Assembly (NCBI RefSeq): GCF_963675165.1
Contig: NC_087378.1
Location: 5,699,205 to 5,763,204 of the forward strand
Origin: Halichondria panicea
Lineage: Eukaryota; Porifera; Demospongiae; Suberitida; Halichondriidae
Direction of reading: 5' to 3'
Length of the DNA: 64,000 nucleotides
Part shown: positions 1 through 64,000 of the stretch, piece by piece
Numbering within the stretch: position 1 is the first letter of the stretch
Layout of the letters: each line of letters starts with the position of its first letter
Made by a program: the position numbers and the translations under genes
Notes under the pieces: model-generated
Database searches by the model: none
The model's input: only the letters and a program-made list of their open reading frames with translations
Told to the model about the DNA's origin: nothing

Positions 1-1160
1 CATCAGTAGTGCTTGGACATGACTCCTGGCTATATCTAACTGTCATCGCTTTGACTACAAATATTGAAAGTCGATCATCCGAGGGCGATGACGTAGTATA
101 ATGGCATTTCACCCTACAGTGTGTAAAGTACAATTGGCGGAAAGTGCACTTCAGTACTCACGATAGATTCGAGATGGGCCATCATTTAAAGTTAGCGCAA
201 ATGCAACAATTAGGAGCACATATCTATCAGCTCTCAATGAGCACATAACTATTATCATTATACCTCAATGTACTGTCGTTTTCATAAACACTGAACACAA
301 TAATTATACTGTAGCAGCTAGAGGAGAACAGCAGCATGAAACAGAATAGCGTGGGTTGTTATTAGAGACCTAGTACTTTTTCACCTTGCATGTTAGTTAC
401 CTGCATATACACGCCCACATCGGTTCACGTATGTAATCCATTTAAATACTTAAATGATAATATCTTTGAAGTATGTGTATTATCTGGTTCTGGGGAAAGT
501 TTCACACAAACGGAGTGTCAACAAATCTCGACTGCGGTTCCTTAGTTGAACGCAACTGTGTGTGTGTGCATGGAAAGCACGGACTTTTCACACGATAAGT
601 TGTGCCAATTATCAATTCAGTCAGCTGCATTGACAAAATAACTCTACTGTGCACATCTACCTAAACATCAATTTGTTCCAAATGTATGCTTGATCCAAAT
701 GTCATGTTGCAGCTTCACATTAATTTTAGTATTGAGACTTTACCACCTCATGAGTACTAATTCATAGGTTGTTGCCTGAGACTTCATGGTCAAACACAAG
801 TTTTCGATTGCGTTTGCAGTTTACGAAGCTTCTTTGGAGTTTGACCTGCCTCTTACAAATGATTCAGTGTACAAGTATTAAAGGAGCCACAAAGACCAAT
901 ATGGCGTGAGATCCAATTCTTTGCACTGATCTCTATGTGATCTCTATGTGCCTTCGTAGTGTCAGACGAGAGGAATCCAACTACATGAATTTAATGATAT
1001 TGTACAGATTTAAGTCATCCACTTACAGATGATGACAAATCATTGCTTGAAACCATGCAAGTACGGCAACATTTTAAAGCTCCACCCCCACCTTCCTTGA
1101 AACCCTGCTGCTGCTGGGTGGGTTATCTGCGAGAAATGCTACCAGGCAGCCGTAATACTG
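1..1160. other. No gene recognised; AT-rich non-coding DNA
   Basis: I see no long open frame with believable splice sites and no familiar protein motif. There is a short TG run near 556-568 and an 11-bp tandem duplication (unit TGATCTCTATG) near 930-955. The segment may be intron or flank of the minus-strand gene that begins to the right. Confidence 0.5.
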
Positions 1161-1246
1161 TCTCATAGTGCCATCGGGAAGAACCAGTGATATACCCTAT
1201 AATATATAAAGTTCAAGAAAGACATGCATGTACAATAAGATCTCAC

Positions 1247-3065
1247 CTCCGTAGCAAGTGTCTTCAAGTCTTTCACCATTGGCGCAAGTACAGAATCAGG
1301 ACTAGCAACTGCCAGGAGTGCAAAGTGGATCGATGGGCAGGATGAATGTTGAGAAGAGTCCAGTAAACATTCCGCAGCATGCACCTATAATTATAACCTA
1401 ATTTAGCCAAGAGTCTCCAAATCATCATAATAAAATGCGCTCCATCACAATAATCACGAAGAATGCCGCACATCAGTGTTTAGGAGTAACGCCTATAAAT
1501 AATTATATATAGTAGAGGAATAAAAGTAATTATATATAAAATTGATTTTACCTTCAACGACTCGGAATGAAGATAGCCAGATGGCGTTTATGCTCCTGGG
1601 AAAGGGAAAGTAAGTTGTTTTTTGGGGTTTGTTATTAAAGAGTGAAATGTATTAAAGAGTGATATAATTATACACCTTTAAATACACCTTTAACCCTTCA
1701 ACCGTCGGATTCTTAATTAACAGTGAAGTGAAATGTCTGTAAATTCGGTTTCCAGAGCAATAAAATGCCTAGCAACCATATACCAATAGAATTCCCATAC
1801 AACAAGGAATAGAATAAAATAGTGCAACATGTGTTGCCATAACAACCACGGTTATTACGCTCCACGGTTATTACGCTCACCCGTTTTTTACGCTCACCCG
1901 TTTTTATCATTTTAAATGCTCGGCCAGCGGTGAGATAAAATCCAAAAATTTTTTTTTATGGATCAGCCTCTTGACTAAGCTTGATTTTCACATCATATGA
2001 ATGTAACAGTGCTAAGATATATCAATTTGAAGTACAATACGTACATGTATTACTATATCGGTGAACGATCTATGAAATTTACAAGCTCACATAAAGACTG
2101 TTCATTACTGCTAATTCTATTTTAGCTATACTATACTTACACTACTGATATTCTAGCTATACTACCAGAGTCACACAGTGAGCCCTCTCCTAGCTAGTGC
2201 TAGCGTCTAGGTCCATGTCATGCATGTCCTCAGTCCCAGACAGTTCATCAGCGTCTGGCATAAAGCTGGTAGCCTTTGGGAGGTATCCTACTATCCCCTC
2301 TCCTTCATAGGCATTGTCATCACCAGAGGAGACATCGCCATTGCTGTCCTCAAGCTGTTCAAGCACATCGGCACAAGTAAACAATCTAGCCATAGCTATA
2401 AACTTCGTGCGGTAAGATGCTAATGAAATTTTAACATAGCAACGTGGCTTGGAAAATTCTAGACTAAATTGCACGTGATTCTACAGCTCTTCCTCTATAC
2501 AGAGATGTGCGTAGTTCGAGCTACTTCCTAAGTATCGCAGAATTAGAATTTCGCACTATTGCGGGCCACGATCGTGGCCCGTGACGGTTAAAGGGTGAAC
2601 TCACAATTTTGTGAAACACTTCGTTGAAGTACTTTTTCTGAAGATATGAAGTTGAAACTTGTGAGAACAAGCTCTTCACCTTAGTCTGAAGTAGTGTTGT
2701 GAAACATTTTGGGTCCCTGCTGTCCTGTATCTCATTCAATGCGTATCTCATTCAATGCGTTATCAATGACAGCTTCAAAGAGGAGTGTAGTTGAGAGGAG
2801 TGTAGTTGAGGACATTATGGCTGGTTGTGTAAGGCTGGCCAGTGCCGTTCTTTTACGCTGAGAATGAACTTGGCGGCATCTGATTGTGACCTATAGACAA
2901 TATTAAATGAGGATGTCGCATGTCTTAAGTACTTACAAAGCTGTATATGAAGCTGTATATGGTATAATTATTTATATCAGTGAAACTTACTGGCCTGGAG
3001 CCTGTCCTCTTGTTCGGTTCATCACTCTGGGTGTCCAACAGTTGTTTTACAACCTCTTGTAGGCA
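1247..3065 (-). CDS. Unrecognised spliced host-like gene, partial (three exons)
   Basis: Three minus-strand blocks look like exons of one gene. Exon near 3065-2991 reads VVKQLLDTQSDEPNKRTG and ends at a GTAAGT donor. Exon near 2880-2605 contains KSLFSQVSTSYLQKKYF and ends at GTGAGT. Exon 1384-1247 contains HAAECLLDSSQHSS and ends at GTGAGA after a TTATAG acceptor. The last two join in phase 0. The helical, leucine-rich character suggests a HEAT-like or other all-alpha protein, but I do not recognise the family. The middle exon carries two perfect tandem duplications (15 bp at 2781-2810, in frame; 16 bp at 2729-2760, frame-breaking), so as written the gene is broken. The phase of the first junction is unresolved. 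The 1.2-kb intron between the last two exons holds a piggyBac relic. It could be an old pseudogene or a live gene with a local sequence problem. Confidence 0.4.
1694..2595 (-). mobile_element. piggyBac-type non-autonomous relic, copy A
   Basis: The left end is TTAA followed by CCCTTCAACCGTC. The right end is the inverse, GACGGTTAAAGGG, followed by TGAA (a one-base decay of TTAA). TTAA targets and CCCT-type ends are the hallmark of piggyBac. A perfect 18-bp palindrome (GGGCCACGATCGTGGCCC) lies just inside the right end. Reading inward on the minus strand there is a short acidic open frame (2370-2190, DVLEQLEDSNGDVSSGDD ... SGTEDM) that resembles the acidic N-terminus of piggyBac transposases and then stops. 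The catalytic domain is absent. Related copies occur at 33747-34428 and 26681-26765. The element sits in an intron of the minus-strand gene, 9 bp inside the splice donor. Confidence 0.8.
2190..2370 (-). pseudogene. piggyBac transposase N-terminal remnant
   Basis: An acidic open frame of about 60 residues begins MARLFTCADVLEQLEDSN and ends SGTEDMHDMDLDASTS before a stop. Acidic, serine-rich N-termini are usual in piggyBac transposases. Nothing of the DDD catalytic core follows. The matching frame in the copy at 34.1-34.3 kb shares the same core words (SNGDVSSGDD, EGEGIV, KATSFMPDADELSGTEDM), so this segment was part of the transposed unit rather than chance coding. Confidence 0.6.
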
Positions 3066-3394
3066 TGCTTCTTATAGCTATCCAATGATAGTAAGCAGAA
3101 AGTTTAAGATTGCTCATTTCTTGCTTGGAAAAAGCACCTAAACGCATACTCCATAACTATTAGAACCTGCGCCATTAATTAATGCGATGCACTGCAGCTC
3201 TGAACTGAATTGACTATGAGTAAGACGGTAAGGATGTTTGGTATATTTTTATCATCTAGTAAGAAATTGATGGGAGCTTGCGACTTCAGTGAGTTCTCTT
3301 TTCAGCTCCGGCTAAAACAGTTTGTTCGGAGAAATACACCTGTGTCCTTAGCCGCAGGGAAAAGCGCACTGTAGTCGAGGAAGATGTAAGTTAA

Positions 3395-3540
3395 CAACTT
3401 TATTAAATCACGTTTTTCACGTTTTTCTTTAAAAATCCGTAGCCCAGACACCGGGGGTACCATATACTAGCAACTGACCACCCCTAACTATTGTTTACAA
3501 ACATTCACAATAACATTCACAATATTGTGTTCTCACTGTG
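3395..3540 (+). repeat. Dispersed repeat family R1, copy 1
   Basis: The words TTTTTCTTTAAAAATCC, AGCCCAGAC, CCGGGGGTACCAT and TAGCAACTGACCAC recur at 44880-45105 in the same orientation and, more diverged and inverted, at 48860-49085. No protein or inverted ends were found, so the class is unknown. Confidence 0.6.
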
Positions 3541-3709
3541 ACATGGTTCGATCTCTTTGGAGATGAAAGGCTGGCATTTATAAGGGAATGTGTGGACTTC
3601 ATTGAGGCTACCAATCAAACTCCATCAAAAGAGCAGTTGAATGATACGGCTAAGCAACTCTGTGACAGGGTACCCAGCATTGAAAGATCAAAGGAAGTCA
3701 ATGTATTGG
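3536..3709 (+). CDS. Possible single exon, unrecognised
   Basis: An open block of about 57 codons (TWFDLFGDERLAFIRECV ... LCDRVPSIERSKEVNV) ends at a strong GTAAGT donor. It lacks an in-frame ATG at its left edge, so an upstream acceptor would be needed. The composition is protein-like but no family is recognised. It directly follows repeat R1 and may belong to a mobile element. No partner exon was found downstream. Confidence 0.25.
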
Positions 3710-3809
3710 GTAAGTACATGTACACAACTTTAGGCTCGCTATATAGCTTAGGTATTAATTATGCTAACATGCGCCTAGGAAAACAACCCAAACTAGCTCA
3801 TTACATTAG

Positions 3810-4330
3810 AGTGTGTGTGGTGTGTGGTTGGTGCTTCAATTAGAGCGGTGCGTAGTAACAGTAAAAGTAATTAGTAGCGACACCGAATTTTGTATATAAG
3901 ACCAGCTGGATAGTAAACCTGAGGGGCTTGCAGAAGCCACTAATCACTCCCAAAGGGTTACTATCCAGTAAGCAGTACTACACATGGTCTATCTCGCTTA
4001 GAAAATGCAGGGTAACCTCTGCTAGCAGGTTTCTTAGTTGGATAGACACGTGCAGCAGTGGCCACTTCAAAGCGCAAATTTTTTCTAAATTAGAGGGTGC
4101 GTAGTACTAGCGACATCGAATTTGTAAGAGAGGTAAGTGTGTTGAACTTTGAACCCATCACTCGAGAACGAAGCACAACCCCAGTAGTCAAAATCGAAAA
4201 CACCACGCATGCATGCTGATTCCTCGATGGAGGTGCAAGCTACATAACATATACACATATTATATCTTGATGAACATTTTAAATTTTGCTGCATGCAGAC
4301 AGAAACCTTGAGTCCAGGAATCATAGGAAA
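3810..4330. repeat. Dispersed repeat family R2 (GTGCGTAGTA / AGCGACACCGAATTT words)
   Basis: The string TTAGAGCGGTGCGTAGTAAC followed by AGTAATTAGTAGCGACACCG occurs here and again at about 23.94 and 24.10 kb. A diverged second copy starts near 4090. No coding capacity or inverted ends were identified. Confidence 0.55.
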
Positions 4331-4814
4331 ACTTAGGAAAACTCAAAGAGATTGAGAATGATTGTTGTTAAAAACGGTTGATGCAGCAGAGCCTTGCAGC
4401 TTTCTTCTCACTCTTGCAACTACCAATAGCTAAACTACCAATAGCTAGCGTTCTAGTGCTAGTAAGTAGAGTAGCAACACTCGGTGAACTAGTTTTGCTA
4501 CGTACTCTTCTGACTGCAGGCATAACTCGAGAACGAAGCATTATTTTACAAATCCATGAATACCAATCCAAGAAAACCAAGAAAACAGCTTATAGAAACT
4601 CTTACTTACACTTCATTGAGTAACAGTCTACACAAACACACTACCGTATACCTCGCTTGCGCATGCGCACCGAGGCATAACAGTCCCATAGAAGAAACGA
4701 TGACACACACTACGAGGATTAATGATGCCTCGAGTACCCAGTTAATCTCTTGTTAGTTGATGTTGATTGTTAGTTGATGTTGAAGAGAGAACTGTTGGGA
4801 GACCATGTGCTGAA
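4331..4814. repeat. Repeat-rich spacer with ATAACTCGAGAACGAAGC word
   Basis: The word ATAACTCGAGAACGAAGC lies at about 4521, and related words occur near 4155-4180 and 45.91 kb. Tandem duplications occur at about 4420-4450 (14 bp) and 4745-4785 (17 bp). No gene is visible. Confidence 0.4.
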
Positions 4815-5612
4815 ATAAACTTTGAGGAAGCTTCGTTCATTAAATTTAAATTGGAGCATAATTTGTTCAAGGATTGGTGTGTCAAGACAAACTTTGTATC
4901 GTCGGCTAAAGATGGAAGGAATTCTTGAAGATATGCAGTATTTAGACAATGATCTTGATGACATCATTCGCGACATCATTCGCCACATAAAGATTGATCA
5001 CCCCAATGATGGCGAGGGTGGCCACATCCGAATTCAACGCTATCGGCTTGTTGAACGCCAATTGTGAGAGCATGCAAATTATGTGTGGCACATAGATGGG
5101 CACCATAAGTTAATTAGATGGCACCTAGTAACTCACGGTGGTATTGATTGGCTTTTCTTGCCTAATCACTTTCCTCAAATGTTCCACCAACAACACAGCG
5201 CTGTCAGTGTTCTCTGAAGTCTTCCTAAACGTGTCAGTTAGGTGGCGAGACTGTTGCTGTGTGGCGTATGATATCGCAGTACGGGGATCAATCAGTACTG
5301 GAAGCTCCACCCATAACGAACGTATCGAGCGGTCCGTTGTGTTTCCAAGCTGTTCTATGACACTATTCACTCTCTCCTTTGAATGAAACCTTTGAATGAA
5401 ACCGATATTATTCTGCCTTGTATGTTCCCATAATCAATCGATGTTTGCAAGAATTTGTTGAGTCCTGGAACCAACACCATCAATTGCGGTCGTTACCTTC
5501 AACCCAACTGGACCTTAACGTTGGTGATGGTACGTTGTGTAGCGCAAGACCTATTGATCGTGTCCTAGGAGTACCTTCCGGTGCTGCTCTGTTAACATTT
5601 CGCATAGATTAA
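4815..5612 (+). pseudogene. Integrase-like transposase relic (rve-type core)
   Basis: In order on the plus strand, spread over several frames: a helix-turn-helix segment (WSIICSRIGVSRQTLYRRLK), a second basic helical segment (HIRIQRYRL), a block VWHIDGHHKLIRWHLVTHGG that would carry the first catalytic aspartate of an integrase core, a later motif GSSTHNERIER holding the conserved glutamate region, and a C-terminal NRCLQEFVESWNQHHQL. This order matches a family of integrase-like proteins common in sponges, cnidarians and fish. Stops and frameshifts separate the blocks and the second-aspartate region is not recognisable, so it is dead. It belongs to the same broad group as the intact transposase at 34735-36208 but to another lineage. 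I did not find terminal repeats around it. Confidence 0.7.
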
Positions 5613-7263
5613 CATTTCGCATAGATGCAGTTGGCACCCATGTTTCAGCTTGCGAATGAACTTGTTGTAATTATAACTAGCTTTGTGTAGTCATGCTTAG
5701 CCGCACAAGGAATAAATTTGTAATTTATAGCTACAGTTATGTCTCGAGGCTTAGCCGCACAAGGAATAGAATTACTTCTAACATGGGTCATTAAGGTGTA
5801 AATTCAACGAATCATCCTTTGAAACATGGTCATGTAACTTACATAATAATTATAGCGATCAATGTCCAAGTTAACAAAAATAACAAAAATAATTATGAGG
5901 ACTTCAGTGTTGCCACGCGGCAGGAGGTTAAATGAACCAGATATAATAACACAACACCTGTTCTATAATGAGACTCAAAAAGCTCCTGGCTCTCAATGTT
6001 CGTAGGTAGAGTTAGGACAGGTCCACACGTAGAGGCTAAAGGAAACGTACTTCAAGGGATGGGGGCCTAGAAAAACCGTGGCAAACGCTAGCACTACCTC
6101 CAGCCCATTTTATTCATGGCTAACAACTACAAGATTCAAAAAGCATTGGTATTACTATAAAATGCCCCTCAATTATTATGCATTTTTTTACAATCTACAT
6201 TTTTATCTTGTATCTAGAATGTGTTTCTGTTGATGGGTTTCTGTTGATGGATTGGAAACGAAAATGTTTGCGTGAAACAGTTATAAGGTGTGGCTAAAAC
6301 TACAAAGGATCATATTTCATTACCTGTCTTGCTGCCACACAATGTGCTGTACATACCACTTTTAATGTTAAAAAGTAAAGAGAATCTAGCTCTAAAAGGT
6401 CGACTAAGCAACGCAGCCACATCAAGAAACAGCTCTTACTATGAAGGTCAAGGCCCGTGGTGGTGTCTCTAAAAGTATACGACTATACTGCAAACGTTTA
6501 GCATAAAACCATCCTATATAGCACTTAGATACATAATAACCAAGTCCTGTCAAGCAATGTCCTTTGCTGTTTCGGCTTCACAGCGTGACATAGGGTCAAC
6601 AAAAAGTAAAAACAGAGAGACAACTTACTTCTCTAGAGTACCTCCCAGCTCCTGAGTGATCGCTAGTGGATAGGACGGTAAAAACTAAAATATTCGCGAG
6701 CACGAAATCATAACGCGGAGTGTTTCACCCGTTGACACAGGGCGGCTTTCCAATCCCTTTCCTGTTCTATCTATGTACAAACCAACTTGTGTCTATGCTG
6801 ATATCATTTTTAACTAATTAAGCACCCTGCGGGTCTGATAGTGACGGGGTGACATACTCCTACCGTAACCTGGTTTACACCTACAGTTGGATACTCCTCT
6901 ATGTATTCCATAAAGAAATTCAAAACAAGTACTTGTTGTTCTACTTCTCGGGCATTAAGTTTGTACACTGCTCATTCAAATCCATTACCTTGTGGAGGAC
7001 CCGAAACATCATCACTTTTTGCATCCACATTTAAAAAATGATGTACCTACAAACAAGTAACGGAAACCCGGCCATATGGAATCATATGGAATTGGTGTTT
7101 TAGAGCACTGTGAAGTTCACAACTCGATTAGACGCAGCAGTGCTCTGAACACAGCAGACGGAAGTATTCTCTGCTAGGCTTCCTCACCATGGAATATGAC
7201 CTCAACTGGTTTTGTTGCTCATATAGCTTTTAAAGTCAGACGCACCACTACCTATCTCTTTAA
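5613..7263. other. No gene recognised
   Basis: There are only short chance frames. The sequence contains small tandem duplications, for example near 5590-5625 (17 bp), 6224-6251 and 7070-7090. The word CTTAGCCGCACAAGGAATA occurs twice (5697 and 5750). Nothing suggests RNA genes or element ends. Confidence 0.45.
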
Positions 7264-8745
7264 TTGTGTCAATCAATTCTTTTAGGTTTCTGTGAGCGTT
7301 CGCTTGCTTTTCTGATGGAGGAACATTCTGCAAGAGTGCAGATACTTGTAGCTTGTTTGGAGAGAAAGTATCTCATCAGTACTCTGTACAGGGCCTCCCA
7401 TGATTCAAGAAGAAACCGGTGCGTACGTTTGAAATTCGTACCTAATGACCTTGGCAGGTAGCCACTAGATCTTGCTAGGTCACTCAGACCTGCATCAAAG
7501 TATATCTTAAGCAATACCTCCTGGTAATTCTTTAAGAAGTGCCAATCCCCAGCGAATAAGATGAGCCATTGCTTTCGTTCCCATATTCTAAAGAGCATTG
7601 GCGATTGATGGTAAACAGTATCTGGCATAGAGTAAACACACTCTTGTTGGACGGTTGTGTTATTAGACATGCAGCCTTCCATATTGCCGGGTCAAGATTA
7701 TCAACAAATGCATCTACATCAAAATGTTTAATTGTGTGTGGCTCTAATTGTGTGTGGCTCGACAGAGTCAGCTGTTATCAGTTTGTTAGCATGAGCATGT
7801 AGCATGTAGCTTGCTATTAATACTCTTGTGTAAGCATACATGTAGCATCTTCTTCGTTAGCATGTACATTTGTGTTTCTTTGCCCGAGAGCGCATGTACA
7901 AGATCACCCCCATAGCGGTATATTAGTGTACCATATTTTGGAATGGAATTGCACACCTGTAAGCCATGTGATGCTGTAGCAGTGAGCTTCTTAGCCAAGT
8001 ATGACTGTGAAGATCTTTGTCTTCCTTTTGTATATCCGATTTTGTAGCAATGGAATCTAGTTCGAGTTTAAATTTCGAATACACTTGTGGTAGTAGAAAT
8101 GCGGTCTGTTTTAGAAGGCCTTCACCAACTGTAATAGCTAGTATGTGAACAGTATTACATTCTCCCAAGTACGAACATCTGACAATCTAGGAAGATTCTG
8201 TTTTTTCTCCGAAAGTAGATCTGTCAGGTCTGCATCTGTGCTCGTAACTTAACATGAGACTTATAGCAAGCATAACACACACGATCATCTGGTTGAAAGG
8301 TGCTTTTGAATTCAGTATTAGGAAATGTTGGAGTACTACTGGCTCTGGCACAGGACGGCTTCTGTTACGAATATGTTTTCCACATGTTTTGCAGTCACTA
8401 TGTGTTGCGTGTGCATGCCTGTACCATTGCATGTAGTGATATGAGCAAATTGGTAGTTCCATCTTCAAAGGTAGCATCATTGTGCCCCGCTGGGAAAAAT
8501 TGTGATTATTGTTGTGCATCGATTGACTTGGCTTTAATGTCAGTGTTCGTACAATTAGGAATATAACAGATCAGTTTTATGATACCTGTATTCTTTCTCC
8601 ATCTAGGTGAGAAGCTAATAATATCATTTACATCGCTTACATCCCTCCTACAAAGCAAGCAGTTGCTGCAGCAGTGAAGAAGGATCTTTCTAGGATTTGG
8701 GATGGGAATACTCTTTCTTCTTACACAGAGCACATTCTTCGCATG
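7264..8745 (-). pseudogene. Decayed transposon-type gene with N-terminal zinc motifs
   Basis: Minus-strand blocks in order: a cysteine segment (CCSNCLLCRRDV, about 8.65 kb), a further block with YHYMQWYRHAHATHSDCKTC and VPEPVVLQHFL (about 8.4 kb), then SHGLQVCNSIPKYGTLIYRY (about 7.93 kb), and a long block at 7682-7269 with AGDWHFLKNYQEVLLKIYFD and GTNFKRTHRFLLESWEALYR. The last block resembles a class of multi-zinc transposon proteins seen repeatedly in sponge and cnidarian genomes (possibly DUF6589-like). Several stops and an apparent intron structure with decayed joints make it a pseudogene. The exact superfamily is uncertain. Confidence 0.5.
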
Positions 8746-9268
8746 ATCGGCCTGGATGTACTGCTGAAGTTACATGACGCGACTCTCTTCCAGTATCTCT
8801 AGCAGATCTGTATTAAATAATAATTATTTGTTGTGTTGATAATTTTGTGTGCATTGTTTTCATAGCAAGTGGTCAACTCTTGTACAACCATTAAACTAAT
8901 GAATATACAGTAGAACAGCCCAATTTTTTGGACATAATTCGCATCAGCCTTTGAAGTATTGATGTGCAAACTTTGGAGTTGATGGCAGGTAGGTTTGATG
9001 GCTGCACAAACAGCTCTCGTGTAAAGCAAGACTCAGTGTTAAAATTGTGAGATGATGAGATGCAAATATAATTATATTCAAGGAATAAAAAGTTACACTG
9101 AGCTAAAGTTAGTGCAGAAATTGAGCTTGAAACCGCAGGTCCAGATAGACAACTTCCGGTTCGTGAGGTAAATTTGGCCTTGGTCATTCGACTGTCTAGG
9201 ATCATCAGCCGGGCATAGGCAAGCTTATCGTGGTGAGAATTGCTGTGTAAGTCAGGAACGGACATCCC
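8746..9268. other. No gene recognised
   Basis: Short frames only, in AT-rich sequence. It separates two minus-strand relics and may be an untranslated or spacer part of either. Confidence 0.35.
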
Positions 9269-9490
9269 TCATGCGGGGGCTGATATGTTGCCTGGAGCGT
9301 GGATGCTAGTTGTCGGCCAGCAATTCTCGCATCTCCACAAATTGACCACAAATTGACCAGATCGAATCTTGTCGACAATTTTTTGTGGGACGGGCGCTTC
9401 TGCCGGTGAGAGAATCAGTCCGCTTCCACCATAGGATGACTGTGGCAATTGGTATGTAGATGGGGCGCTGAGTTGGTTTTGGGTCAACGG
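9269..9490 (-). pseudogene. Conserved short mobile-element ORF fragment
   Basis: The minus frame reads STYQLPQSSYGGSGLILSPA then VPQKIVDKIRSGQF. The continuation EMRELLADN lies in the next frame. The switch coincides with a perfect 11-bp tandem duplication at 9335-9356; ignoring one copy puts the two parts in one frame. The pattern of LxLSPAxxPVPxKxVDKIRSGxFVEMRELLxDN is one I associate with a short ORF common in invertebrate and fish retroelements, but I cannot name the element. Confidence 0.4.
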
Positions 9491-10389
9491 GACCGAAGAT
9501 AACAGCGCTGGTGGTGGTTGGATTAGATATTAGTGAGGCGAAGTGTGAATGAGGAAAACAAAACAAAAGCAAAAACAATAGAAGCGTGAGATATAGCCAC
9601 GCGAGTGAATAATGCGAGATAGGGCTGTAGCGTAAATATACTAGTACTGGCTGCAATAGTACGGAATAGGGCCAATGCCATGTGAATGAGTGGTGTGGAT
9701 GTGCGCCAAAGCAGTGGCTGTTAGTCTGAGTCAGTTTGCCCTAGCCAGTGCTGTAGTGTTAAGCCCACGTGTTATCATGCGCACTCAGTAGTGCATATAT
9801 ATGCTGTTAGTCTGCCAAGCCACAAGAGCTAGGACTGTAGTGTTAATCCCACGTGTCATAGTGCTTATCTGATAAGCACTCACAATTAAGGATGCTTGCG
9901 GTTAGGTAGTGGAATTGAGATACTATGCTGTGCTATAGTCATACTGGGCAGCAAGTGTTTGACGCGATGCTGCTCCAGCCGCTGGCAATTAGCTATAATT
10001 ATGGCAGAAGTAATCAACAAAATAATCAACAAAATAATCAACAGGTGTATTCCACAACGCTATGTGAGAAGCATAAAAAATGCGTACCAAGTACTTTTTG
10101 CTGACGTACTTTTTGCATGGCTTCACCGTGTCATTCGTAATCTCAAATCCTGCGAATTCTACTTCGTCTTGGGCGAATCGGAATTTGTCTGGGTTGATGC
10201 TTGGATTCTGGTGATCCCCGTTATTCTGGTAACTAAGTATAATAGAGAATCAGTATTGCTGTAACATGTGTATACAAAACTATATGTACCAGGTGCTGGG
10301 ATCCGTCGAGATGTAAGACGGGAGACGGGAGACGATACCACTTTGGCTGGTGATGTGATCATTGTAGATACTGAAGCCAGTCATCTCGC
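9491..10389. other. No confident gene; many short direct duplications
   Basis: The block at about 10020-10050 is a run of ATAATCAACAAA units. Around 9705-9870 two similar stretches with TGTTAGTCTG and CCACGTGT words suggest an old local duplication. No product was recognised. Confidence 0.35.
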
Positions 10390-12195
10390 AGTCATAAAAA
10401 AATCAGAAGTGGATTTGCGTTGTCACTGCTAACCTCTTCGTCATTCTGTGACTGGTCATCAACTCCTGACTCAGCATCAATATCAGCAGATGTAAGTGGT
10501 GGCTCCACTGTAGAGGACTCTCCCTGACCATCACCAATGTAATCCCCCCCTAACCCCCGCAGAGTCTCCATGTAAGATTTCTCTTGCTCGTGGTGTGTTT
10601 TCTTCTGGAGGTTCCTATTCCATGTCTACATAGTGCCCATGTGCCTATGTATATAATTACCCCTCTTGTGGATATGTTCTCTTCTTATGCGATCCGAATC
10701 CCACTCCTGCTGCTCCTGACGTCACAGCGTCTAGTGGTACATCGACCCCCATCTGAACAAGACAGAAAATCCTCCACACAGGTCCAAGGTTCAAGGTACT
10801 AATTATCGTATGCTCAATTATGTTCTACCTTGTGCCATATTTGTTTTGCAGGTGTAATGTACATGGCCGTTTTTCCCTGTAGATCAGAGCTAAACCGTGG
10901 AAGCCTTCAACAGTTGTTGTCAGCCTCCCATGGTCAGATACATAATCCAGATACATAATCCTGGGGGTATACACTCAACCAGTCCCTTAAAGCCTTCAAC
11001 TTGAGCCAGGCAGGTGAATTTGTGCTTTCCTCTGTATGGGCTGCCATCCTCCGTCAGCTATAAAATAGCTTATTAATCAGAAACATGACTTTACGTACCT
11101 TATCATGACAGCACCATGACAGCACCAGGGAGATGAATGCTCATCCAGGCAGTAGTGCTGATAAAAGTTGAGAATTGCCTCAGAGAAGGCATTTTCCTTC
11201 CCCATGATCTGGTCTGAGGCGATCAGGTTGGCCTTACAACCCTGGCATCTGTCATGCGTTTGCATTTGAAGCTGGCTGCCCGGCACTGCAAATAGTAGGA
11301 GTAAGTTTTAAAAGAACAATAATTAACTAACCTCACACTTTCTTTGCTTTATTTTTTGCATAGTACCTTCGGGAAAATGCCGACAGAAAATACTCGAGGA
11401 CTTACTTCAAAAACAAAACCAGCAGCATTCACCTTGCCTAATATCTCATTAAACATATCCCCCTTGGTACTGCCGGATGTGCCCTCCCAATTGTGCCCTG
11501 GACCTTTCTTAGTTCTGTGAGAAAACCATGCAATGGCACCGCTCTCGTAATCGTGCAAAGAAGCTGAGGAATTGTTGGAATAGTGGCCCCGGGTCAGCCA
11601 TCATAGGAACCAACCCATTTTTTGTCATCACCACTGTTCACAATATTTTTTCGTACCTGACCACAGGACCATTCCGCTAACTTTGTGACGTGGATCTCCT
11701 GACTCTCTAGCTTCTGAATGATGTGCGATGCCATTGTGTGCTGGAACATGGTGGAAGACCCAACCAGCCACTCAATCGAACGTAATCAACATGCAGGTGG
11801 AGAAACTGGGTAATATTGTTGCCACAAACAGTTTGAATCGTGGATAGTACAAAGCACTGAAAAGAAACGCCTCCACTCGACACAAATGAAGACAGTGTTT
11901 CGAGTCTCTGCACTATTCCCAACCTTACATCTGTCAATGCTAGTTCAGGAACTTGGACACTCATGCTGATTGTACTGGGACTGGGGTCTGTCTGCACACT
12001 TGCGCTGATTGTACTGGGACTGGGGTCTGTCTCATCTACTGAAGTCTGCACTCCTACATGTAGATCGGGTCCTATGCTGGACAAATCTGCTCTGTATTTA
12101 ATATGGTGTAGATTTATTTGTTATTAATTACTCTGTGTAGCTTACCTAATCTTATTTTCTTGGCTTCAGTTGCAGCTAGAAGTGGAGGCATTCTC
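10390..12195 (-). pseudogene. Decayed multi-exon DDE-type transposase-like gene
   Basis: Minus-strand exons in order: MPPLLAATEAKKIRL (about 12193-12149, GTAAGC donor); a serine/proline-rich exon with two imperfect copies of DPSPSTISxSVQ (to about 11.8 kb); a block with SHIIQKLESQEIHVTKLAEW ending at a GTACGA donor; YESGAIAWFSHRTKKGPGHN with GTSGSTKGDMFNEILGKVNA (about 11.55-11.40 kb); CQGCKANLIASDQIMGKENA (about 11.25 kb); DGSPYRGKHKFTCLAQVEGF (about 11.03 kb); and an acidic tail near 10.45 kb. The HRTKKGPGHNWEGTSG and DGSPYRGKH blocks match a DDE-like transposase family of aquatic invertebrates that I recognise but cannot name. Stops and one frame-breaking 11-bp duplication (11104-11125) mark it as dead. 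Confidence 0.55.
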
Positions 12196-12684
12196 ACAAA
12201 ACCAAAGTCTAGTCAATGTTTTTACTTTGTGTGCATGTGGTTACTACTGCAGCTGTTCATCTACCGTTAGCGCACGCATTTCTGCGAGTGCAAGTCTCAG
12301 ATTGCACACGTGATCTAACGTTGCATTTTTGTGGTTAAATTATGTCAATTTGTTGCTATGTGCGGGCACCCTTAAGGGACAATCGAATAACACACTACCG
12401 CGTGCTGAAACAACATGTTTGTTTTTACAGTGTATGCTTGATATGATATATGTACATGATATAATTATATAGTATGCTAGTATGTACATGATATATATAG
12501 TATGTACATAATTATAACATGATAATTATAGCTAATAGCTACTGCTACTAAAATAACACTTTTGGCGCCCCATAAAAATGTATATTATTATAAAACCATT
12601 TTTACAGAGGGTGTGTTTAAAAAATTAATAGACCTTTTTACTTAACTCAATGGAATGTGCTGACATTGCAATTAGTTACACCCA
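12196..12684. other. No gene; TATA-rich spacer
   Basis: Very AT-rich with repeated ATGTACATGATATA words at about 12440-12535. The word GGTGTGTTTAAAAAATTAA at 12610 recurs in direct orientation at about 13182, bracketing the foldback element. Confidence 0.4.
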
Positions 12685-13078
12685 TTTTACTATCAAATGT
12701 GCATGAAAATGATCACTTTAGCTGTACTGCCATGTGCTTGATCTATTTATGCAAGACGGCATGCAAAATTGAAGTTTTAGAATGAATAATGCACGAGTGA
12801 TTGTTAGCAAGCGCTCAGGAGAGGAGCTACAGCCCAAGCAGTTATGACAGTAAATCCAACCTTCAGTGACTTGCAGCTGCAGTAAGCTAAGGTATAGAGG
12901 ATTTGTTGCAGAAAAATCACTCTTACTGGTTGGATTACTGTCTTACCTGCTTGTTTTCTGTGGGCTCTCCTGAGCGCTTGCTAACAATCACTCGTGCATT
13001 ATTCAATAGCTAAACTTCAATTTTGCATGATCAAGCATCATTTTCATGCACAATTTTCATGCACATTTGATAGTAAAA
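12685..13078. repeat. Foldback (palindromic) MITE-like element
   Basis: The two halves are inverted copies. The outer arms are TTTTACTATCAAATGTGCAT at the left and ATGCACATTTGATAGTAAAA at the right. The inner arms run from AATAATGCACGAGTGATTGT to AGCGCTCAGGAGA and return as TCTCCTGAGCGCTTGCTAAC. Short insertions separate matched blocks and the centre lies near 12.88 kb. No protein is encoded. Such full-length foldbacks are usually non-autonomous DNA elements, but the parent family is not evident. Confidence 0.7.
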
Positions 13079-13639
13079 GTCGGCGTGACAGCAGCACTTC
13101 CGTCCCAAATTAACTCTAATGAAATTCCTTCTACCGTTGTGTGGAAAGGACTAGAGTTTTTCATTGAGGTGTGTTTTAAAGGAGGTGTGTTTTAAAAAAT
13201 TAAGTAGTGCAAGTTTTTCATTTTGTAAGACAGGTTCCTTGAGGCAATGGGCGTGGGCAGACGCACTGAGTGCGGCACATAGAAAATCAACCTCAGGCAG
13301 GTAGTTGCAGGTAGTTGAAAGTACAAAGCTGCTCTGTTGACAGACTCGAGTGCAAGAGCAAGGGAGAGGGTAGGTCAAGCTCAAGTGCCTTGATGGTGCC
13401 GTCTATGTCGACTAGACTAGCCTAAGTTGGAGATGAACAAACTGTTTAATTGGAGCATTGTTAGAAAGCGGACATCCCACTTCATCAGTATTAGAAGTAA
13501 AAAGTAAGTAGAGAACATTGACTTTGGTGGTCAGTTGTACTAATCCGTGAATATCTAATTCTGACTGAGTTTACCTTATTAGTAGGTTCCTACTATCCCT
13601 GAAGCAAGAAGCTGTTACAAAAGGCCTGTACCAGAGCAC

Positions 13640-13855
13640 CACCACGTGGTCCAACAGCCAGGCTGTGAGTATGAGACCCGTGATGTGGATTGCAGCTGTA
13701 CTCATCACAACCCACTCAACCAGCGAATCGAACAGCTCATCAGCTGGCACGACCGAGGACTGGCACTACTTCAAGTCGAGATGGAACGAGCGACTAGGTT
13801 GGAAGGCACTGACAAGGGCTGTGATGACCAGCTCCGCAAGGACCTCACCAGGGAG
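13640..13855 (+). pseudogene. Old gag-like relic, left piece (interrupted by LTR element)
   Basis: The open frame contains CEYETRDVDCSCTHHNPLNQ, then EQLISWHDRGLALLQVEMER and RKDLTRE, and ends exactly where the LTR begins. The sequence resuming after the right LTR (from 23223) continues a retroelement-like frame, so this is inferred to be the left part of an older gag-like gene split by the insertion. I do not recognise the family of this piece alone. Confidence 0.35.
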
Positions 13856-14139
13856 TGTGGCGTACTCCTAGTAACCACTAACCACAAACACTCAATCTGT
13901 GGTCAAGTTGAACTATGTGCTGACTAGAAATATCTTAGTTGTTCTAGAGTATTCTTACACTAAGCAATTTTCTGGACTATTCTATGTATTGTTCTGGTTT
14001 GTTCTAGAACTGTTTTGTTTTGTATTTCAGTTTTGTGTGTAAGTTGTGTTATTCGTGCGTGTGTTATTCGTGCGTGTTCTTTATGGTTTAAGACAGCTGT
14101 TAAAGTCAATTCTCCTAGAGTCAAGAGTACTACGTTACA
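13856..14139 (+). repeat. 5' LTR of the Gmr1-like element
   Basis: 284 bp, TG...CA termini. It is longer than the 3' LTR because of extra segments, including a 15-bp tandem duplication of the GTGTTATTCGTGC region near 14045-14075. Confidence 0.85.
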
Positions 14140-14141
14140 GT

Positions 14142-14159
14142 TGGTGGCAGCGGTGGGAT
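14142..14159 (+). promoter_or_regulatory. Primer-binding site complementary to a tRNA-Leu 3' end
   Basis: TGGTGGCAGCGGTGGGAT lies 2 bp after the LTR. Its complement, ATCCCACCGCTGCCACCA, matches the T-arm and acceptor end of eukaryotic leucine tRNAs plus CCA. Confidence 0.75.
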
Positions 14160-14236
14160 TCTCAATTGTCCTGACTCTACTCGACAAGCCTGAGATAGCC
14201 GTGTGAAAGACTTTAGTGTGACTGGTACTGGCATAT

Positions 14237-15110
14237 GACTGAGCAAGGTGGGAGTAGGACAAGAGCCACGATGGAAGAAGAACACCAAGATGTGCAGACG
14301 AATGGAGGGGGAGGTTCGAAGCCATGTTAATGATGCTCCAGGAGCAGCAGAGGATGATGGCGGAGCAGCATCAAGCTCAGCAAAGAGTTCTGCTAGAGAT
14401 GTTACAAACTCAGCAGGAAGAGCAGCGTGCCTATCGCCAGGAGATGGAGGAGCTGCGACCTGTGAGGCACCATGAAGAGACAAGGCATAAATTGCCTAAG
14501 CCTGTTTTCAAGAAATTAGAAGAGACTGATGACTTTTTGGAGACATTTGAGCGGGTTGCCACCCAACATGATTGGCCGGATAATGCGTGGGCTGTCCAGC
14601 TGGCGGGACTGTTGACCGGTAGAGCACAAGCTGCCCAGGATTACAAGAAAGTGAAGGAGGCAATCTTGCATCGGTTTGACGTCAACGAAGAAACACATCG
14701 CAGAAGATTCAGGGAGGACCGGAAGAAGCCAGAAGAATCTTACAGAGAGTGGCTATGGCGCATCACAAACCACAAACCACTTTGACAAGTGGTGCAAAGA
14801 CTCAACAATGCCAATGAAGGAGCTTGTTGTCATGGAGCAGGCTCTCTGGGGAATGGTCTAACTGTCTGGCTGAGAGAGCAGTCATTGGAGGAGCTGGCGA
14901 AACTTGCAGAGGACTACACTCTGGCCATGAAGGGTAAAGACCAGCCCCCCTATCCTCTCCAGGGACACCAGCCGTGGAAACTCAGGAAACAAGAACACCG
15001 GAATGGATTTCGTACAGAGCCAAGAACCAAGGTCAATACTGCCGGAGAAAAGCAATGCTTTCATTGTCACCAGTGGGGTAGTACAATTGCCTCAAGCGAA
15101 GCCTGTCGCA
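14237..15110 (+). pseudogene. gag of the Gmr1-like element
   Basis: The gag region opens with a glutamine-rich coiled-coil stretch (QEQQRMMAEQHQAQQ, about 14340-14440). A capsid-like block follows (TDDFLETFERVATQHDWPDN, AWAVQLAGLLTGRAQAAQDY), then REDRKKPEESYREWLWRIT. The frame switches at 14765-14778, where a 7-bp unit (ACAAACC) is duplicated; ignoring one copy keeps one frame through a DKWCKD block. A cysteine/histidine segment CFHCHQWG near 15057 is a degenerate zinc knuckle. It would have formed the nucleocapsid and capsid of virus-like particles. It is not functional as written. Confidence 0.75.
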
Positions 15111-15480
15111 AGGGAAAGCTCAAGTGGGGGAAAGTTGGAGGAAAGTCTGTTCAGATGCTTTTGGACTCTGGATGCAGTCGAACGATGGTGAGTGCCAACA
15201 GTGTGGATTCTTCCAAGATCAGTAAGGCAGAAACGGTGGCTGTTTTGTGCGTGCACGGAGACACGGTAGAGTATCCTACAGCAATGGTAGAGCTCGCTTT
15301 AGGAGGCCATACCAGGAAAGCAAACGTTGCTGTTGCCCCTAGCCTACCGGTACCAGTGCTCCTTGGAAGAGACCTCTACGATATCAGAAGTGGATGGAAG
15401 TCTTCAGATACTGGATACATGGTGGAGACTAGGTCTCAAAAGAAGATACGAGAATCGAAATCGATGGATGATCTGATCTG
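15111..15480 (+). pseudogene. Aspartic protease domain of the Gmr1-like element
   Basis: VQMLLDSGCSRTMVSANSVD carries the catalytic D-S-G triplet, followed by a second hydrophobic strand set (VALVELALGG-like) and PVPVLLGRDL, the usual LGRD/LGxD near the end of retropepsins. The protease would cut the Gag-Pol polyprotein. It shares a frame with the end of gag, with no stop between them from about 14789 to 15481. Confidence 0.75.
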
Positions 15481-15617
15481 ATGGATCTGAACGAGCAAGC
15501 CGTATTGTCAGAGCTATTTGATCAATCGTTGGAGCTAGAAGTTCCAGAGGCAAACATTGCCTCTGAAGAGCATGAAAATCTTAGGAGGGAGGACATGGCA
15601 GAACGTTAGAAGAGGAG

Positions 15618-16840
15618 ATGAATGCAGAACCAGTGTCCCCCTTAGATGCTTCGAAAGAACAAATTCAAGCATGGCAGGAAAACAACGCAACGCTAGTAAA
15701 AGTTCGTGATTATGCAAGTTCCCAACCCGAAGATGGAACCGAAGGAGAGAATGTTTTCTTCTATAGGCTGCTGTATCGTCACTGGCAACCGAGAAAACGA
15801 GGAGAAGACGGAGTGCAGGCAGTCGAGCAGTTGGTGCTACCGACTCAGTGCCGACAACTGGTATTACGACTGGCGCATGATGTGCCTACAGCTGGCCATC
15901 TAAGAGTCACTAAAACCCGAAACCGAGTACTCCAGAGATACTATTGGCCTGGTGTTTTCAAGGAGGTAACGGAGTATTGTACTACCTGTGAAGTTTGTCA
16001 AAGAAGTCGTGGAAGGAGGCCAGCTCGTGCTCCTCTGGTCTCAATGCCATTGATTCAGAAGCCTTTTTCAAGGATAGCAATGGATATTGTTGGGCCACTG
16101 CCAAGGACGCAACGAGGGAATCGGTATATCCTTACTATCTGTGACTATGCCACTCGATACCCAAAGGCAATTCCATTGCCAAGTGTGGAAGCTGGAAGCT
16201 ACACGTGTTGCACGGGAGCTACTTTTGCTCTTTACTCGAGTTGGAGTTCCTGAGGATGACCAAGGAACTAACTTTATGTCTTCATTGCTAGCCGAACAAC
16301 TCCATACCACCCTCAAACCGACGGGTTGGTGGAGAAGTCAATGCTTCGGAAGTTTACAAGCCGGAACCAGAAAGATTGGGACGAGTACCTTCCATATTTG
16401 CTCTTTTCTTATAGAGAAGTCCCACAGGAGAGTACTGGATTCTCACCATTTGAGCTGTTGTACGGGCATAGAGTGCGAGGGCCACTCGACGTAATACGAG
16501 AGGGATGGACAGAAGAGAGGTCACCAGAGTTCCCAGTAATTGCTCATGTGGTCCAGATGCGAGATCGCTTGGAAGAAATGATGGAGATTGTGCAGGAGAC
16601 TACAAGCAAAGCCCAGCAAAAGCAGAAGAGGTACTATGACAAGGGTACCAAGAAACGAGAGCTGAAAGCCGGTGATCAAGTCTTGGTTTTGCTACCCAAA
16701 GAAGAAAATAAGCTCAAGTTGGAATGGGTTGGTCCCTATAGAGCTGTTACTCCAGTGGACTATGAAGTAGCCACATCAGGGCGGAGGCAGAAGAAGAAGA
16801 TATACTACATCAACCTCTTGAAGCTGTGGAAGTGTCCAAC
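15618..16840 (+). pseudogene. Integrase of the Gmr1-like element (upstream of RT)
   Basis: Order of features: HHCC zinc finger (HDVPTAGH ... CTTCEVC, about 15.87-16.0 kb), catalytic core with first aspartate in RIAMDIVGPLP (about 16.08 kb), second aspartate near DDQGTNF (16.25 kb), and glutamate in the GLVEKSM-type block near 16.33 kb, read in different frames. YLPYLLFSYREVPQESTGFS and FELLYG follow, then a GPY/F-type module (EWVGPYRAVTP ... YYINLLKLW). One uninterrupted frame (16326-17257) runs from the integrase C-terminal part through the GPY/F module into the RT N-terminus, which proves the unusual domain order. Confidence 0.85.
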
Positions 16841-16939
16841 GCAACCAGTCCCAAATCTGATGTCGATAATGGAGGAAGGGAACGAGTGTGACGAGGAAGA
16901 GTTGACCAACCTGAGTTTGTGGGAACCTGAAGAGACACT

Positions 16940-17790
16940 GTTCAATGTGACTGAGATCCAGACCCCTGACTTAAATCCAGAGGAGCGAAAGCAACTGTTG
17001 TCACTGGTGCAAGAGTTTGACTCAGTGTGTGGTCCAGCCCCGGGAAGGACAACGATTGCAGAGCATGAGATATTTGTGGCGGACGAGACTCCAATACAAC
17101 AGAGACCCTACCGTGTACCTTACTCAAGGAGGGAGGTAGTGAAAGAAGAGATCCACAAGATACTTGAAGCCGATGTCATTCGACCTTCTACCAGTCCATG
17201 GGCTTCACCTATTGTAATGGTTGGCAAGAAAGACGGATCTGTGCGGTTTTGTGTGGATTATAGTGTGTGGATTATAGAAAGCTTAACAAAGTGGCTCGCT
17301 TTGACGCTTATCCTATGCCACGCATTGAGGAGCTACTTGACAACATTGGACCTGCTAGATACATCACCACCATGGACTTAGCGAAAGGTTATTGGCAAAT
17401 ACACCTTGAGGAATCTTCTAAAGAGAAGTCGGCTTTTACAACACCGTACGAGTTTCAAGTGATGCCTTTCGGGTTGCACAATGCTCCAGCCACTTTCCAG
17501 AGGACAATGAATCGAGTGCTGGAAGGATGTGAAGAATTTGCACGTTGCTATACTGATGATCTGGTTGTGTACAGCAAATCTTGGGAAGAGCACCTACAAC
17601 ACTTGTTAGGACGTCTGCAAGCTGCCAAGTTGACCCTGAAACCGAGAAAATGTCAGTTTGGACGACGGGAAGTTCGTTATTTGGGACATGTGATTGGTGG
17701 TGGCAAAGTTAGGCCCGATCCACAGAAGCTGCAAGCAGTAGCAGAGTATCACAGACCAAGAAAGATGTACGAGCTTTCCTCGGACTAGTA
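16940..17790 (+). pseudogene. Reverse transcriptase of the Gmr1-like element
   Basis: Recognisable RT blocks in order: EADVIRPSTSPWASPIVMV, KKDGSVRFCVDY, then after a 14-bp tandem duplication (17250-17277) that shifts the frame, RKLNKVARFDAYPMPRIEEL, TTMDLAKGYWQIHL, FQVMPFGLHNAPATFQRTMN, and the active site CYTDDLVVYS (YxDD box). LKPRKCQFGRREVRYLGHVI ends the palm/thumb region. The catalytic aspartates are present, but the frame is broken. Confidence 0.88.
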
Positions 17791-18144
17791 GGATACTACA
17801 GGAAATTCACCCCCAACTTTGCGGATATTGCAGTGCCGTTAACGGACCTTACTCGAAAAAAGAAACCAGAAAAGGTTATCTGGACCGATGAATGTGATCA
17901 GTCTTTCATAGCTTTGAAGGAAACTCTGTTAAAGCATCCTGTCTTAGAGGTATTCGATCCCAACAAACAGTTTCTGTTACAAACTGATGCATCAGAACGA
18001 GGCGGTTTTGAGTCAGCGAGATTCGGACGGACAAGAAAATCCAATCGCATTTGCAAGTCGGAAGTTGCAGCCGAGGGAAAGGAATTATGCAACAATAGAA
18101 AAGGAGTGCTTGGCGGCTCTTAAGATCTTCTATACATACCTTTA
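17790..18144 (+). pseudogene. RNase H of the Gmr1-like element, 5' part
   Basis: After the RT connection (FLGLVGYYRKFTPNF in a shifted frame), the RNase H core gives LLQTDASERG with the first catalytic aspartate, then a one- or two-base shift, then LSQRDSDGQENPIAFASRKL and YATIEKECLAALKIFYTYL. Coding sequence is cut at 18144 by the CACTA-like insertion and resumes at 22776. Confidence 0.85.
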
Positions 18145-18659
18145 CACAGGGCCAGATATGGTAGTGTACAGCAATATACATTTTTGTAGACTTGATATGT
18201 ACATCATAGTTTACAGAGATATACAGAGATATACAAATAGGGTTAGTTTACATGCAAGTAAACTGTGGCACAAAGACTACAATGTAGATTCCCAAACAGT
18301 AAACTTGTTATTTGATGTACATGATTGTAAACTGGGCACATCTAGTTTACAGCAAGTTTTCAGCAAGTTTACAATGCAAATGAATTGGTGACTTTCACTG
18401 GGTGTTTTACATTTATCTATAATTATGTATGATTATAGTTACGTATGCGTCTGCGCTTGATGAATTGTTTACAACAAAAAGCATAGAAAGATGATCAATG
18501 ATCTACATGGATTAACATTATAAAAATTAACTGAGATAATGAGAGCTACTTTTGTTGCTTGAGGCAGGTAGCATTCACAATCCTTTAGTCCAATCTGGGT
18601 GTGGCGAAAATTGCATGCTGGTAATTCATTCACAAAAGAATCGTATATATCAAAACACA

Positions 18660-18828
18660 CACAAACTGCCAAAAGATGAGACATCTTGACAATATGCACT
18701 GCCAGAAGATGGGACATCTTTGCAGTACATTAAAAACACACACACAAACGTTAACAGATTGCCAAAAGATGAGACATTTTGACAATATGTACTGCCAAAA
18801 GATGGGACATCTTTGCAGTACATTAAAC

Positions 18829-18891
<63 letters not shown>

Positions 18892-19285
18892 AATTAACAG
18901 ATTGCCAAAAGAGGAGACATCTTGACAATATATGCACTGCCAGAAGATGGGACATCTTTGCGGTACATTAAACACACACATTAAACACACACACACACAC
19001 ACACAAACGTTAACAGATTGCCAAAAGATGAGACATTTTGACAATATGCACTGCCAAAAGATGGGACATCTTTGCAGTACATTAAAAACACACACACACA
19101 CACACAAACGTTAACAGATTGCCAAAAGATGAGACAACTTGACAATATGTACTGCCAAAAGATGGGACATCTTTGCGGTACATTAAACACACACACACAC
19201 AAACGTTAACAGATTGCCAAAAGATGAGACATCTAAAAGATAGGACATACACACACAAAAAGAAAACGATTGCCAAAAGATCTGT
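18660..19285. repeat. Six-unit minisatellite with embedded CA arrays
   Basis: Units of roughly 95-135 bp begin AACAGATTGCCAAAAGATGA and contain GACAATATGCACTGCC, AAGATGGGACATCTTTGC and GTACATTAAA. Each is followed by a CA-rich tract of varying length (longest at about 18829-18892, with CG steps). The sixth unit is truncated. Open frames through this block are artefacts of the repeat. Confidence 0.9.
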
Positions 19286-19858
19286 AATGTTTGGCATACA
19301 GGGCTGCATCCAGGACTTTCTTTTGAGGATTTTAGGACAGGGGGGCGAACTAAGATATCTGCGAACTGTGCCAAACTAGAAGGGTCTGGGGGCTGGGGGC
19401 TTCAATTGAGGGCCTTAGATCGATTCTGGTGCAATTTAGGTGCCTATTAATGAATCTGCCTGATCGTAGGGGGGCGGGGGTGAATTACTCTCCTCTCCAT
19501 CCCCTCAATGCCCTTCCTTAACAACTGTTGTATAGTATAATAGTATAGTAGTAATAATTATTAATCACTCACAATTTTCACAGTGGATCCTGTCCGGATC
19601 AGCAATCTTTGGGTCGGCCATGGGGTACGTACATGTAGGTTGGTTTAGCCTGCCAATTCACATTCCTAGAGTTTTGTCCTCGCAAAGAGATAGTTTAAAT
19701 AGCTAAGTATCACCGGCATGCACTAGCACCACAAAACAGTTCAGTGCAGTACAGATAAAGGTCTCAGCTAGCTAGCTAGTTATGTGATATGTACCTCGTG
19801 TTGAAGGTCAAAGTTGATTTTTAAACATTATTCAAAGTTCATTTTGCTAGAATTAAAA

Positions 19859-20890
19859 ATGGCTACGGTAGAGCTTGAGTCTCCTTTGCCAAATTCTAGT
19901 GCTACTATGAACAGTACAGGTGCTGGAAAAAGATATAGCCGATCTAACACCCTCGAAGAGAAGAGAAAAATGAGAAGCGAGAGAAAAAAGCAAAGGAAAT
20001 CAAGAATAAAAGCTGTTGAGGCCCATTTAAGCCAGGAAAAGGCTTTAAGGAATAAAGCGGAAAAGAATGTGGTTCTATGCATAAGTACATCACTTATATA
20101 TAAGAGGGTGACTTATACATAAGGGTGACTTATACATAAGTACATCACCTATATATAAGAGGGTGACTTATACAGAGGTGGCGGTGGGAGCTTCAACAGA
20201 GAAAGGAGAGTATGGCACGTGAGAGGGCATTGCAATCGGACACGCTCAAGCGTCACGAGAGAGTACACGAAATCGATCAAGATTTGCTGCATGATCCACC
20301 AGATGTGACAGAAAGTACTGAAATGTATATTGGTCGGGGATCATTTCTGTTTCGTAATGTAAAAGTGGCTGTGAAAGAACTGCTCCCCCACTCATTACTA
20401 GACGATCTTAACAAAGAAGCAAATATCTTAGCTCGCTTTTCTCACCCTTATCTACCTTTCTACTACAAAGCCACTCAGGATTGTAATGCAATTTCATGGT
20501 TTTGGAACTACATCGATGGACACTGACTGATGCTTCAGCTTAAGGAAACAGTTTTAACACTTTGTGCCCAACTTATGGAGTTCACGTCCTACATAATGAT
20601 GCAACAACATTTTGATTGGCGAGAGCCTTACTGAGGCACCGGTAACTGATTCATCAAGTCGGAGGTATATGCAGCTAGTAGTGATAGACTTTGGGAAAGC
20701 AACAACAGTAGAACGAGGAAAACGATACCACCTCTCTGAAAGTGAAAAGGCCGAATATATTCGTCGCTATTCCCATATTGCACCTGAAGTTGTCGAAGGA
20801 CTAACAAAACAGTCCAAAATGAGTGACATGTATGCTGTTTGGTGGTATTCTCCTAGAGTAAAATACTCAGAGGTGATGTACATGTAAGGA
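19859..20890 (+). pseudogene. Decayed protein-kinase gene carried inside the CACTA-like element
   Basis: First exon from ATG at 19859: a serine/threonine-rich start and a strongly basic coiled-coil segment (EEKRKMRSERKKQRKSRIKA ... SQEKALRNKAEKN). A 106-bp intron-like segment (20069-20174) with tandem duplications follows, then a second coiled-coil stretch (QQRKESMARERAL) and a kinase domain: glycine-loop-like IGRGSF, VAVKELL with the ATP-binding lysine, NKEANILARFSHPYLPF with the helix-C glutamate, an HND catalytic-loop remnant near 20600, DFGKAT (metal-binding DFG) and IAPEVVEGL (APE). A stop after the hinge (20523) and a deletion between HND and NNIL inactivate it. Related coiled-coil kinases are numerous in sponges. 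It was presumably captured from the host. Confidence 0.72.
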
Positions 20891-21476
20891 AAGCCATAGA
20901 TGACTTCTCAGTCAAATGTCGTTCTCCAAGATATTTGTTCAGGCCTACTGCGCAAAATGGAATTATATTTAGCTTAGATTAATAATTAATTTTGTGATTA
21001 ATATTTAACCTTTTGCACATGACTCATTAATAAAATTGCAAGTGATCCATGCCATGAATTCATTATGGGACAATGCAAAGAAAATCACACCATTGCATGT
21101 ACGTGCCGTATATATACATTTAAAAATAAAAATTCAGTTGGACAATAGTGACACTACCAGTACCCTTTGTGTTCCTATTACTCTACCAAAGTCAATGTCT
21201 GTTTCACAAAAAGCCACTCTTTTCTTTATACTAGATATTCGAACATATTCAGATGTAGACAATGATCTACTTGAGTAGGACCTCCAAACCAGACTTTGCA
21301 ATTATGCTCATCGTAAAAAGTGACGTAAGCAATCCATTCAGACAAAACTTGGAAACTTGTACATTGAGATGCACCGGAATATGCTTTTATGTTTAAGCTG
21401 ATCTGGAACCATCACATGAGACTTTGTGACATAGCGACTGTTTGCAGAGCCAAGCACGAATCCATCTATCGCTGTG
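20891..21476. other. Interior of CACTA-like element, no confident gene
   Basis: A plus-strand frame at 21036-21278 (MQVIHAMNSLWDNAKKITPL ... DVDNDLLE) could be the kinase 3' part or an unrelated captured exon. I do not recognise it. Confidence 0.3.
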
Positions 21477-22090
21477 CTAAGTGTTGTGACCTACAGCTAC
21501 CGACATTATAATACGATCTAACATATCTTTCTGATATGATTCCCATGCATTTTCGATAATAGGGAATGACGGTTTAATGGTGACCGATCGAGAATGTTGT
21601 GTTTGAGCCAGTGCTTGCTCCAAAGAACAAGCTTGCAGGGCGTAGGTGTGATGAACTAGTAGTGGATCAATTGGCCAATTTTCGGCACCATAGTATTGGC
21701 CTGACATAAAACGTCGCATGAGCTGAAGTGATATGTTCTTACAGTTTGTGTGGTATGAGCCTAGCACCCCATTAAGACGCTCAAAGCTGAATAGCCAAAA
21801 AGAATAGACAGGGCCAAAGTCTAAAAAACACACTCCATCAGATGGGCGTGGAGGTGCATGTTGATCGTGTAGTTTCTTTGTCCATAAAGTTGTTCAAATA
21901 CTTTACAAAAATCCATCAACAAAGAATCACCCTTCCGTAGACGTTGACATAGTGTGTTAACAGCTTTAACAAACAGTCATAGTCTTTGTGAGGAATTACT
22001 CCTTTCACGTGACGATTAACCCCAATGGTATCATTGAACACAAACTTGACTGGCGTTCTGAGAGTAAGTTTTTTTTGTTGGCAATACGTC
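21477..22090 (-). pseudogene. CACTA/EnSpm transposase C-terminal fragment
   Basis: On the minus strand the blocks read RHVKGVIPHKDYDCLLKLLT, then MHLHAHLMECVLDFGPVYSF over a frame change, then FWLFSFERLNGVLGSYHTNC, NISLQLMRRFMSG. The combination of HLHxHL, DFGPVYxFWLFxFERxNGxLG and QLMRRF is characteristic of the conserved C-terminal region of CACTA-type transposases in animals (DUF4218-like region). At least two frame breaks are visible and the DDE part is missing, so the copy is not autonomous. Confidence 0.72.
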
Positions 22091-22775
22091 ATATCACCCT
22101 GCTTATTGTTTTAAAGGACTTTCCACTTTCATGAGCACCCTAGACTCACGCATTGCCAAGAAGCAACCTGTATCTCCAGGCTAAATGCATCTCCAGGCTA
22201 AAAAAGTACGGAAGCTGGGTGAACCCAATACTACACCACCGGATGATGCTCCTAAATGGGCTGTCAACAGCGATGTTATTCAGAGTGTTATTCAGAGTGA
22301 GTATAGTGCACAAATCACGTTGTAATTCTATTTATTTAACTAGGTACATCACGCCACAAAGAGAACGTCTCGCCAGATGGTAACTCAAACACTCCTACAA
22401 ACCTATTTTTTATTATGCAAACTTTATCATTCAACTGCAGATAATGCTCAAGCTCGCGATCAAGCTGTCCAGCATTGTGAACATAATTATTGTGCATTAT
22501 TTGTACATGCATGATTGTGAAAAGTATTGGATGATGTCATTAAAAAAATTTATTTAGTTTACACGGGAGTTTCCACATTTTTGTGAGTCTACAATGGAGT
22601 TTACATAACTGATACTTGAAGATTACAGCGTTTGTACACAAGTCTGTATGATCTTAGTTCATCTACAATAGTATACAAGACTAAACACTAAGAGTGTACA
22701 ACATTGTATGTTATGATGTAAACTTTAGTGTACATCATAGTCCACAACTTGTACACTACCATGTCTGGCCCTGTG

Positions 22776-22970
22776 TTATGGTCGGAAAATTGAAGTACAG
22801 ACGGACCACCAACCTCTCGCCTGGTTACACAAGATGCATAACCAGATGCAGAACGCAAATGCCCGATTGACGCGTTGGGCGTTGGGCGTTGGCTATTCAG
22901 CCCTATCAACTGGAAATCACCCATCGTCGAAGAGTTTTGAATGGCAATGCTGATGGACTGTCACGAGCTG
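22776..22970 (+). pseudogene. RNase H of the Gmr1-like element, 3' part
   Basis: After the TTA, the frame GRKIEVQTDHQPLAWLHKMH resumes RNase H, followed by NANARLTRWA and, beyond a 7-bp repeat expansion at 22872-22892 that shifts the frame, RRRVLNGNADGLSRAGP. NADGLSR is the usual end of gypsy RNase H. Unlike most Ty3/gypsy elements, no integrase follows; the stop, polypurine tract and 3' LTR come directly after. Confidence 0.85.
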
Positions 22971-22979
22971 GCCCCTTTT

Positions 22980-22991
22980 AGGAGGGAGGGA
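22980..22991 (+). promoter_or_regulatory. Polypurine tract
   Basis: AGGAGGGAGGGA immediately precedes the 3' LTR start TGTGGCG and would prime plus-strand DNA synthesis. Confidence 0.8.
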
Positions 22992-23222
22992 TGTGGCGTA
23001 CTCCTAGTAGCCACTAACCACAAACACTCCATCTGTGATCAAGTTGAACTAGTGCTGACTAGAAATATCTTAACACTAAGCAATTCTGGACTATTCTATG
23101 TATTGTTCTGGTTTGTTCTAGAACTGTTTTGTTTTGTATTTAACAGTTTTGTGTGTAAGTTGTGTTATTCGTGCGTGTTTTTTTAAAGTCAATTCTCCTA
23201 TAGTCAAGAGTACTACGTTACA
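22992..23222 (+). repeat. 3' LTR of the Gmr1-like element
   Basis: 231 bp, same termini as the 5' LTR. It lacks about 50 bp present there, including TTGTTCTAGAGTATTC and the TTCTTTATGG stretch. Confidence 0.85.
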
Positions 23223-23870
23223 AGGAGCCAGAATGGCAGAAGATGAAGTATTCGCAGAAGCTAGCAAGAAGTAGCTAGCTGACCCTCCATAAGGATTGCG
23301 ACGAACCCTACGGGGCCAGATTGTAAGTTCACACACCGATGTACTGGATGTGACGCTACTATGCAGAAGCCGTACTCGATATCCAACAACCAAGAGATGA
23401 CGTTGGAGCAGATCCTCAAATTCATCGAGGAAAGGAAGCAGGCAAACGATCGGCATCCCGCCTGCTACTGCAGTGGCGGGCAGTTCATACAGAAAGCAGA
23501 AAAAACTGCCAATCAAGGAACCACTGCCAAAACACCAGGATACCTGTGGGCACGGGAGAAACCCGGATCAGGCGAACCGAATGCCCAGCCTCCTATGGCA
23601 CCAAGTGCAACCACTGTGATAACTTCGAAAAGGTGTGTAGAGTCAAGAACAGCACAAAAACGACCGAACACGGAGATGCAATTTTCGATACACTATGTGG
23701 GCTGTCCTCAATGGACAACTACACCCCTGGACCACCACATCTTTGACAATATCACATCTTACGGAGACAATCCAAGCCACAACCTGAGCGTCGAAATCAC
23801 CCTAAAAAATCCAAGACAGCAATCGTTTGTCAGCGGTTGGCAGGACTCAAAATTGTGAAGAAACTGGGAC
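23223..23870 (+). pseudogene. Old gag-like relic, right piece
   Basis: Following the LTR: PEWQKMKYSQKLASKK, then after stops EMTLEQILKFIEERKQAND, a zinc-knuckle-like region split over frames (CPASYGTKCNHCDNFEKVCR), and a block STKTTEHGDAIFDTLCGLSS leading to YTPGPPHL and HHIFD. Cysteine spacing and the downstream region resemble gag/protease leaders of K02A2.6-type gypsy elements. It is degenerate. Together with 13640-13855 it is the host sequence of the LTR insertion. Confidence 0.5.
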
Positions 23871-23904
23871 TTATCCACAAAGGATCTCATTCCCGTCGAT
23901 GCTA

Positions 23905-24140
23905 GCACCTGCATTATTAGAGTGTGTGTGGTTGGTGCTTCAATTAGAGCGGCCTAGGTGGTGTAAATGTTCCATTATACATTCCAATTAGCACCTACTC
24001 ATTTAATCTAAGAGTGACTTAGAGCGGTGCGTAAAGACATTCTAATTAGCACCTGCTCATTTAATCTAAGAGTGTGTGTGGTTGGTGCTTCACTTAGAGC
24101 GGTGCATAGCAACAGTAAAAGTAATTAGTAGCGACACCGA
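23905..24140. repeat. Dispersed repeat family R2, further copies
   Basis: GTGTGTGTGGTTGGTGCTTC then TTAGAGCGG occurs at about 23921 and 24080, with an inner repeat (ATTAGCACCTACTCATTTAA / ATTAGCACCTGCTCATTTAA). The tail AGTAATTAGTAGCGACACCG matches 3869-3888. Confidence 0.6.
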
Positions 24141-24269
24141 TTGTAGTAGAGTCTTTGTACACGGTAGAGTCTTTGTACACAGAGCAGATGTGTCTGATTC
24201 TGTGATTCTGTATTATTGTCCTGTTTTGTGAGTACAGTACAGAGGATTTCAGGTTGGTTGGCAGAAGTT

Positions 24270-24366
24270 AAAAGTTGAGTTGCAGTCAACCATGACCACT
24301 AATTGCATTAGTAGGAAGAAACATACAGTGTGTGGTCATGGTTGAGTGCACTTCAACTTTTAATTC
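24270..24366. repeat. Short hairpin element
   Basis: AGTTAAAAGTTGAGTTGCAG with TCAACCATGACCAC at the left is repeated inverted as GTGGTCATGGTTGAGTGCAC with TTCAACTTTTAATT at the right, around a 30-bp loop. No coding. Confidence 0.6.
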
Positions 24367-24659
24367 TGACTACATTTTCTGTCATGTACGTACGTAGTAC
24401 TTAGCACATTACAAACAAAATGTGGGTCAGCTTAGTACAGGACATTGTCAAGAGCTTCGATGTCGTAGTCATTCTAATTAACTAAATACAGTTGAACAAT
24501 AATTTGTAGATAGAGTGCTCGAATTAAAACAGAAAAAAAAAGTAGGTTATTATTAGTTAAGCAGTGCTGAAGGTATACAGTACCAGTCAGGGACACAAAA
24601 GAAAGAGGGATTGGATGGAAACAAAATTCCAGGCTCTTAAAGAACAGGACTGTTCAGTA

Positions 24660-24906
24660 CAGTAGAACCTCGCTAATCCGAATAGAGCGGGGACCAGACC
24701 CCATCCGAATTAACAGATGTCATTAATTGATTATTAACGAAGACACTTTGACACTTTTATACATGTATTATGATATTACCCATTGTCTTAAGCAATAAAA
24801 TTATTGCGCGCATGCGCAGTACTCTATTCTACTGACAGCCTTTGTCATTTTGTCCCGATTTGCGAGGTTTCGGATTAAAGGGGTCTGGATTAGCGAGGTT
24901 CTACTG
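24660..24906. mobile_element. Tigger/pogo-like MITE
   Basis: 247 bp with inverted ends CAGTAGAACCTCGCTAATCC and GGATTAGCGAGGTTCTACTG and TA on each side (24658-24659, 24907-24908). CAGTAGAACCTCG-type ends and TA targets are typical of Tigger/pogo non-autonomous elements. No transposase is encoded. An ATGCGCGCATGCGCAGTA-like word lies inside. Confidence 0.85.
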
Positions 24907-25539
24907 TAGCTCCCCCATTTTAGGATAGCCGTCATCCCTTATTTCAACTCAATGTAGTGACAAAGAAGGGCTAAATTGCAATGATAAAATTATACTAGTC
25001 GTACTAGTCGTACATTCACTTCTACCACGCACACACCACATTTTTTCTACAGGAACGTTGACAGACAGACTCTTACCTTCCTCGTTTTTAGGGCGTCAGG
25101 GTCGATCACAACCCAGTCTAAAAAACTTAAGGTTTCAACGTATGATCTTCCGTTTAGCTATTCCAAGAGGAGGAAGGACATAGCCTTGTAGGAAAGGTCG
25201 GCTGACCTTTGACATGCTAGAACAAGAACATGAATACTAGAAGAGATCTAACCAATGAGTAACGATCCTAACTTCCCGTTTGTATTTCTTCAAAGAAGTG
25301 GGCCAGGCAGTAACGCTTTGACAGTATCTGCCTCTTACAAGTGGACAAGGGTGTCTGTATATTAAGGCTGAAGTTGAGCTTAACGGAGAGGAACACACAC
25401 ATAATTTATTATTGTAGTAAAAACAAAGCAAGTACCTATTCGTCTCAAATACACCGATAAAGCTCCGCAGCCTGAGACTCCCTCCGTACCCAGAACTCAC
25501 CCTGCAACCCGCTCTGTGTCTGGAGACCCCCTCTGCGTC
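24907..25539. other. No gene recognised
   Basis: Short frames only. A 13-bp tandem duplication (GTACTAGTC) lies near 25000. Confidence 0.35.
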
Positions 25540-25692
25540 TGATGTTCAATTAACAGCTAGAAAACTAGGTTTTTTGCAAAATCTCACCTCCCTCCCGATT
25601 GCAAAAAAAGATAAGTAGCTAAACTGAATTTTTATACATAAAACATATTAAAAATCGTGGGCTGCATTTTAGCTAATTCAGCAATAATTGCT
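25540..25692. mobile_element. Solo end fragment of the long-TIR IS630/Tc1-like family
   Basis: The segment contains GAAAACTAGGTTTTTTGCAA, CTCCCTCCCGATTG, ACATATTAAAAATCGTGGGC and TGCATTTTAGCTAATTCAGC, ending CAGCAA followed by TA. All match the terminal repeats of the element at 38304-42394. The intact TA after CAGCAA supports the end assignment. Confidence 0.65.
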
Positions 25693-26680
25693 GGTCCCAG
25701 TCCCAGCTTACCTGAGAAGCTCAACTTCAACTTTTAAAAGGTTTGGGCTGGACACGGACAGTCAGCAATTTACGACCCAGCCTTCTATCTGACCTTCTAT
25801 CTGACGAAGCAAAAAGAGTGCTCCAGAAATACACATACTCGAACGATCTACATCATAGATCAAGCAACATAATTATAATGATACTATACCTGTGATGCGG
25901 ACAGATAAAATCACATTTTTTTCACGGCCTGCTCAACAGTTCGAAAGTGGCAATACAGTTGGCGGAAATTATTGGCTGTAGTGTATGGTGTGACGGATGG
26001 ACGATATTGCCTACAGCTGCCAAGCTCACTCGAAGTCTTAAAACATGGCAAGCTACTTCTCACAGACCTGAGCTAACAGGAGCATCAAGCAAGAGTATGA
26101 GGAAATGCGGAAATGCGAATGGGAATCAATAATTTTCTGCACGTTACGATATCTCAATCTCAACCCCTCCACGATCTCAAAGGCAATGTGATCGAAGAAA
26201 GCCTAGCATCCATGAACCGCAGTAAAGCGCATGATTCGCTGCTCAGACCTAAGAAAGCCCAAAAAGACGTGCTAACGCAACTATATTGCACGTACATGCT
26301 CACAGTGCACAGTTCTCGCCACAAACTGCTGCATCATTGCGTTCACTCAACACCGAACAAATCATATCACTACAAACCAAAGGACAAAAGGACACTACAC
26401 CACCACACGGAACACGTCATAATAAACATTGAAGTTTCAACTTTAGTCCTATGAAGAACAGCTTTATTCCAATGGACCGGCACTCGGCATTACCAAGCTC
26501 ACCTGGAAAGAGGATTCAGGTCCAGGAGTTTGGTGGAAGAGAACGCCATTGGGTGTGGAATTTTTTAATCCAATGAGAAGGCATCACTTTTGCGATTCCG
26601 AGTTAGACCAAGTGGCCAAGTGGCCAAGTGGGAAGCTGTTTGCACTTCTTCAAACACAGCAACACATGTTAGACACTACA
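25693..26680. other. No confident gene
   Basis: A plus-strand frame at 26113-26454 (MRMGINNFLHVTISQ...) has no recognisable domain and no clear splice signals. I treat it as chance coding or relic. 13-bp and 9-bp tandem duplications lie near 25785 and 26620. Confidence 0.3.
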
Positions 26681-26765
26681 ATGCCAAAGGCTACCAGCTT
26701 TAACTGAGGACATGCATGACGCTAGCCAGGACGGCTCACTGTGTGACTCGTATAGTATAGGAATT
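26681..26765 (+). mobile_element. piggyBac relic, fragment C
   Basis: AAGGCTACCAGCTTTA, ACTGAGGACATGCATGAC, GCTCACTGTGTGACTC match the minus strand of copy A (2165-2290) with internal deletions. Only the end of the acidic N-terminal frame and its 3' flank remain. Confidence 0.6.
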
Positions 26766-27984
26766 TCCACGTCTTAAACTGACACTAATATTTTTTTATA
26801 GTAACTGCATGCTATACTGAACATCGTGATTTCAAAATAATATCTGAGGTATAATTATCTATAATTTGTGCATGTAAACAGAATGTCCAGAGGCAGCATT
26901 ATGAATATTCTATTGACCTACCTCAGTATCTACCTCAGTATAATTATTTATATAGATACATTTAAGCAAAGCAATGCAATGTTGATGTCTGATTTTGAAC
27001 GCCAAGACTTAATTGCAAACAGAGTGCCCAAAATCGAAAAGGACAGGCACGCTACAATAACTCTTCCCCTATACTGGCACGGTAATTAATAAGCAGGGAT
27101 ACAGTTTCTATAACATTCATCAAGAGTGCATGAACTCATGAACAGAATGTCAAGCCAAGCCATGATATGCAGACATATCACTGCTTTAAGTAAGTATGTG
27201 TGTAGGTGTGTGTGTATACTGCTACTGCTGATCGATCTAACAATGTGACCTTTACATCAGAATGCCTATAGGTGTACTCTAGATTTATAATAGATAATAG
27301 ATTGTATTCTTCTGTGATATGCACTGTTACTCTGTACCCAATGTATAGGCACCCCAAACCATGTTTCAGTCTATTGTAAGATTGTAAGATTGCAGGTATA
27401 ATTAATATCCTTGGTTAAGAGTGCAATAATAATGGATTAATTATTGCATTAATAGCACAGGGTTATACTAAGGCTGTTCCCAAGCTAGGCATCAATAATT
27501 ATGTTAATTGGGCCCAACCGTCTTTAGTGATATTCCAGAACAGCTGATACAGTGTGGAGCGTGATACAGTGTGGAGCGTACAATGCTACTTACCCATCAT
27601 TTCACTTCACTCCCATCGCTTGGCCCGCTTGGCACAAGATCAATTGCAATATTTTGGTAGTGCCAGCTAGTGGACTGTTTTATCATACGGCAAAAGGATT
27701 TAATAACACAGCTACACAGCTTCACATGAGTAATAATAATAATAATAATAATCGATGCTTTACAGTATGACTTTACATTTACACAAGGTGAATAGATTGT
27801 TGTGCGTCAGAAATTAAACATACTGACAGGAAGTTCCTAGAAGGAACACCTGACTAAATCTACATAAAATGTATACAGTTATACAGAGCAACAGGGACAG
27901 ACTAGGTGATAAGTGCAAATTATTGATTGGTCAAAGCGTTCTAGAAAACTGTCCCAGAAATCCAGAAATTGATAGTTGACATCG
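26766..27984. other. No gene; simple repeats
   Basis: It includes a (TAA)n tract at 27729-27752 and tandem duplications near 26925 (12 bp) and 27552 (17 bp). No recognised protein. Confidence 0.4.
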
Positions 27985-28480
27985 AGTGAGAGAGAGATCT
28001 ATAAAAGGGAGGGATTAAAAGTAAAAGTGTCTTGTTGTGTTTGAGCGATGATGACCTTTATGAACTAGCTTGTGATTAGACGATAGTCTTGTGTTGCTGG
28101 TAGAGTTGTCTACTGGTTTTTGGAGACACCTGACGGCGAATATGAACTCTAGCCAGTTCATTAGTGGCAAAAGGTCCAGTTTAATGAGGCAACTTTTGTA
28201 GTCGAGACTATCGTAAGGTTCAGAATAAACTTTGAAGATCTTCTCTCCACTTTTGTGATGGCCTTGTGTGTCTGTGGTCTCCACAGTTGCAAACAAAATG
28301 TTAAATTAGAGCGTAGTATAAAGTGTTCTTTTTGTGTGGAGATCATGAGAGATCTCTTTTAATAAGCTGTAGGCCTTCGAACATAGGTTGTTGATATGTT
28401 GGTCCCAGGAGAGACTATTCTGGATGGTTCTTTATAGACCTCTATTGGATCAAACACAATGTTATGAAGTTGATGGGATG
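27985..28480 (-). pseudogene. Non-LTR retrotransposon ORF2, C-terminal part
   Basis: Minus-strand blocks WDQHINNLCSKAYSLLKEIS, LTFCLQLWRPQTHK, KSCLIKLDLLPLMNWLEFIF, VRCLQKPVDN and HHRSNTTRHFYF follow the order of the post-RT thumb and C-terminal region of CR1/Jockey-group ORF2 proteins (WxPQ ... LxxLDLLPLxxxxE). Frames shift several times. Together with the endonuclease piece at 28784-29560 it is one element from which the catalytic RT segment has been lost. Confidence 0.65.
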
Positions 28481-28783
28481 GAGTGGGCATTTCTTCAATT
28501 GGTGGTAAAATGAAAAAAATTATTTATTGCGTTTGCTTTGGAGAGTGCGTCAGAAAACATGAAATTTTCGTGGGCGAGTATTCAGGGCGAGTATTCACGG
28601 CTTGTCCTTAGTCTCTTTAAAATGATCTCTTTAAATGCCTAAATAAGGTTTTTGGTTTAGATGAAAAGGATGTAACGATAGAGCGCTCATGTTGTTTTAT
28701 TTTTGCATCACTTGAAAAGTATTTTCAAGTAGTAATAGTTTACCTTCTTTATACTGAGTTGTTGACTTTTTTAATTAGAGTTT
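28481..28783. other. Interior of the LINE relic with RT core missing
   Basis: No RT motif was found. The expected position of the RT fingers and palm is only about 300 bp long, so a deletion of over 1 kb is inferred. Confidence 0.4.
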
Positions 28784-29560
28784 TTATTTGTTTTGAAAGG
28801 TGCCTGATTTCTGAGGTGTGCCATCTAGGGCTTTGTTCGTTTGATACCTTGGCATATTGGAGGTAGCAATAACAATAAAAATATGATTGAGAACTTGTAG
28901 CTCATGAAATAGCTGCGTCTGATCTGTTTTATGATAGTTGTAGAGGTTTCTTGTTTGGTCTTGCTCCCTCCTATATGTACATGGGTTGGTTTCAAGGTGA
29001 AAAATAATTGGATAATGGTCAGAGATTGACAAATCATAATCTGTACTGATATTCACAATTCTATTTGGAACATTTGTGAGTACTAGGTCAAGAAGGGTAC
29101 TAGGTCAAGAAGGTTTCCATGTATATGCGTAGGCGATGTGACAAGCTGGCTAAAATTATTTTCAAATAAAAGGTCGCAAAAATCTTGAGTAAGAGAATAC
29201 CATGAGTATGAGAATACCAGTCAATATCTGAAATCTCCAAGGATAATATCTCTGGTTTTTGGAAGGGAATTAATATAAGTAAGGACATCATCAAGATAAG
29301 ATGGTGACTAGTTGGGTGAACATATACGCCGCATAATATACGCCGCATAATACGCCGCATACAATCGTAATAGGGTCTGTTAACAATTGTCGTTGACTGG
29401 ATGGAACATTTTGATTGGCAGCTATAAGAACACCTCCGCCTCTTGTTTCTCCTGTACAAAAAGTAGTCATTAGGGAGGATTTCCAGATTAAAGTGATACT
29501 TGGTCAACCATGTTTCGGTCACACAGATAATATCGATAAATTTGGCTAATTGAAAAAAAG
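28784..29560 (-). pseudogene. Non-LTR retrotransposon APE-type endonuclease part
   Basis: Minus strand: TETWLTKYHFNLEILPNDYF (with the TETWL motif), RNKRR ... a SLIVPKxxE-like block, then ISTDYDLSISDHYPIIFHLE with the catalytic SDHxP motif near 28.99-29.05 kb. This order is that of the apurinic-endonuclease-like domain at the N-terminus of ORF2 in CR1/Jockey/RTE-type LINEs. Several stops are present, and the middle contains a local duplication (TACGCCGCATAATA units at about 29330-29360). Confidence 0.7.
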
Positions 29561-29927
29561 TAAATTTGTACAGAATTTGACATTATGCATTGGGCCGTGG
29601 GCTGAGTGGTATTTGGTGATGAGACTATTTGAATAGAATACTTATAGCACTGTCACTGTACTGACTGACTAGGCTGTACAACCGTACCAATTGATTACAA
29701 CCAATTGATTACACAACCGTAGTATATACACCAACGAAACCGGCTCTAAACAACTACTTCTCTAAGTAACGCGTAGTAAATCAGCTAAGAACACCAACAA
29801 GCTATATACATACAAGTACAATTGTTTAATATACATCGAAAACCAAGAAGAGTAACCTCTGTAGACTTGTGCGTGAGGTATTGGTACACTGTCAGCATCT
29901 TGAAGATGTTTCAACTGTGATGGTATT
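29561..29927. other. No gene recognised
   Basis: A spacer with a 15-bp tandem duplication (AACCAATTGATTACA) near 29685-29715. Confidence 0.35.
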
Positions 29928-30218
29928 TCAACTGTGCCATCCTAAAATTGTTTGAGCCATAAAAGTGCTCCTAACTCTAAATTCAGCAGTAGTGTTTTCA
30001 GCACCATGACGCTTTAGAATTGGTAAGGAATGCACTGGAACAGGCAATTTCTTTATGAACTCTTGTATGTTTTGAGGTAAGTTGAGAACATAACCTCTTT
30101 GTCCCCCGTGCTTGCTGACATAATAAGCCAATGCTATTAGCATTTCCTCAATTTGGGTCATGCTTTCCAAACAAGTGGGAACAGTTCCAGGGTCCATATC
30201 ATTGTCTGCGGAAAACAA
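29928..30218 (-). pseudogene. Helitron-type N-terminal fragment (DUF6570-like)
   Basis: Minus strand: DPGTVPTCLESMTQIEEMLI, KHGGQRGYVLNLPQNIQEFI, then LPVPVHSLPILKRHGAENTT and RVRSTFMAQTILGWHS. The sequence LTQIEEMLIA ... GGQRGYxxNxxNFPQxxxEF is the signature of the short domain found upstream of Helitron helicase-like regions in animals. It is isolated, with no Rep or helicase nearby, so this is a fragment. Confidence 0.65.
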
Positions 30219-30980
30219 TTTAGGGGAACTTTATCTCTATTGCATCGCACCACAAATATATGAATTTAAAGAAACGTTTCAGTAAACGGGCCACTGTTCA
30301 GCACATTTTGCGTGTTGCCATTGATCTTGCTTGTTTTGAAATTTTGTCAGAGGACTCGTATTTGTAGTCTGCTCATCCATTCTTCTCTGCTGTTGTCGTT
30401 GTTCTTCTGTCTCATTCATTCTTCTCTGCCGACCACTGTCAAGTCTCAAAAGCATCGTTTTATACTCAGAAAAGTGGTAGAAGTCAAGTCATTAGATTTC
30501 GAATATGTAGTGGGGGCAGCAATTGCAGAAGTTCATAAGTGCAGTATGCACTATCCATAAAGTTATGGCTCGGCATGCAAATTGTTATGTAGTAGCTGTG
30601 CTCTGTATTGTCTTGGTTATATTATCGAGACCCAGGATTGCATAATTCCGAGCGAAGCGAGGCGAAAGAAAAAAAAAATGGACAACGTAGGACTCAATGG
30701 AACTAGTGGCTCCAGTTGCTGCACACCGTAACGGGAGGCCACTGTACTGATCAAGCTCAATCTGAAGATGAAACCAGAGAAGAAAAGTAAGTCCGCACAA
30801 TTTATATATACCACGCACAATAAATAGACAAGTCATAGTAATCTATATAACAAAATTGTGCTTGGTACGAGGCTCCTGAGGCTCCTGTCTGATATATAGA
30901 TGTCTCATAACTCACTTGTCTCATAACTATACTGTATATATAATATGTAGCTGTTTGTAATGCAAATAAGAAGTAAACGT
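30219..30980. other. No gene recognised
   Basis: Short frames only. A plus frame at 30312-30560 rich in leucine and serine has no supporting signals. Confidence 0.35.
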
Positions 30981-30982
30981 AC

Positions 30983-31290
30983 TTGTGGAATTTCGTAGCA
31001 CCCTCTGAGCTGATCCATGAAGCCCTCGATGCACGGGACGGAGATTTTTTCGCCTGTCTTGACTATACGTTGTACAGAGGTGACCAAAGTGGCGTCAGAG
31101 GCCACACGGACATCCGAGACCGTCACCTTGTCTTTTTGGAGAGTCCCCCTAATATAATTTTTCATTATTTCTGTCAGCCTTGGGGAAGCCTCTGCGGTCA
31201 GCGCGAGCTGTACCACAAGCCATCCTTCATTTGACAGACGTGAAAAAGTTGTTGAAATAGACTTCAATGAGGCTGTGAGGTCTTTCACAA
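30983..31290 (-). CDS. Unrecognised exon-like block
   Basis: An open minus-strand block of about 100 codons (VKDLTASLKSISTTFSRLSN ... PCIEGFMDQLRGCYEIPQ) ends precisely at a GTACGT donor. It looks like real protein (helical, balanced composition). Immediately upstream on the same strand is the broken piggyBac transposase, so it may be a separate gene exon or a fused relic. No family was recognised and no downstream exon was located. Confidence 0.3.
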
Positions 31291-31692
31291 CTCGTGCTGC
31301 TTCTCTGGTGTGGCTGTATACACTTGTAGCATGTGGAAGTATTCCTCTGGGAGGTACTGTTTCAGTGCAGATCTACCCTGAAACTTTATCATTGCCTCGT
31401 CTACTGCAACTTACTGCAACTTCACGGCATGCAGCAGAACAGCGCTCGTTGAAGAGGGGGCGTACTTTGGCCAAACGATCGCTACCTGGGGTGCCTGGAG
31501 TCGGGAGTGGTGTTGTCCGTGAAAGGTGTTGTCCGTGAAATGGCCTAAAGCGATGCGATCGCGTGAGATCTTCGATGCAATTGGTGAGTAGTGGAATTGC
31601 ACGTATCTCCTCCAATAATTTTCAATCGATGGGAGTTTCACGATCCCCATGAAAATGCAGAATCCCTTATCATGTTGTAGTGGGGTCATCAT
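31291..31692 (-). pseudogene. piggyBac transposase catalytic-region fragment
   Basis: Minus strand: FCIFMGIVKLPSIENYWRR, YSPIASKISRD, GHFTDNT, then in another frame TPGTPGSDRLAKVRPLF, then the region of the first catalytic aspartate. That region is split by a 10-bp tandem duplication (31403-31422); ignoring one copy yields DEAMIKFQGRSALKQYLP, the DEAMxxFKGR-type motif of piggyBac (DDE_Tnp_1_7) transposases. Another duplication (15-16 bp, near 31505-31540) breaks the upstream part. Only about a quarter of the usual 550-600 residues is present. Confidence 0.72.
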
Positions 31693-33746
31693 TTGCCTAG
31701 CGTATCGATTTGTCTCAGCTACTATGTTATTTCAGTGGTAAAGAATAATGCTGGAATATGTAACTTGAGATTGAGATGGATACAGCTGGGCCCTCTCGAG
31801 AATGGTGGGGGTCTTGAAGGGTGGGACTGTTTCAGGTGTGTGTGTGTGTGTGTGTGAATTATGGTGACCTAACATAATTAATGTTTATCTCAATTACTGT
31901 TCTTCTAGAGTACTGTTGTCAGATTGTATGATAACTGGCTAGTAACCAATTATAACTTGTCTGTACTGTGTTGTGCCACTGTCATATAGGACATTGTGTT
32001 ATTAAGGACATTGTGTTATTATAATGGTGTGCTTTTATTACCTGTAAAGTTATAATTAAGGGTCATGTTTTAGGGTCACTTCAATTGTGGTTGTGGTTGT
32101 ACTTTTTGGCTTCTGTGAGCCAATGTGCATGCAATCCATGCTTTTGTATTATTCTCAATGATTGTTGATAACCTTTATTATTGTCATGCACTGGCATAGG
32201 ACATTGAGTGTTATGGGTGAAGGGTCATGTTTTAGAATATATCCCGCTTACACTATCACGTGTCAATCCATCGACTACAACACTTCATATACATATGTGA
32301 CAGGCTCTGGGAAAACAGACCAATTCGCGCAGATATCAATATTGAGCTAGAGTCAAAAATGCAACACATTCTCTCAAAAGTCTAGTTTTTGCACAATACC
32401 TTTATATAATGCTTTGTGCACCTGTAGGTGAAACTTCCAACATAGCGTGCAAGCTGCAGGCTACCTCACTCTGGAAGTTTCTTTCTTGCGGTGCATGGAA
32501 AAGCTGGACACAGACACCGGACATAAACTTTTTTTACACATACTTTTGTGCGCATGCGCGTTCAGCCACATGGACTAGTAGACAAGACATAGTTATAATT
32601 ATCTTCATAGTCATCGTTTCTGACTCACATTGCTGAAGTGAAAAAACTATCAAGGACACCCTGCCCACCCTCTCTCTACAACTCTCCCTTTGGTAGCTCT
32701 GAGCATGAATTGTCTGCTCCATCTGCGTCACCACAACAGAATGTGTAATAAGTGCTCTGTATGCCACTTTTGGTCACAATTCATTTGGAGTTTATTCTCT
32801 CTCCTCAGCACTCAGTGGGTCAACCATTTCGGATTCTTTTATCGAACTCTAGGATCTCCAGGTTTCAAGGCTGCCGTAGAAAAAGTGCACACTCTTGTTC
32901 ACGTTCTTCATTTATAAATAAAGTATTTAACACCAGAGGAGGGAAGACAACACGCGTGCCTCTGCAATTATACACCCACGCTCAAGCAGAGGTAATTAGC
33001 AAGAGGCAATTAGCAAGCATGTCCTCTTGGTCAAAAATAATTTTAATTTTTCAAAATAATGGGCCGTTGTGGTTGAAGCAACTCACATTGATAACCCTTG
33101 ATAACCCATGCACGCTGCCTCCACGCCCACTTCTTGCATGACGAGGCAAGGCAGCCAGAGGTGCAGGTGGAGGAGCCACAGCCAGAGCCAAAGGGCAAGA
33201 GCCACTGGAGGGAGCCATAGCCCTAGCAGGTGGATGAGGTGGAGGAGCAACAGTATATCACAAAATTGTTCAAACTTACCAGTTGAAATAAAACAACATT
33301 ATTTTGGGAACTGCCATAGGTTGTCAACGCAAATATCAGATCTTTTCTTTTCCCATGTTCACATACGCGTACGCACACACACATGTGCACATGTATACAG
33401 GTGGATGACTACTCACCCTCTACCTATATTCCTATAGTACAGACGGTGGGTCCATGGACGTTACTCTTTCACTAGCTTGCGTCACACTTTGTCATTTATA
33501 ATACACTATTAACTACTGTAATAAAGAATCCGACTAAAAACATTTGGATTGCCCTTGTGGAAACCTTTAAAAAGCGTGGAAACAATAAAATTCGGCGAGT
33601 GCATAACTCCAATCCCTTACAACGTCATGAACATGTACAGCTAGTGCTTGTATAATAATATGCTTGTATAATAATAAAAATAGCATCACAATAGTGCAGT
33701 GACAGATTAACAATCTTTCAATTATAGGATCATTATAACCGATTAA
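31693..33746. other. No confident gene
   Basis: It contains a (GT)n tract at 31838-31856, a 17-bp tandem duplication at about 31987-32021, and purine-rich GGAGGAGCCACAGCC repeats near 33160-33245. Short frames lack motifs or splice signals. Confidence 0.35.
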
Positions 33747-34428
33747 CCGTCGTGAACTGTAAATTCTCTATCGGGTTTCCAGAGCAATAAAATGCCTAGC
33801 AACCATATACCAACCATACAACAAGACAACCACGGTCACCCGTTTTTATCATTTTAAATGCTCGGCCAGCGGTGAGATAAAATCCACCCAAAAATTTTAT
33901 GGATCAGCTATCATATGGTATAAGGCTTGACTAAGCTTATCATATGAATGTCAATTTGAAGTACATGTATTACTATATCGGTGAACGATCTATGAAATTT
34001 ACAAGCTCGACTGTTCATTACTGCTACTTCTATTTTAGCTATACTATACTCACTACTGTACTCACTACTGATATTCTAGCTATACTACTACTTGCCAGAG
34101 TCACACGGTGATCCCTCCTGGTCCGTCCATGTCCTCAGTCCCAGACAGTTCATCAGCGTCTGGCATAAAGCTGGTAGCCTTTGGTACTATCCCCTCTCCT
34201 TCATAGGCACTGTCATCACCAGAGGAGACATCGCCATTGCTGTCCTCAAATACATCGGCACAAGTAAACTTCGTGCGGTAAGATGCTAACATAGCAACGT
34301 GGCTTGGAAATTTCTAGACTAAATTGCACGTGAGCTCTTCCTGTATACACGGATGTGCGTAGTTCGAGCTACTTCCTAAGTAATTAGAAAAAAGTCACTA
34401 TTGCAGGCCACGATCGTGGGTTAAAGGG
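33747..34428 (-). mobile_element. piggyBac-type non-autonomous relic, copy B
   Basis: The right end is GGTTAAAGGG followed by intact TTAA (34429-34432). The left end is eroded (TTAACCGTCGTG). Shared with copy A are CAGAGCAATAAAATGCCTAG, CATTTTAAATGCTCGGCCAG, the acidic N-terminal frame (34292-34120 region) and the subterminal palindrome, here half lost (GGCCACGATCGTGGG). It lacks several short segments present in copy A, many of which are one copy of a tandem duplication there. Confidence 0.75.
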
Positions 34429-34465
34429 TTAATTCTGGTTGTGGCAAATTGAACAACACTCAGGG

Positions 34466-34665
34466 GGATCAGTGTATTAAAGCGGCCATTCTAGAATGTC
34501 TGTGTTTTTTGCCAAAAAGTCAGGAAATTAGGGAGTGCTTGCATTTACCAATTTCTGGATTCTTAAATCTTTAAATTTCCATTAATGCGAGTTTCCAGAA
34601 CCCAACGTTTCCTGGTATTTTGAAAACACGAGGGGGAGATATTTTAATATTACAACCCCTGGCAG
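34466..34665 (+). repeat. Left terminal inverted repeat of the two-gene transposon
   Basis: About 200 bp, matching the complement of 38076-38277. It includes CTAGAATGTCTGTGTTTTTT, AAATTAGGGAGTGCTTGC and AACACGAGGGGGAGA. Confidence 0.92.
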
Positions 34666-34734
34666 TTAACTTGTAGTACTCAGTTAATGTTAAACACTCT
34701 ATAATGATTATGAGCAAGTAAAATGGCTCTTAGA

Positions 34735-36208
34735 CTATAGATAAGCTTCTAGAGAGTTCGTTATTCTAATGAACTCAGCAATTGCATATGAATATGCTTG
34801 TCCATTTCCTGATACCACATTACTAAAGATGTCCCCAAAACGACAGCGAGAGAGGAAATATTGCTCCCTTTTCATAATTAGATCCTGTCGATCCTTGAGT
34901 GGATCGCAACCAAAAAGTCCAAACTCTCTTAGCTGACCACCTTGAGAACGGTATGCATCTGCAGCTTCATCAGTACCCGGTACTTCCCCATCTGGAATGG
35001 GTATAGTTTCATAACGCTGCACCTGCAAATGATTGGGTACTCCTCGACCTGTATCACATATTATAATAGCGCATGTGTCATCAATAATAATGTCATTACA
35101 TTTACCTGGTATAGAATGATGATTCCAAGCTGCAACAAACAATGATAATCCATGATAAGCAACATTGCACGTAACAAACGAAACACAAAATTTTGTAGTT
35201 TCATCACTCATGTTAATCAGATTAGTAGCTTCCATTGATATCAAGTGTCGCTTTAGGGGGTAGTTAATACGAGAATTTACTTCAACCCAAATGCGTTCAA
35301 CAGTGTGGTTCTGTAGAGAGAAAAGTTAATGCATGTAAGCAATATCAGTACCCTTACTTCTGTTGAAGGAGATTGAACGTAAGGAAGAATATCCCGAGGG
35401 CCAACACGACAACGAAGTGCTTCTTGTACATACAAAAGAAGATAAAATTCTCTTCCATGGTCGACTCGAATTTGCTTCCAAAGACCATACGTTTTAGTAG
35501 ATGACCTGATATGGAAATTATACGTGTTACTGATGTAACTATTATTCAATGAGTTGAACAATACCTCAAAATACTGTCGTATATAGCCAAATTGTTCTTG
35601 ACTGGCATTGTACAGTAAGCAATTATCTTGCCTGAATATCCATCCCTTGCAACTATGTGGGTAGCACCAAACATTGTGATCTTTTCATTTTGGTCAATAT
35701 GAAGTTTATGCCCAAAGTGGAGAGCCGAGTATTGCAGTGGATTAGTACGGTCTAAGGTGTCATTCCGCCGCTGATCATATTGCAAAGGGGCCACTCTCTG
35801 TAAGGACTCTGAAACTCTTTTCTCAGATACCTTAATACCTTTAGACTCAAGCACACCCTTTAACATTCTCCGGCCATACACATGTCCAACCTGCAAGTCA
35901 TAATTAATTTAGAAATGTTTTTTGTGGTACTTAGCTAATTACGCACATGGACTGTATTCTCCGGTGCTACGGTAATATTCTTAGTATTAAGCCCTATACT
36001 ACGTTTAGCTTACTTCAGTAACAGCACATTCGACTACAGCATCTACTTGAGCAGAATCTGGTTTATGAATGCCATTTTCAGAGCAGAATCGCCGAACACT
36101 TCTTGCAGAGAAGCCTCTTATTCCTGGAAAGCGGGTCTTGAGTGTATTACTTATATCTTCGTGGGTCATACCACTTGTAACCATTTCAAACACTTCATCC
36201 ACATCCAT
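34735..36208 (-). CDS. Integrase-like (DDE) transposase, intact, five exons
   Basis: Exons 36208-36014, 35890-35565, 35505-35358, 35310-35106 and 35048-34735; all introns are GT-AG, phases agree, 395 aa. The first ATG at 36208 gives a homeodomain-like helix-turn-helix (MTHEDISNTLKTRFPGIRGF ... SVRRFCSENGI, residues about 12-52), then an IS3-type second helix-turn-helix (GRRMLKGVLESKGIKVSEKR, about 71-95). The integrase core has D131 in HKLHIDQNEK, D189 in IRVDHGREF and E227 in NHTVERIWVEV, a DD37E arrangement. SLFVAAWNHHSIP lies in the C-terminal part, ending with GLFGCDPLKD and FIRITNSLEAYL. It would cut and join the element's ends in the nucleus. The fourth intron (57 bp, 35049-35105) rests on the joint SIPGRGVPN; if retained the frame stays open, giving 414 aa. 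Confidence 0.88.
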
Positions 36209-36409
36209 CCTTCTTAGCCTCGATACACGCCTGGATTCGAATTAGCCGCACCCTAGCCTAATAAATATTTTGCGATTGCTTTTTAAATAGATAAATCTAC
36301 ATGTAGATCAACATACGGTCAAAAGCACATGGCCTGGGCACAAAATTGCAAGTGTCCTCTCTATTTAGCTCTATGCTGCGCTGATACCGTGAAAGAAGGG
36401 CCTAGGAAC
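36209..36409. promoter_or_regulatory. Shared divergent promoter region of the two-gene transposon
   Basis: The two genes start head to head, about 200 bp apart. The spacer is AT-rich (AATAAATATTTTGCG, TTTTTAAATAG) with no long frame. A common bidirectional promoter is inferred from position only. Confidence 0.4.
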
Positions 36410-37624
36410 ATGAGTTCGAGTGTAAGCAACTTGTACAACTACAGCCTGTATACCATAGAGAAAGATGGCAAAACCGTGAAGCTCAAACCATCACAGCTAA
36501 CTACTCAAGTTATTGGTAAAGTGTTTGGACTGTTCCCCGATTCCATTATTTTGATTTCTGACGATGGGTTTGTGGAAACACCAGACCATGAGGGAAAGTT
36601 TCTTGATGTAGATGACCTATCAAAGTGGGTTGTGAACGGGGATTCGCTCAAGGCAGATGGTTTGCCTCAAGACCAGCAAGTAGCCTCTTTCTCTTACCAG
36701 CCTCCTTCACAAGCAACATCACAAGCAACATCACGAAAAAGAGGACGACCGCCAAAATGGAGTCCAAAGTTCACGTCAGCCTTGCTAGGTGCAAGCTCTG
36801 CCTCAGGACAGAAGCCACCTGGAGTTCGAGCTCGAGCTGAACCGAGTGTTGATGGTGCAGGCCCTTCCACAATGTCTTCAAGTTCTAGCAGCCGTCCCGA
36901 ATGGAGAAAGTATATTGAGGTGTGCAAATGGAATGAAGCTGATAAACAATGGAAGAAAGTGAGCAATGTCCCCATCGACCTTTCTGAGGAAATTGCCAGC
37001 GTTCCAAATGTGTCGAAGATGGTTAGTGACGAGCTATTCAATGGTGAAGAATGCGTACTTATGGACATAGACTACCTGAAGATACCGAATACTTCTACTA
37101 CTCGAGGTAAGAAGCTCGATGTATTCATTGTGCTGACTCTTTAATAACTTGTTAATTCAGCAGTTACTGATTATGCCATTACTAGTGCTTACTTTCTCTA
37201 TCCAGGATCAAGGTTTTGGAAAACCTCCAAACGTATTCGAGCCGTTAGAAAATCTGAAGTAAAGAAAGGAAGGGTTATTTCCTTGGACTCGAGCTCTGAT
37301 AGTGATTTTGATTTTGCCCCACAGCACAGAGCAAAAAAAATGTCTCTACCATTGGCACCATCTTCCCTAGGCACTATGGATAAAACTGTATTCGAATGCC
37401 TCGTATGCAAGTCTCAGACATCATTCCCAGCTGTGGTGTCTCCCTGTTGTAATGTTATTTTGGGGTGTGAGGTGTGTGTGGCACAATGGCTGGAGGCCCA
37501 GTCAACCTGCCCACATTGTCGTGCCTCTTTGACTCTCAAGGACTGCCCAAAGTTACCCCTTGTAAGAAGCTTCCAAGAATTTCTTCGAAAGCATACGCCT
37601 TCTCCATTGTCAAGCTCTGACTAA
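36410..37624 (+). CDS. AT-hook and RING-like protein of the two-gene transposon, two exons
   Basis: Exons 36410-37106 (donor GTAAGA) and 37206-37624 (acceptor TATCCAG); joined in phase it gives 371 aa. An in-frame upstream ATG at 36329 would add 27 residues; the ATG at 36410 is preferred because the conserved-looking domain starts there. N-terminal domain (about 5-85): SLYTIEKDGKTVKLKPSQLT ... LDVDDLSKWV, compact and possibly beta-grasp or CIDE-N-like, not recognised. An AT-hook (RKRGRPPK, about 109-116) suggests DNA binding. A Ser/Pro linker, a second ordered segment (EWRKYIEVCKWNEADKQWKK), an acidic serine patch (LDSSSDSDFDF) and a C-terminal RING/U-box-like zinc domain follow (CLVC ... SPCC ... 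CEVC ... CPHC, 297-337). A role in transposition, or as an E3 ligase acting on the transposase or host, is inference. Confidence 0.85.
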
Positions 37625-38075
37625 TGAACATTTATTGGTGAACTTGTATCCCTGTTGTGTTTTCATCAAGAGTATATGTATACTCTTGTTTCATGCATTT
37701 ATTCTTATTCTTATTCTTATTCTTGTTATTATTATTATTATGTGAACTTCACAGCCTTTCAACTGAAACGGGCTAACAATTTTGAGCACTGCGGGGGATG
37801 TGTAGATATGTAAGCAAGATTGAACCTTGCATAATTATAAGATAGCCAAACTCTTATAGACATTGTGACAAAGTCCCAGACCTGGCTGGAAACCGTTGCA
37901 TGGTCTTTTCTCTCCCTATAACTGATTACCAATTTTTTTTGCTGTTCTACCACAAACCCACCACCCTATGTTGCTATGGAAATATACACAATGGTATCAG
38001 CACATTATCTTAGAAATGTTCCAAACAGGAGATATGACTGGTATACAATTATTCACCTATTGCACAAACTTATAA
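37625..38075. other. 3' region of the two-gene transposon, no gene
   Basis: It contains a (TTATTC)n/(TTA)n simple repeat at about 37695-37741 directly after the RING gene. No further frame with signals. Confidence 0.5.
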
Positions 38076-38277
38076 CTGCCACAGGGGTTGTAATGTTAAA
38101 ATTTCTCCCCCTCGTGTTTTCAAAATACCAGGAAACGTTGAGTTCTGGAAACTCGCATTAATGGAAATTTAAAGATTTAAGAATCCAGAAATTGGTAAAT
38201 GCAAGCACTCCCTAATTTCCTGACTTTTTGGCAAAAAACACAGACATTCTAGAATGGCCGCTTTAATACACTGATCC
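38076..38277 (-). repeat. Right terminal inverted repeat of the two-gene transposon
   Basis: Inverse of 34466-34665. Differences seen are C/T at the AGAACYCAACG position, T/A in GAGAWATTTT, T/C in TTTTAAYATT, and 2 extra bases in CCCCTGTGGCAG. Confidence 0.92.
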
Positions 38278-38303
38278 AGGGGACTGGGTCTGGGTCAAGC
38301 TTA

Positions 38304-38975
38304 TTGCTGAATCAGCGAAAACGCAGCCACGCCCACGGTTTTTAATATGTTTTGTGTGTCACTTATCTTTAGCTCTAAATTGCTAGGTAGTTCAAAGGTT
38401 CATGCAGACATTCTCGTCGGGAGGGAGCATTGTACTCTCTGAAATAGCTTTTACATGTAAAATTAAGAAAACTAGGTTTTTTGAAAAATCTCAGCTCCCT
38501 CCCGATTGAAATATCTGCTTCAAACTACCTACTACAGTAGAACTTTTCTAAACTATATGTGATTGAATCAATTTGAGTGCAGGTACTGAAAGTTCAACTA
38601 TTGGCGCTTCCAGTGGACCACCACCTGTTACATCATATGACATCATCATTCCAAAATGACTGCTAGAATATGTGTACATAGAAAATATGTTAGGCATGAA
38701 ACTATCTTATATGTTTGAGTTAATTTTTGTGCAAGTACATCATTACCTTGCGCATCTTTTGAGCTCCAACGGAGCTACTAGTAAGTTCTGAGATAAACAG
38801 AATTTTGTAAATTTATAGTGCCAAATTTGTTAGGCAATTATTTTTTGAGTTTATGCTAGTTGAGGACTGATTTTTGGGGAGCATGTACTACAAATAGCAT
38901 GTACTACAATAGTCATGTGCACTAAGCTGAACGAGTTCTGTTTTGGCTAGAGCGGGTTTCCTGCTTTTTCGTGAC
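38304..38975 (+). repeat. Left long terminal inverted repeat (IS630/Tc1-like element)
   Basis: Shared inverted words include CAGCCACGCCCACG, TTTTTAATATGTTTTGTG, TACTGAAAGTTCAACTATTG, GCTTCCAGTGGACCACCAC and GGGGAGCATGTACTACAA. It contains a segment with CTCCCTCCCGATTG that is absent from the right repeat but present in the solo end at 25.6 kb. Confidence 0.78.
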
Positions 38976-40049
38976 GTATGAAATGTTTACTACAATTTGT
39001 GACATCACGATCTTTCTGTCTTTATTGCGACCTCCAAACATTCACGTGATATAGCCCGCTAAATATTAACAGCTGCAAACTAAGACTAACCTAGCGTTCT
39101 TCAGTGAAGGGAGTGAGGTTCTACGAGCAACAAGGTCAAACAGAGTCGTTCTCGGGGATGTTGCTGCTGAGGCTGCTGCCTTTCTCTGCATGTAGGCATG
39201 TACAATGTACATGCACAAAGTGGTTTGTACTGCATGTATAAAAGTTACATACTACAGAACATTATTTTATTTTTTGTCAGGATGGTGCTATTCGACGAGC
39301 ACTCCACTAGTTCTACTAGTCGGAGTTGGCGGCTATCACAGTATCAGTCGCCGTCGTTGGCCCACCCAGTGAGGAGTCAAAGGTCCGAGGCGCCTTGGTG
39401 GGAGCTGCCAGTGACCTCGACGGCCTCATCTTGGGGAACGATGATGGCCTTGGGCTAGAGCGGAGGTCCTAAATCCGCTACCCCGGCTTTTTTAAAAGCC
39501 ACCAAGTTGAGTTGCCTTGTACTACTAATCAGCTACTACAGTTATCATAATTCAAAGGTGTTGCTTACCAAAGTACAAAAGTACATGTGTACAGAGGTAT
39601 AATTTTATTAGTATTACACACTGCAGGCTTTTCATGAGCATACAGTGTACAATGTAGTATAATTATTGCACACTAATATCCTCTGGCTAATACATTACTA
39701 CATGTACAGACTCTTTCCAGTTTTTGCCAGGTGGTGGTTTTTAGAAAAACCAGTGTGTTCAAGTTATTGATTCACAGCCCCTCTAGCACGAACCACAGCT
39801 GGGACGTTTCACCTGAGACACACCTCAAACATACGTACATGTACAGCAGTACATGAATATGAATGACAAAGTAAATGATTGTGCTTTCACAAATAATTAT
39901 AGATGATGATCGTAGTATAATTTAATTATACAGCTTTCACTTAATTATAGATGACGATCATAATGTAGTACTACATTGTATTCAGCTTTCAAAAAAATTA
40001 ATCAAATTAAAAAGAATAAGATGATGATCGTATGTTCAACAAAATTACT
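38976..40049. other. Interior of the IS630/Tc1-like element, no confident gene
   Basis: A GC-rich stretch at 39280-39465 has an open frame (AVVGPPSEESKVRGALVGAA), unrecognised. The rest is AT-rich with GATGATCGTA repeats near 39900-40030. Confidence 0.35.
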
Positions 40050-41895
40050 GAGCGAGATTAGCAGTGGAGACTCTTCTATGCGACTTAACAAATGATTACT
40101 GCAATCACAGCCACTATCATCAACAAATTTGCGTATTATTTCTTTTTGACATGTTGCCAATGACTGAGGCACAACTTTTCTTAGCCGTATTATAGATCCA
40201 TTAACATACTGTCTACTGTACTTTTTTGCATGACACTAACATTGTTCAATAGCATTTAACTCACAATGAAATTTAGGGAAAAACGAACATATGTGGGACC
40301 CCCTTCCACAAGTGTTTGGACACTTTGAAAGTCTTCATGACTTCCTCTCATTTTTAAGGCAAAAGTGTCCACCCCCCTCTCCTGTAAAACTAATTTCATA
40401 CCCTTTGGAATACCACTATCACTAATCTTTGAACCTTCCCCGTATCCTTCATTACAGGTTGCTTTCCACCAGGACCAACGTTCATTTTTTTTACATTTAG
40501 AGATTCATCACTACATTTACGATGAGATGAAGCATTATCAAGTACTTGTTTACCAGGGTATTTACTGTTAAAATATATCAATGGCCTGTATTAAAAATCT
40601 AGTACTTTCAAAATAACCCTCACTCTGTGCCTCTAATAACAAATGTGCTTCGGCACCATTATGCTGTAAAAAATCAGCACTTGCCCCTCTTCTATACACC
40701 ATTATGGATTGCCCCAAACTTTTTTGCTTTAATATAGTGATAGAATCATCACCCCAATAATCACCCCAATAATAATCCTGGTCTGCATTAGCAAAAAAAG
40801 TGGATTCATCATGGTGGATGGCAACAAGGGGCAACTCTCCGGGAAGTAAAATGGGAGGTACATACATCTACTATCTAACTCTGTTAATTTAGCAAGGAAA
40901 GTTTTCGCTACTACTCAAAATAGCCAAAATAGACCCCCTTTTGAGCCCAATATATTTAACCATTTCCGAGCTGTTTCTCGAGTTATAATTCATTTTCTAT
41001 CCATACACGAAACATTTCTACTGTTAAATTTCCTTGCACTAACACAAAATTCCACGTTCTTAATCAAGCTGTATGGCTTTTTGATGCTTTTACCCCGACT
41101 AGATGCCAGAATGGTCAATTACAGATGGATCTACATTAACTAGTGAAAGGTAATAATGAGCTGCCCACCTGCGTACCGTTTCAGCATTAACACCACTGAC
41201 GTCAGCTGCCCTTTTGGACGCATCTACTATACCATCCCCCCACACTTTTACTGCTATACTAAAAACCTTAAGGGCTTTGTTAAGCTCAGGGCTTATGTTG
41301 CGCTCAACGTAGTCCTCAATACTAAGGCTGCCCTGCAACCTCTGGGCACTGCTTGAGCAGCTTCTGAAGGGTAGTAACAGGTTGTATAACAGGCAGGATG
41401 CCTATGTCCACGTGTATCGGGTATTACCTTTATTACCTTGGCCCACCTTGTTTTATGACCAGAAATGTTGTCTCCTCTTGGTTGCTTCTCCTCTTGGTCA
41501 CTTGACATCAGCGGTCTTTCTAAGAATGTCTTGGGCCTGTCTCTTTGCTCTCCCTTGGTAAGTTGCTGGTGAGAAATTTGCAGGTGAAATAGTTGCTGGT
41601 GAGTTAGTTGCTGGTGAGGTGGATGTAGTTGCTGGTGAGGTGGATGTAGTTGCTGGTGAATTAGTTGCTGGTAAGGCGGATGTAGTTGCTGGTGAGTTAG
41701 TTGCTGGTGAGGTGGATGTAGTTGCTGGTGAATTAGTTGCTGGTGAGGTTGCTGGTGAGGTAGTTGCTGGTGCTGGTGCATGTGGTTGGTTCCCTGGAAA
41801 ATCCATCCTTTGAAATCTTAGAAGAACTTTGAAATCTGCAGCTGCAAGACAAGCGCGGGCTATTATACCGGTCGATACAATAGGGCGTGGCAATT
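40050..41895 (-). pseudogene. IS630/Tc1-type DDE transposase, broken
   Basis: The minus strand reads, in order: MDFPGNQPHAPAPATTSPAT followed by many NSPATT-type repeats (41800-41570), a helix-turn-helix-like block (SKRAADVSGVNAETVRRWAA, about 41.2 kb), ELPLVAIHHDESTFFANADQ with the first catalytic aspartate (about 40.8 kb), KSLGQSIMV, KYPGKQVLDNASSHRKCSDE with the second aspartate (about 40.53 kb), NVKKMNVGPGGKQPVMKDTG, and, with frame changes, RGVDTFALK, a CELN-like block with LNAIEQC carrying the glutamate (about 40.27 kb) and CHAKKYSRQYVNG. This series matches a transposase family in fungi and aquatic animals that shares the IS630/Tc1 DDE fold. Stops after HSGI (41.1 kb) and in the C-terminal third kill it. 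Confidence 0.75.
41565..41780. repeat. Coding minisatellite (AGTTGCTGGTGA units)
   Basis: About a dozen 12-18-bp units of the form GTAGTTGCTGGTGAGGTGGA encode (NSPATTSTSPAT)n on the minus strand in the transposase N-terminal region. The repeat is open in several frames, so the glutamine/histidine-rich alternative frame is not a separate gene. Confidence 0.85.
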
Positions 41896-42394
41896 TACAT
41901 CAATACGTCACAGAAAGCAGCAAAAAAGGCCAAAATCAGCCGCTCTAGCCAAGTCGTTCAGCTCTTGTGAGTTAGACTATTGTAGTACATGCTCCCCAAA
42001 AAACAGACCTTAACAAAAAATAAATGCCTAACACATTTGGCACTACAAAATTCTGTGTCTCTTTGCACAACAAATTTCAGATCTTAACATATAAGATAGT
42101 TTCATGCCTAACATATATTCTATGTACACATATTTTAGCAGTCATTTTGGAATGATGATGTCATAATATTATGATGTAACAAGTGGTGGTCCACTGGAAG
42201 CGCCAATAGTTGAACTTTCAGTACCTTGATTCACATATAGTTTCACTGTACACTAAAAATTTAGAGCTGAAAGGAAGGTTTAGGCAACCGCATTTAGAAA
42301 GATAAGTAGCTGAAATGATTTTTTACACACAAAACATATTAAAAATCGTGGGCGTGGCTGCATTTTACGCCCTGCATTTTCACTGATTCAGCAA
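41895..42394 (-). repeat. Right long terminal inverted repeat (IS630/Tc1-like element)
   Basis: Inverse of the left repeat. A 15-bp tandem duplication (CTGCATTTTACGC / CTGCATTTTCACT region) lies at 42358-42384 near the tip. Confidence 0.78.
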
Positions 42395-43167
42395 TCGTCT
42401 TTGGCTATCACATATACTTTGTTAATTGCAGTGGTGTAGCCAGGATTTTGGGAAGGGGAGGGCTCAATCCATTGAGCAGGGGTCCTGAATATTTACTTAA
42501 AAAAAAGTCATCACTTTCATCAGCAGTAAGCATGCGCAGTAGATGGCCTTGCCCACATTTCCATTGAATGACATCATTCTAGTAACTACGCAGCAGTACA
42601 GTGCAGAATAGATTGACAGATCAAGGTGAGTTGGAGTTGATGAAACACAAAAGGGGGGCTCTAGCCCCGAATTGTAGGTCACAGTGTGGCTCTTCGTTGA
42701 AAAGTATAGCTAGTAGCCCTGAGGCTATTCATACTTCATGCATCAATGTATGCATCAATGTGTCTTTCTTCTAGCTTGGCACTGTCTTAGTATAGCCCAT
42801 TGTTCTGTCATGAAATCATTACCATACTTCATGCATCAATGAATGGTCTGGACTGTCTTTGCTCTTTCTATTTGGGACTGTATTTCCTCTAGATCTTTGG
42901 TTCTTTAAAGCTTTATAGCGGGTATCAAAAAACTAAAACACATACCTTGTATCACAAAGTGATTATGTAAACATTCTCATACTAGCAAATAATATAACAC
43001 AAAATAACATACATTAGTACATAACATACATTAATACACGTGAATGACGTTGTAATGGATTGAATTTCTTGTTTCCACGCTTTTTAACACTCAATTTGTA
43101 TCATTCCTTACTGTGTTTAATGTTCATTCAATTGCTAACACCAATCATAATTAACACTCTAATACTT
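42395..43167. other. Dispersed-repeat spacer, no gene
   Basis: GTGGTGTAGCCAGGATTTTG with AGGGCTCAATCCATTG resembles the GGGCTGCATCCAGGACTTTC stretch at 19302, suggesting a common non-coding repeat. ATGCATCAATG words recur near 42735-42845. Confidence 0.4.
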
Positions 43168-43380
43168 TTGAGCGAGAGGCACTAAAAGAAAAGAAAATGA
43201 TAAATTTGTATGATTGTTGGTCATTTATGAAATAATTAATTGAAAACAAAATCTTCTTCTTTGTTGCTTTCTAGATCCTTGGTCATTCATGAAATAATTA
43301 GCAAAATTTGAGCGAGAGGCACTAAAAGAAAAGAAAATGATAAATTTGTATGATTGTTGGTCATTCATGAAATAATTATG
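43168..43380. repeat. Tandem duplication, 139-bp period
   Basis: TTTTGAGCGAGAGGCACTAA through TGATTGTTGGTCATTYATGA and AATAATTA occurs at 43168-43238 and again at 43307-43378, nearly identical. A partial third GGTCATTCATGAAATAATTA lies between them. Confidence 0.85.
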
Positions 43381-43686
43381 CACTTCCGCGTATAATGCAC
43401 TTCTGCACTTCCACGTATAATTAAATCTTCTTTTTTGTTGCCCTGGAGCAGCCACAAAACACCACAATTGAATAGATGCAAGTCAGATTATTTTATACAC
43501 TTTTCCTCTTCCATACTTCCTCTTCTTTACTTCCTCTTCTATACTTTTGAGCGAAAGCAAATCGTGGCAAGAGGCATTAGCAGCTTGAAGTATAACCGAG
43601 GCTGGTGCTGGTACAACATTAATTTTAATTTAGTTTTTAGAGCTGCCTTTTTAATATTTTATAAGTATCATGAGCACGAGAGCAGA

Positions 43687-43762
43687 TATTGGCTCAGTAG
43701 TAAATTAGTGGTCGAGGGCCGTAGGCCTCGAGACCATTAATTACTACGTAGCCAATATCAGG
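43687..43762. repeat. Hairpin element
   Basis: GATATTGGCTCAGTAGTAAA with TTAGTGGTCGAGGG pairs with CCTCGAGACCATTAATTACT with ACGTAGCCAATATC around a tight loop. It looks like a miniature foldback; parent unknown. Confidence 0.55.
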
Positions 43763-44040
43763 CATATTGCACGAGTGATTATGCAATAACTGATTTGTTG
43801 CGTGGGAGAAGCATAGTCCGCATTCCTTATTTTCATACCAGAAAAAAGTGAGTTGTAGGAACAATATAAAAGAGATCATTCCAACTTTTGTCCAAGCTTT
43901 CTGGCTGTGCAAATATATGGCATATTGCACTGTGGAGACTTGTTAGCTTTGATGTGCCTGGCTTCACTGCCGTATATTTGCACTGTGGTTTCTTTGATCT
44001 TTTGCTCAAACATGCAACAATAATAATAATAATATTTTAG

Positions 44041-44229
44041 ATGAAGATCCATCCATTGCTATTGGACTTGCTATTGGACTTGACTGGTTGAAGGATGTCG
44101 TGAGAAAAGTCGGAGTACGGCATAGGCAGTTCATGCTCACCACATCCAGCCGCATTCCTCGAGGACAGCAACCCAACTTTGTTCTTTGTTTTCTCCATCG
44201 CAATCTTGGAACACGAGTCCCTCTCCGTG
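44041..44229 (+). CDS. Possible exon, unrecognised
   Basis: After an ATATTTTAG acceptor, the frame DPSIAIGLAIGLDWLKDVVR ... PRGQQPNFVLCFLHRNLG runs about 62 codons to a GTGAGT donor. A second acceptor-led block at 44532-44664 reads IHGSLLSDIKAASDEPVKKK and then RKCSLFDPAIFHI, with a basic KKKRK run. They may be exons of one plus-strand gene or an element gene. I do not recognise either. Confidence 0.3.
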
Positions 44230-44879
44230 TGAGTTAAGTATAAATTAGTGCAAAAATATCCCAATGTACAGCACCTATTACCTACTACTCCAAGGATGGT
44301 GATGCATGTTATGTGACCAATTTGTATCTATCGAATTCTCAAGTTCGTTCTCGAGTTACGGACATCTCGTACGGTGAGCACTAAATCACTCTAGCCACTT
44401 TCATAATTATATCCAGAAACGTAATGTGGTTAAAGCTCTTCTCTCTACCCTAGGATGAGAGTGTTAATTGTGGTAATGATACGCATCGTTTTTTTTCGAT
44501 TACTTTTACTTTCTACAGCCTTTCTACAGCATTCATGGAAGTTTACTATCGGACATCAAGGCGGCAAGTGATGAGCCCGTAAAGAAAAAACGAAAGTGCT
44601 CACTATTTGACCCAGCAATTTTTCACATTGCAAATGTTTTTCTACTCGGATTAATAAATAGATGAAACAGTCCCACAACACATGGGGTCATGGGGTCAAA
44701 CTATTTCACTCCTCTACCATTTCAGGGGTGATGTCCAAAATGATCCCAAGTTAAGTTTTGCACACACATGGATGCACACACATGGATGCACATGGAGCAC
44801 ATGGCACAAAAAATTCACACCCATGCATCCACTATAATTCCGGCTTTAATTAAAAACAAGAAAATACGGAATAAATACA

Positions 44880-45105
44880 TGTTTTTCTTTAAAAATCCAT
44901 ATCTTATGAACCATACATTGAATCGTAACTATTTCCTACAGGTAGCCCTAGCCCAGACCCCGGGGGTACCATGACATCATCATCGTTACTTAGCAACTGA
45001 CCACTCCCAACTAATTAGCGATTGTTTGTACACAAACAATATTGGCACAAAGTGACTATAGACACTAAGTGTTCTCAATGTTCTCACAGTGACACAGGGC
45101 CCTTT
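44880..45105 (+). repeat. Dispersed repeat family R1, copy 2
   Basis: Matches 3395-3540 (TTTTTCTTTAAAAATCC, CCCCGGGGGTACCAT, TAGCAACTGACCAC) and, inverted, 48860-49085 (GTTGGTTGCTAGGCAACGAT, GGTTCATGAGTTATAA). Confidence 0.6.
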
Positions 45106-45884
45106 TCCCGGGAAACGTTTTCTTCACCTACACACAGTTCAATGGTGGCTCATGCTAACTAGCCTAAGCAAACCTAGCTATCCTGAAAGCTTCAGGATAC
45201 AGTATGTTGTACAAATGCTACTCTAGACTTACCAGATCCAGAAACTTGGTCCAGCTTCTACCTAGCTACGATCCCAGTCACTGTCCTCTCACTCTACAAG
45301 GCCATAAGCATCTCACAGCTTTAGAACCTCACTGAGGCTGTACTATGAAGATCTTGAAGTCATCATCAAACGGTCACTTTTCTTTCAAAATACCACGTGA
45401 AAGAGCAGCTCAATGCGCATGTGCTGGTACCTACAGCGTGCGCATAGCTCCAACACAGTGTGCACAGCAAATTTGTGAAAAATCTCGGTCTGCTGGACGA
45501 CATATGTCGTCCAAAGCCGGGAAAGGGTTACCTCTTTATACAACTTGTATATAGCCAGCCATGCATGCAGGATCACTGTTTTCTCGTGTAGGCCTCCAGC
45601 CCAAGCTTTCACCTTCCTTAATGTGTATAATGATCACAATCATGCATTTTTTATAATCAGTCCCTGGAACAGGAGAGGACGTGAGTTATCGGACTGTATT
45701 AAAAAAGCATGTATTAAAGCAGGTATGCAAAATTTTGACCAAAATAAGGATTTGGATTTTTAAACTAGATCACCATTATAATTATTTATACTAGAGTCAT
45801 TGAGTCGTCATTGAGTCATTGAGTTTTGGTGGGAGCATGAAGAATGTTAGGCCGCGACCTCATGTCCGGGGTACGCCATATTAA
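45106..45884. other. No confident gene; contains an 18-bp palindrome
   Basis: GGACGACATATGTCGTCC at about 45503-45520 is a perfect palindrome placed like the subterminal palindrome of the piggyBac relics and followed by GGGAAAGGGTTA. CCCTTTTCCCGGG at about 45111 could be the opposite end, but there is no TTAA there, so I do not call an element. Confidence 0.35.
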
Positions 45885-46440
45885 TTTTTAACAAATTAGT
45901 TAGTCCTGACAACACAGTGCATAACTCGAAAGCGCTTCGACTTTTGATTGTGCAAGTTAGGCTAGGAAGAAAGACAAGTCAAAGATCTACAAGATGATGC
46001 CCGAATCACTTACTATCTCGAAAATTTGGCTGCTTCTGTCAAGTGGTAAGTAGTAGTTGCGTATAATTCCACTTCTTTTCTAGAAGCTAATACTTATTGT
46101 GCTTGAAGAAGCTTCGCCTTTTTTTTTGTGCATGTACTGTAGGTGTGGCTTTATTATAATTATTATCTACTCGTGGCACAAATTAGTTAGTCTGACAATA
46201 CCTTGCATAACTCTAGGAAGAAAGACCAGTCAAAGATCTACAGCTTACTATCTCGAAAATTTGGCAAGTGGTAAGTAGTAGTTGCGTATAATTCCACTTT
46301 GTTACTTGGCTTTTTCGATTCTCTAGAAGCTCTAATACTAATTGTGCTTGGCACATAGCTGTAGAGTTTAAACGCTTTGCTTCACCTTTTTTTGTGTGCA
46401 GGTACTGTAGGTGTGGCTTATATACAAATGTGATCTCGTG
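45885..46440. repeat. Diverged tandem duplication, about 290-bp unit
   Basis: AAATTAGTTAGTCCTGACAA through GTACTGTAGGTGTGGCTT (45890-46152) is repeated as AAATTAGTTAGTCTGACAAT through GTACTGTAGGTGTGGCTT (46182-46420). Shared words include GTCAAAGATCTACA, CTTACTATCTCGAAAATTTG and GTGGTAAGTAGTAGTTGCGT. Confidence 0.8.
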
Positions 46441-46854
46441 TGTGACTGTGAACGAAGAAACACTTGCAGTGGCCCAGCTCTACCAAGCTGTATGTTGACT
46501 GCATGTAGTGATGTTTAGAGTATTCTTTACTTTAGGGCCTATGATACACTTTGATAAAATAATACAGTAATACAGCAGATAGTAGAATTTGTAGTACTAA
46601 GAACCCTTCATCATCTTTCTTTGTGTGTACAGAGTATTGCTGGATCACAGATGCGCAGGTGGTGGAGCAGTCAACGAAACGTACGTGCCACAAGGTGAGT
46701 GATAGGCTGTATCTACCGAGCAATGCAGTACGTATGTACGCATAGCTTTGTTGCTTTAAATATTATTTATCATTAGCGTACATCATGTGACTATAAATGA
46801 GGCCGTAATAAACAGTAAATAAGATAATAATTATAATGTTTACAAGTTCTTATG
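46441..46854. other. No gene recognised
   Basis: Short frames only. Confidence 0.35.
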
Positions 46855-47100
46855 CCACAAATAGAAACAGTCTGATGTTGGGTTTCCACCATGGCAGACC
46901 ACACTCGCTACATCTCCAGCAGCCTCTTGTTGGAGTCCTTCCAGCAGAACGCACACCTTCCCTGTTTACATCTCTTTGCAGGTGGTTGCAGGCACATTTT
47001 GAGAGGAAAGTGTTGGAGCTCTACTTGAGCGGCCTGGGAGTCTCCTTGAATGGTACCGTGGCCAGTTGGACTTTTACGTTTCGATTTGGCTTGGAGGTTT
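46855..47100 (-). pseudogene. piggyBac-type C-terminal zinc-finger fragment
   Basis: Minus strand: QHFPLKMCLQPPAKRCKQGR then CAFCWKDSNKR, and in the adjacent frame CWRCSECGLPWWKPN. CxxC ... CxxC preceded by a basic KRCKQGRC run is the form of the cysteine-rich zinc domain at the C-terminus of piggyBac (PGBD4-like) transposases. A frame break in the middle marks it as a relic. No other part of the transposase lies nearby. Confidence 0.45.
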
Positions 47101-47860
47101 TTAGTGTGTAAAATAAAAGAAACATCAAATAGGAAATAAAATATATACTTGTAGAACTTTCGACTTCTTGTTCAACAGGAATAATATCCGCGTATTCTGT
47201 ATGTGCTTGTTGTATGTATGTGCTTGTTGTAGATGATTATGCTGTCAGGGCAACTCACAGGAATTCTTAAACCGTCTCTCTGACGCCTGAGAACGGATCC
47301 CGTTGCTACTGGTTGCGACGTCGTTGAGAGGACCTTGCTGTCGTGCCATGCACTTCTCCTCTGTCAAAGGTGTAGTTTAGTTAGCACAGTCTCACACACC
47401 ACACACACACACACACACTCGCAAAAGCATACACATTACACAAAGCATACACATACACACACACACATACACACACACACGCATCAAACAAACAGACGAC
47501 GGAATGTTCCTTCAGGAAAACAGTTTTTCATTGCATCGTTTTTCTTATTCCGCATAAATCCTGATAAAGTGATTCGTCCACGCTAACTCCTGTTTTGTCT
47601 TTCGTTTTCTGCTTCTGTACACCTTTTTCTTAACGATTTAACTTTCTTCGTCTTTTGTGGCGTATTTAGATACCGATCATTTGCAAATGTCATGGGAGAA
47701 GAGTCGACTTTGCATAGCTCGAAGTTGATATCTATAACTCTTCGCATGAGGATCTCACAGTCACTCGTCCGTTGAAGAACACCAGTTAACACTTTCTACC
47801 GATGCCTTAATTTCACCACCTGATGTCAAAAATTTTCCTTTGTGTTTTTCTCTCAGCTCA
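47101..47860. other. Simple repeats and no confident gene
   Basis: A CA-rich tract is at 47395-47482 and a 17-bp tandem duplication (TGTATGTGCTTGT) at about 47204-47238. A minus frame at 47792-47583 is unrecognised. Confidence 0.4.
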
Positions 47861-47862
47861 AT

Positions 47863-48335
47863 GGATGAAACCACTATCAGGATTGCCAGGACAAATTCTT
47901 GCTGTATCCAACTGACTGCTCATTATAACAGCTTGTGGAATGGATGACAAGGGGTTAGTGGGGGAAGGCATAGTGGGGGATTTGTGATCGGGATAGAGCA
48001 ATGCGTAACAACCAATGGTTGAGCCGTGCCTCTGAAGTTTTTCGATTGGTTTTGTAATTGATTGCTCCATGAATACTTGAGCTTGGTCTTGCCATCAAGA
48101 GAGCTACGACGATCATCCACCTAGATTGAGGTTTATTATGAACTGTAAGCTACTCACTAATGCAAGCACTTACGCACAATACACTATAAATAACAACTTA
48201 CTCTGAGCTGCTCCGAGCTGCTCCATCTCCTTCTTTCTCATCTGTTTCTTCTCCTTCTTTCTCTTCTGTTTCTTCTCCTTTCTCGTCTCACCATTCTTGA
48301 CAGTGGTGTACAAAAAACGTCGAGGCATTTCAGAT
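47863..48335 (-). CDS. Possible two-exon minus-strand gene piece, unrecognised
   Basis: A lysine-rich block (MPRRFLYTTVKNGETRKEKK ... MRKKEMEQLGAAQ) ends at AGA followed by GTAAGT near 48198. A second block after CAATCTAG reads VDDRRSSLDGKTKLKYSWSN to about 47925, with an alternative frame (MEQSITKPIEKLQRHGSTIG) to 47858. Phases are unresolved. It may be a nuclear or ribosome-associated basic protein or chance coding. Confidence 0.22.
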
Positions 48336-48859
48336 GATCTAAAACGTGCAGCAAAGGATTATGGGATATTTCATTTGAACAGTTTTATAAAACTGCTTAA
48401 TGCCTACAAAAAATAATATTGAGGATCATCGATTAATGACGCCACTACGGGTACGGAAACATGTGCACTAAAAATCAACAATTCTAAAAGTGTTGGTACA
48501 AGGCTTACTTTCACCATACAGTTTGGTGTATCTATACCCAATATGTTTTATTATGATTAATTGTATGTGTTAGATCGTAACTCACAGAGTTATGGGTAGA
48601 GAAACCAAGGGTCAAATTTCTCAGACTTGTATGATTTATTTCAGCTGCCATGTGGTGTGGTGCTCAGTTGGCGCCGCATACCACAACACGAAGCTTCTTT
48701 CTAGCACCAAAGCGAAACGCGGCTATAATTCAGATAATGCGTCATCACACTGGTTTTGTGCAGCATCACGTGAGGCGTTTCCAATCCATTTCTCTATCTT
48801 GTGTAGGTGAAGAAAATTAGAACCTGATCCTGGTTGAGTCCTGAGTGAGCCATGTCACC
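48336..48859. other. No gene recognised
   Basis: Short frames only. The word GATCGTAACTCACAGAGTTATG at 48573 resembles other repeat words here. Confidence 0.3.
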
Positions 48860-49085
48860 GTGAGAACATTCTGAACATGTTCATCATTGTGTACATAATT
48901 GTGAATTTTTGTTAATATTTGTTATTTGTGGGGTGGTAGTTGGTTGCTAGGCAACGATGATTCCATGGATGCGACAGGTCCGATTCTACCTGTGGAACTT
49001 TGTTACAAATAATTATACGGTTCATGAGTTATAAATTTTTTAAACAAAATATTCAAGCAGGGAAAGGGTTATAAAAATTATACGA
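48860..49085 (-). repeat. Dispersed repeat family R1, copy 3 (inverted, diverged)
   Basis: The complement of this stretch aligns with 44880-45105 at GAACC...CATACA, CTACAGGTA, ATCATCATCGTT...TTAGCAACTGACCA-type positions. Confidence 0.5.
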
Positions 49086-49967
49086 AAAAATATTTTTAAG
49101 ACAAATTACAAGCCGTAGTGGTGTTTAATTACACAGAGACGACACACAATTTACCAAACTCCACAGACTCTGCAGTCAAACTCTGCAGCATGCTAGAGCG
49201 TACTTGAGTTTTTCATAGCCACTCAAAGACGTTTCTTAAGTCTTGAGATGTCACCAAACAGAAATCCACTGTAGCCTAAAATCCACTGTAGCCTATAATA
49301 ATTATTAAGAATTATTAAGATCAAGTCATACAATTGCACAAATCTAACACAAAATTGGTGTATGCACAAGAAGTGATAATACTCACACAAATCATTTCTT
49401 GACTCCCAGCGATTAGGGTAGGTTTGACCCAACAGACTTTTCAACTCTTCTGTTCGAGGTTTTGATTTTTCCATCTCAGAAGTCAAGAGTGACTCGTATG
49501 AAATCGGTTCGGTGGAGGAGCACTTTCATTTCAAACACATCCTACACCCGCGTATCATGGAAGGACAATTTTTAGGCATGCAAGGTAACAAGCTGGATAT
49601 TTTCTTTCTCATTGATGGGATACAGATACATACATGGAAAGTGTTTTACACTTAATTATTATCATGAGTTGTCTCATCAGAATAATGTATTCCTACCAGT
49701 GATCTCACACTACTGCGCATGCATACCATTATTATCCTTTTGGCTTTGCAAATATTTGTTTCCCAAGCTACGATTCACACTTATAACACACTTATAACAC
49801 TACAACTACAGACACAAACAATTAACGCGTATCGCCCATAAGTAAACTATGAGCACCTCATATACATCATCTTTTACACCTCATTACATCAACGCTTCCA
49901 GTCTCCTATAAAATGGCAACTTAGAAAAATACTTCACAATCCGAGAAGATCAAGAGGAAAATTAAAC
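49086..49967. other. Possible small exon, otherwise no gene
   Basis: A minus block at 49486-49383 (MTSEMEKSKPRTEELKSLLG ... SRNDLC) ends at a GTGAGT donor and could be a first exon. No continuation was identified. Duplications lie near 49262-49300. Confidence 0.25.
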
Positions 49968-50330
49968 ATGTCTGACGATGAACTGCTGGGTATCAGAAAT
50001 CTCTACATCGAACAAGATTATTATGGAAGACCAAGTCACAGCTCTCAACCCACCACCAGCCGGCAGCTCAGCCGGCACAGCATCCCACCACCAGTGGACC
50101 GCCAGCCACAACAACTCTCAACCCACCCCCTTTTTCTTCACCAGGGGCACCCGTCAGAAATTTACCTCTACCAGGTCCGATGGACTATCCATATCCTCCT
50201 CAGTATAACGGCGCTCTCCTCCCTCTCCCACCTTTCTATGGCCATGGACATGGACAACAGGGCCAGAACCAGGACCAGGAGAAACACCCCCCCTAGCCCT
50301 GCAACCACAATAGCATACGCCTTGTAAAGA
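49968..50330 (+). CDS. Possible proline/glutamine-rich ORF, unrecognised
   Basis: The ATG at 49968 (MSDDELLGIRNLYIEQDYYG) opens a frame rich in proline, serine and glutamine in two overlapping frames. The alternative frame gives PMDYPYPPQYNGALLPLPPF and YGHGHGQQGQNQDQ. A one-base shift near 50000 would join the start to the second frame. The start context is reasonable, but there are no domains. Confidence 0.25.
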
Positions 50331-51590
50331 TCGTTTATAGTTTATATCATTACACATGTTCAGAGCTAGTTGGGCGTGGCCCCCCAGAGGTTCATGGTGA
50401 AGATCGTCGTTTATATCATTACACATGTTCAGAGCTAGTTGGGCGTGGCCCCCCTCCCTGGCCAGAGGAAGATCGTTCAGTATAGAAAAGCTCCAGCCAG
50501 GTGAAGATCGTTCAGTGTAGAAAAGTTAAATGTTCTCAAATTGATTTTGTGCGCATGCACAGTCTCCTTCCAGTGACAGCAACCTCGCGAGACACTCACC
50601 ACATAGTATACCTTGTGTATCTAGCTACTCCGTATAGTCCCCCCCATTCATACCTTTACAATGGTCCAATCTACCTCTACTCATACACATCATTATCGCA
50701 CGCTATCTACCTCTTTCACAGGTAATGCATGATGCTCGCATGTGTATTTCACCTCTATTCTAGGACCACTACCGATTGTTCGATGTATTATGGCGAAGCA
50801 TGTTCGTGCCAAGACGATTGTTAGCTTCTGGAATTTCCATACAATGATACTGAATTGATCAATCTAGGAAAATGTCATCCAAATATCTTTTTTGCCCACT
50901 CCGCGATAACTTATAGATCATTAGTGCTTAGAGAACTGTTACAACCCTACATGTACGAAACACCCGACGGAGTATCAAGCTGTGTACGCCCCAGATATTC
51001 CTGATTTCGAATTTGATGAAGGATTTTACCTCTGTGAAAATTGCCCAAAAAATTGCCATGAAGGAGAAAAATTTCATACTTGCCCTTACTCTGCTCCACA
51101 GAGCTTGATCTTAGCAACAATGAACAGTAGTTTTTCACACACAGTGTTTGTCATAGTCCACACACACATATGTCCCACATATGCACACACATTTACTTAC
51201 ATGCATGTAATTATACCACATACCCGCACACACACACACAAACCAACAAACACGTACCACACATGCATACTCACATGGACACGTGCACACACGCTAGCAC
51301 ACACGCTAAACAGCTAAACATGCGAGCAATGTGCCTACTTTAACTGATTATGCGCCTATTGGCGTCGTTGGGGTTAACACGGCAGCTGCAGCAATTCGGC
51401 TTCTCTTGGCTGCTAAGCTGCTGCTGGACTGAAGCTAGGACGCCTTCTATCCACCGTCAAGGTACGCATATATAAAGTAAAGTAAAAAGCACACAGAAAT
51501 TTGTTTAGATACAGACGCTTGAATACTACTGTTGTAAACACAAAATATTTATAACATGAACAAACATTTTTTTAACAATAATATAGAGCT
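50331..51590. other. Repeats and weak exon candidates
   Basis: A roughly 70-bp duplicated stretch (TTATATCATTACACATGTTC with GAGCTAGTTGGGCGTGGCCC) occurs at about 50341 and 50412. A frame near 50985-51100 with cysteines (DEGFYLCENCPKNCHEGEKF) might be a zinc-binding exon. CA-rich sequence is at 51150-51305. Confidence 0.3.
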
Positions 51591-51595
51591 GCAGG

Positions 51596-51740
51596 TAGGC
51601 CACACTGGACGACGGAGGAGGTTCTACAAGACATCTTGAATGATGAGGAACCTGCAGAGGAGTGGGAAGAGGTAACAGCGGTCAGGGATGAGCCAGTCAT
51701 GCAGGGCAGTGACGAAGAATTTTCTGATTGGGAGGTCTAA
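51596..51740 (+). CDS. Acidic exon-like block, unrecognised
   Basis: After TGCAG the frame RPHWTTEEVLQDILNDEEPA then EEWEEVTAVRDEPVMQGSDE and EFSDWEV ends at TAA. The acidic style resembles piggyBac N-termini or acidic C-terminal tails of transposases. It lies 200 bp upstream of a Kolobok-like fragment, but a link is not shown. Confidence 0.3.
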
Positions 51741-51954
51741 AACTAAACTGAATACCGATATAATTTATTACAACGTACATGTAGAAATGGAGCCAGACAG
51801 CAATCCTGCACAAGGTAAAAATTGATAATTATAAGGTTAACAAAAACGTGTACACTTCGGGGAAGCTACATTCAACATGAGAATGATTATGGACTAGGTA
51901 CGTACGTTATGCAATGTATGTGTGACTGTTTACTGAGAATGTACATAGAGAGTG

Positions 51955-52212
51955 TACAATGGTTCAGGAGACCGGATGGGCTGGTGGAAAAATCGTTCAA
52001 CTTTGCCGGAGAAAAATAGGAGAATTACGAGCAGCAGAGAAAAGTTGACCTCAGGTACTGCGTATTATGTGCAATCTACAATTTATAATTTTGCTACATG
52101 TATATAAATGTGCAGTGAGTTTGTAGAGGACGAGCAATCAGATGAGCCAGTAGATGAAAACGAGGACGATGGTGTACATGTACTTGACGAAGATCTTTAT
52201 GAAGACATATAA
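51955..52212 (+). pseudogene. Kolobok-like transposase C-terminal relic
   Basis: RRPDGLVEKSFNFAGEK, a stop, ENYEQQRKVDLR, a GTACTG donor, then after TGTGCAG the final exon SEFVEDEQSDEPVDENEDDG ending LYEDI and a stop. It parallels LRRPDRRTDMKALVSKSYHF, NGVDLR and SEFEDIEPDGDNDEDW of the intact transposase at 54602-57088, including the last intron position. Confidence 0.6.
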
Positions 52213-53880
52213 AGTAAGTACGTATCCGTGCAAATTTTAACTAGCCGATCAGCATTTGCATTTTACATTAAACATTAAACAACTCCATCTGGATTTGGAA
52301 ATCGCTCACGCACCTCCTGGAAACAATTGATCGTACTTGCACTGTAAAGTGGGCATCATTTATATAACTTACTCTGTCAGGTCCCTCCACCAGTCTTGAA
52401 TGGAGAGGGTCCCTGCCCGTACTGCCACCTGTCACCGTGTATCAGAGCCAGACCACCAAGCGCTTCAAACTATACAGAAAGTATTAGACGCTGCTAGGTC
52501 AGTTGGGGGTATGGAATCACCCCCATAATGGATAGTTTCCTCTCCTGGAAGTAGTCGTCAAGTCCATAATGGAATAGCAACGGTAACATAAAAATACAAC
52601 GACTATCACTTAACAACCCAGGGTTGTTCGATTTAAACCAGTATAGTGTGTGCTAGCTACATGTACTGTACTCAACACACCTTATGTAGAGAATGTCACA
52701 CACACACACACACTTACCATGGTGGCTTTCACCCAATCTCCCTGGAGTTCTACACACTGCGTTATGGTACACACTGCGTTATGGGTGTTATGGGCATAGT
52801 TCGGCTACCGTCTACAGGGTTTTGCAGAATCTTGTGTTAAGCGTATACTCCTCTAGCGTGTCAGGTGATTTCACGTGGTTGGTGATATTCAGAACAAGCA
52901 CACAGTACACAGTAGAGTCAAGAGAACAAGAACAATATCTATAGTACAGTATGAATGACAGTATAGGTAGCGCTAGTGCCCCTGGGACTCCAAATACCAA
53001 TACCTATGGACATGTCCAAGTTATGCCCCTGGCTATTGTTTCAGCCAACCCAGCAAGAGTACAGTAATTGATCCCAAGAAGCAAAGCAATTATAAAACAG
53101 TGACTTGGTTCCTGACGACGTTTCTCATGACTTATGTGGATATTAGATATTATCATGTACAAGAAGAGTATTAATTTGTGGTGTGAAGGTATAATTATGG
53201 AAAATGAACCCCCGGCTCCACCTGCAAAAAACCTCGTATAACACTAATCCTGTACGGTACAAAAGGCCCGTGCCCTGGGCAGGCCTTTGACCCCAGCTCC
53301 AACATCCCGTTCAAACGATTTAGACAGCTCTAAAACATTTTATACCAGGCTTGTGTTCCAAAAAACACATAATGGCTAGACTCAAGGTACCACAAAAGAT
53401 AAAATGTACATCTATTCAGCTTCAGGTACGGTACAGCCAGCTGCACTTTCTCGAGAAGTTACTTGCGCTGTTCCCCGTCGTCACTCTTGACGAAATTGCA
53501 TATTAGAATGATGATTTCAATGTCAGGCAGGTGTAGTACATCATTACAGTGGTGAAGCTGCGAAGAGGCCAAAGAGTCTAGAGGAATTAATTTCAATAAT
53601 TATCACGTGATATGGATGACGATCACTTTCTCGAGTAAGGACGGTTGGGGATGAAGCCGGTCCTTCGAGTACATATGAGTGGTACTTTCCTACCTTGACG
53701 ACTAGGAAAGTCAGGAAGAAATGGTGAGGCCAGGCCACCATATATTGTAGCTAGTCAGCACAATAATTATTACAGTGCATGAAAAACAGACAGCAAATAA
53801 TCGGCTATTGGACTGCAACTCCACGTGAAGAGACCTCCACGTAAAGAGACCTCCACGTAAATTCCCGATGAAGCAAACTC
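52213..53880. other. No confident gene
   Basis: CA tract near 52698-52714, a 16-bp tandem duplication (ACACTGCGTTATGG) at about 52757-52787. Short frames only. Confidence 0.35.
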
Positions 53881-54136
53881 AAACTCACACCCTTTCGAAC
53901 CAATGTCGCAATGTCGAAAGTGTGGACTCACATGGCGTGCCCTGCAATCGTCAATGCCACGCAGTAAACAACAATGGAAAGGAACTAGACGTATACGACA
54001 AGTTGGAACTGCACCCAGACCAGACACAGAGTCAGATGCAAGCAGTAGCGACGACGAGTACCTCGGAAACTCTACCCGACATCCCTGTTACAGTGATTCG
54101 AAGGAACATTGCAAAGCGCATGTTTGGGATCTGACT
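53881..54136 (+). CDS. Possible small basic/serine-rich ORF, unrecognised
   Basis: The frame from 53903 (MSQCRKCGLTWRALQSSMPR ... RPDTESDASSSDDEYLGNST) and the overlapping frame from 53868 are both open. CRKCGLTW could be a zinc element and the acidic SSSDDE patch is protein-like. No splice partners or family were recognised. Confidence 0.25.
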
Positions 54137-54274
54137 CTCTGACTTAGGCTATGATATACGTGCTGATAGATTATTTCTTTTGCTCCTCAGTATCACAACC
54201 ACAATGCGTTACCATGGCGAATGCGTTACCATGGTGAACCACGTTTTTTCAATTTTATTTTCACACGAGGCAAG

Positions 54275-54393
54275 TGTAATATCTTGAGAAGATTCAATTT
54301 AATTCAAGAATAAGGGTATTTATACACAAAAACATAAATATAGAAATATAGAATACAGACATTCAGCATAATTCAAGATATAAAATCATCACA
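54275..54393 (-). repeat. 3' LTR of the minus-strand gypsy element
   Basis: 119 bp, plus-strand ends TGTAATATC and CATCACA. It has deletions relative to the about 187-bp LTR at 61311-61497. Confidence 0.72.
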
Positions 54394-54409
54394 TTTCCTT
54401 CCCTCTTAA
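54394..54409 (-). promoter_or_regulatory. Polypurine tract and TTAA target site
   Basis: On the minus strand AAGAGGGAAGGAAA precedes the LTR start TGTGATG. Its first bases form part of the TTAA (54406-54409) used by the nested transposon. Confidence 0.6.
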
Positions 54410-54601
54410 ACGAGCATGCGCCGTATAAAAGGGGCGTAGCAGGCCAGGTATCATGGCGCATAAGAAAAAAATGGCGACTGTTTGCGAGTCTTTACAAAAC
54501 CGTCTGACAAACCCTTACTTATGCAGAAATACGCCCCTTTTTGGGCCTGCAGAGCCACGTGGGCATTACGCAACAGCTAGGACAAGACTTAGTTTCTAAA
54601 A

Positions 54602-57088
54602 ATGGCTAATCGTAGAAAACGACCGCACCACAGTTTTGACTGCTATCTTGGCTCTCCTGAAGAGAAACAAGCTCTACAGGCAAGGATAGAGAGAGTGAGG
54701 AAGAAGCTATCGCCTGCTGGACGTACCATTGACAACCTTTCTCTCATAAACGCCATGCTAGACGCTGTAGAAGAGAAACTAGCTAGTGCTGATGAAGGTA
54801 CGCCCACAAGTGATCAAGGGTCTGTTAGGCCCTTCTTGAGAGACAATGGTGAGTGTAATAGCCTTCTTTTTACCTAGTTATACAGTCCTGTTCTATCAGG
54901 GATGTACACTGGTGATAACAGTCCTGATGATCAGACCTTGTTCATCACTGAGAAGCGCTGCTTTGATGATTTGATGACAGGGCTGGCGTCATCGTGCTCG
55001 GTTCGAAGTTGTTGGCGACTGGACTCTGTGATTCAGGTAGTTTGTTTTAGCTTGTTTACACTATATGCGTGATTGTTTTATTAGAAAGGGCACGTCATCA
55101 GAGTTTTGTACTCTTGTCGTCACTGCCGGCACCAGAAGAGATCATGGTCTAGCTCTCGCGTGTTTGGAGGACACTTCCTCGTCAATCAGAAGTAATTATT
55201 TGGCCGCACCATCACTATACTGATTAATTTACTCTTATAGGATGGTACACTCTTTCACTTGTGCTGGGATCATTCCATCCCAGTACATACATCTCTCTAT
55301 GTTCGCTGGACTGGGCACAGTTGGTCATGCTTACATTCGGAGAGGTATATATGGTACAAAGACATGTACTTCACTAACTTTCTCTTTCACAGTATACAAT
55401 AACAACAGCTACCTAGAGATTGTGGCCGCGGCAGCTGAACACTCCATGCAGTCGGCTGTAGAGGAAGTCAAGGCTCTGCCACACTACAGCACTAAGGGAG
55501 AAGTACGTTGTTGAATAATTTGTATTTATTTTATTGATTATTCTATTTCAGTGGGTGATAACCGATGCTAGGCATGATTCCACGGCCAATGCGTATCATA
55601 CGACTGTGCCTTGCCTTTCAGGAAGGTATGTTAGTTAGTGTTTAGTACATACATGTACTAAGTGTTGTAATTTTTAGCACTCATAAGATCCTTGGCATCT
55701 CCACCATCTCTCGGACAGAGCACTCGGTAGCTCAGACCAGAGAATTGCAGTGTACCAAGGTTGTTCTTCCCCAAGTCATTGCTAGAGGTAAATGTAACTA
55801 ACTAACTACGTAATATTTCATTGTATACTAATGATTGTCTCAGGTCTGAATGTTACTGAGGTTGGGCATGACATGCAAGCTCAGGTTGCTAAGTACGTGA
55901 CACACACCCTCAATCTCATCAACTCCTATGACACATGGCACGGTATGCTGCATATTATTGGATACATGTAAACTATATGCATCACTATCAGGTACTAAGA
56001 ACGTAGCCCGGGAGCTCAAGAAGATCACAGAGGGTCGGGTCAGAGATCGGAACATAACGTGGTTCCCTGAACTCTCTGATAAACGTAAGTGAAGATGATG
56101 TTGAGGTACGTATACGTCACTGATAAATGTCTATTCATTTAGGGCGCAGTATCAAGATACACTTGTACTGGGCCATGAAGAACTGTGGTGAGGACCCTAA
56201 CATTCTACAGCAGATGGCTCTCAACATCCCCAACCACTACAAGGTAAATGTCATCGCCCATTACTGTACTGACTCCAAACTGCTCGTACAGGGTGATCAT
56301 TCTAACTGCCATGCCTCGTCTCCCTGTCGTATGGCTCCCTATATACCCAGTCGTGCTCAGATTACCAACAAGAAGGCAGAAGAGGAGCTCCTTAGGTGCA
56401 TCAAGGCTACCTACGTCTTCAAGAATGCGGATGCTTTCTGTCGGGTAATGATAGTAATTTTCTTACCGAAAAAAAACTTGCTGTCATGTAGTGTCGGGAC
56501 ACGTTCTGGGTAGAGTCATTCAACCACCAGCTGCTGATCTACTTGTCCAAACGTATCCACTATTCTGACGAGACTTTTCTCATGAGAATGAACCTGGCCG
56601 TACTTGACTGGGTAAGATGATTACAAAATTTATTTTAAAATGAATTTGTGTGTTGTCATTAGAACGAGAATGTGAATCGTGCCCACACCAGTAAGAGAAA
56701 GGTTAAAGACCTTCGCCGTCCTGACAGGCGTACTGACATGAAAGCTCTCGTGAGTAAGTCTTATCATTTTGCGGGTATGCTTTGGACAGAGTATGTCGCA
56801 AGGAACGGCGTCGATTTGAGGTATGTGTACGTGTGGAAAAGTTGTGTGTGTGTTCGTGTGTGTGTTCCTAAGCAATCGGGTCACTGGCTCTCATATTGAC
56901 CCCTCAGCTCAGCAATGGTGGAATTTTTAGTAGTGAGCATCTTTTTCAACTTACGTTATTACAGTGAGTTTGAGGATATTGAGCCAGATGGTGACAACGA
57001 TGAAGACTGGCTCACTGATGGCATGTTACCCCCCCTTCTGCCTAGTGATGATATGGAGTCAGATTCAGATAGCGACGACAGAGAATAG
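54602..57088 (+). CDS. Kolobok-like transposase, 14 exons, intact (578 aa)
   Basis: Exons 54602-54848, 54900-55036, 55085-55191, 55241-55344, 55393-55502, 55552-55625, 55678-55787, 55844-55942, 55992-56084, 56143-56243, 56292-56444, 56492-56611, 56663-56820, 56965-57088; every junction is GT-AG and in phase. N-terminus basic (MANRRKRPHHSFDCYLG) with a coiled-coil-like stretch. Middle: VLYSCRHCRHQKRSW (C-x2-C pair), FTCAGIIPSQYIHLSMFAGL, then the likely catalytic core: ITDARHDSTANAYHT (first Asp), GLNVTEVGHDMQAQVAKYV (second acidic block) and SYDTWHGTKNVARELKKI. C-terminus: HSNCHASSPCRM, DTFWVESFNHQLLIYLSKRI with the Glu in WVESFNH, LAVLDWNENVNR, then an acidic tail SDSDSDDRE. The order parallels DDE transposases of TTAA-target elements in sponges, cnidarians and fish. 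Assigning the DDE residues is inference. Introns average about 55 bp. Confidence 0.88.
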
Positions 57089-57118
57089 GTATTATAATTA
57101 ATTACAAAACACAACATT

Positions 57119-57843
57119 CTAAAGTTCCATATTCTCTGCATCGAATGTCGACAAATAGTCCCTGTAGGTCCCATCGACACTAGGGTATCGCCTTCTTATT
57201 TCCTGTGTAATGATAACTGTAAGCAATTTCCGCAGTAACTAAAATTATACTTACTACAATCACACATTTGGGCATTATGTCCCTTTTGTCATGCCTGACA
57301 GTCCGCCTCTCCTTCCTCCTCAGGTACTCCTCATCTCCCCACAGACCCACGTCCTGGAGCAACCTCCAAAACTTCCGATACAACCGGTGCCTCTTTTCAT
57401 CATTTGCTGGATGAGGTCCACAGGCACCGGTTAGGAAGTCTGGAGGAAGAGCAATCACACACGGCCCACAGAGGCAGTGTGGACAGCAGTCCTGCAGTCC
57501 CTGTAAGACAGGGACGAGGGCAGAGTCTCTGTAACCCCGTGGATGACTTGGAGAGAGAGCTGCGGACAAATAAGTTTTAATAAAATATCATTGATTATCA
57601 TGTTTATTTTCTTACTAATAGGTGGCATTGGCTGATCTGGGACGGCGTCTGGGACAGCCTCCCACCTAAGCTTCACCGTCTGCCTGAGTCCTGCCTCCCG
57701 GAGCTCTTTAACTACTTTATTTATTTTACTAACGACCACTTGTGGTGGAGTGTCTTTATATTTAACTGTTACCTGTACATGGTATAATTATGATTGAAAT
57801 GATGACATTTTATTCTTACCTCGATCTCTTCTTTGGAAGCCAT
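57119..57843 (-). CDS. Cysteine-rich accessory protein of the Kolobok-like element, four exons (189 aa)
   Basis: Exons 57843-57820, 57772-57616, 57559-57255 and 57202-57119 join in phase with GT-AG introns. Residues 1-60 form a charged, ubiquitin-fold-sized segment (MASKEEIEVTVKYKDTPPQV ... KVVKELREAGLRQTVKLRWE). A cysteine cluster CCPHCLCGPC spans 85-94. RLYRKFWRLLQDVGLWGDEE and, near 152-175, DIMPKCVIVEIRRRYPSVDG follow, ending TYRDYLSTFDAENMEL. The arrangement of a C-C-x2-C-x-C-x2-C cluster, a YRxF/YRxxxxW helix and PxCxVxxIRxxYPxxxGxYxxY matches the cytoplasmic C-terminal domain of P2X7 receptors, which also occurs in many stand-alone invertebrate proteins. There are no membrane segments, so it is not a receptor. 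It is transcribed against the transposase. A zinc-binding helper role is inference. Confidence 0.78.
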
Positions 57844-58076
57844 TGTTATTATAACTTATGGCCATGTGGATATTGCACGTGGCCTGGAATGAGCATGTTT
57901 TGTTGGTTTATGTGCGTGTACAAGAGCTGAGTTCTTATCATTTTCAAACTAGGCGCCATTTTGTTCGCAATGATTTTACTTCCGGCCTGCTACTTTCCTT
58001 TTATACCGCAGCGGAGGCTGCATGATCGCGATTGCTTGCAACAAACGCGTACTGTTTATAAACGCGACATTCTCGT

Positions 58077-58940
58077 TTAAATGTGTACATCCATTAAGCG
58101 TTCTGGTGGCATCTGATTGCGAAGAGGGATAGGTAGACTAGCCTTTTGATTGATTTGGGGTGAGGAGGGATACTCGAATTCTGAAATCATTTCTGCGTCT
58201 TGGCTCGTTTGGCTCGGTAGATGGGAATCTAGGTTGGATGTGTCTACTCGACCGTCGTCTAATTCAATTTCATTCCTGGCATCCATTTCAGTTTAGATAG
58301 GAAATTTCGAATCATAACTGGTTGTCCAGTTCTGGTCTTGGAGTGCACTCTCTTTTTGTCAAGCTTGTTCTTTGCTTTGTAGGTCCGGTTTGAGTAAGTC
58401 GAATCGACTTTCCGTTGTAGGAAGTTAGTCGTGGCGTGTGGATAAGTGAGCAGAAACTGTGACAAACGTGCACTCTTTCTATGAAGGCTGGTCTGAACAA
58501 ATCGTTCTGCTTTTCCGTTTGATGACGGGGTGCTGTACGGATATGCTTCACACCATTAGACTTCATGAAACTAAGCAAACTCGTCTGATGCGGTCCATTG
58601 TCACTGACCACTTGTTCGGGTAGTCCATATCTAGCAAAAAGCGTGCGAAGGACTTCGATGGTCTTAGTTCTTGTAGTAGAGGATAACCTCCGGCCACTTG
58701 GAGAGGAACATCTTGTTTAGGAATGGTCCTGCAAAATCAATGTGTATCCTTTTCCACGGAATTGTTGGCCATACCCACGGGGGATTTGATTTAGCCACTT
58801 CCTCGATAGCTTTGTCAATCCCACTCCACCTGCGTAACTGCGTGCTATCGCTTTCATCCGAGTAATACCAGGGTGATTCTCGTGAAATGAGCATTGGTTG
58901 AAGAGATTGTGGAATTGTGGAATGATGACACAGACTCCCC
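58077..58940 (-). pseudogene. Integrase of the minus-strand gypsy element
   Basis: Minus strand: first-aspartate block WKRIHIDFAGPF (about 58.74 kb), SKWPEV, then MVSDNGPHQTSLLSFMKSNG with the second aspartate (58.6 kb), KHIRTAPRHQ, then a degraded glutamate region and a C-terminal tail with DKKRVHSKTRTGQPVMIRNF, ending PPERLMDVHI at the nested transposon. Frames change at least four times. Confidence 0.78.
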
Positions 58941-59500
58941 ACATTAGACATTAATTTTGTCTTCCAGTCCAATTTCATTTTGTCTGGCCTTGTATGGTTT
59001 GAGATCATCTGTGACGTCCGTAGGCCAACCATTGGAAACGTATGTGCTGATCGTCTTCAGCACAGGGTCACGCAGCTGGTGGTAGCGATTGTACTTGAGC
59101 AACATTAAACACACTTGCTGAATCCTGACTGTTTGAGTGGTCAGCGGTAACCGGGACAATCCATCTGCATTACCATGAGCTTGAGTGGGTTTGAATTGGA
59201 TTTCGTAGGAGTAAGCGGACAATAGTAATGCCAGGCGTGCTGCAGCCAGAGAGGGGACTCCTTTCTTTGAGGCCGTCAAAGGCTTGTGGTCGGTAACGAG
59301 GGTGAATTGTCGACCAACTGGTGAAACTTTTTAACACCAAAAACCAGACACAACGCTTCTTTTTCCAGCTGAGTGTAGTTCTTTTCGCTGGGGGTTAGAG
59401 TACGAGACGCAAAAGAGATAGGTCTCTCACTGGTAAGTGTGCGAGATGACTGCTCCAATTCCATAGGCTGTCATCGGGTCATAATGTGTCAGTACACTCG
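58941..59500 (-). pseudogene. RNase H of the minus-strand gypsy element
   Basis: [36 protein letters not shown], then TTSL and, in the next frame, SYEIQFKPTQAHGNADGLSR. These are standard gypsy RNase H blocks in order; the catalytic DHKPL part is frame-shifted near 59.29 kb. Confidence 0.78.
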
Positions 59501-60160
59501 CGGAGACCAATTGGTCTTTAGCTAGCTGGAAAGCTTGGTCACACATTCCTTGCTCCATTCCCACTTTTTTTGTCAGCGGGTGGAGGAGGCTTGAGAGGTT
59601 TCGAACAAATTTGCCATAGTAATTTAGTAGCCCGAGAAAAGATCGTAGCTCTTGAACATTTTTGGCTGCTGGAGCATTCGTGATAGCTTCCACTTTGTTT
59701 GGGAGCGCTCGGCTTGATGACCCAAATACTCAACTGATTTGGCCATGAAATTGCCATGTTTCTCCAGTCGTTTCAAGACTTCTGCTAAGTTGCAGAGATG
59801 ATCCTCCTCCGATGCGCCCGTAACAAGTATGTCATCGATATAACAGAGCAGTATCGTGTCCATCAATCGTTGAAAGATGGCTGGAGCCGATGCCACTCCG
59901 AAAGGAAGCCGTGTATACGGCCTTGGTGTGTATTCACTGTGACATGTGGCTCGTCTAGCGACAGTTGTAGGTATGCTTGGGAGAGATCCAACTTGGTGAA
60001 CACGATGCCATTAGCCAGGGTAGCGAAAAGCTTGGGCAGGGGGCAGGGGGTACTGATCAACTGAAGGCGCTTGGTTGATGGTGACTTTGTAGTCTCCACA
60101 CAGGCGAAAACGTCCATCCTTCTTGGGTACTGCAACGATGGGTGCAGCCCAGTCACTGGT
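59427..60160 (-). pseudogene. Reverse transcriptase of the minus-strand gypsy element
   Basis: APIVAVPKKDGRFRLCGDYK, VFTKLDLSQAYLQLSLDE, MASAPAIFQRLMD, the active site CYIDDILVTG and the connection block ELRSFLGLLNYYGKFVRNLS occur in order. Frames change between them. Compared with the Gmr1-like element, RT here precedes RNase H and integrase. Confidence 0.82.
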
Positions 60161-60740
60161 GTTGACCTTCTCTAGGCGATCGAGTTCTTGACCAACAGCT
60201 TCTTTTACAGCAAAAGGTACCGGACGTGGTTTGAAAAACCTGGGCTGCTTAACATGCAGTGTAGCCTTCTGTGGTTGCACAGTTCCTGCCTCCAGACCCT
60301 CAGACTGCTTTGTTGTAATTCTTGGGGGCCAGTCCAGTTGAAGATATTTGAGCCAGTTCCTGCCAACAAGACTTGGTCCGTGTCCAGCGACTACTACCAG
60401 GACTAGCGGCTGCGTTTGGCTTCCGTATTGGACATGAACATGCAGTTGTACAGTAACCTGCATCGATTCATTCGTATATGTTCTTAGCACAATGTCCGAT
60501 TTCGGTAGTTCGAGCTGGGGGAACATGGACTTCCCAGTATCTTCTGAGACTGCAGCCCCTGTGCCCTCCACCTGAAAAGGTAAGGTATCTGGATAGGGCT
60601 TGGGCGTGTTTCCTTGAACTTGTATAGGTATAATTCTTTTGGATCAGAGTCCTGTTGCCCTTGGCCTTCTTGCACCATATTCGTACCATGTGTTCCTCTT
60701 GTCTTCGTTCTGGAGTTTGGGAGCGATGTGTCCCTCATTC
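60161..60740 (-). pseudogene. Protease and RT leader of the minus-strand gypsy element
   Basis: The protease block reads VEGTGAAVSEDTGKSMFPQL; the usual catalytic D-T-G is G-T-G here, so the catalytic aspartate is lost. VVVAGHGPSLVGRNWLKYLQ with LVGRNWL is the family's flap/end region, followed by the linker FFKPRPVPFAVKEAVGQELD that leads into RT. Strong K02A2.6-type resemblance. Confidence 0.75.
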
Positions 60741-61290
60741 GGCATCTTTAAAACGGCATTCAGATGGTGTATGGGTAGTCAGTCTTTCCACATCGTGAGC
60801 AGGGTTGCTTCCTCCCACCAGTACGACTAGTAAGTTGATGAATGACGAGCCTTTTAATGTTGCAGCTTCCATTCCTTGAGCAATTTTGGCAGCGTTTGCC
60901 AAGGTAAGGTCAGTTTCAGACAGTAGTCTCTTCTGGATCGCTTCTGTGCGTAGGCAGCCTGTCACGTAGTGCTTTGTCCTCGAAGCCGTGCGGCGAGATA
61001 TTCCGCGATCGTTTCAGATGCGGTTTGGTTCCGTCTGTGGTTCCATCTGTGGAAATGAAATCGTTTAGCGATCACAGACCGAGTTGGTTCAAAGTGCTTG
61101 GTTAGAGCAGCAGTAATTTCCGCAAGTGACTTGTCCTTGGGAGCGACGAACAGGTTACTCAATAGATAGTTGGACCAATAGTGGTCAAGAGTGCAGGGAC
61201 TCTTTTGGCATTTGCCACAGCATTAGCTGTAAAGTAGAAACGTCTTGATGGTGTCGACATCAGGATTGAATTCAGTGAGAGTTCCGAGCA
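60741..61290 (-). pseudogene. gag of the minus-strand gypsy element
   Basis: SNLFVAPKDKSLAEITAALT, KHFEPTRSVIAKRFHFHRWN, SETIAEYLAARLR, then ETDLTLANAAKIAQGMEAAT. The order KHxxPxxxxIxxRxxFxxRxQ ... DLTLxxAxxIAxxxE is the capsid signature of this gypsy group. A zinc-knuckle remnant (HTPSECRFKDAE, then CWRTGHIAPKLQ) follows near 60.72 kb. A short tandem duplication at about 61027-61050 lies in it. Confidence 0.78.
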
Positions 61291-61310
61291 CAGGGGTTGC
61301 CTCGTCGCCA

Positions 61311-61497
61311 TATCTTGAGAAGATTCAATTTAATTCAAGAATATGGAACTCTGATTTATACACAAATCAAAGAATGTTCTAGAAAGAGAACTAAACATAA
61401 ATATAGAATACATCATCATACATCATCATTACACCGCATAATTCACCACTAACACCTGATATAGTCAGTCCAGGTTCAAGATATGAAATCATGTGCA
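61311..61497 (-). repeat. 5' LTR of the minus-strand gypsy element
   Basis: About 187 bp, sharing its first and last parts with 54275-54393. Five bases (TTACA) present at the 3' LTR terminus are missing before the primer-binding site. Confidence 0.72.
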
Positions 61498-62244
61498 ACC
61501 AACCAACGACGTTTAGTCCTATGGCTGTTTACAGGTTAGTCAAGCTGATATAAAAGTACTTGTATGAACAGGCATAGTGTAATCGGATTATGCTGTATGC
61601 CTATATAAAATACATGAGCTGGCTATGTTTGAGTCCTATGGCAAGTGCCATGTTAGTCAATGAATTATTATACAGTGCTAGTATTATACAGTGCTAGTTG
61701 AGCTAGTTGAGCTATTACATGTTCATAAGCTGTTCATACAATCGTCAACATGCCTTATCATAGTGTAATCGGATTATGCTGTAAAGTGTTGTACTGACCA
61801 GCTTGTGCGTAGTAGTTTGTTCTTCTTCCAAATATTCTTGCTTCAGTACACCAGCTGTGTTTCATATAGCAGTCTTCAAGCTGAAGCTTGACACTACAAA
61901 TTAAATGTTGCATGTCTGTGGTTGTTTTCTTGGCTTTTTACTACAACCTTGTTCGTCAACACCTTCGAATTGAGTGTATTTTGTGAAGTTTGTGATTGTG
62001 GTTCAGTGGTTCTCTTACTGGCTCAGTCTCCGTCACTTCTGTTCTCGTATTTTGATAGTCCCTTAGGCCATCCTTCCTCATTTTAGAGCCGCAAGTGTGG
62101 AGTTGGAAATGGAACATGCCAGAGCTCATCATTTTTTGTTGCACATGCTGTTGTTGCGAAAATGGGGGTACTGATGTGTTCAAGATAAGTTGAGATCCTT
62201 TGTAAATGGCCTTGCCACGTATTTTTGGTCTAATCTAAATTTAA
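61498..62244. repeat. Spacer with direct repeats
   Basis: CATAGTGTAATCGGATTATG with CTGTA occurs at about 61573 and 61759. GTTTAGTCCTATGGCTGT and GTTTGAGTCCTATGGCAAG flank TTAGTCAA words at 61510 and 61628. No gene. Confidence 0.55.
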
Positions 62245-62700
62245 CTGTACGCTGGGATGTGTACATGCATGTTTGTAGCCTCAATAAAAATTAATGTTAG
62301 GGACAATGTTTTCTGGTTTTCTATTTGATGTAGCAGTGGCAGTGGTCCTTTTTCCATGTTGAGCTGGAGCTGGTGCATGTACACTCTCAACATGGCACAA
62401 GCGTTCACGACGTCTAAGTATCCACCTTTCTTGTACACTGTAACATCACAGTGTTTTGTAAGAGTACAGTTATAACATACATGTACACTTACTTGACCAT
62501 GAACTAACTTTTCCCAAGCACTACTAAAGTGAAGGTACTGGCTTGGGAGAACTCCAGCACAAGTAAAACCATGGACAATCCTGCGATCCTGCAATAAATA
62601 GAATTCCAAGTTAATCTTGAAAATTACTCACTTTGATTGACAAGGTATCGTCCACCGAGTGTTCGCGAGCTAGCCCACCACTGTCGCTTTCCACATTAAC
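62245..62700 (-). pseudogene. Kolobok-like transposase relic, N-terminal/middle part
   Basis: Minus strand: a block with LGGRYLVNQ ends near 62640, then an intron (AAGTGAGTAATT ... TTATTGCAG), then DRRIVHGFTCAGVLPSQYLH and FSSAWEKLVHG, an intron remnant, then VYKKGGYLDVVNACAM. These parallel GGHFLVNQ, MVHSFTCAGIIPSQYIHLSM and VYNNNSYLEIVAAAAEHSM of the intact transposase at 54602-57088, with introns at the same places. Later blocks are lost or frame-shifted. Confidence 0.65.
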
Positions 62701-64000
62701 TGATTCTCTGCACGACTGGGCCGCCTCAAATTTTTGAATTTCATTCTAAGCTTTGCCCTCCATGAATCCTGTAGGCAAAGGAAATTAAATATCACTTGTA
62801 TGTGCAATGACAGGAAAGACAACGTACATAGCCAGAACCAATGTTGTCCTTTAAAGCTGGATGAGACGTGTACAAATGATGTTGTAATCATCAGACGATG
62901 GTCTGATCGTGTACACCAGCATCAGTCGATAGAGAATTAACGACTTCCTTGGTTAAAACTCCTGCCGAAATACAGTCTGTAGTTTCCCTGGTTGGAAGCT
63001 GGCTTCACCATGAACAGACGTAAATAGAGATAGCACGTAAAAACGATAAGATATGTTCTGTATGTACCTCTTCTTGGGGGTGATACCCTCCGCTCTCTTT
63101 CAATCCGGTGAACGAGGGAAGATAATATGCATATAGTCTGTATATACATACTGATGATTCCTGCGATTCCTGCTCTTGATCCCTAGTAATAGTAAAACAA
63201 TAATTAACGAAGAATTGTATCATTAGGATATTCAAGAAAAACTCTTATAAGTACGTAAACTTACAAGAAATGGTCGATGGTACAATCGTTTGAAATAGAA
63301 ATAGCTTGTTCAAGAATGTACCAACTGGAACTTAATGGCTTACTTTTTGGACTGGGACATTAACAGACGAGGTGGGCAACTCTTGAAAGAGAGGGTGTAA
63401 GAGAATGTCCCATAGTGTTGCAACAGGCGTAACGGTTCACAAAAAAACAACAAGTACTAGTAGCTATCACTTAGTTACCAATAAATTTTCATATACAGCT
63501 ATTTTGAGGCGGTCTCCTAAGCAAGGTGCATCTTGTGAGAAATAATAGTCATCAGAAATTGAAGGAATCTCTTTCTTTAAGAATTTGTGGTTGAGTTGCT
63601 GCGCATGCGCTCTCAGCATTGATTGTTGAATTTGATCCCTGAACCATTAATTGTTGACATGATCCATAGCTATGATTCATAGCTATCTATAGTTCGGATG
63701 TTGATGAGTCATGTACATTCTTTGGACCCCAGCTTCAATATTCAGTGCTCATGCAGAAGTCATCTACTGACACACAACCGAGATGAGTCAAGCTTTTTGA
63801 TATCCGAGGAATCGAATCATCACATCGACTGATGGCTACAGAGTCCCCTTCCCCACCCACGAAAGAGTTACTGTGCTAAGTGGATTCTCAAGACTAGTGA
63901 GACAAGAAGTTTGACAAGACGAGCAACTCTTGGCATAGGTTCCCTTCTAGTTAGTGCTGGACACGAGCTTCATCTATTTTGGCAAGTAGCGAAGTGGATG
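62701..64000. other. No confident gene
   Basis: Minus-strand frames near 62770-62700 and 63235-63005 could be further pieces of the transposase relic but show no diagnostic motif. From 63.24 kb to the end I see only short frames and small duplications (for example CATAGCTATGATTCATAGC near 63665). Confidence 0.35.

Follow-up and report, generated by a model that had tools for sequence, protein, structure and literature searches.

Is the repeat-bounded segment described here, in the genome of the sponge Halichondria panicea, a complete and mobile transposon, and does the RING-like protein encoded beside its integrase-like transposase take part in transposition? The segment lies within a window of 64,000 nucleotides, the whole stretch of DNA that was analysed. 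The reading we prefer, with a probability of about 0.6 for the whole statement, is that of an autonomous IS3EU/GingerRoot-like DNA transposon with the RING protein as a ubiquitin-ligase helper.

Boundaries, copies and empty sites

The features that delimit the element are as follows:

34461..34466, no strand: left target-site duplication, CAGGGG
34467..38276, no strand: complete transposon of 3,810 bp, GATCAGTG...CACTGATC, set from the copies and their flanks and from the empty sites of two sister copies
34467..34661, plus strand: left terminal inverted repeat, from end-to-end comparison
38082..38276, minus strand: right terminal inverted repeat, from end-to-end comparison
38277..38282, no strand: right target-site duplication, CAGGGG

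Counted from position 34466, the terminal inverted repeats are 196 bp long and 98% complementary, in agreement with the original prediction of inverted ends of about 200 bp with about 98% identity. The AGGG that had been seen on both sides is present, but the duplication is 6 bp long in seven copies and at two empty sites, which rules out AGGG as a 4-bp duplication. Because AGGG is only part of the 6-bp CAGGGG, the element starts at G34467 with GATCAG, and not with GGATCAG as had been proposed. GATC is found at both ends in all seven full-length copies, in the element of a second family (L076), and in 7 of the 7 non-autonomous pairs read.

The genome holds seven full-length copies, standing in different flanks, and one broken copy; since the genome searches score the best candidates only, these and all locus counts below are lower bounds. 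Four of the seven are letter-identical over 3,810 bp. Flush, exact and mutually different 6-bp duplications border six of them (CAGGGG, GCAGAG, CAACAT, AGGAAT, AATATT, and TGTGCA), and the seventh, L009, has the duplication TAGCTG plus five additional bases, TGATC, at its right end, which brings the 6-bp duplication to all seven. Further copies had been anticipated, though with duplications of 4 bp.

Empty sites were searched for the window copy, L009, L012, and L014, from a set that also holds L010, L011, L013, and L076, and matches that fix the ends were obtained for two of these four insertions. When joined with one TAGCTG, the flanks of L009 agree with six places in 139 of 139 bases and with one more place at 99%. 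Those of L014 align over 140 bases with a neighbouring repeat unit, save for a 12-bp gap that lies clear of the junction. The search with the window copy, the right flank of which is a repeat beginning a few bases past the junction, returned no empty site, and none was counted for L012, for which the best candidate was one 84% match extending 11 bases beyond the junction. The empty-site comparison suggested at the outset thus yielded two sites, moved each end by one base, and changed the duplication from 4 to 6 bp. Among the outcomes that the original prediction had named as contrary to it, this one-base displacement of the ends occurred, in part, and the others did not. With seven full-length copies, four of them identical, the element is confirmed as a complete unit that has moved recently in Halichondria panicea, as had been predicted for a two-gene DNA transposon, and its assignment as a DNA transposon is close to certain.

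The transposase and the RING-like protein

Two divergent spliced genes fill the interior of the element, as originally described; their frames are open after intron removal, and NCBI models agree with them in part. The transposase (395 aa) is encoded on the minus strand in five exons:

36014..36208, minus strand: exon 1, agrees with NCBI model P0017
35565..35890, minus strand: exon 2, presumed first catalytic Asp, D131
35358..35505, minus strand: exon 3, presumed second catalytic Asp, D189
35106..35310, minus strand: exon 4, presumed catalytic Glu, E228
34735..35048, minus strand: exon 5 with stop, from the five-exon retranslation; P0017 skips 19 residues here

Apart from these 19 residues, P0017 (Halichondria panicea) has the same transposase exons. 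In a Pfam scan, P0017 matched rva_4 (PF24764) at 5.8e-16, with 59.2 bits against a curated cut-off of 26, and gave no match to Integrase_H2C2. Among 35 chosen sequences aligned, D131, which is the first D of the DDE core, and D189 are invariant, and E228 is nearly so. Profile match and residues both bear out the integrase-like DDE transposase of the original prediction, for which a profile search against integrase-like families had been recommended. A profile of the transposase found no match among solved structures at 0.01.

The second gene has two exons, encodes 371 aa, runs on the plus strand, divergent from the transposase gene, and is open once spliced:

36209..36409, no strand: 201-bp gap between the head-to-head start codons, presumed two-way promoter
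36410..37106, plus strand: RING-protein gene exon 1, encodes the conserved N-terminal region (no Pfam name)
37206..37624, plus strand: RING-protein gene exon 2 with stop
37394..37522, plus strand: RING-like finger (zf-RING_2), profile match 27.4 bits, cut-off 27.3

NCBI model P0001 follows this gene from a start 27 codons further upstream, at 36329, and if that start is right the head-to-head gap shrinks to 120 bp. The early end of P0001 reflects a 5-bp deletion in the C15 copy, the one that the model describes.

The RING profile scan covered four family sequences, and all four exceed the cut-off of 27.3: exon 2 of the window copy with the score listed above (but 27.0 bits, below the cut-off, in a longer frame), L076 with 30.9 bits, L078 with 28.6 bits, and P0152 with 27.6 bits. 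Canonical RING metal ligands are of the C3HC4 or C3H2C3 type. At the site where histidine is usual, the window copy and P0016 have CCN, P0152 has CCG, L078 has CCR, and L076 has CCH. Because the match in the window copy lies at the cut-off and CCN replaces the usual histidine, ligase activity is not assured, and a ubiquitin-ligase role for the RING protein is put forward tentatively.

The N-terminal region of the second protein looks constrained, judging from substitution patterns, with pN/pS of 0.32–0.56 compared with 0.43–0.58 for the transposase; these ratios are a rough guide only, since most of the comparisons show saturation at synonymous sites. Naming the region was attempted by profile against solved structures. 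A match to MAK16 (E 0.005 for the whole region, 0.39 for the first part) and one of the first part to a phage spike (E 0.69) were taken as chance, and an origin of its halves by tandem repetition was unsupported (hhalign probability 0.5%). A guess at a ubiquitin-like fold of the CIDE-N type found no confirmation.

An AT-hook had been predicted alongside the RING finger. The second protein has a single sub-threshold motif of this kind (13.6 bits vs a cut-off of 17.4), and a Pfam AT-hook match occurs in 1 of 15 members, below the cut-off, which rules it out as a defining part. The RGRP core is present in 2 of 15 members, in P0002 at an exon end and outside the aligned place, and many other members have a basic RG[RK] stretch at the AT-hook position.

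Occurrence of the gene pair

At 12 of the 12 substantial loci found, distributed over five families, the N-terminal region stands head-to-head with a transposase of the subgroup to which that of the window belongs. Elsewhere the genome search, by its best candidates, found only two scraps of it, of 24 residues each. The transposases of the paired families are 36–46% identical to that of the window. In the second family, L076, both genes have open exon frames, and the element has 106-bp inverted ends and the duplication CTTCAA. At four loci that match the transposase with 36% identity or more, no RING partner was found; three of them are broken or short (C15:3296206, C14:4034770, and C7:5309101), and one (C3:3803465) has 63 residues at 43% identity. 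None was found beside other rva_4 transposases of the same genome either. Two host RING genes on C6, L071 and L075, were read from five loci fetched; by eye they appear TRAF-like and share the finger only, and they were rejected as relatives.

A tree of the rva_4 proteins of the Halichondria panicea genome and search hits, with three of the five paired families, sets the subgroup apart from six other rva_4 transposases; the branches between them are long, and the split has support of 100/100. These three families fall into a single supported clade, which also holds three proteins not known to stand beside a RING gene. These sequence comparisons support the view that a RING partner marks a lineage of transposases. 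The originally proposed RING/AT-hook pairing is retained in its RING half, head-to-head in five families, and loses the AT-hook, which is not conserved. Because the same gene pair is present in several older relatives, the RING partner probably matters for movement of the element, and the second gene is in all likelihood a selected part of the transposon.

Relation to known elements and alternative readings

Complete IS3EU families are described as always having TA..TA termini, usually with 6-bp duplications, and as lacking the HHCC finger, with the first D 100–300 residues into the protein (PMC10045372). The sponge element resembles them in its integrase-like DDE transposase without HHCC finger, its 6-bp duplications, and the position of D131, but has GATCAG..CTGATC termini, with GATC at both ends of all seven copies; the portion of the IS3EU description examined mentions no RING partner (PMC10045372). 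GingerRoot also has 6-bp duplications, and a shared IS3EU/GingerRoot transposase lineage is possible, but its termini are mostly TA..TA and occasionally TG..CA, compared with GA..TC here (PMC10045372). IS481EU differs by duplications of about 4, 15 or 25 bp (PMC10045372). Compared by published description, IS3EU/GingerRoot is the nearest known kind. Like the sponge element, fungal TET-bearing IS3EU elements combine a transposase with a second gene in opposite orientation and 6-bp duplications, but they carry an alpha-kinase and TET/JBP instead of RING, and TAYGG..CCRTA termini (PMC12730594).

Ginger1 and Ginger2/TDD share an integrase-related DDE transposase with the sponge element, which has none of their TGTNR ends, 4–5 bp duplications, and H2C2 finger (PMC2836005). 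For Ginger1, the duplications are given as 4-bp CCGG/CCGT. The unlikeness to Ginger1 termini noted in the original prediction holds. Ginger1 likewise carries domains of the ubiquitin/SUMO pathway, but these are OTU and Ulp1 proteases fused to the transposase, in contrast to a separate RING protein (PMC2836005). In Chapaev and the RAG1/RAG2 ancestor the RING finger is also transposon-encoded, with ubiquitin-ligase activity in RAG1, but it is fused to a Transib/Chapaev-type transposase, and here it is a separate protein beside one of integrase type (PMC4411706). According to a 2015 paper, RING and Chapa domains occur in no known transposable elements besides the Transib/Chapaev/RAG1 line (PMC4411706). 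This is not the whole picture, since a C3HC4 ring finger is listed for one Phytophthora MULE (PMC6446971), and RING fingers are reported in Calliphora in the gag of an Isis-like and in a Pao retrotransposon (PMC3630058). These mobile elements belong to different classes, and in none of them does the RING form a protein of its own that partners an integrase-type transposase. No integrase-type transposon with a RING protein as its second gene was found in the literature searched, which lay mostly outside subscription papers, Repbase, and Dfam.

In the mechanism that we propose, the transposase would bind the inverted ends, cut next to GATC, and attach the ends to the target DNA at points six bases from each other, and a shared promoter between the two genes would drive each. 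More tentatively, the RING protein may be a transposition helper with E3 ubiquitin-ligase activity, the N-terminal region of which would pick a partner (transposase, end complex or host factor), while the RING would recruit ubiquitin and so adjust the turnover of the transposase or weaken the barriers set by host chromatin or repair.

The closest competitor, somewhat short of an even chance, is an ordinary IS3EU member with drifted terminal bases, its RING gene being one among several accessory genes of that superfamily. The duplication length, the missing HHCC finger, and the alpha-kinase gene of the fungal elements fit this view (PMC10045372, PMC12730594); the constancy of GATC, against TA..TA as always reported, and the long, fully supported branches, in a tree where the Repbase IS3EU side is not placed, speak against it. 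At the other extreme, a distinct two-component sponge lineage outside IS3EU/GingerRoot, with GATCAG termini, dependence of transposition on a separate RING E3 ligase, and recruitment of RING to a DDE recombinase independent of Chapaev/RAG1, is doubtful.

Somewhat less likely still, the RING protein would shield the element, instead of helping it to transpose, by marking host silencing factors of the chromatin or small-RNA pathway for degradation. Transposons including IS3EU carry proposed anti-silencing genes, such as the TET/JBP genes of fungal transposons, which are thought to counter methylation (PMC12730594), and four identical copies suggest that silencing has not stopped the element. No target is known, however, and pairing with one transposase subgroup only, not with other rva_4 transposases, is more in keeping with a helper specific to the transposase than with a gene against silencing in general. 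A host gene captured as a mere passenger, without function for the element, was already disfavoured as an account of the second gene and is very improbable: its finger is similar to many cellular RINGs and, weakly, to sponge proteins of TRAF-like layout, but the pair persists in five families with transposases as divergent as noted above, pN/pS is well below 1, and a host copy of the N-terminal region was not found in the Halichondria panicea genome search.

What stands out is the retention of a separate RING protein next to an integrase-type transposase across five families. The part of the ubiquitin pathway in DNA transposition, raised for the OTU and Ulp1 proteases of Ginger1 (PMC2836005), is directly testable here in a two-plasmid assay, because four copies are identical, the ends are exact, and empty sites have been located.

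Ends, copies and insertion sites

The transposon in the window is bounded by inverted arms of 196 bp (34466–34661 and 38082–38277) that are 98% complementary, in agreement with the original prediction of ends of about 200 bp and 98% identity. As proposed there, the left 200 bp were used to search the genome (131 Mb, 39 contigs), and the 15 matches represent seven full-length copies, each with both ends, and an eighth (L015, on contig C6) with a single end, which lacks the left 240 bases and carries an insertion inside; there are no short internal-deletion derivatives among these matches. The flanks differ among all seven full-length copies. If the element is taken as GATCAGTG...CACTGATC, identical 6-bp sequences lie flush on both sides of six of the seven (CAGGGG, GCAGAG, CAACAT, AGGAAT, AATATT, and TGTGCA). 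The remaining copy, L009, has the duplication TAGCTG and, at the right end, an additional five bases, TGATC. The AGGG predicted on both sides of the window copy is present, but constitutes only the inner part of the duplication CAGGGG.

Empty-site tests were run on four of the seven insertions. When the L009 flanks are joined with one TAGCTG, and the extra TGATC is omitted, the result matches six other places over all 139 bases and one more at 99%, which implies that L009 was inserted into a repeat with uninterrupted copies in the genome. Since the extra TGATC is missing from these empty target sites, the bases would come from the element or from the joining. The flanks of L014, joined with one TGTGCA, are matched over 140 bases by a nearby repeat unit, with a 12-bp gap off the junction. 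No empty site was found for the window copy, and the sole match for L012 (the copy on contig C15), at 84% and extending 11 bases beyond the junction, was excluded as an empty site. The expected empty sites were thus recovered for L009 and L014, but with a 6-bp rather than a 4-bp duplication.

The element has inserted precisely, with a 6-bp duplication, and has moved recently. Four copies (that of the window, L009, L010, and L013) show no difference along all 3,810 bp. Relative to these, L011 has a single base difference, L012 has a single base difference and a deletion of 5 bp within the second gene, and L014 has two base differences and three small indels. Such near-identity fits a burst of movement within a very short time.

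Two divergent genes and their recurrence as a pair

The transposon and other features noted in the window are as follows:
14258–17785, plus strand: retroelement remains, with an aspartic protease followed by Integrase_H2C2 and reverse transcriptase, in that order
18667–19234: tandem array of 93–101 bp units
34467–38276: transposon, with the transposase gene on the minus strand and the second gene on the plus strand
41561–41772: tandem repeat within a minus-strand open frame of 174 codons

In the retroelement remains, the integrase finger precedes the reverse transcriptase, an order known from Gmr1-like elements. The 174-codon frame matches no Pfam profile at 0.001.

The transposase is encoded in five exons and is 395 residues long. 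The NCBI model P0017, which is the same sequence minus one 19-residue stretch, matches the Pfam profile rva_4 (PF24764) at 5.8e-16, in line with the predicted integrase-like DDE transposase, and HTH_21, a domain known from IS3-type proteins, weakly (0.0098). In an alignment of 35 transposases (32 chosen from 120 matches listed of 230, and three from the Halichondria panicea genome), Asp131 and Asp189 are invariant and Glu228 nearly so, and because of their motifs these are the presumed catalytic residues. Cnidarians, hemichordates, and teleosts are found among the named matches in the 120 listed.

The second gene has two exons and encodes 371 residues from the start chosen here; in the NCBI model P0001 the start lies 27 codons upstream of this, at 36329. 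P0001 also ends early, which fits the 5-bp deletion in L012, and its contig is as long as C15; the published model is that of a broken transposon copy. With the best 8,000 candidates scored, a profile of exon 1 matches at least 37 proteins at E ≤ 0.01, of which the one recorded with a species name is from Halichondria. The single protein P0152 comprises the N-terminal region together with the RING. The RING-like finger has eight conserved cysteines, with CCN, CCG, CCH, or CCR at the usual histidine position.

A genome-wide search for the N-terminal region, using the window's second protein and exon 1 of the relative in L076, gave 12 substantial loci: eight copies of the window family and one each on C10 (L076), C9 (L077), C16 (L078), and at C6:6899410. 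Two 24-residue pieces on C9 (3034198 and 3092957) were left out of this count. A transposase of the same subgroup lies head-to-head with the N-terminal region at all 12 loci (on C16, its exon 1 only), so that the pairing proposed to define the lineage holds throughout this set. In the reverse direction, a partner is present at 12 of the 16 transposase loci of at least 36% identity, both numbers being lower bounds from 105 of 131 candidates scored. The four partnerless loci comprise C15:3296206, C14:4034770, and C7:5309101, which are short or broken, and C3:3803465, an unclassified match of 63 residues. The genome searches revealed no N-terminal region near the many transposase matches of 20–30% identity; the six that were read (L097–L102) all belong to another rva_4 subgroup, and have no RING partner nearby in these searches. 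Open frames of up to 400 codons and several equal-score genome matches occur among the six, and this subgroup perhaps includes active elements too.

The related family at L076 has 106-bp inverted ends (91%), also starting GATCAGTG, the duplication CTTCAA, and both genes with open exon frames. Ends of this type are common to a set of non-autonomous elements, from which seven end pairs were hand-picked from match lists and four single ends (L093–L096) were also read. Exact 6-bp duplications are present in three of the seven pairs, and two lack a duplication; the other two have GTAATA, an extra GATCA, and identical flanks, and are probably one duplicated insertion. Extra copies of the five bases at the terminus, TGATC or GATCA, thus occur at insertion ends in two families: at the right of L009, the left of the insertions L081 and L091, and in the single end L096.

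Four between-family comparisons of the second gene give pN/pS of 0.32–0.56, and three of the transposase give 0.43–0.58, with synonymous sites mostly saturated. Both genes look to be under constraint.

Place among known elements

In a tree of 41 proteins, long branches with support 100/100 separate the subgroup of the window transposase from six rva_4 transposases found elsewhere in the genome. Two Amphimedon proteins and an unnamed one join the three RING-bearing families included in the tree, in a clade with support 97/95; within it, the RING pairing is established for the three Halichondria panicea families. By published description, the sponge element resembles IS3EU/GingerRoot in its 6-bp duplications and the absence of an HHCC finger, but its ends do not fit the TA..TA termini reported for every complete IS3EU (PMC10045372). 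Nor does it have the TGTNR ends or the 4–5 bp duplications described for Ginger1 and Ginger2 (PMC2836005), and the terminus is, as predicted, unlike the TGT start of Ginger1.

Possible role of the RING protein

Based on membership of the DDE family, the transposase is expected to bind the ends, cut next to GATC, and carry out strand transfer, and the 120–201 bp gap between the genes may constitute a shared promoter. For the second gene, a role as passenger is unlikely, because the pair recurs and the genes look constrained. Alternatively, the RING protein could counter silencing. In the literature searched, mostly at the level of listings, we found no transposase of integrase type accompanied by a RING protein of its own gene. 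Published precedents for ubiquitin-pathway domains in mobile elements are OTU and Ulp1 in Ginger1 (PMC2836005), the RING of Chapaev and RAG1 (PMC4411706), one MULE with a RING (PMC6446971), and two retrotransposons with a RING (PMC3630058). We infer that the RING protein of the sponge element acts as a helper, perhaps through ubiquitin.
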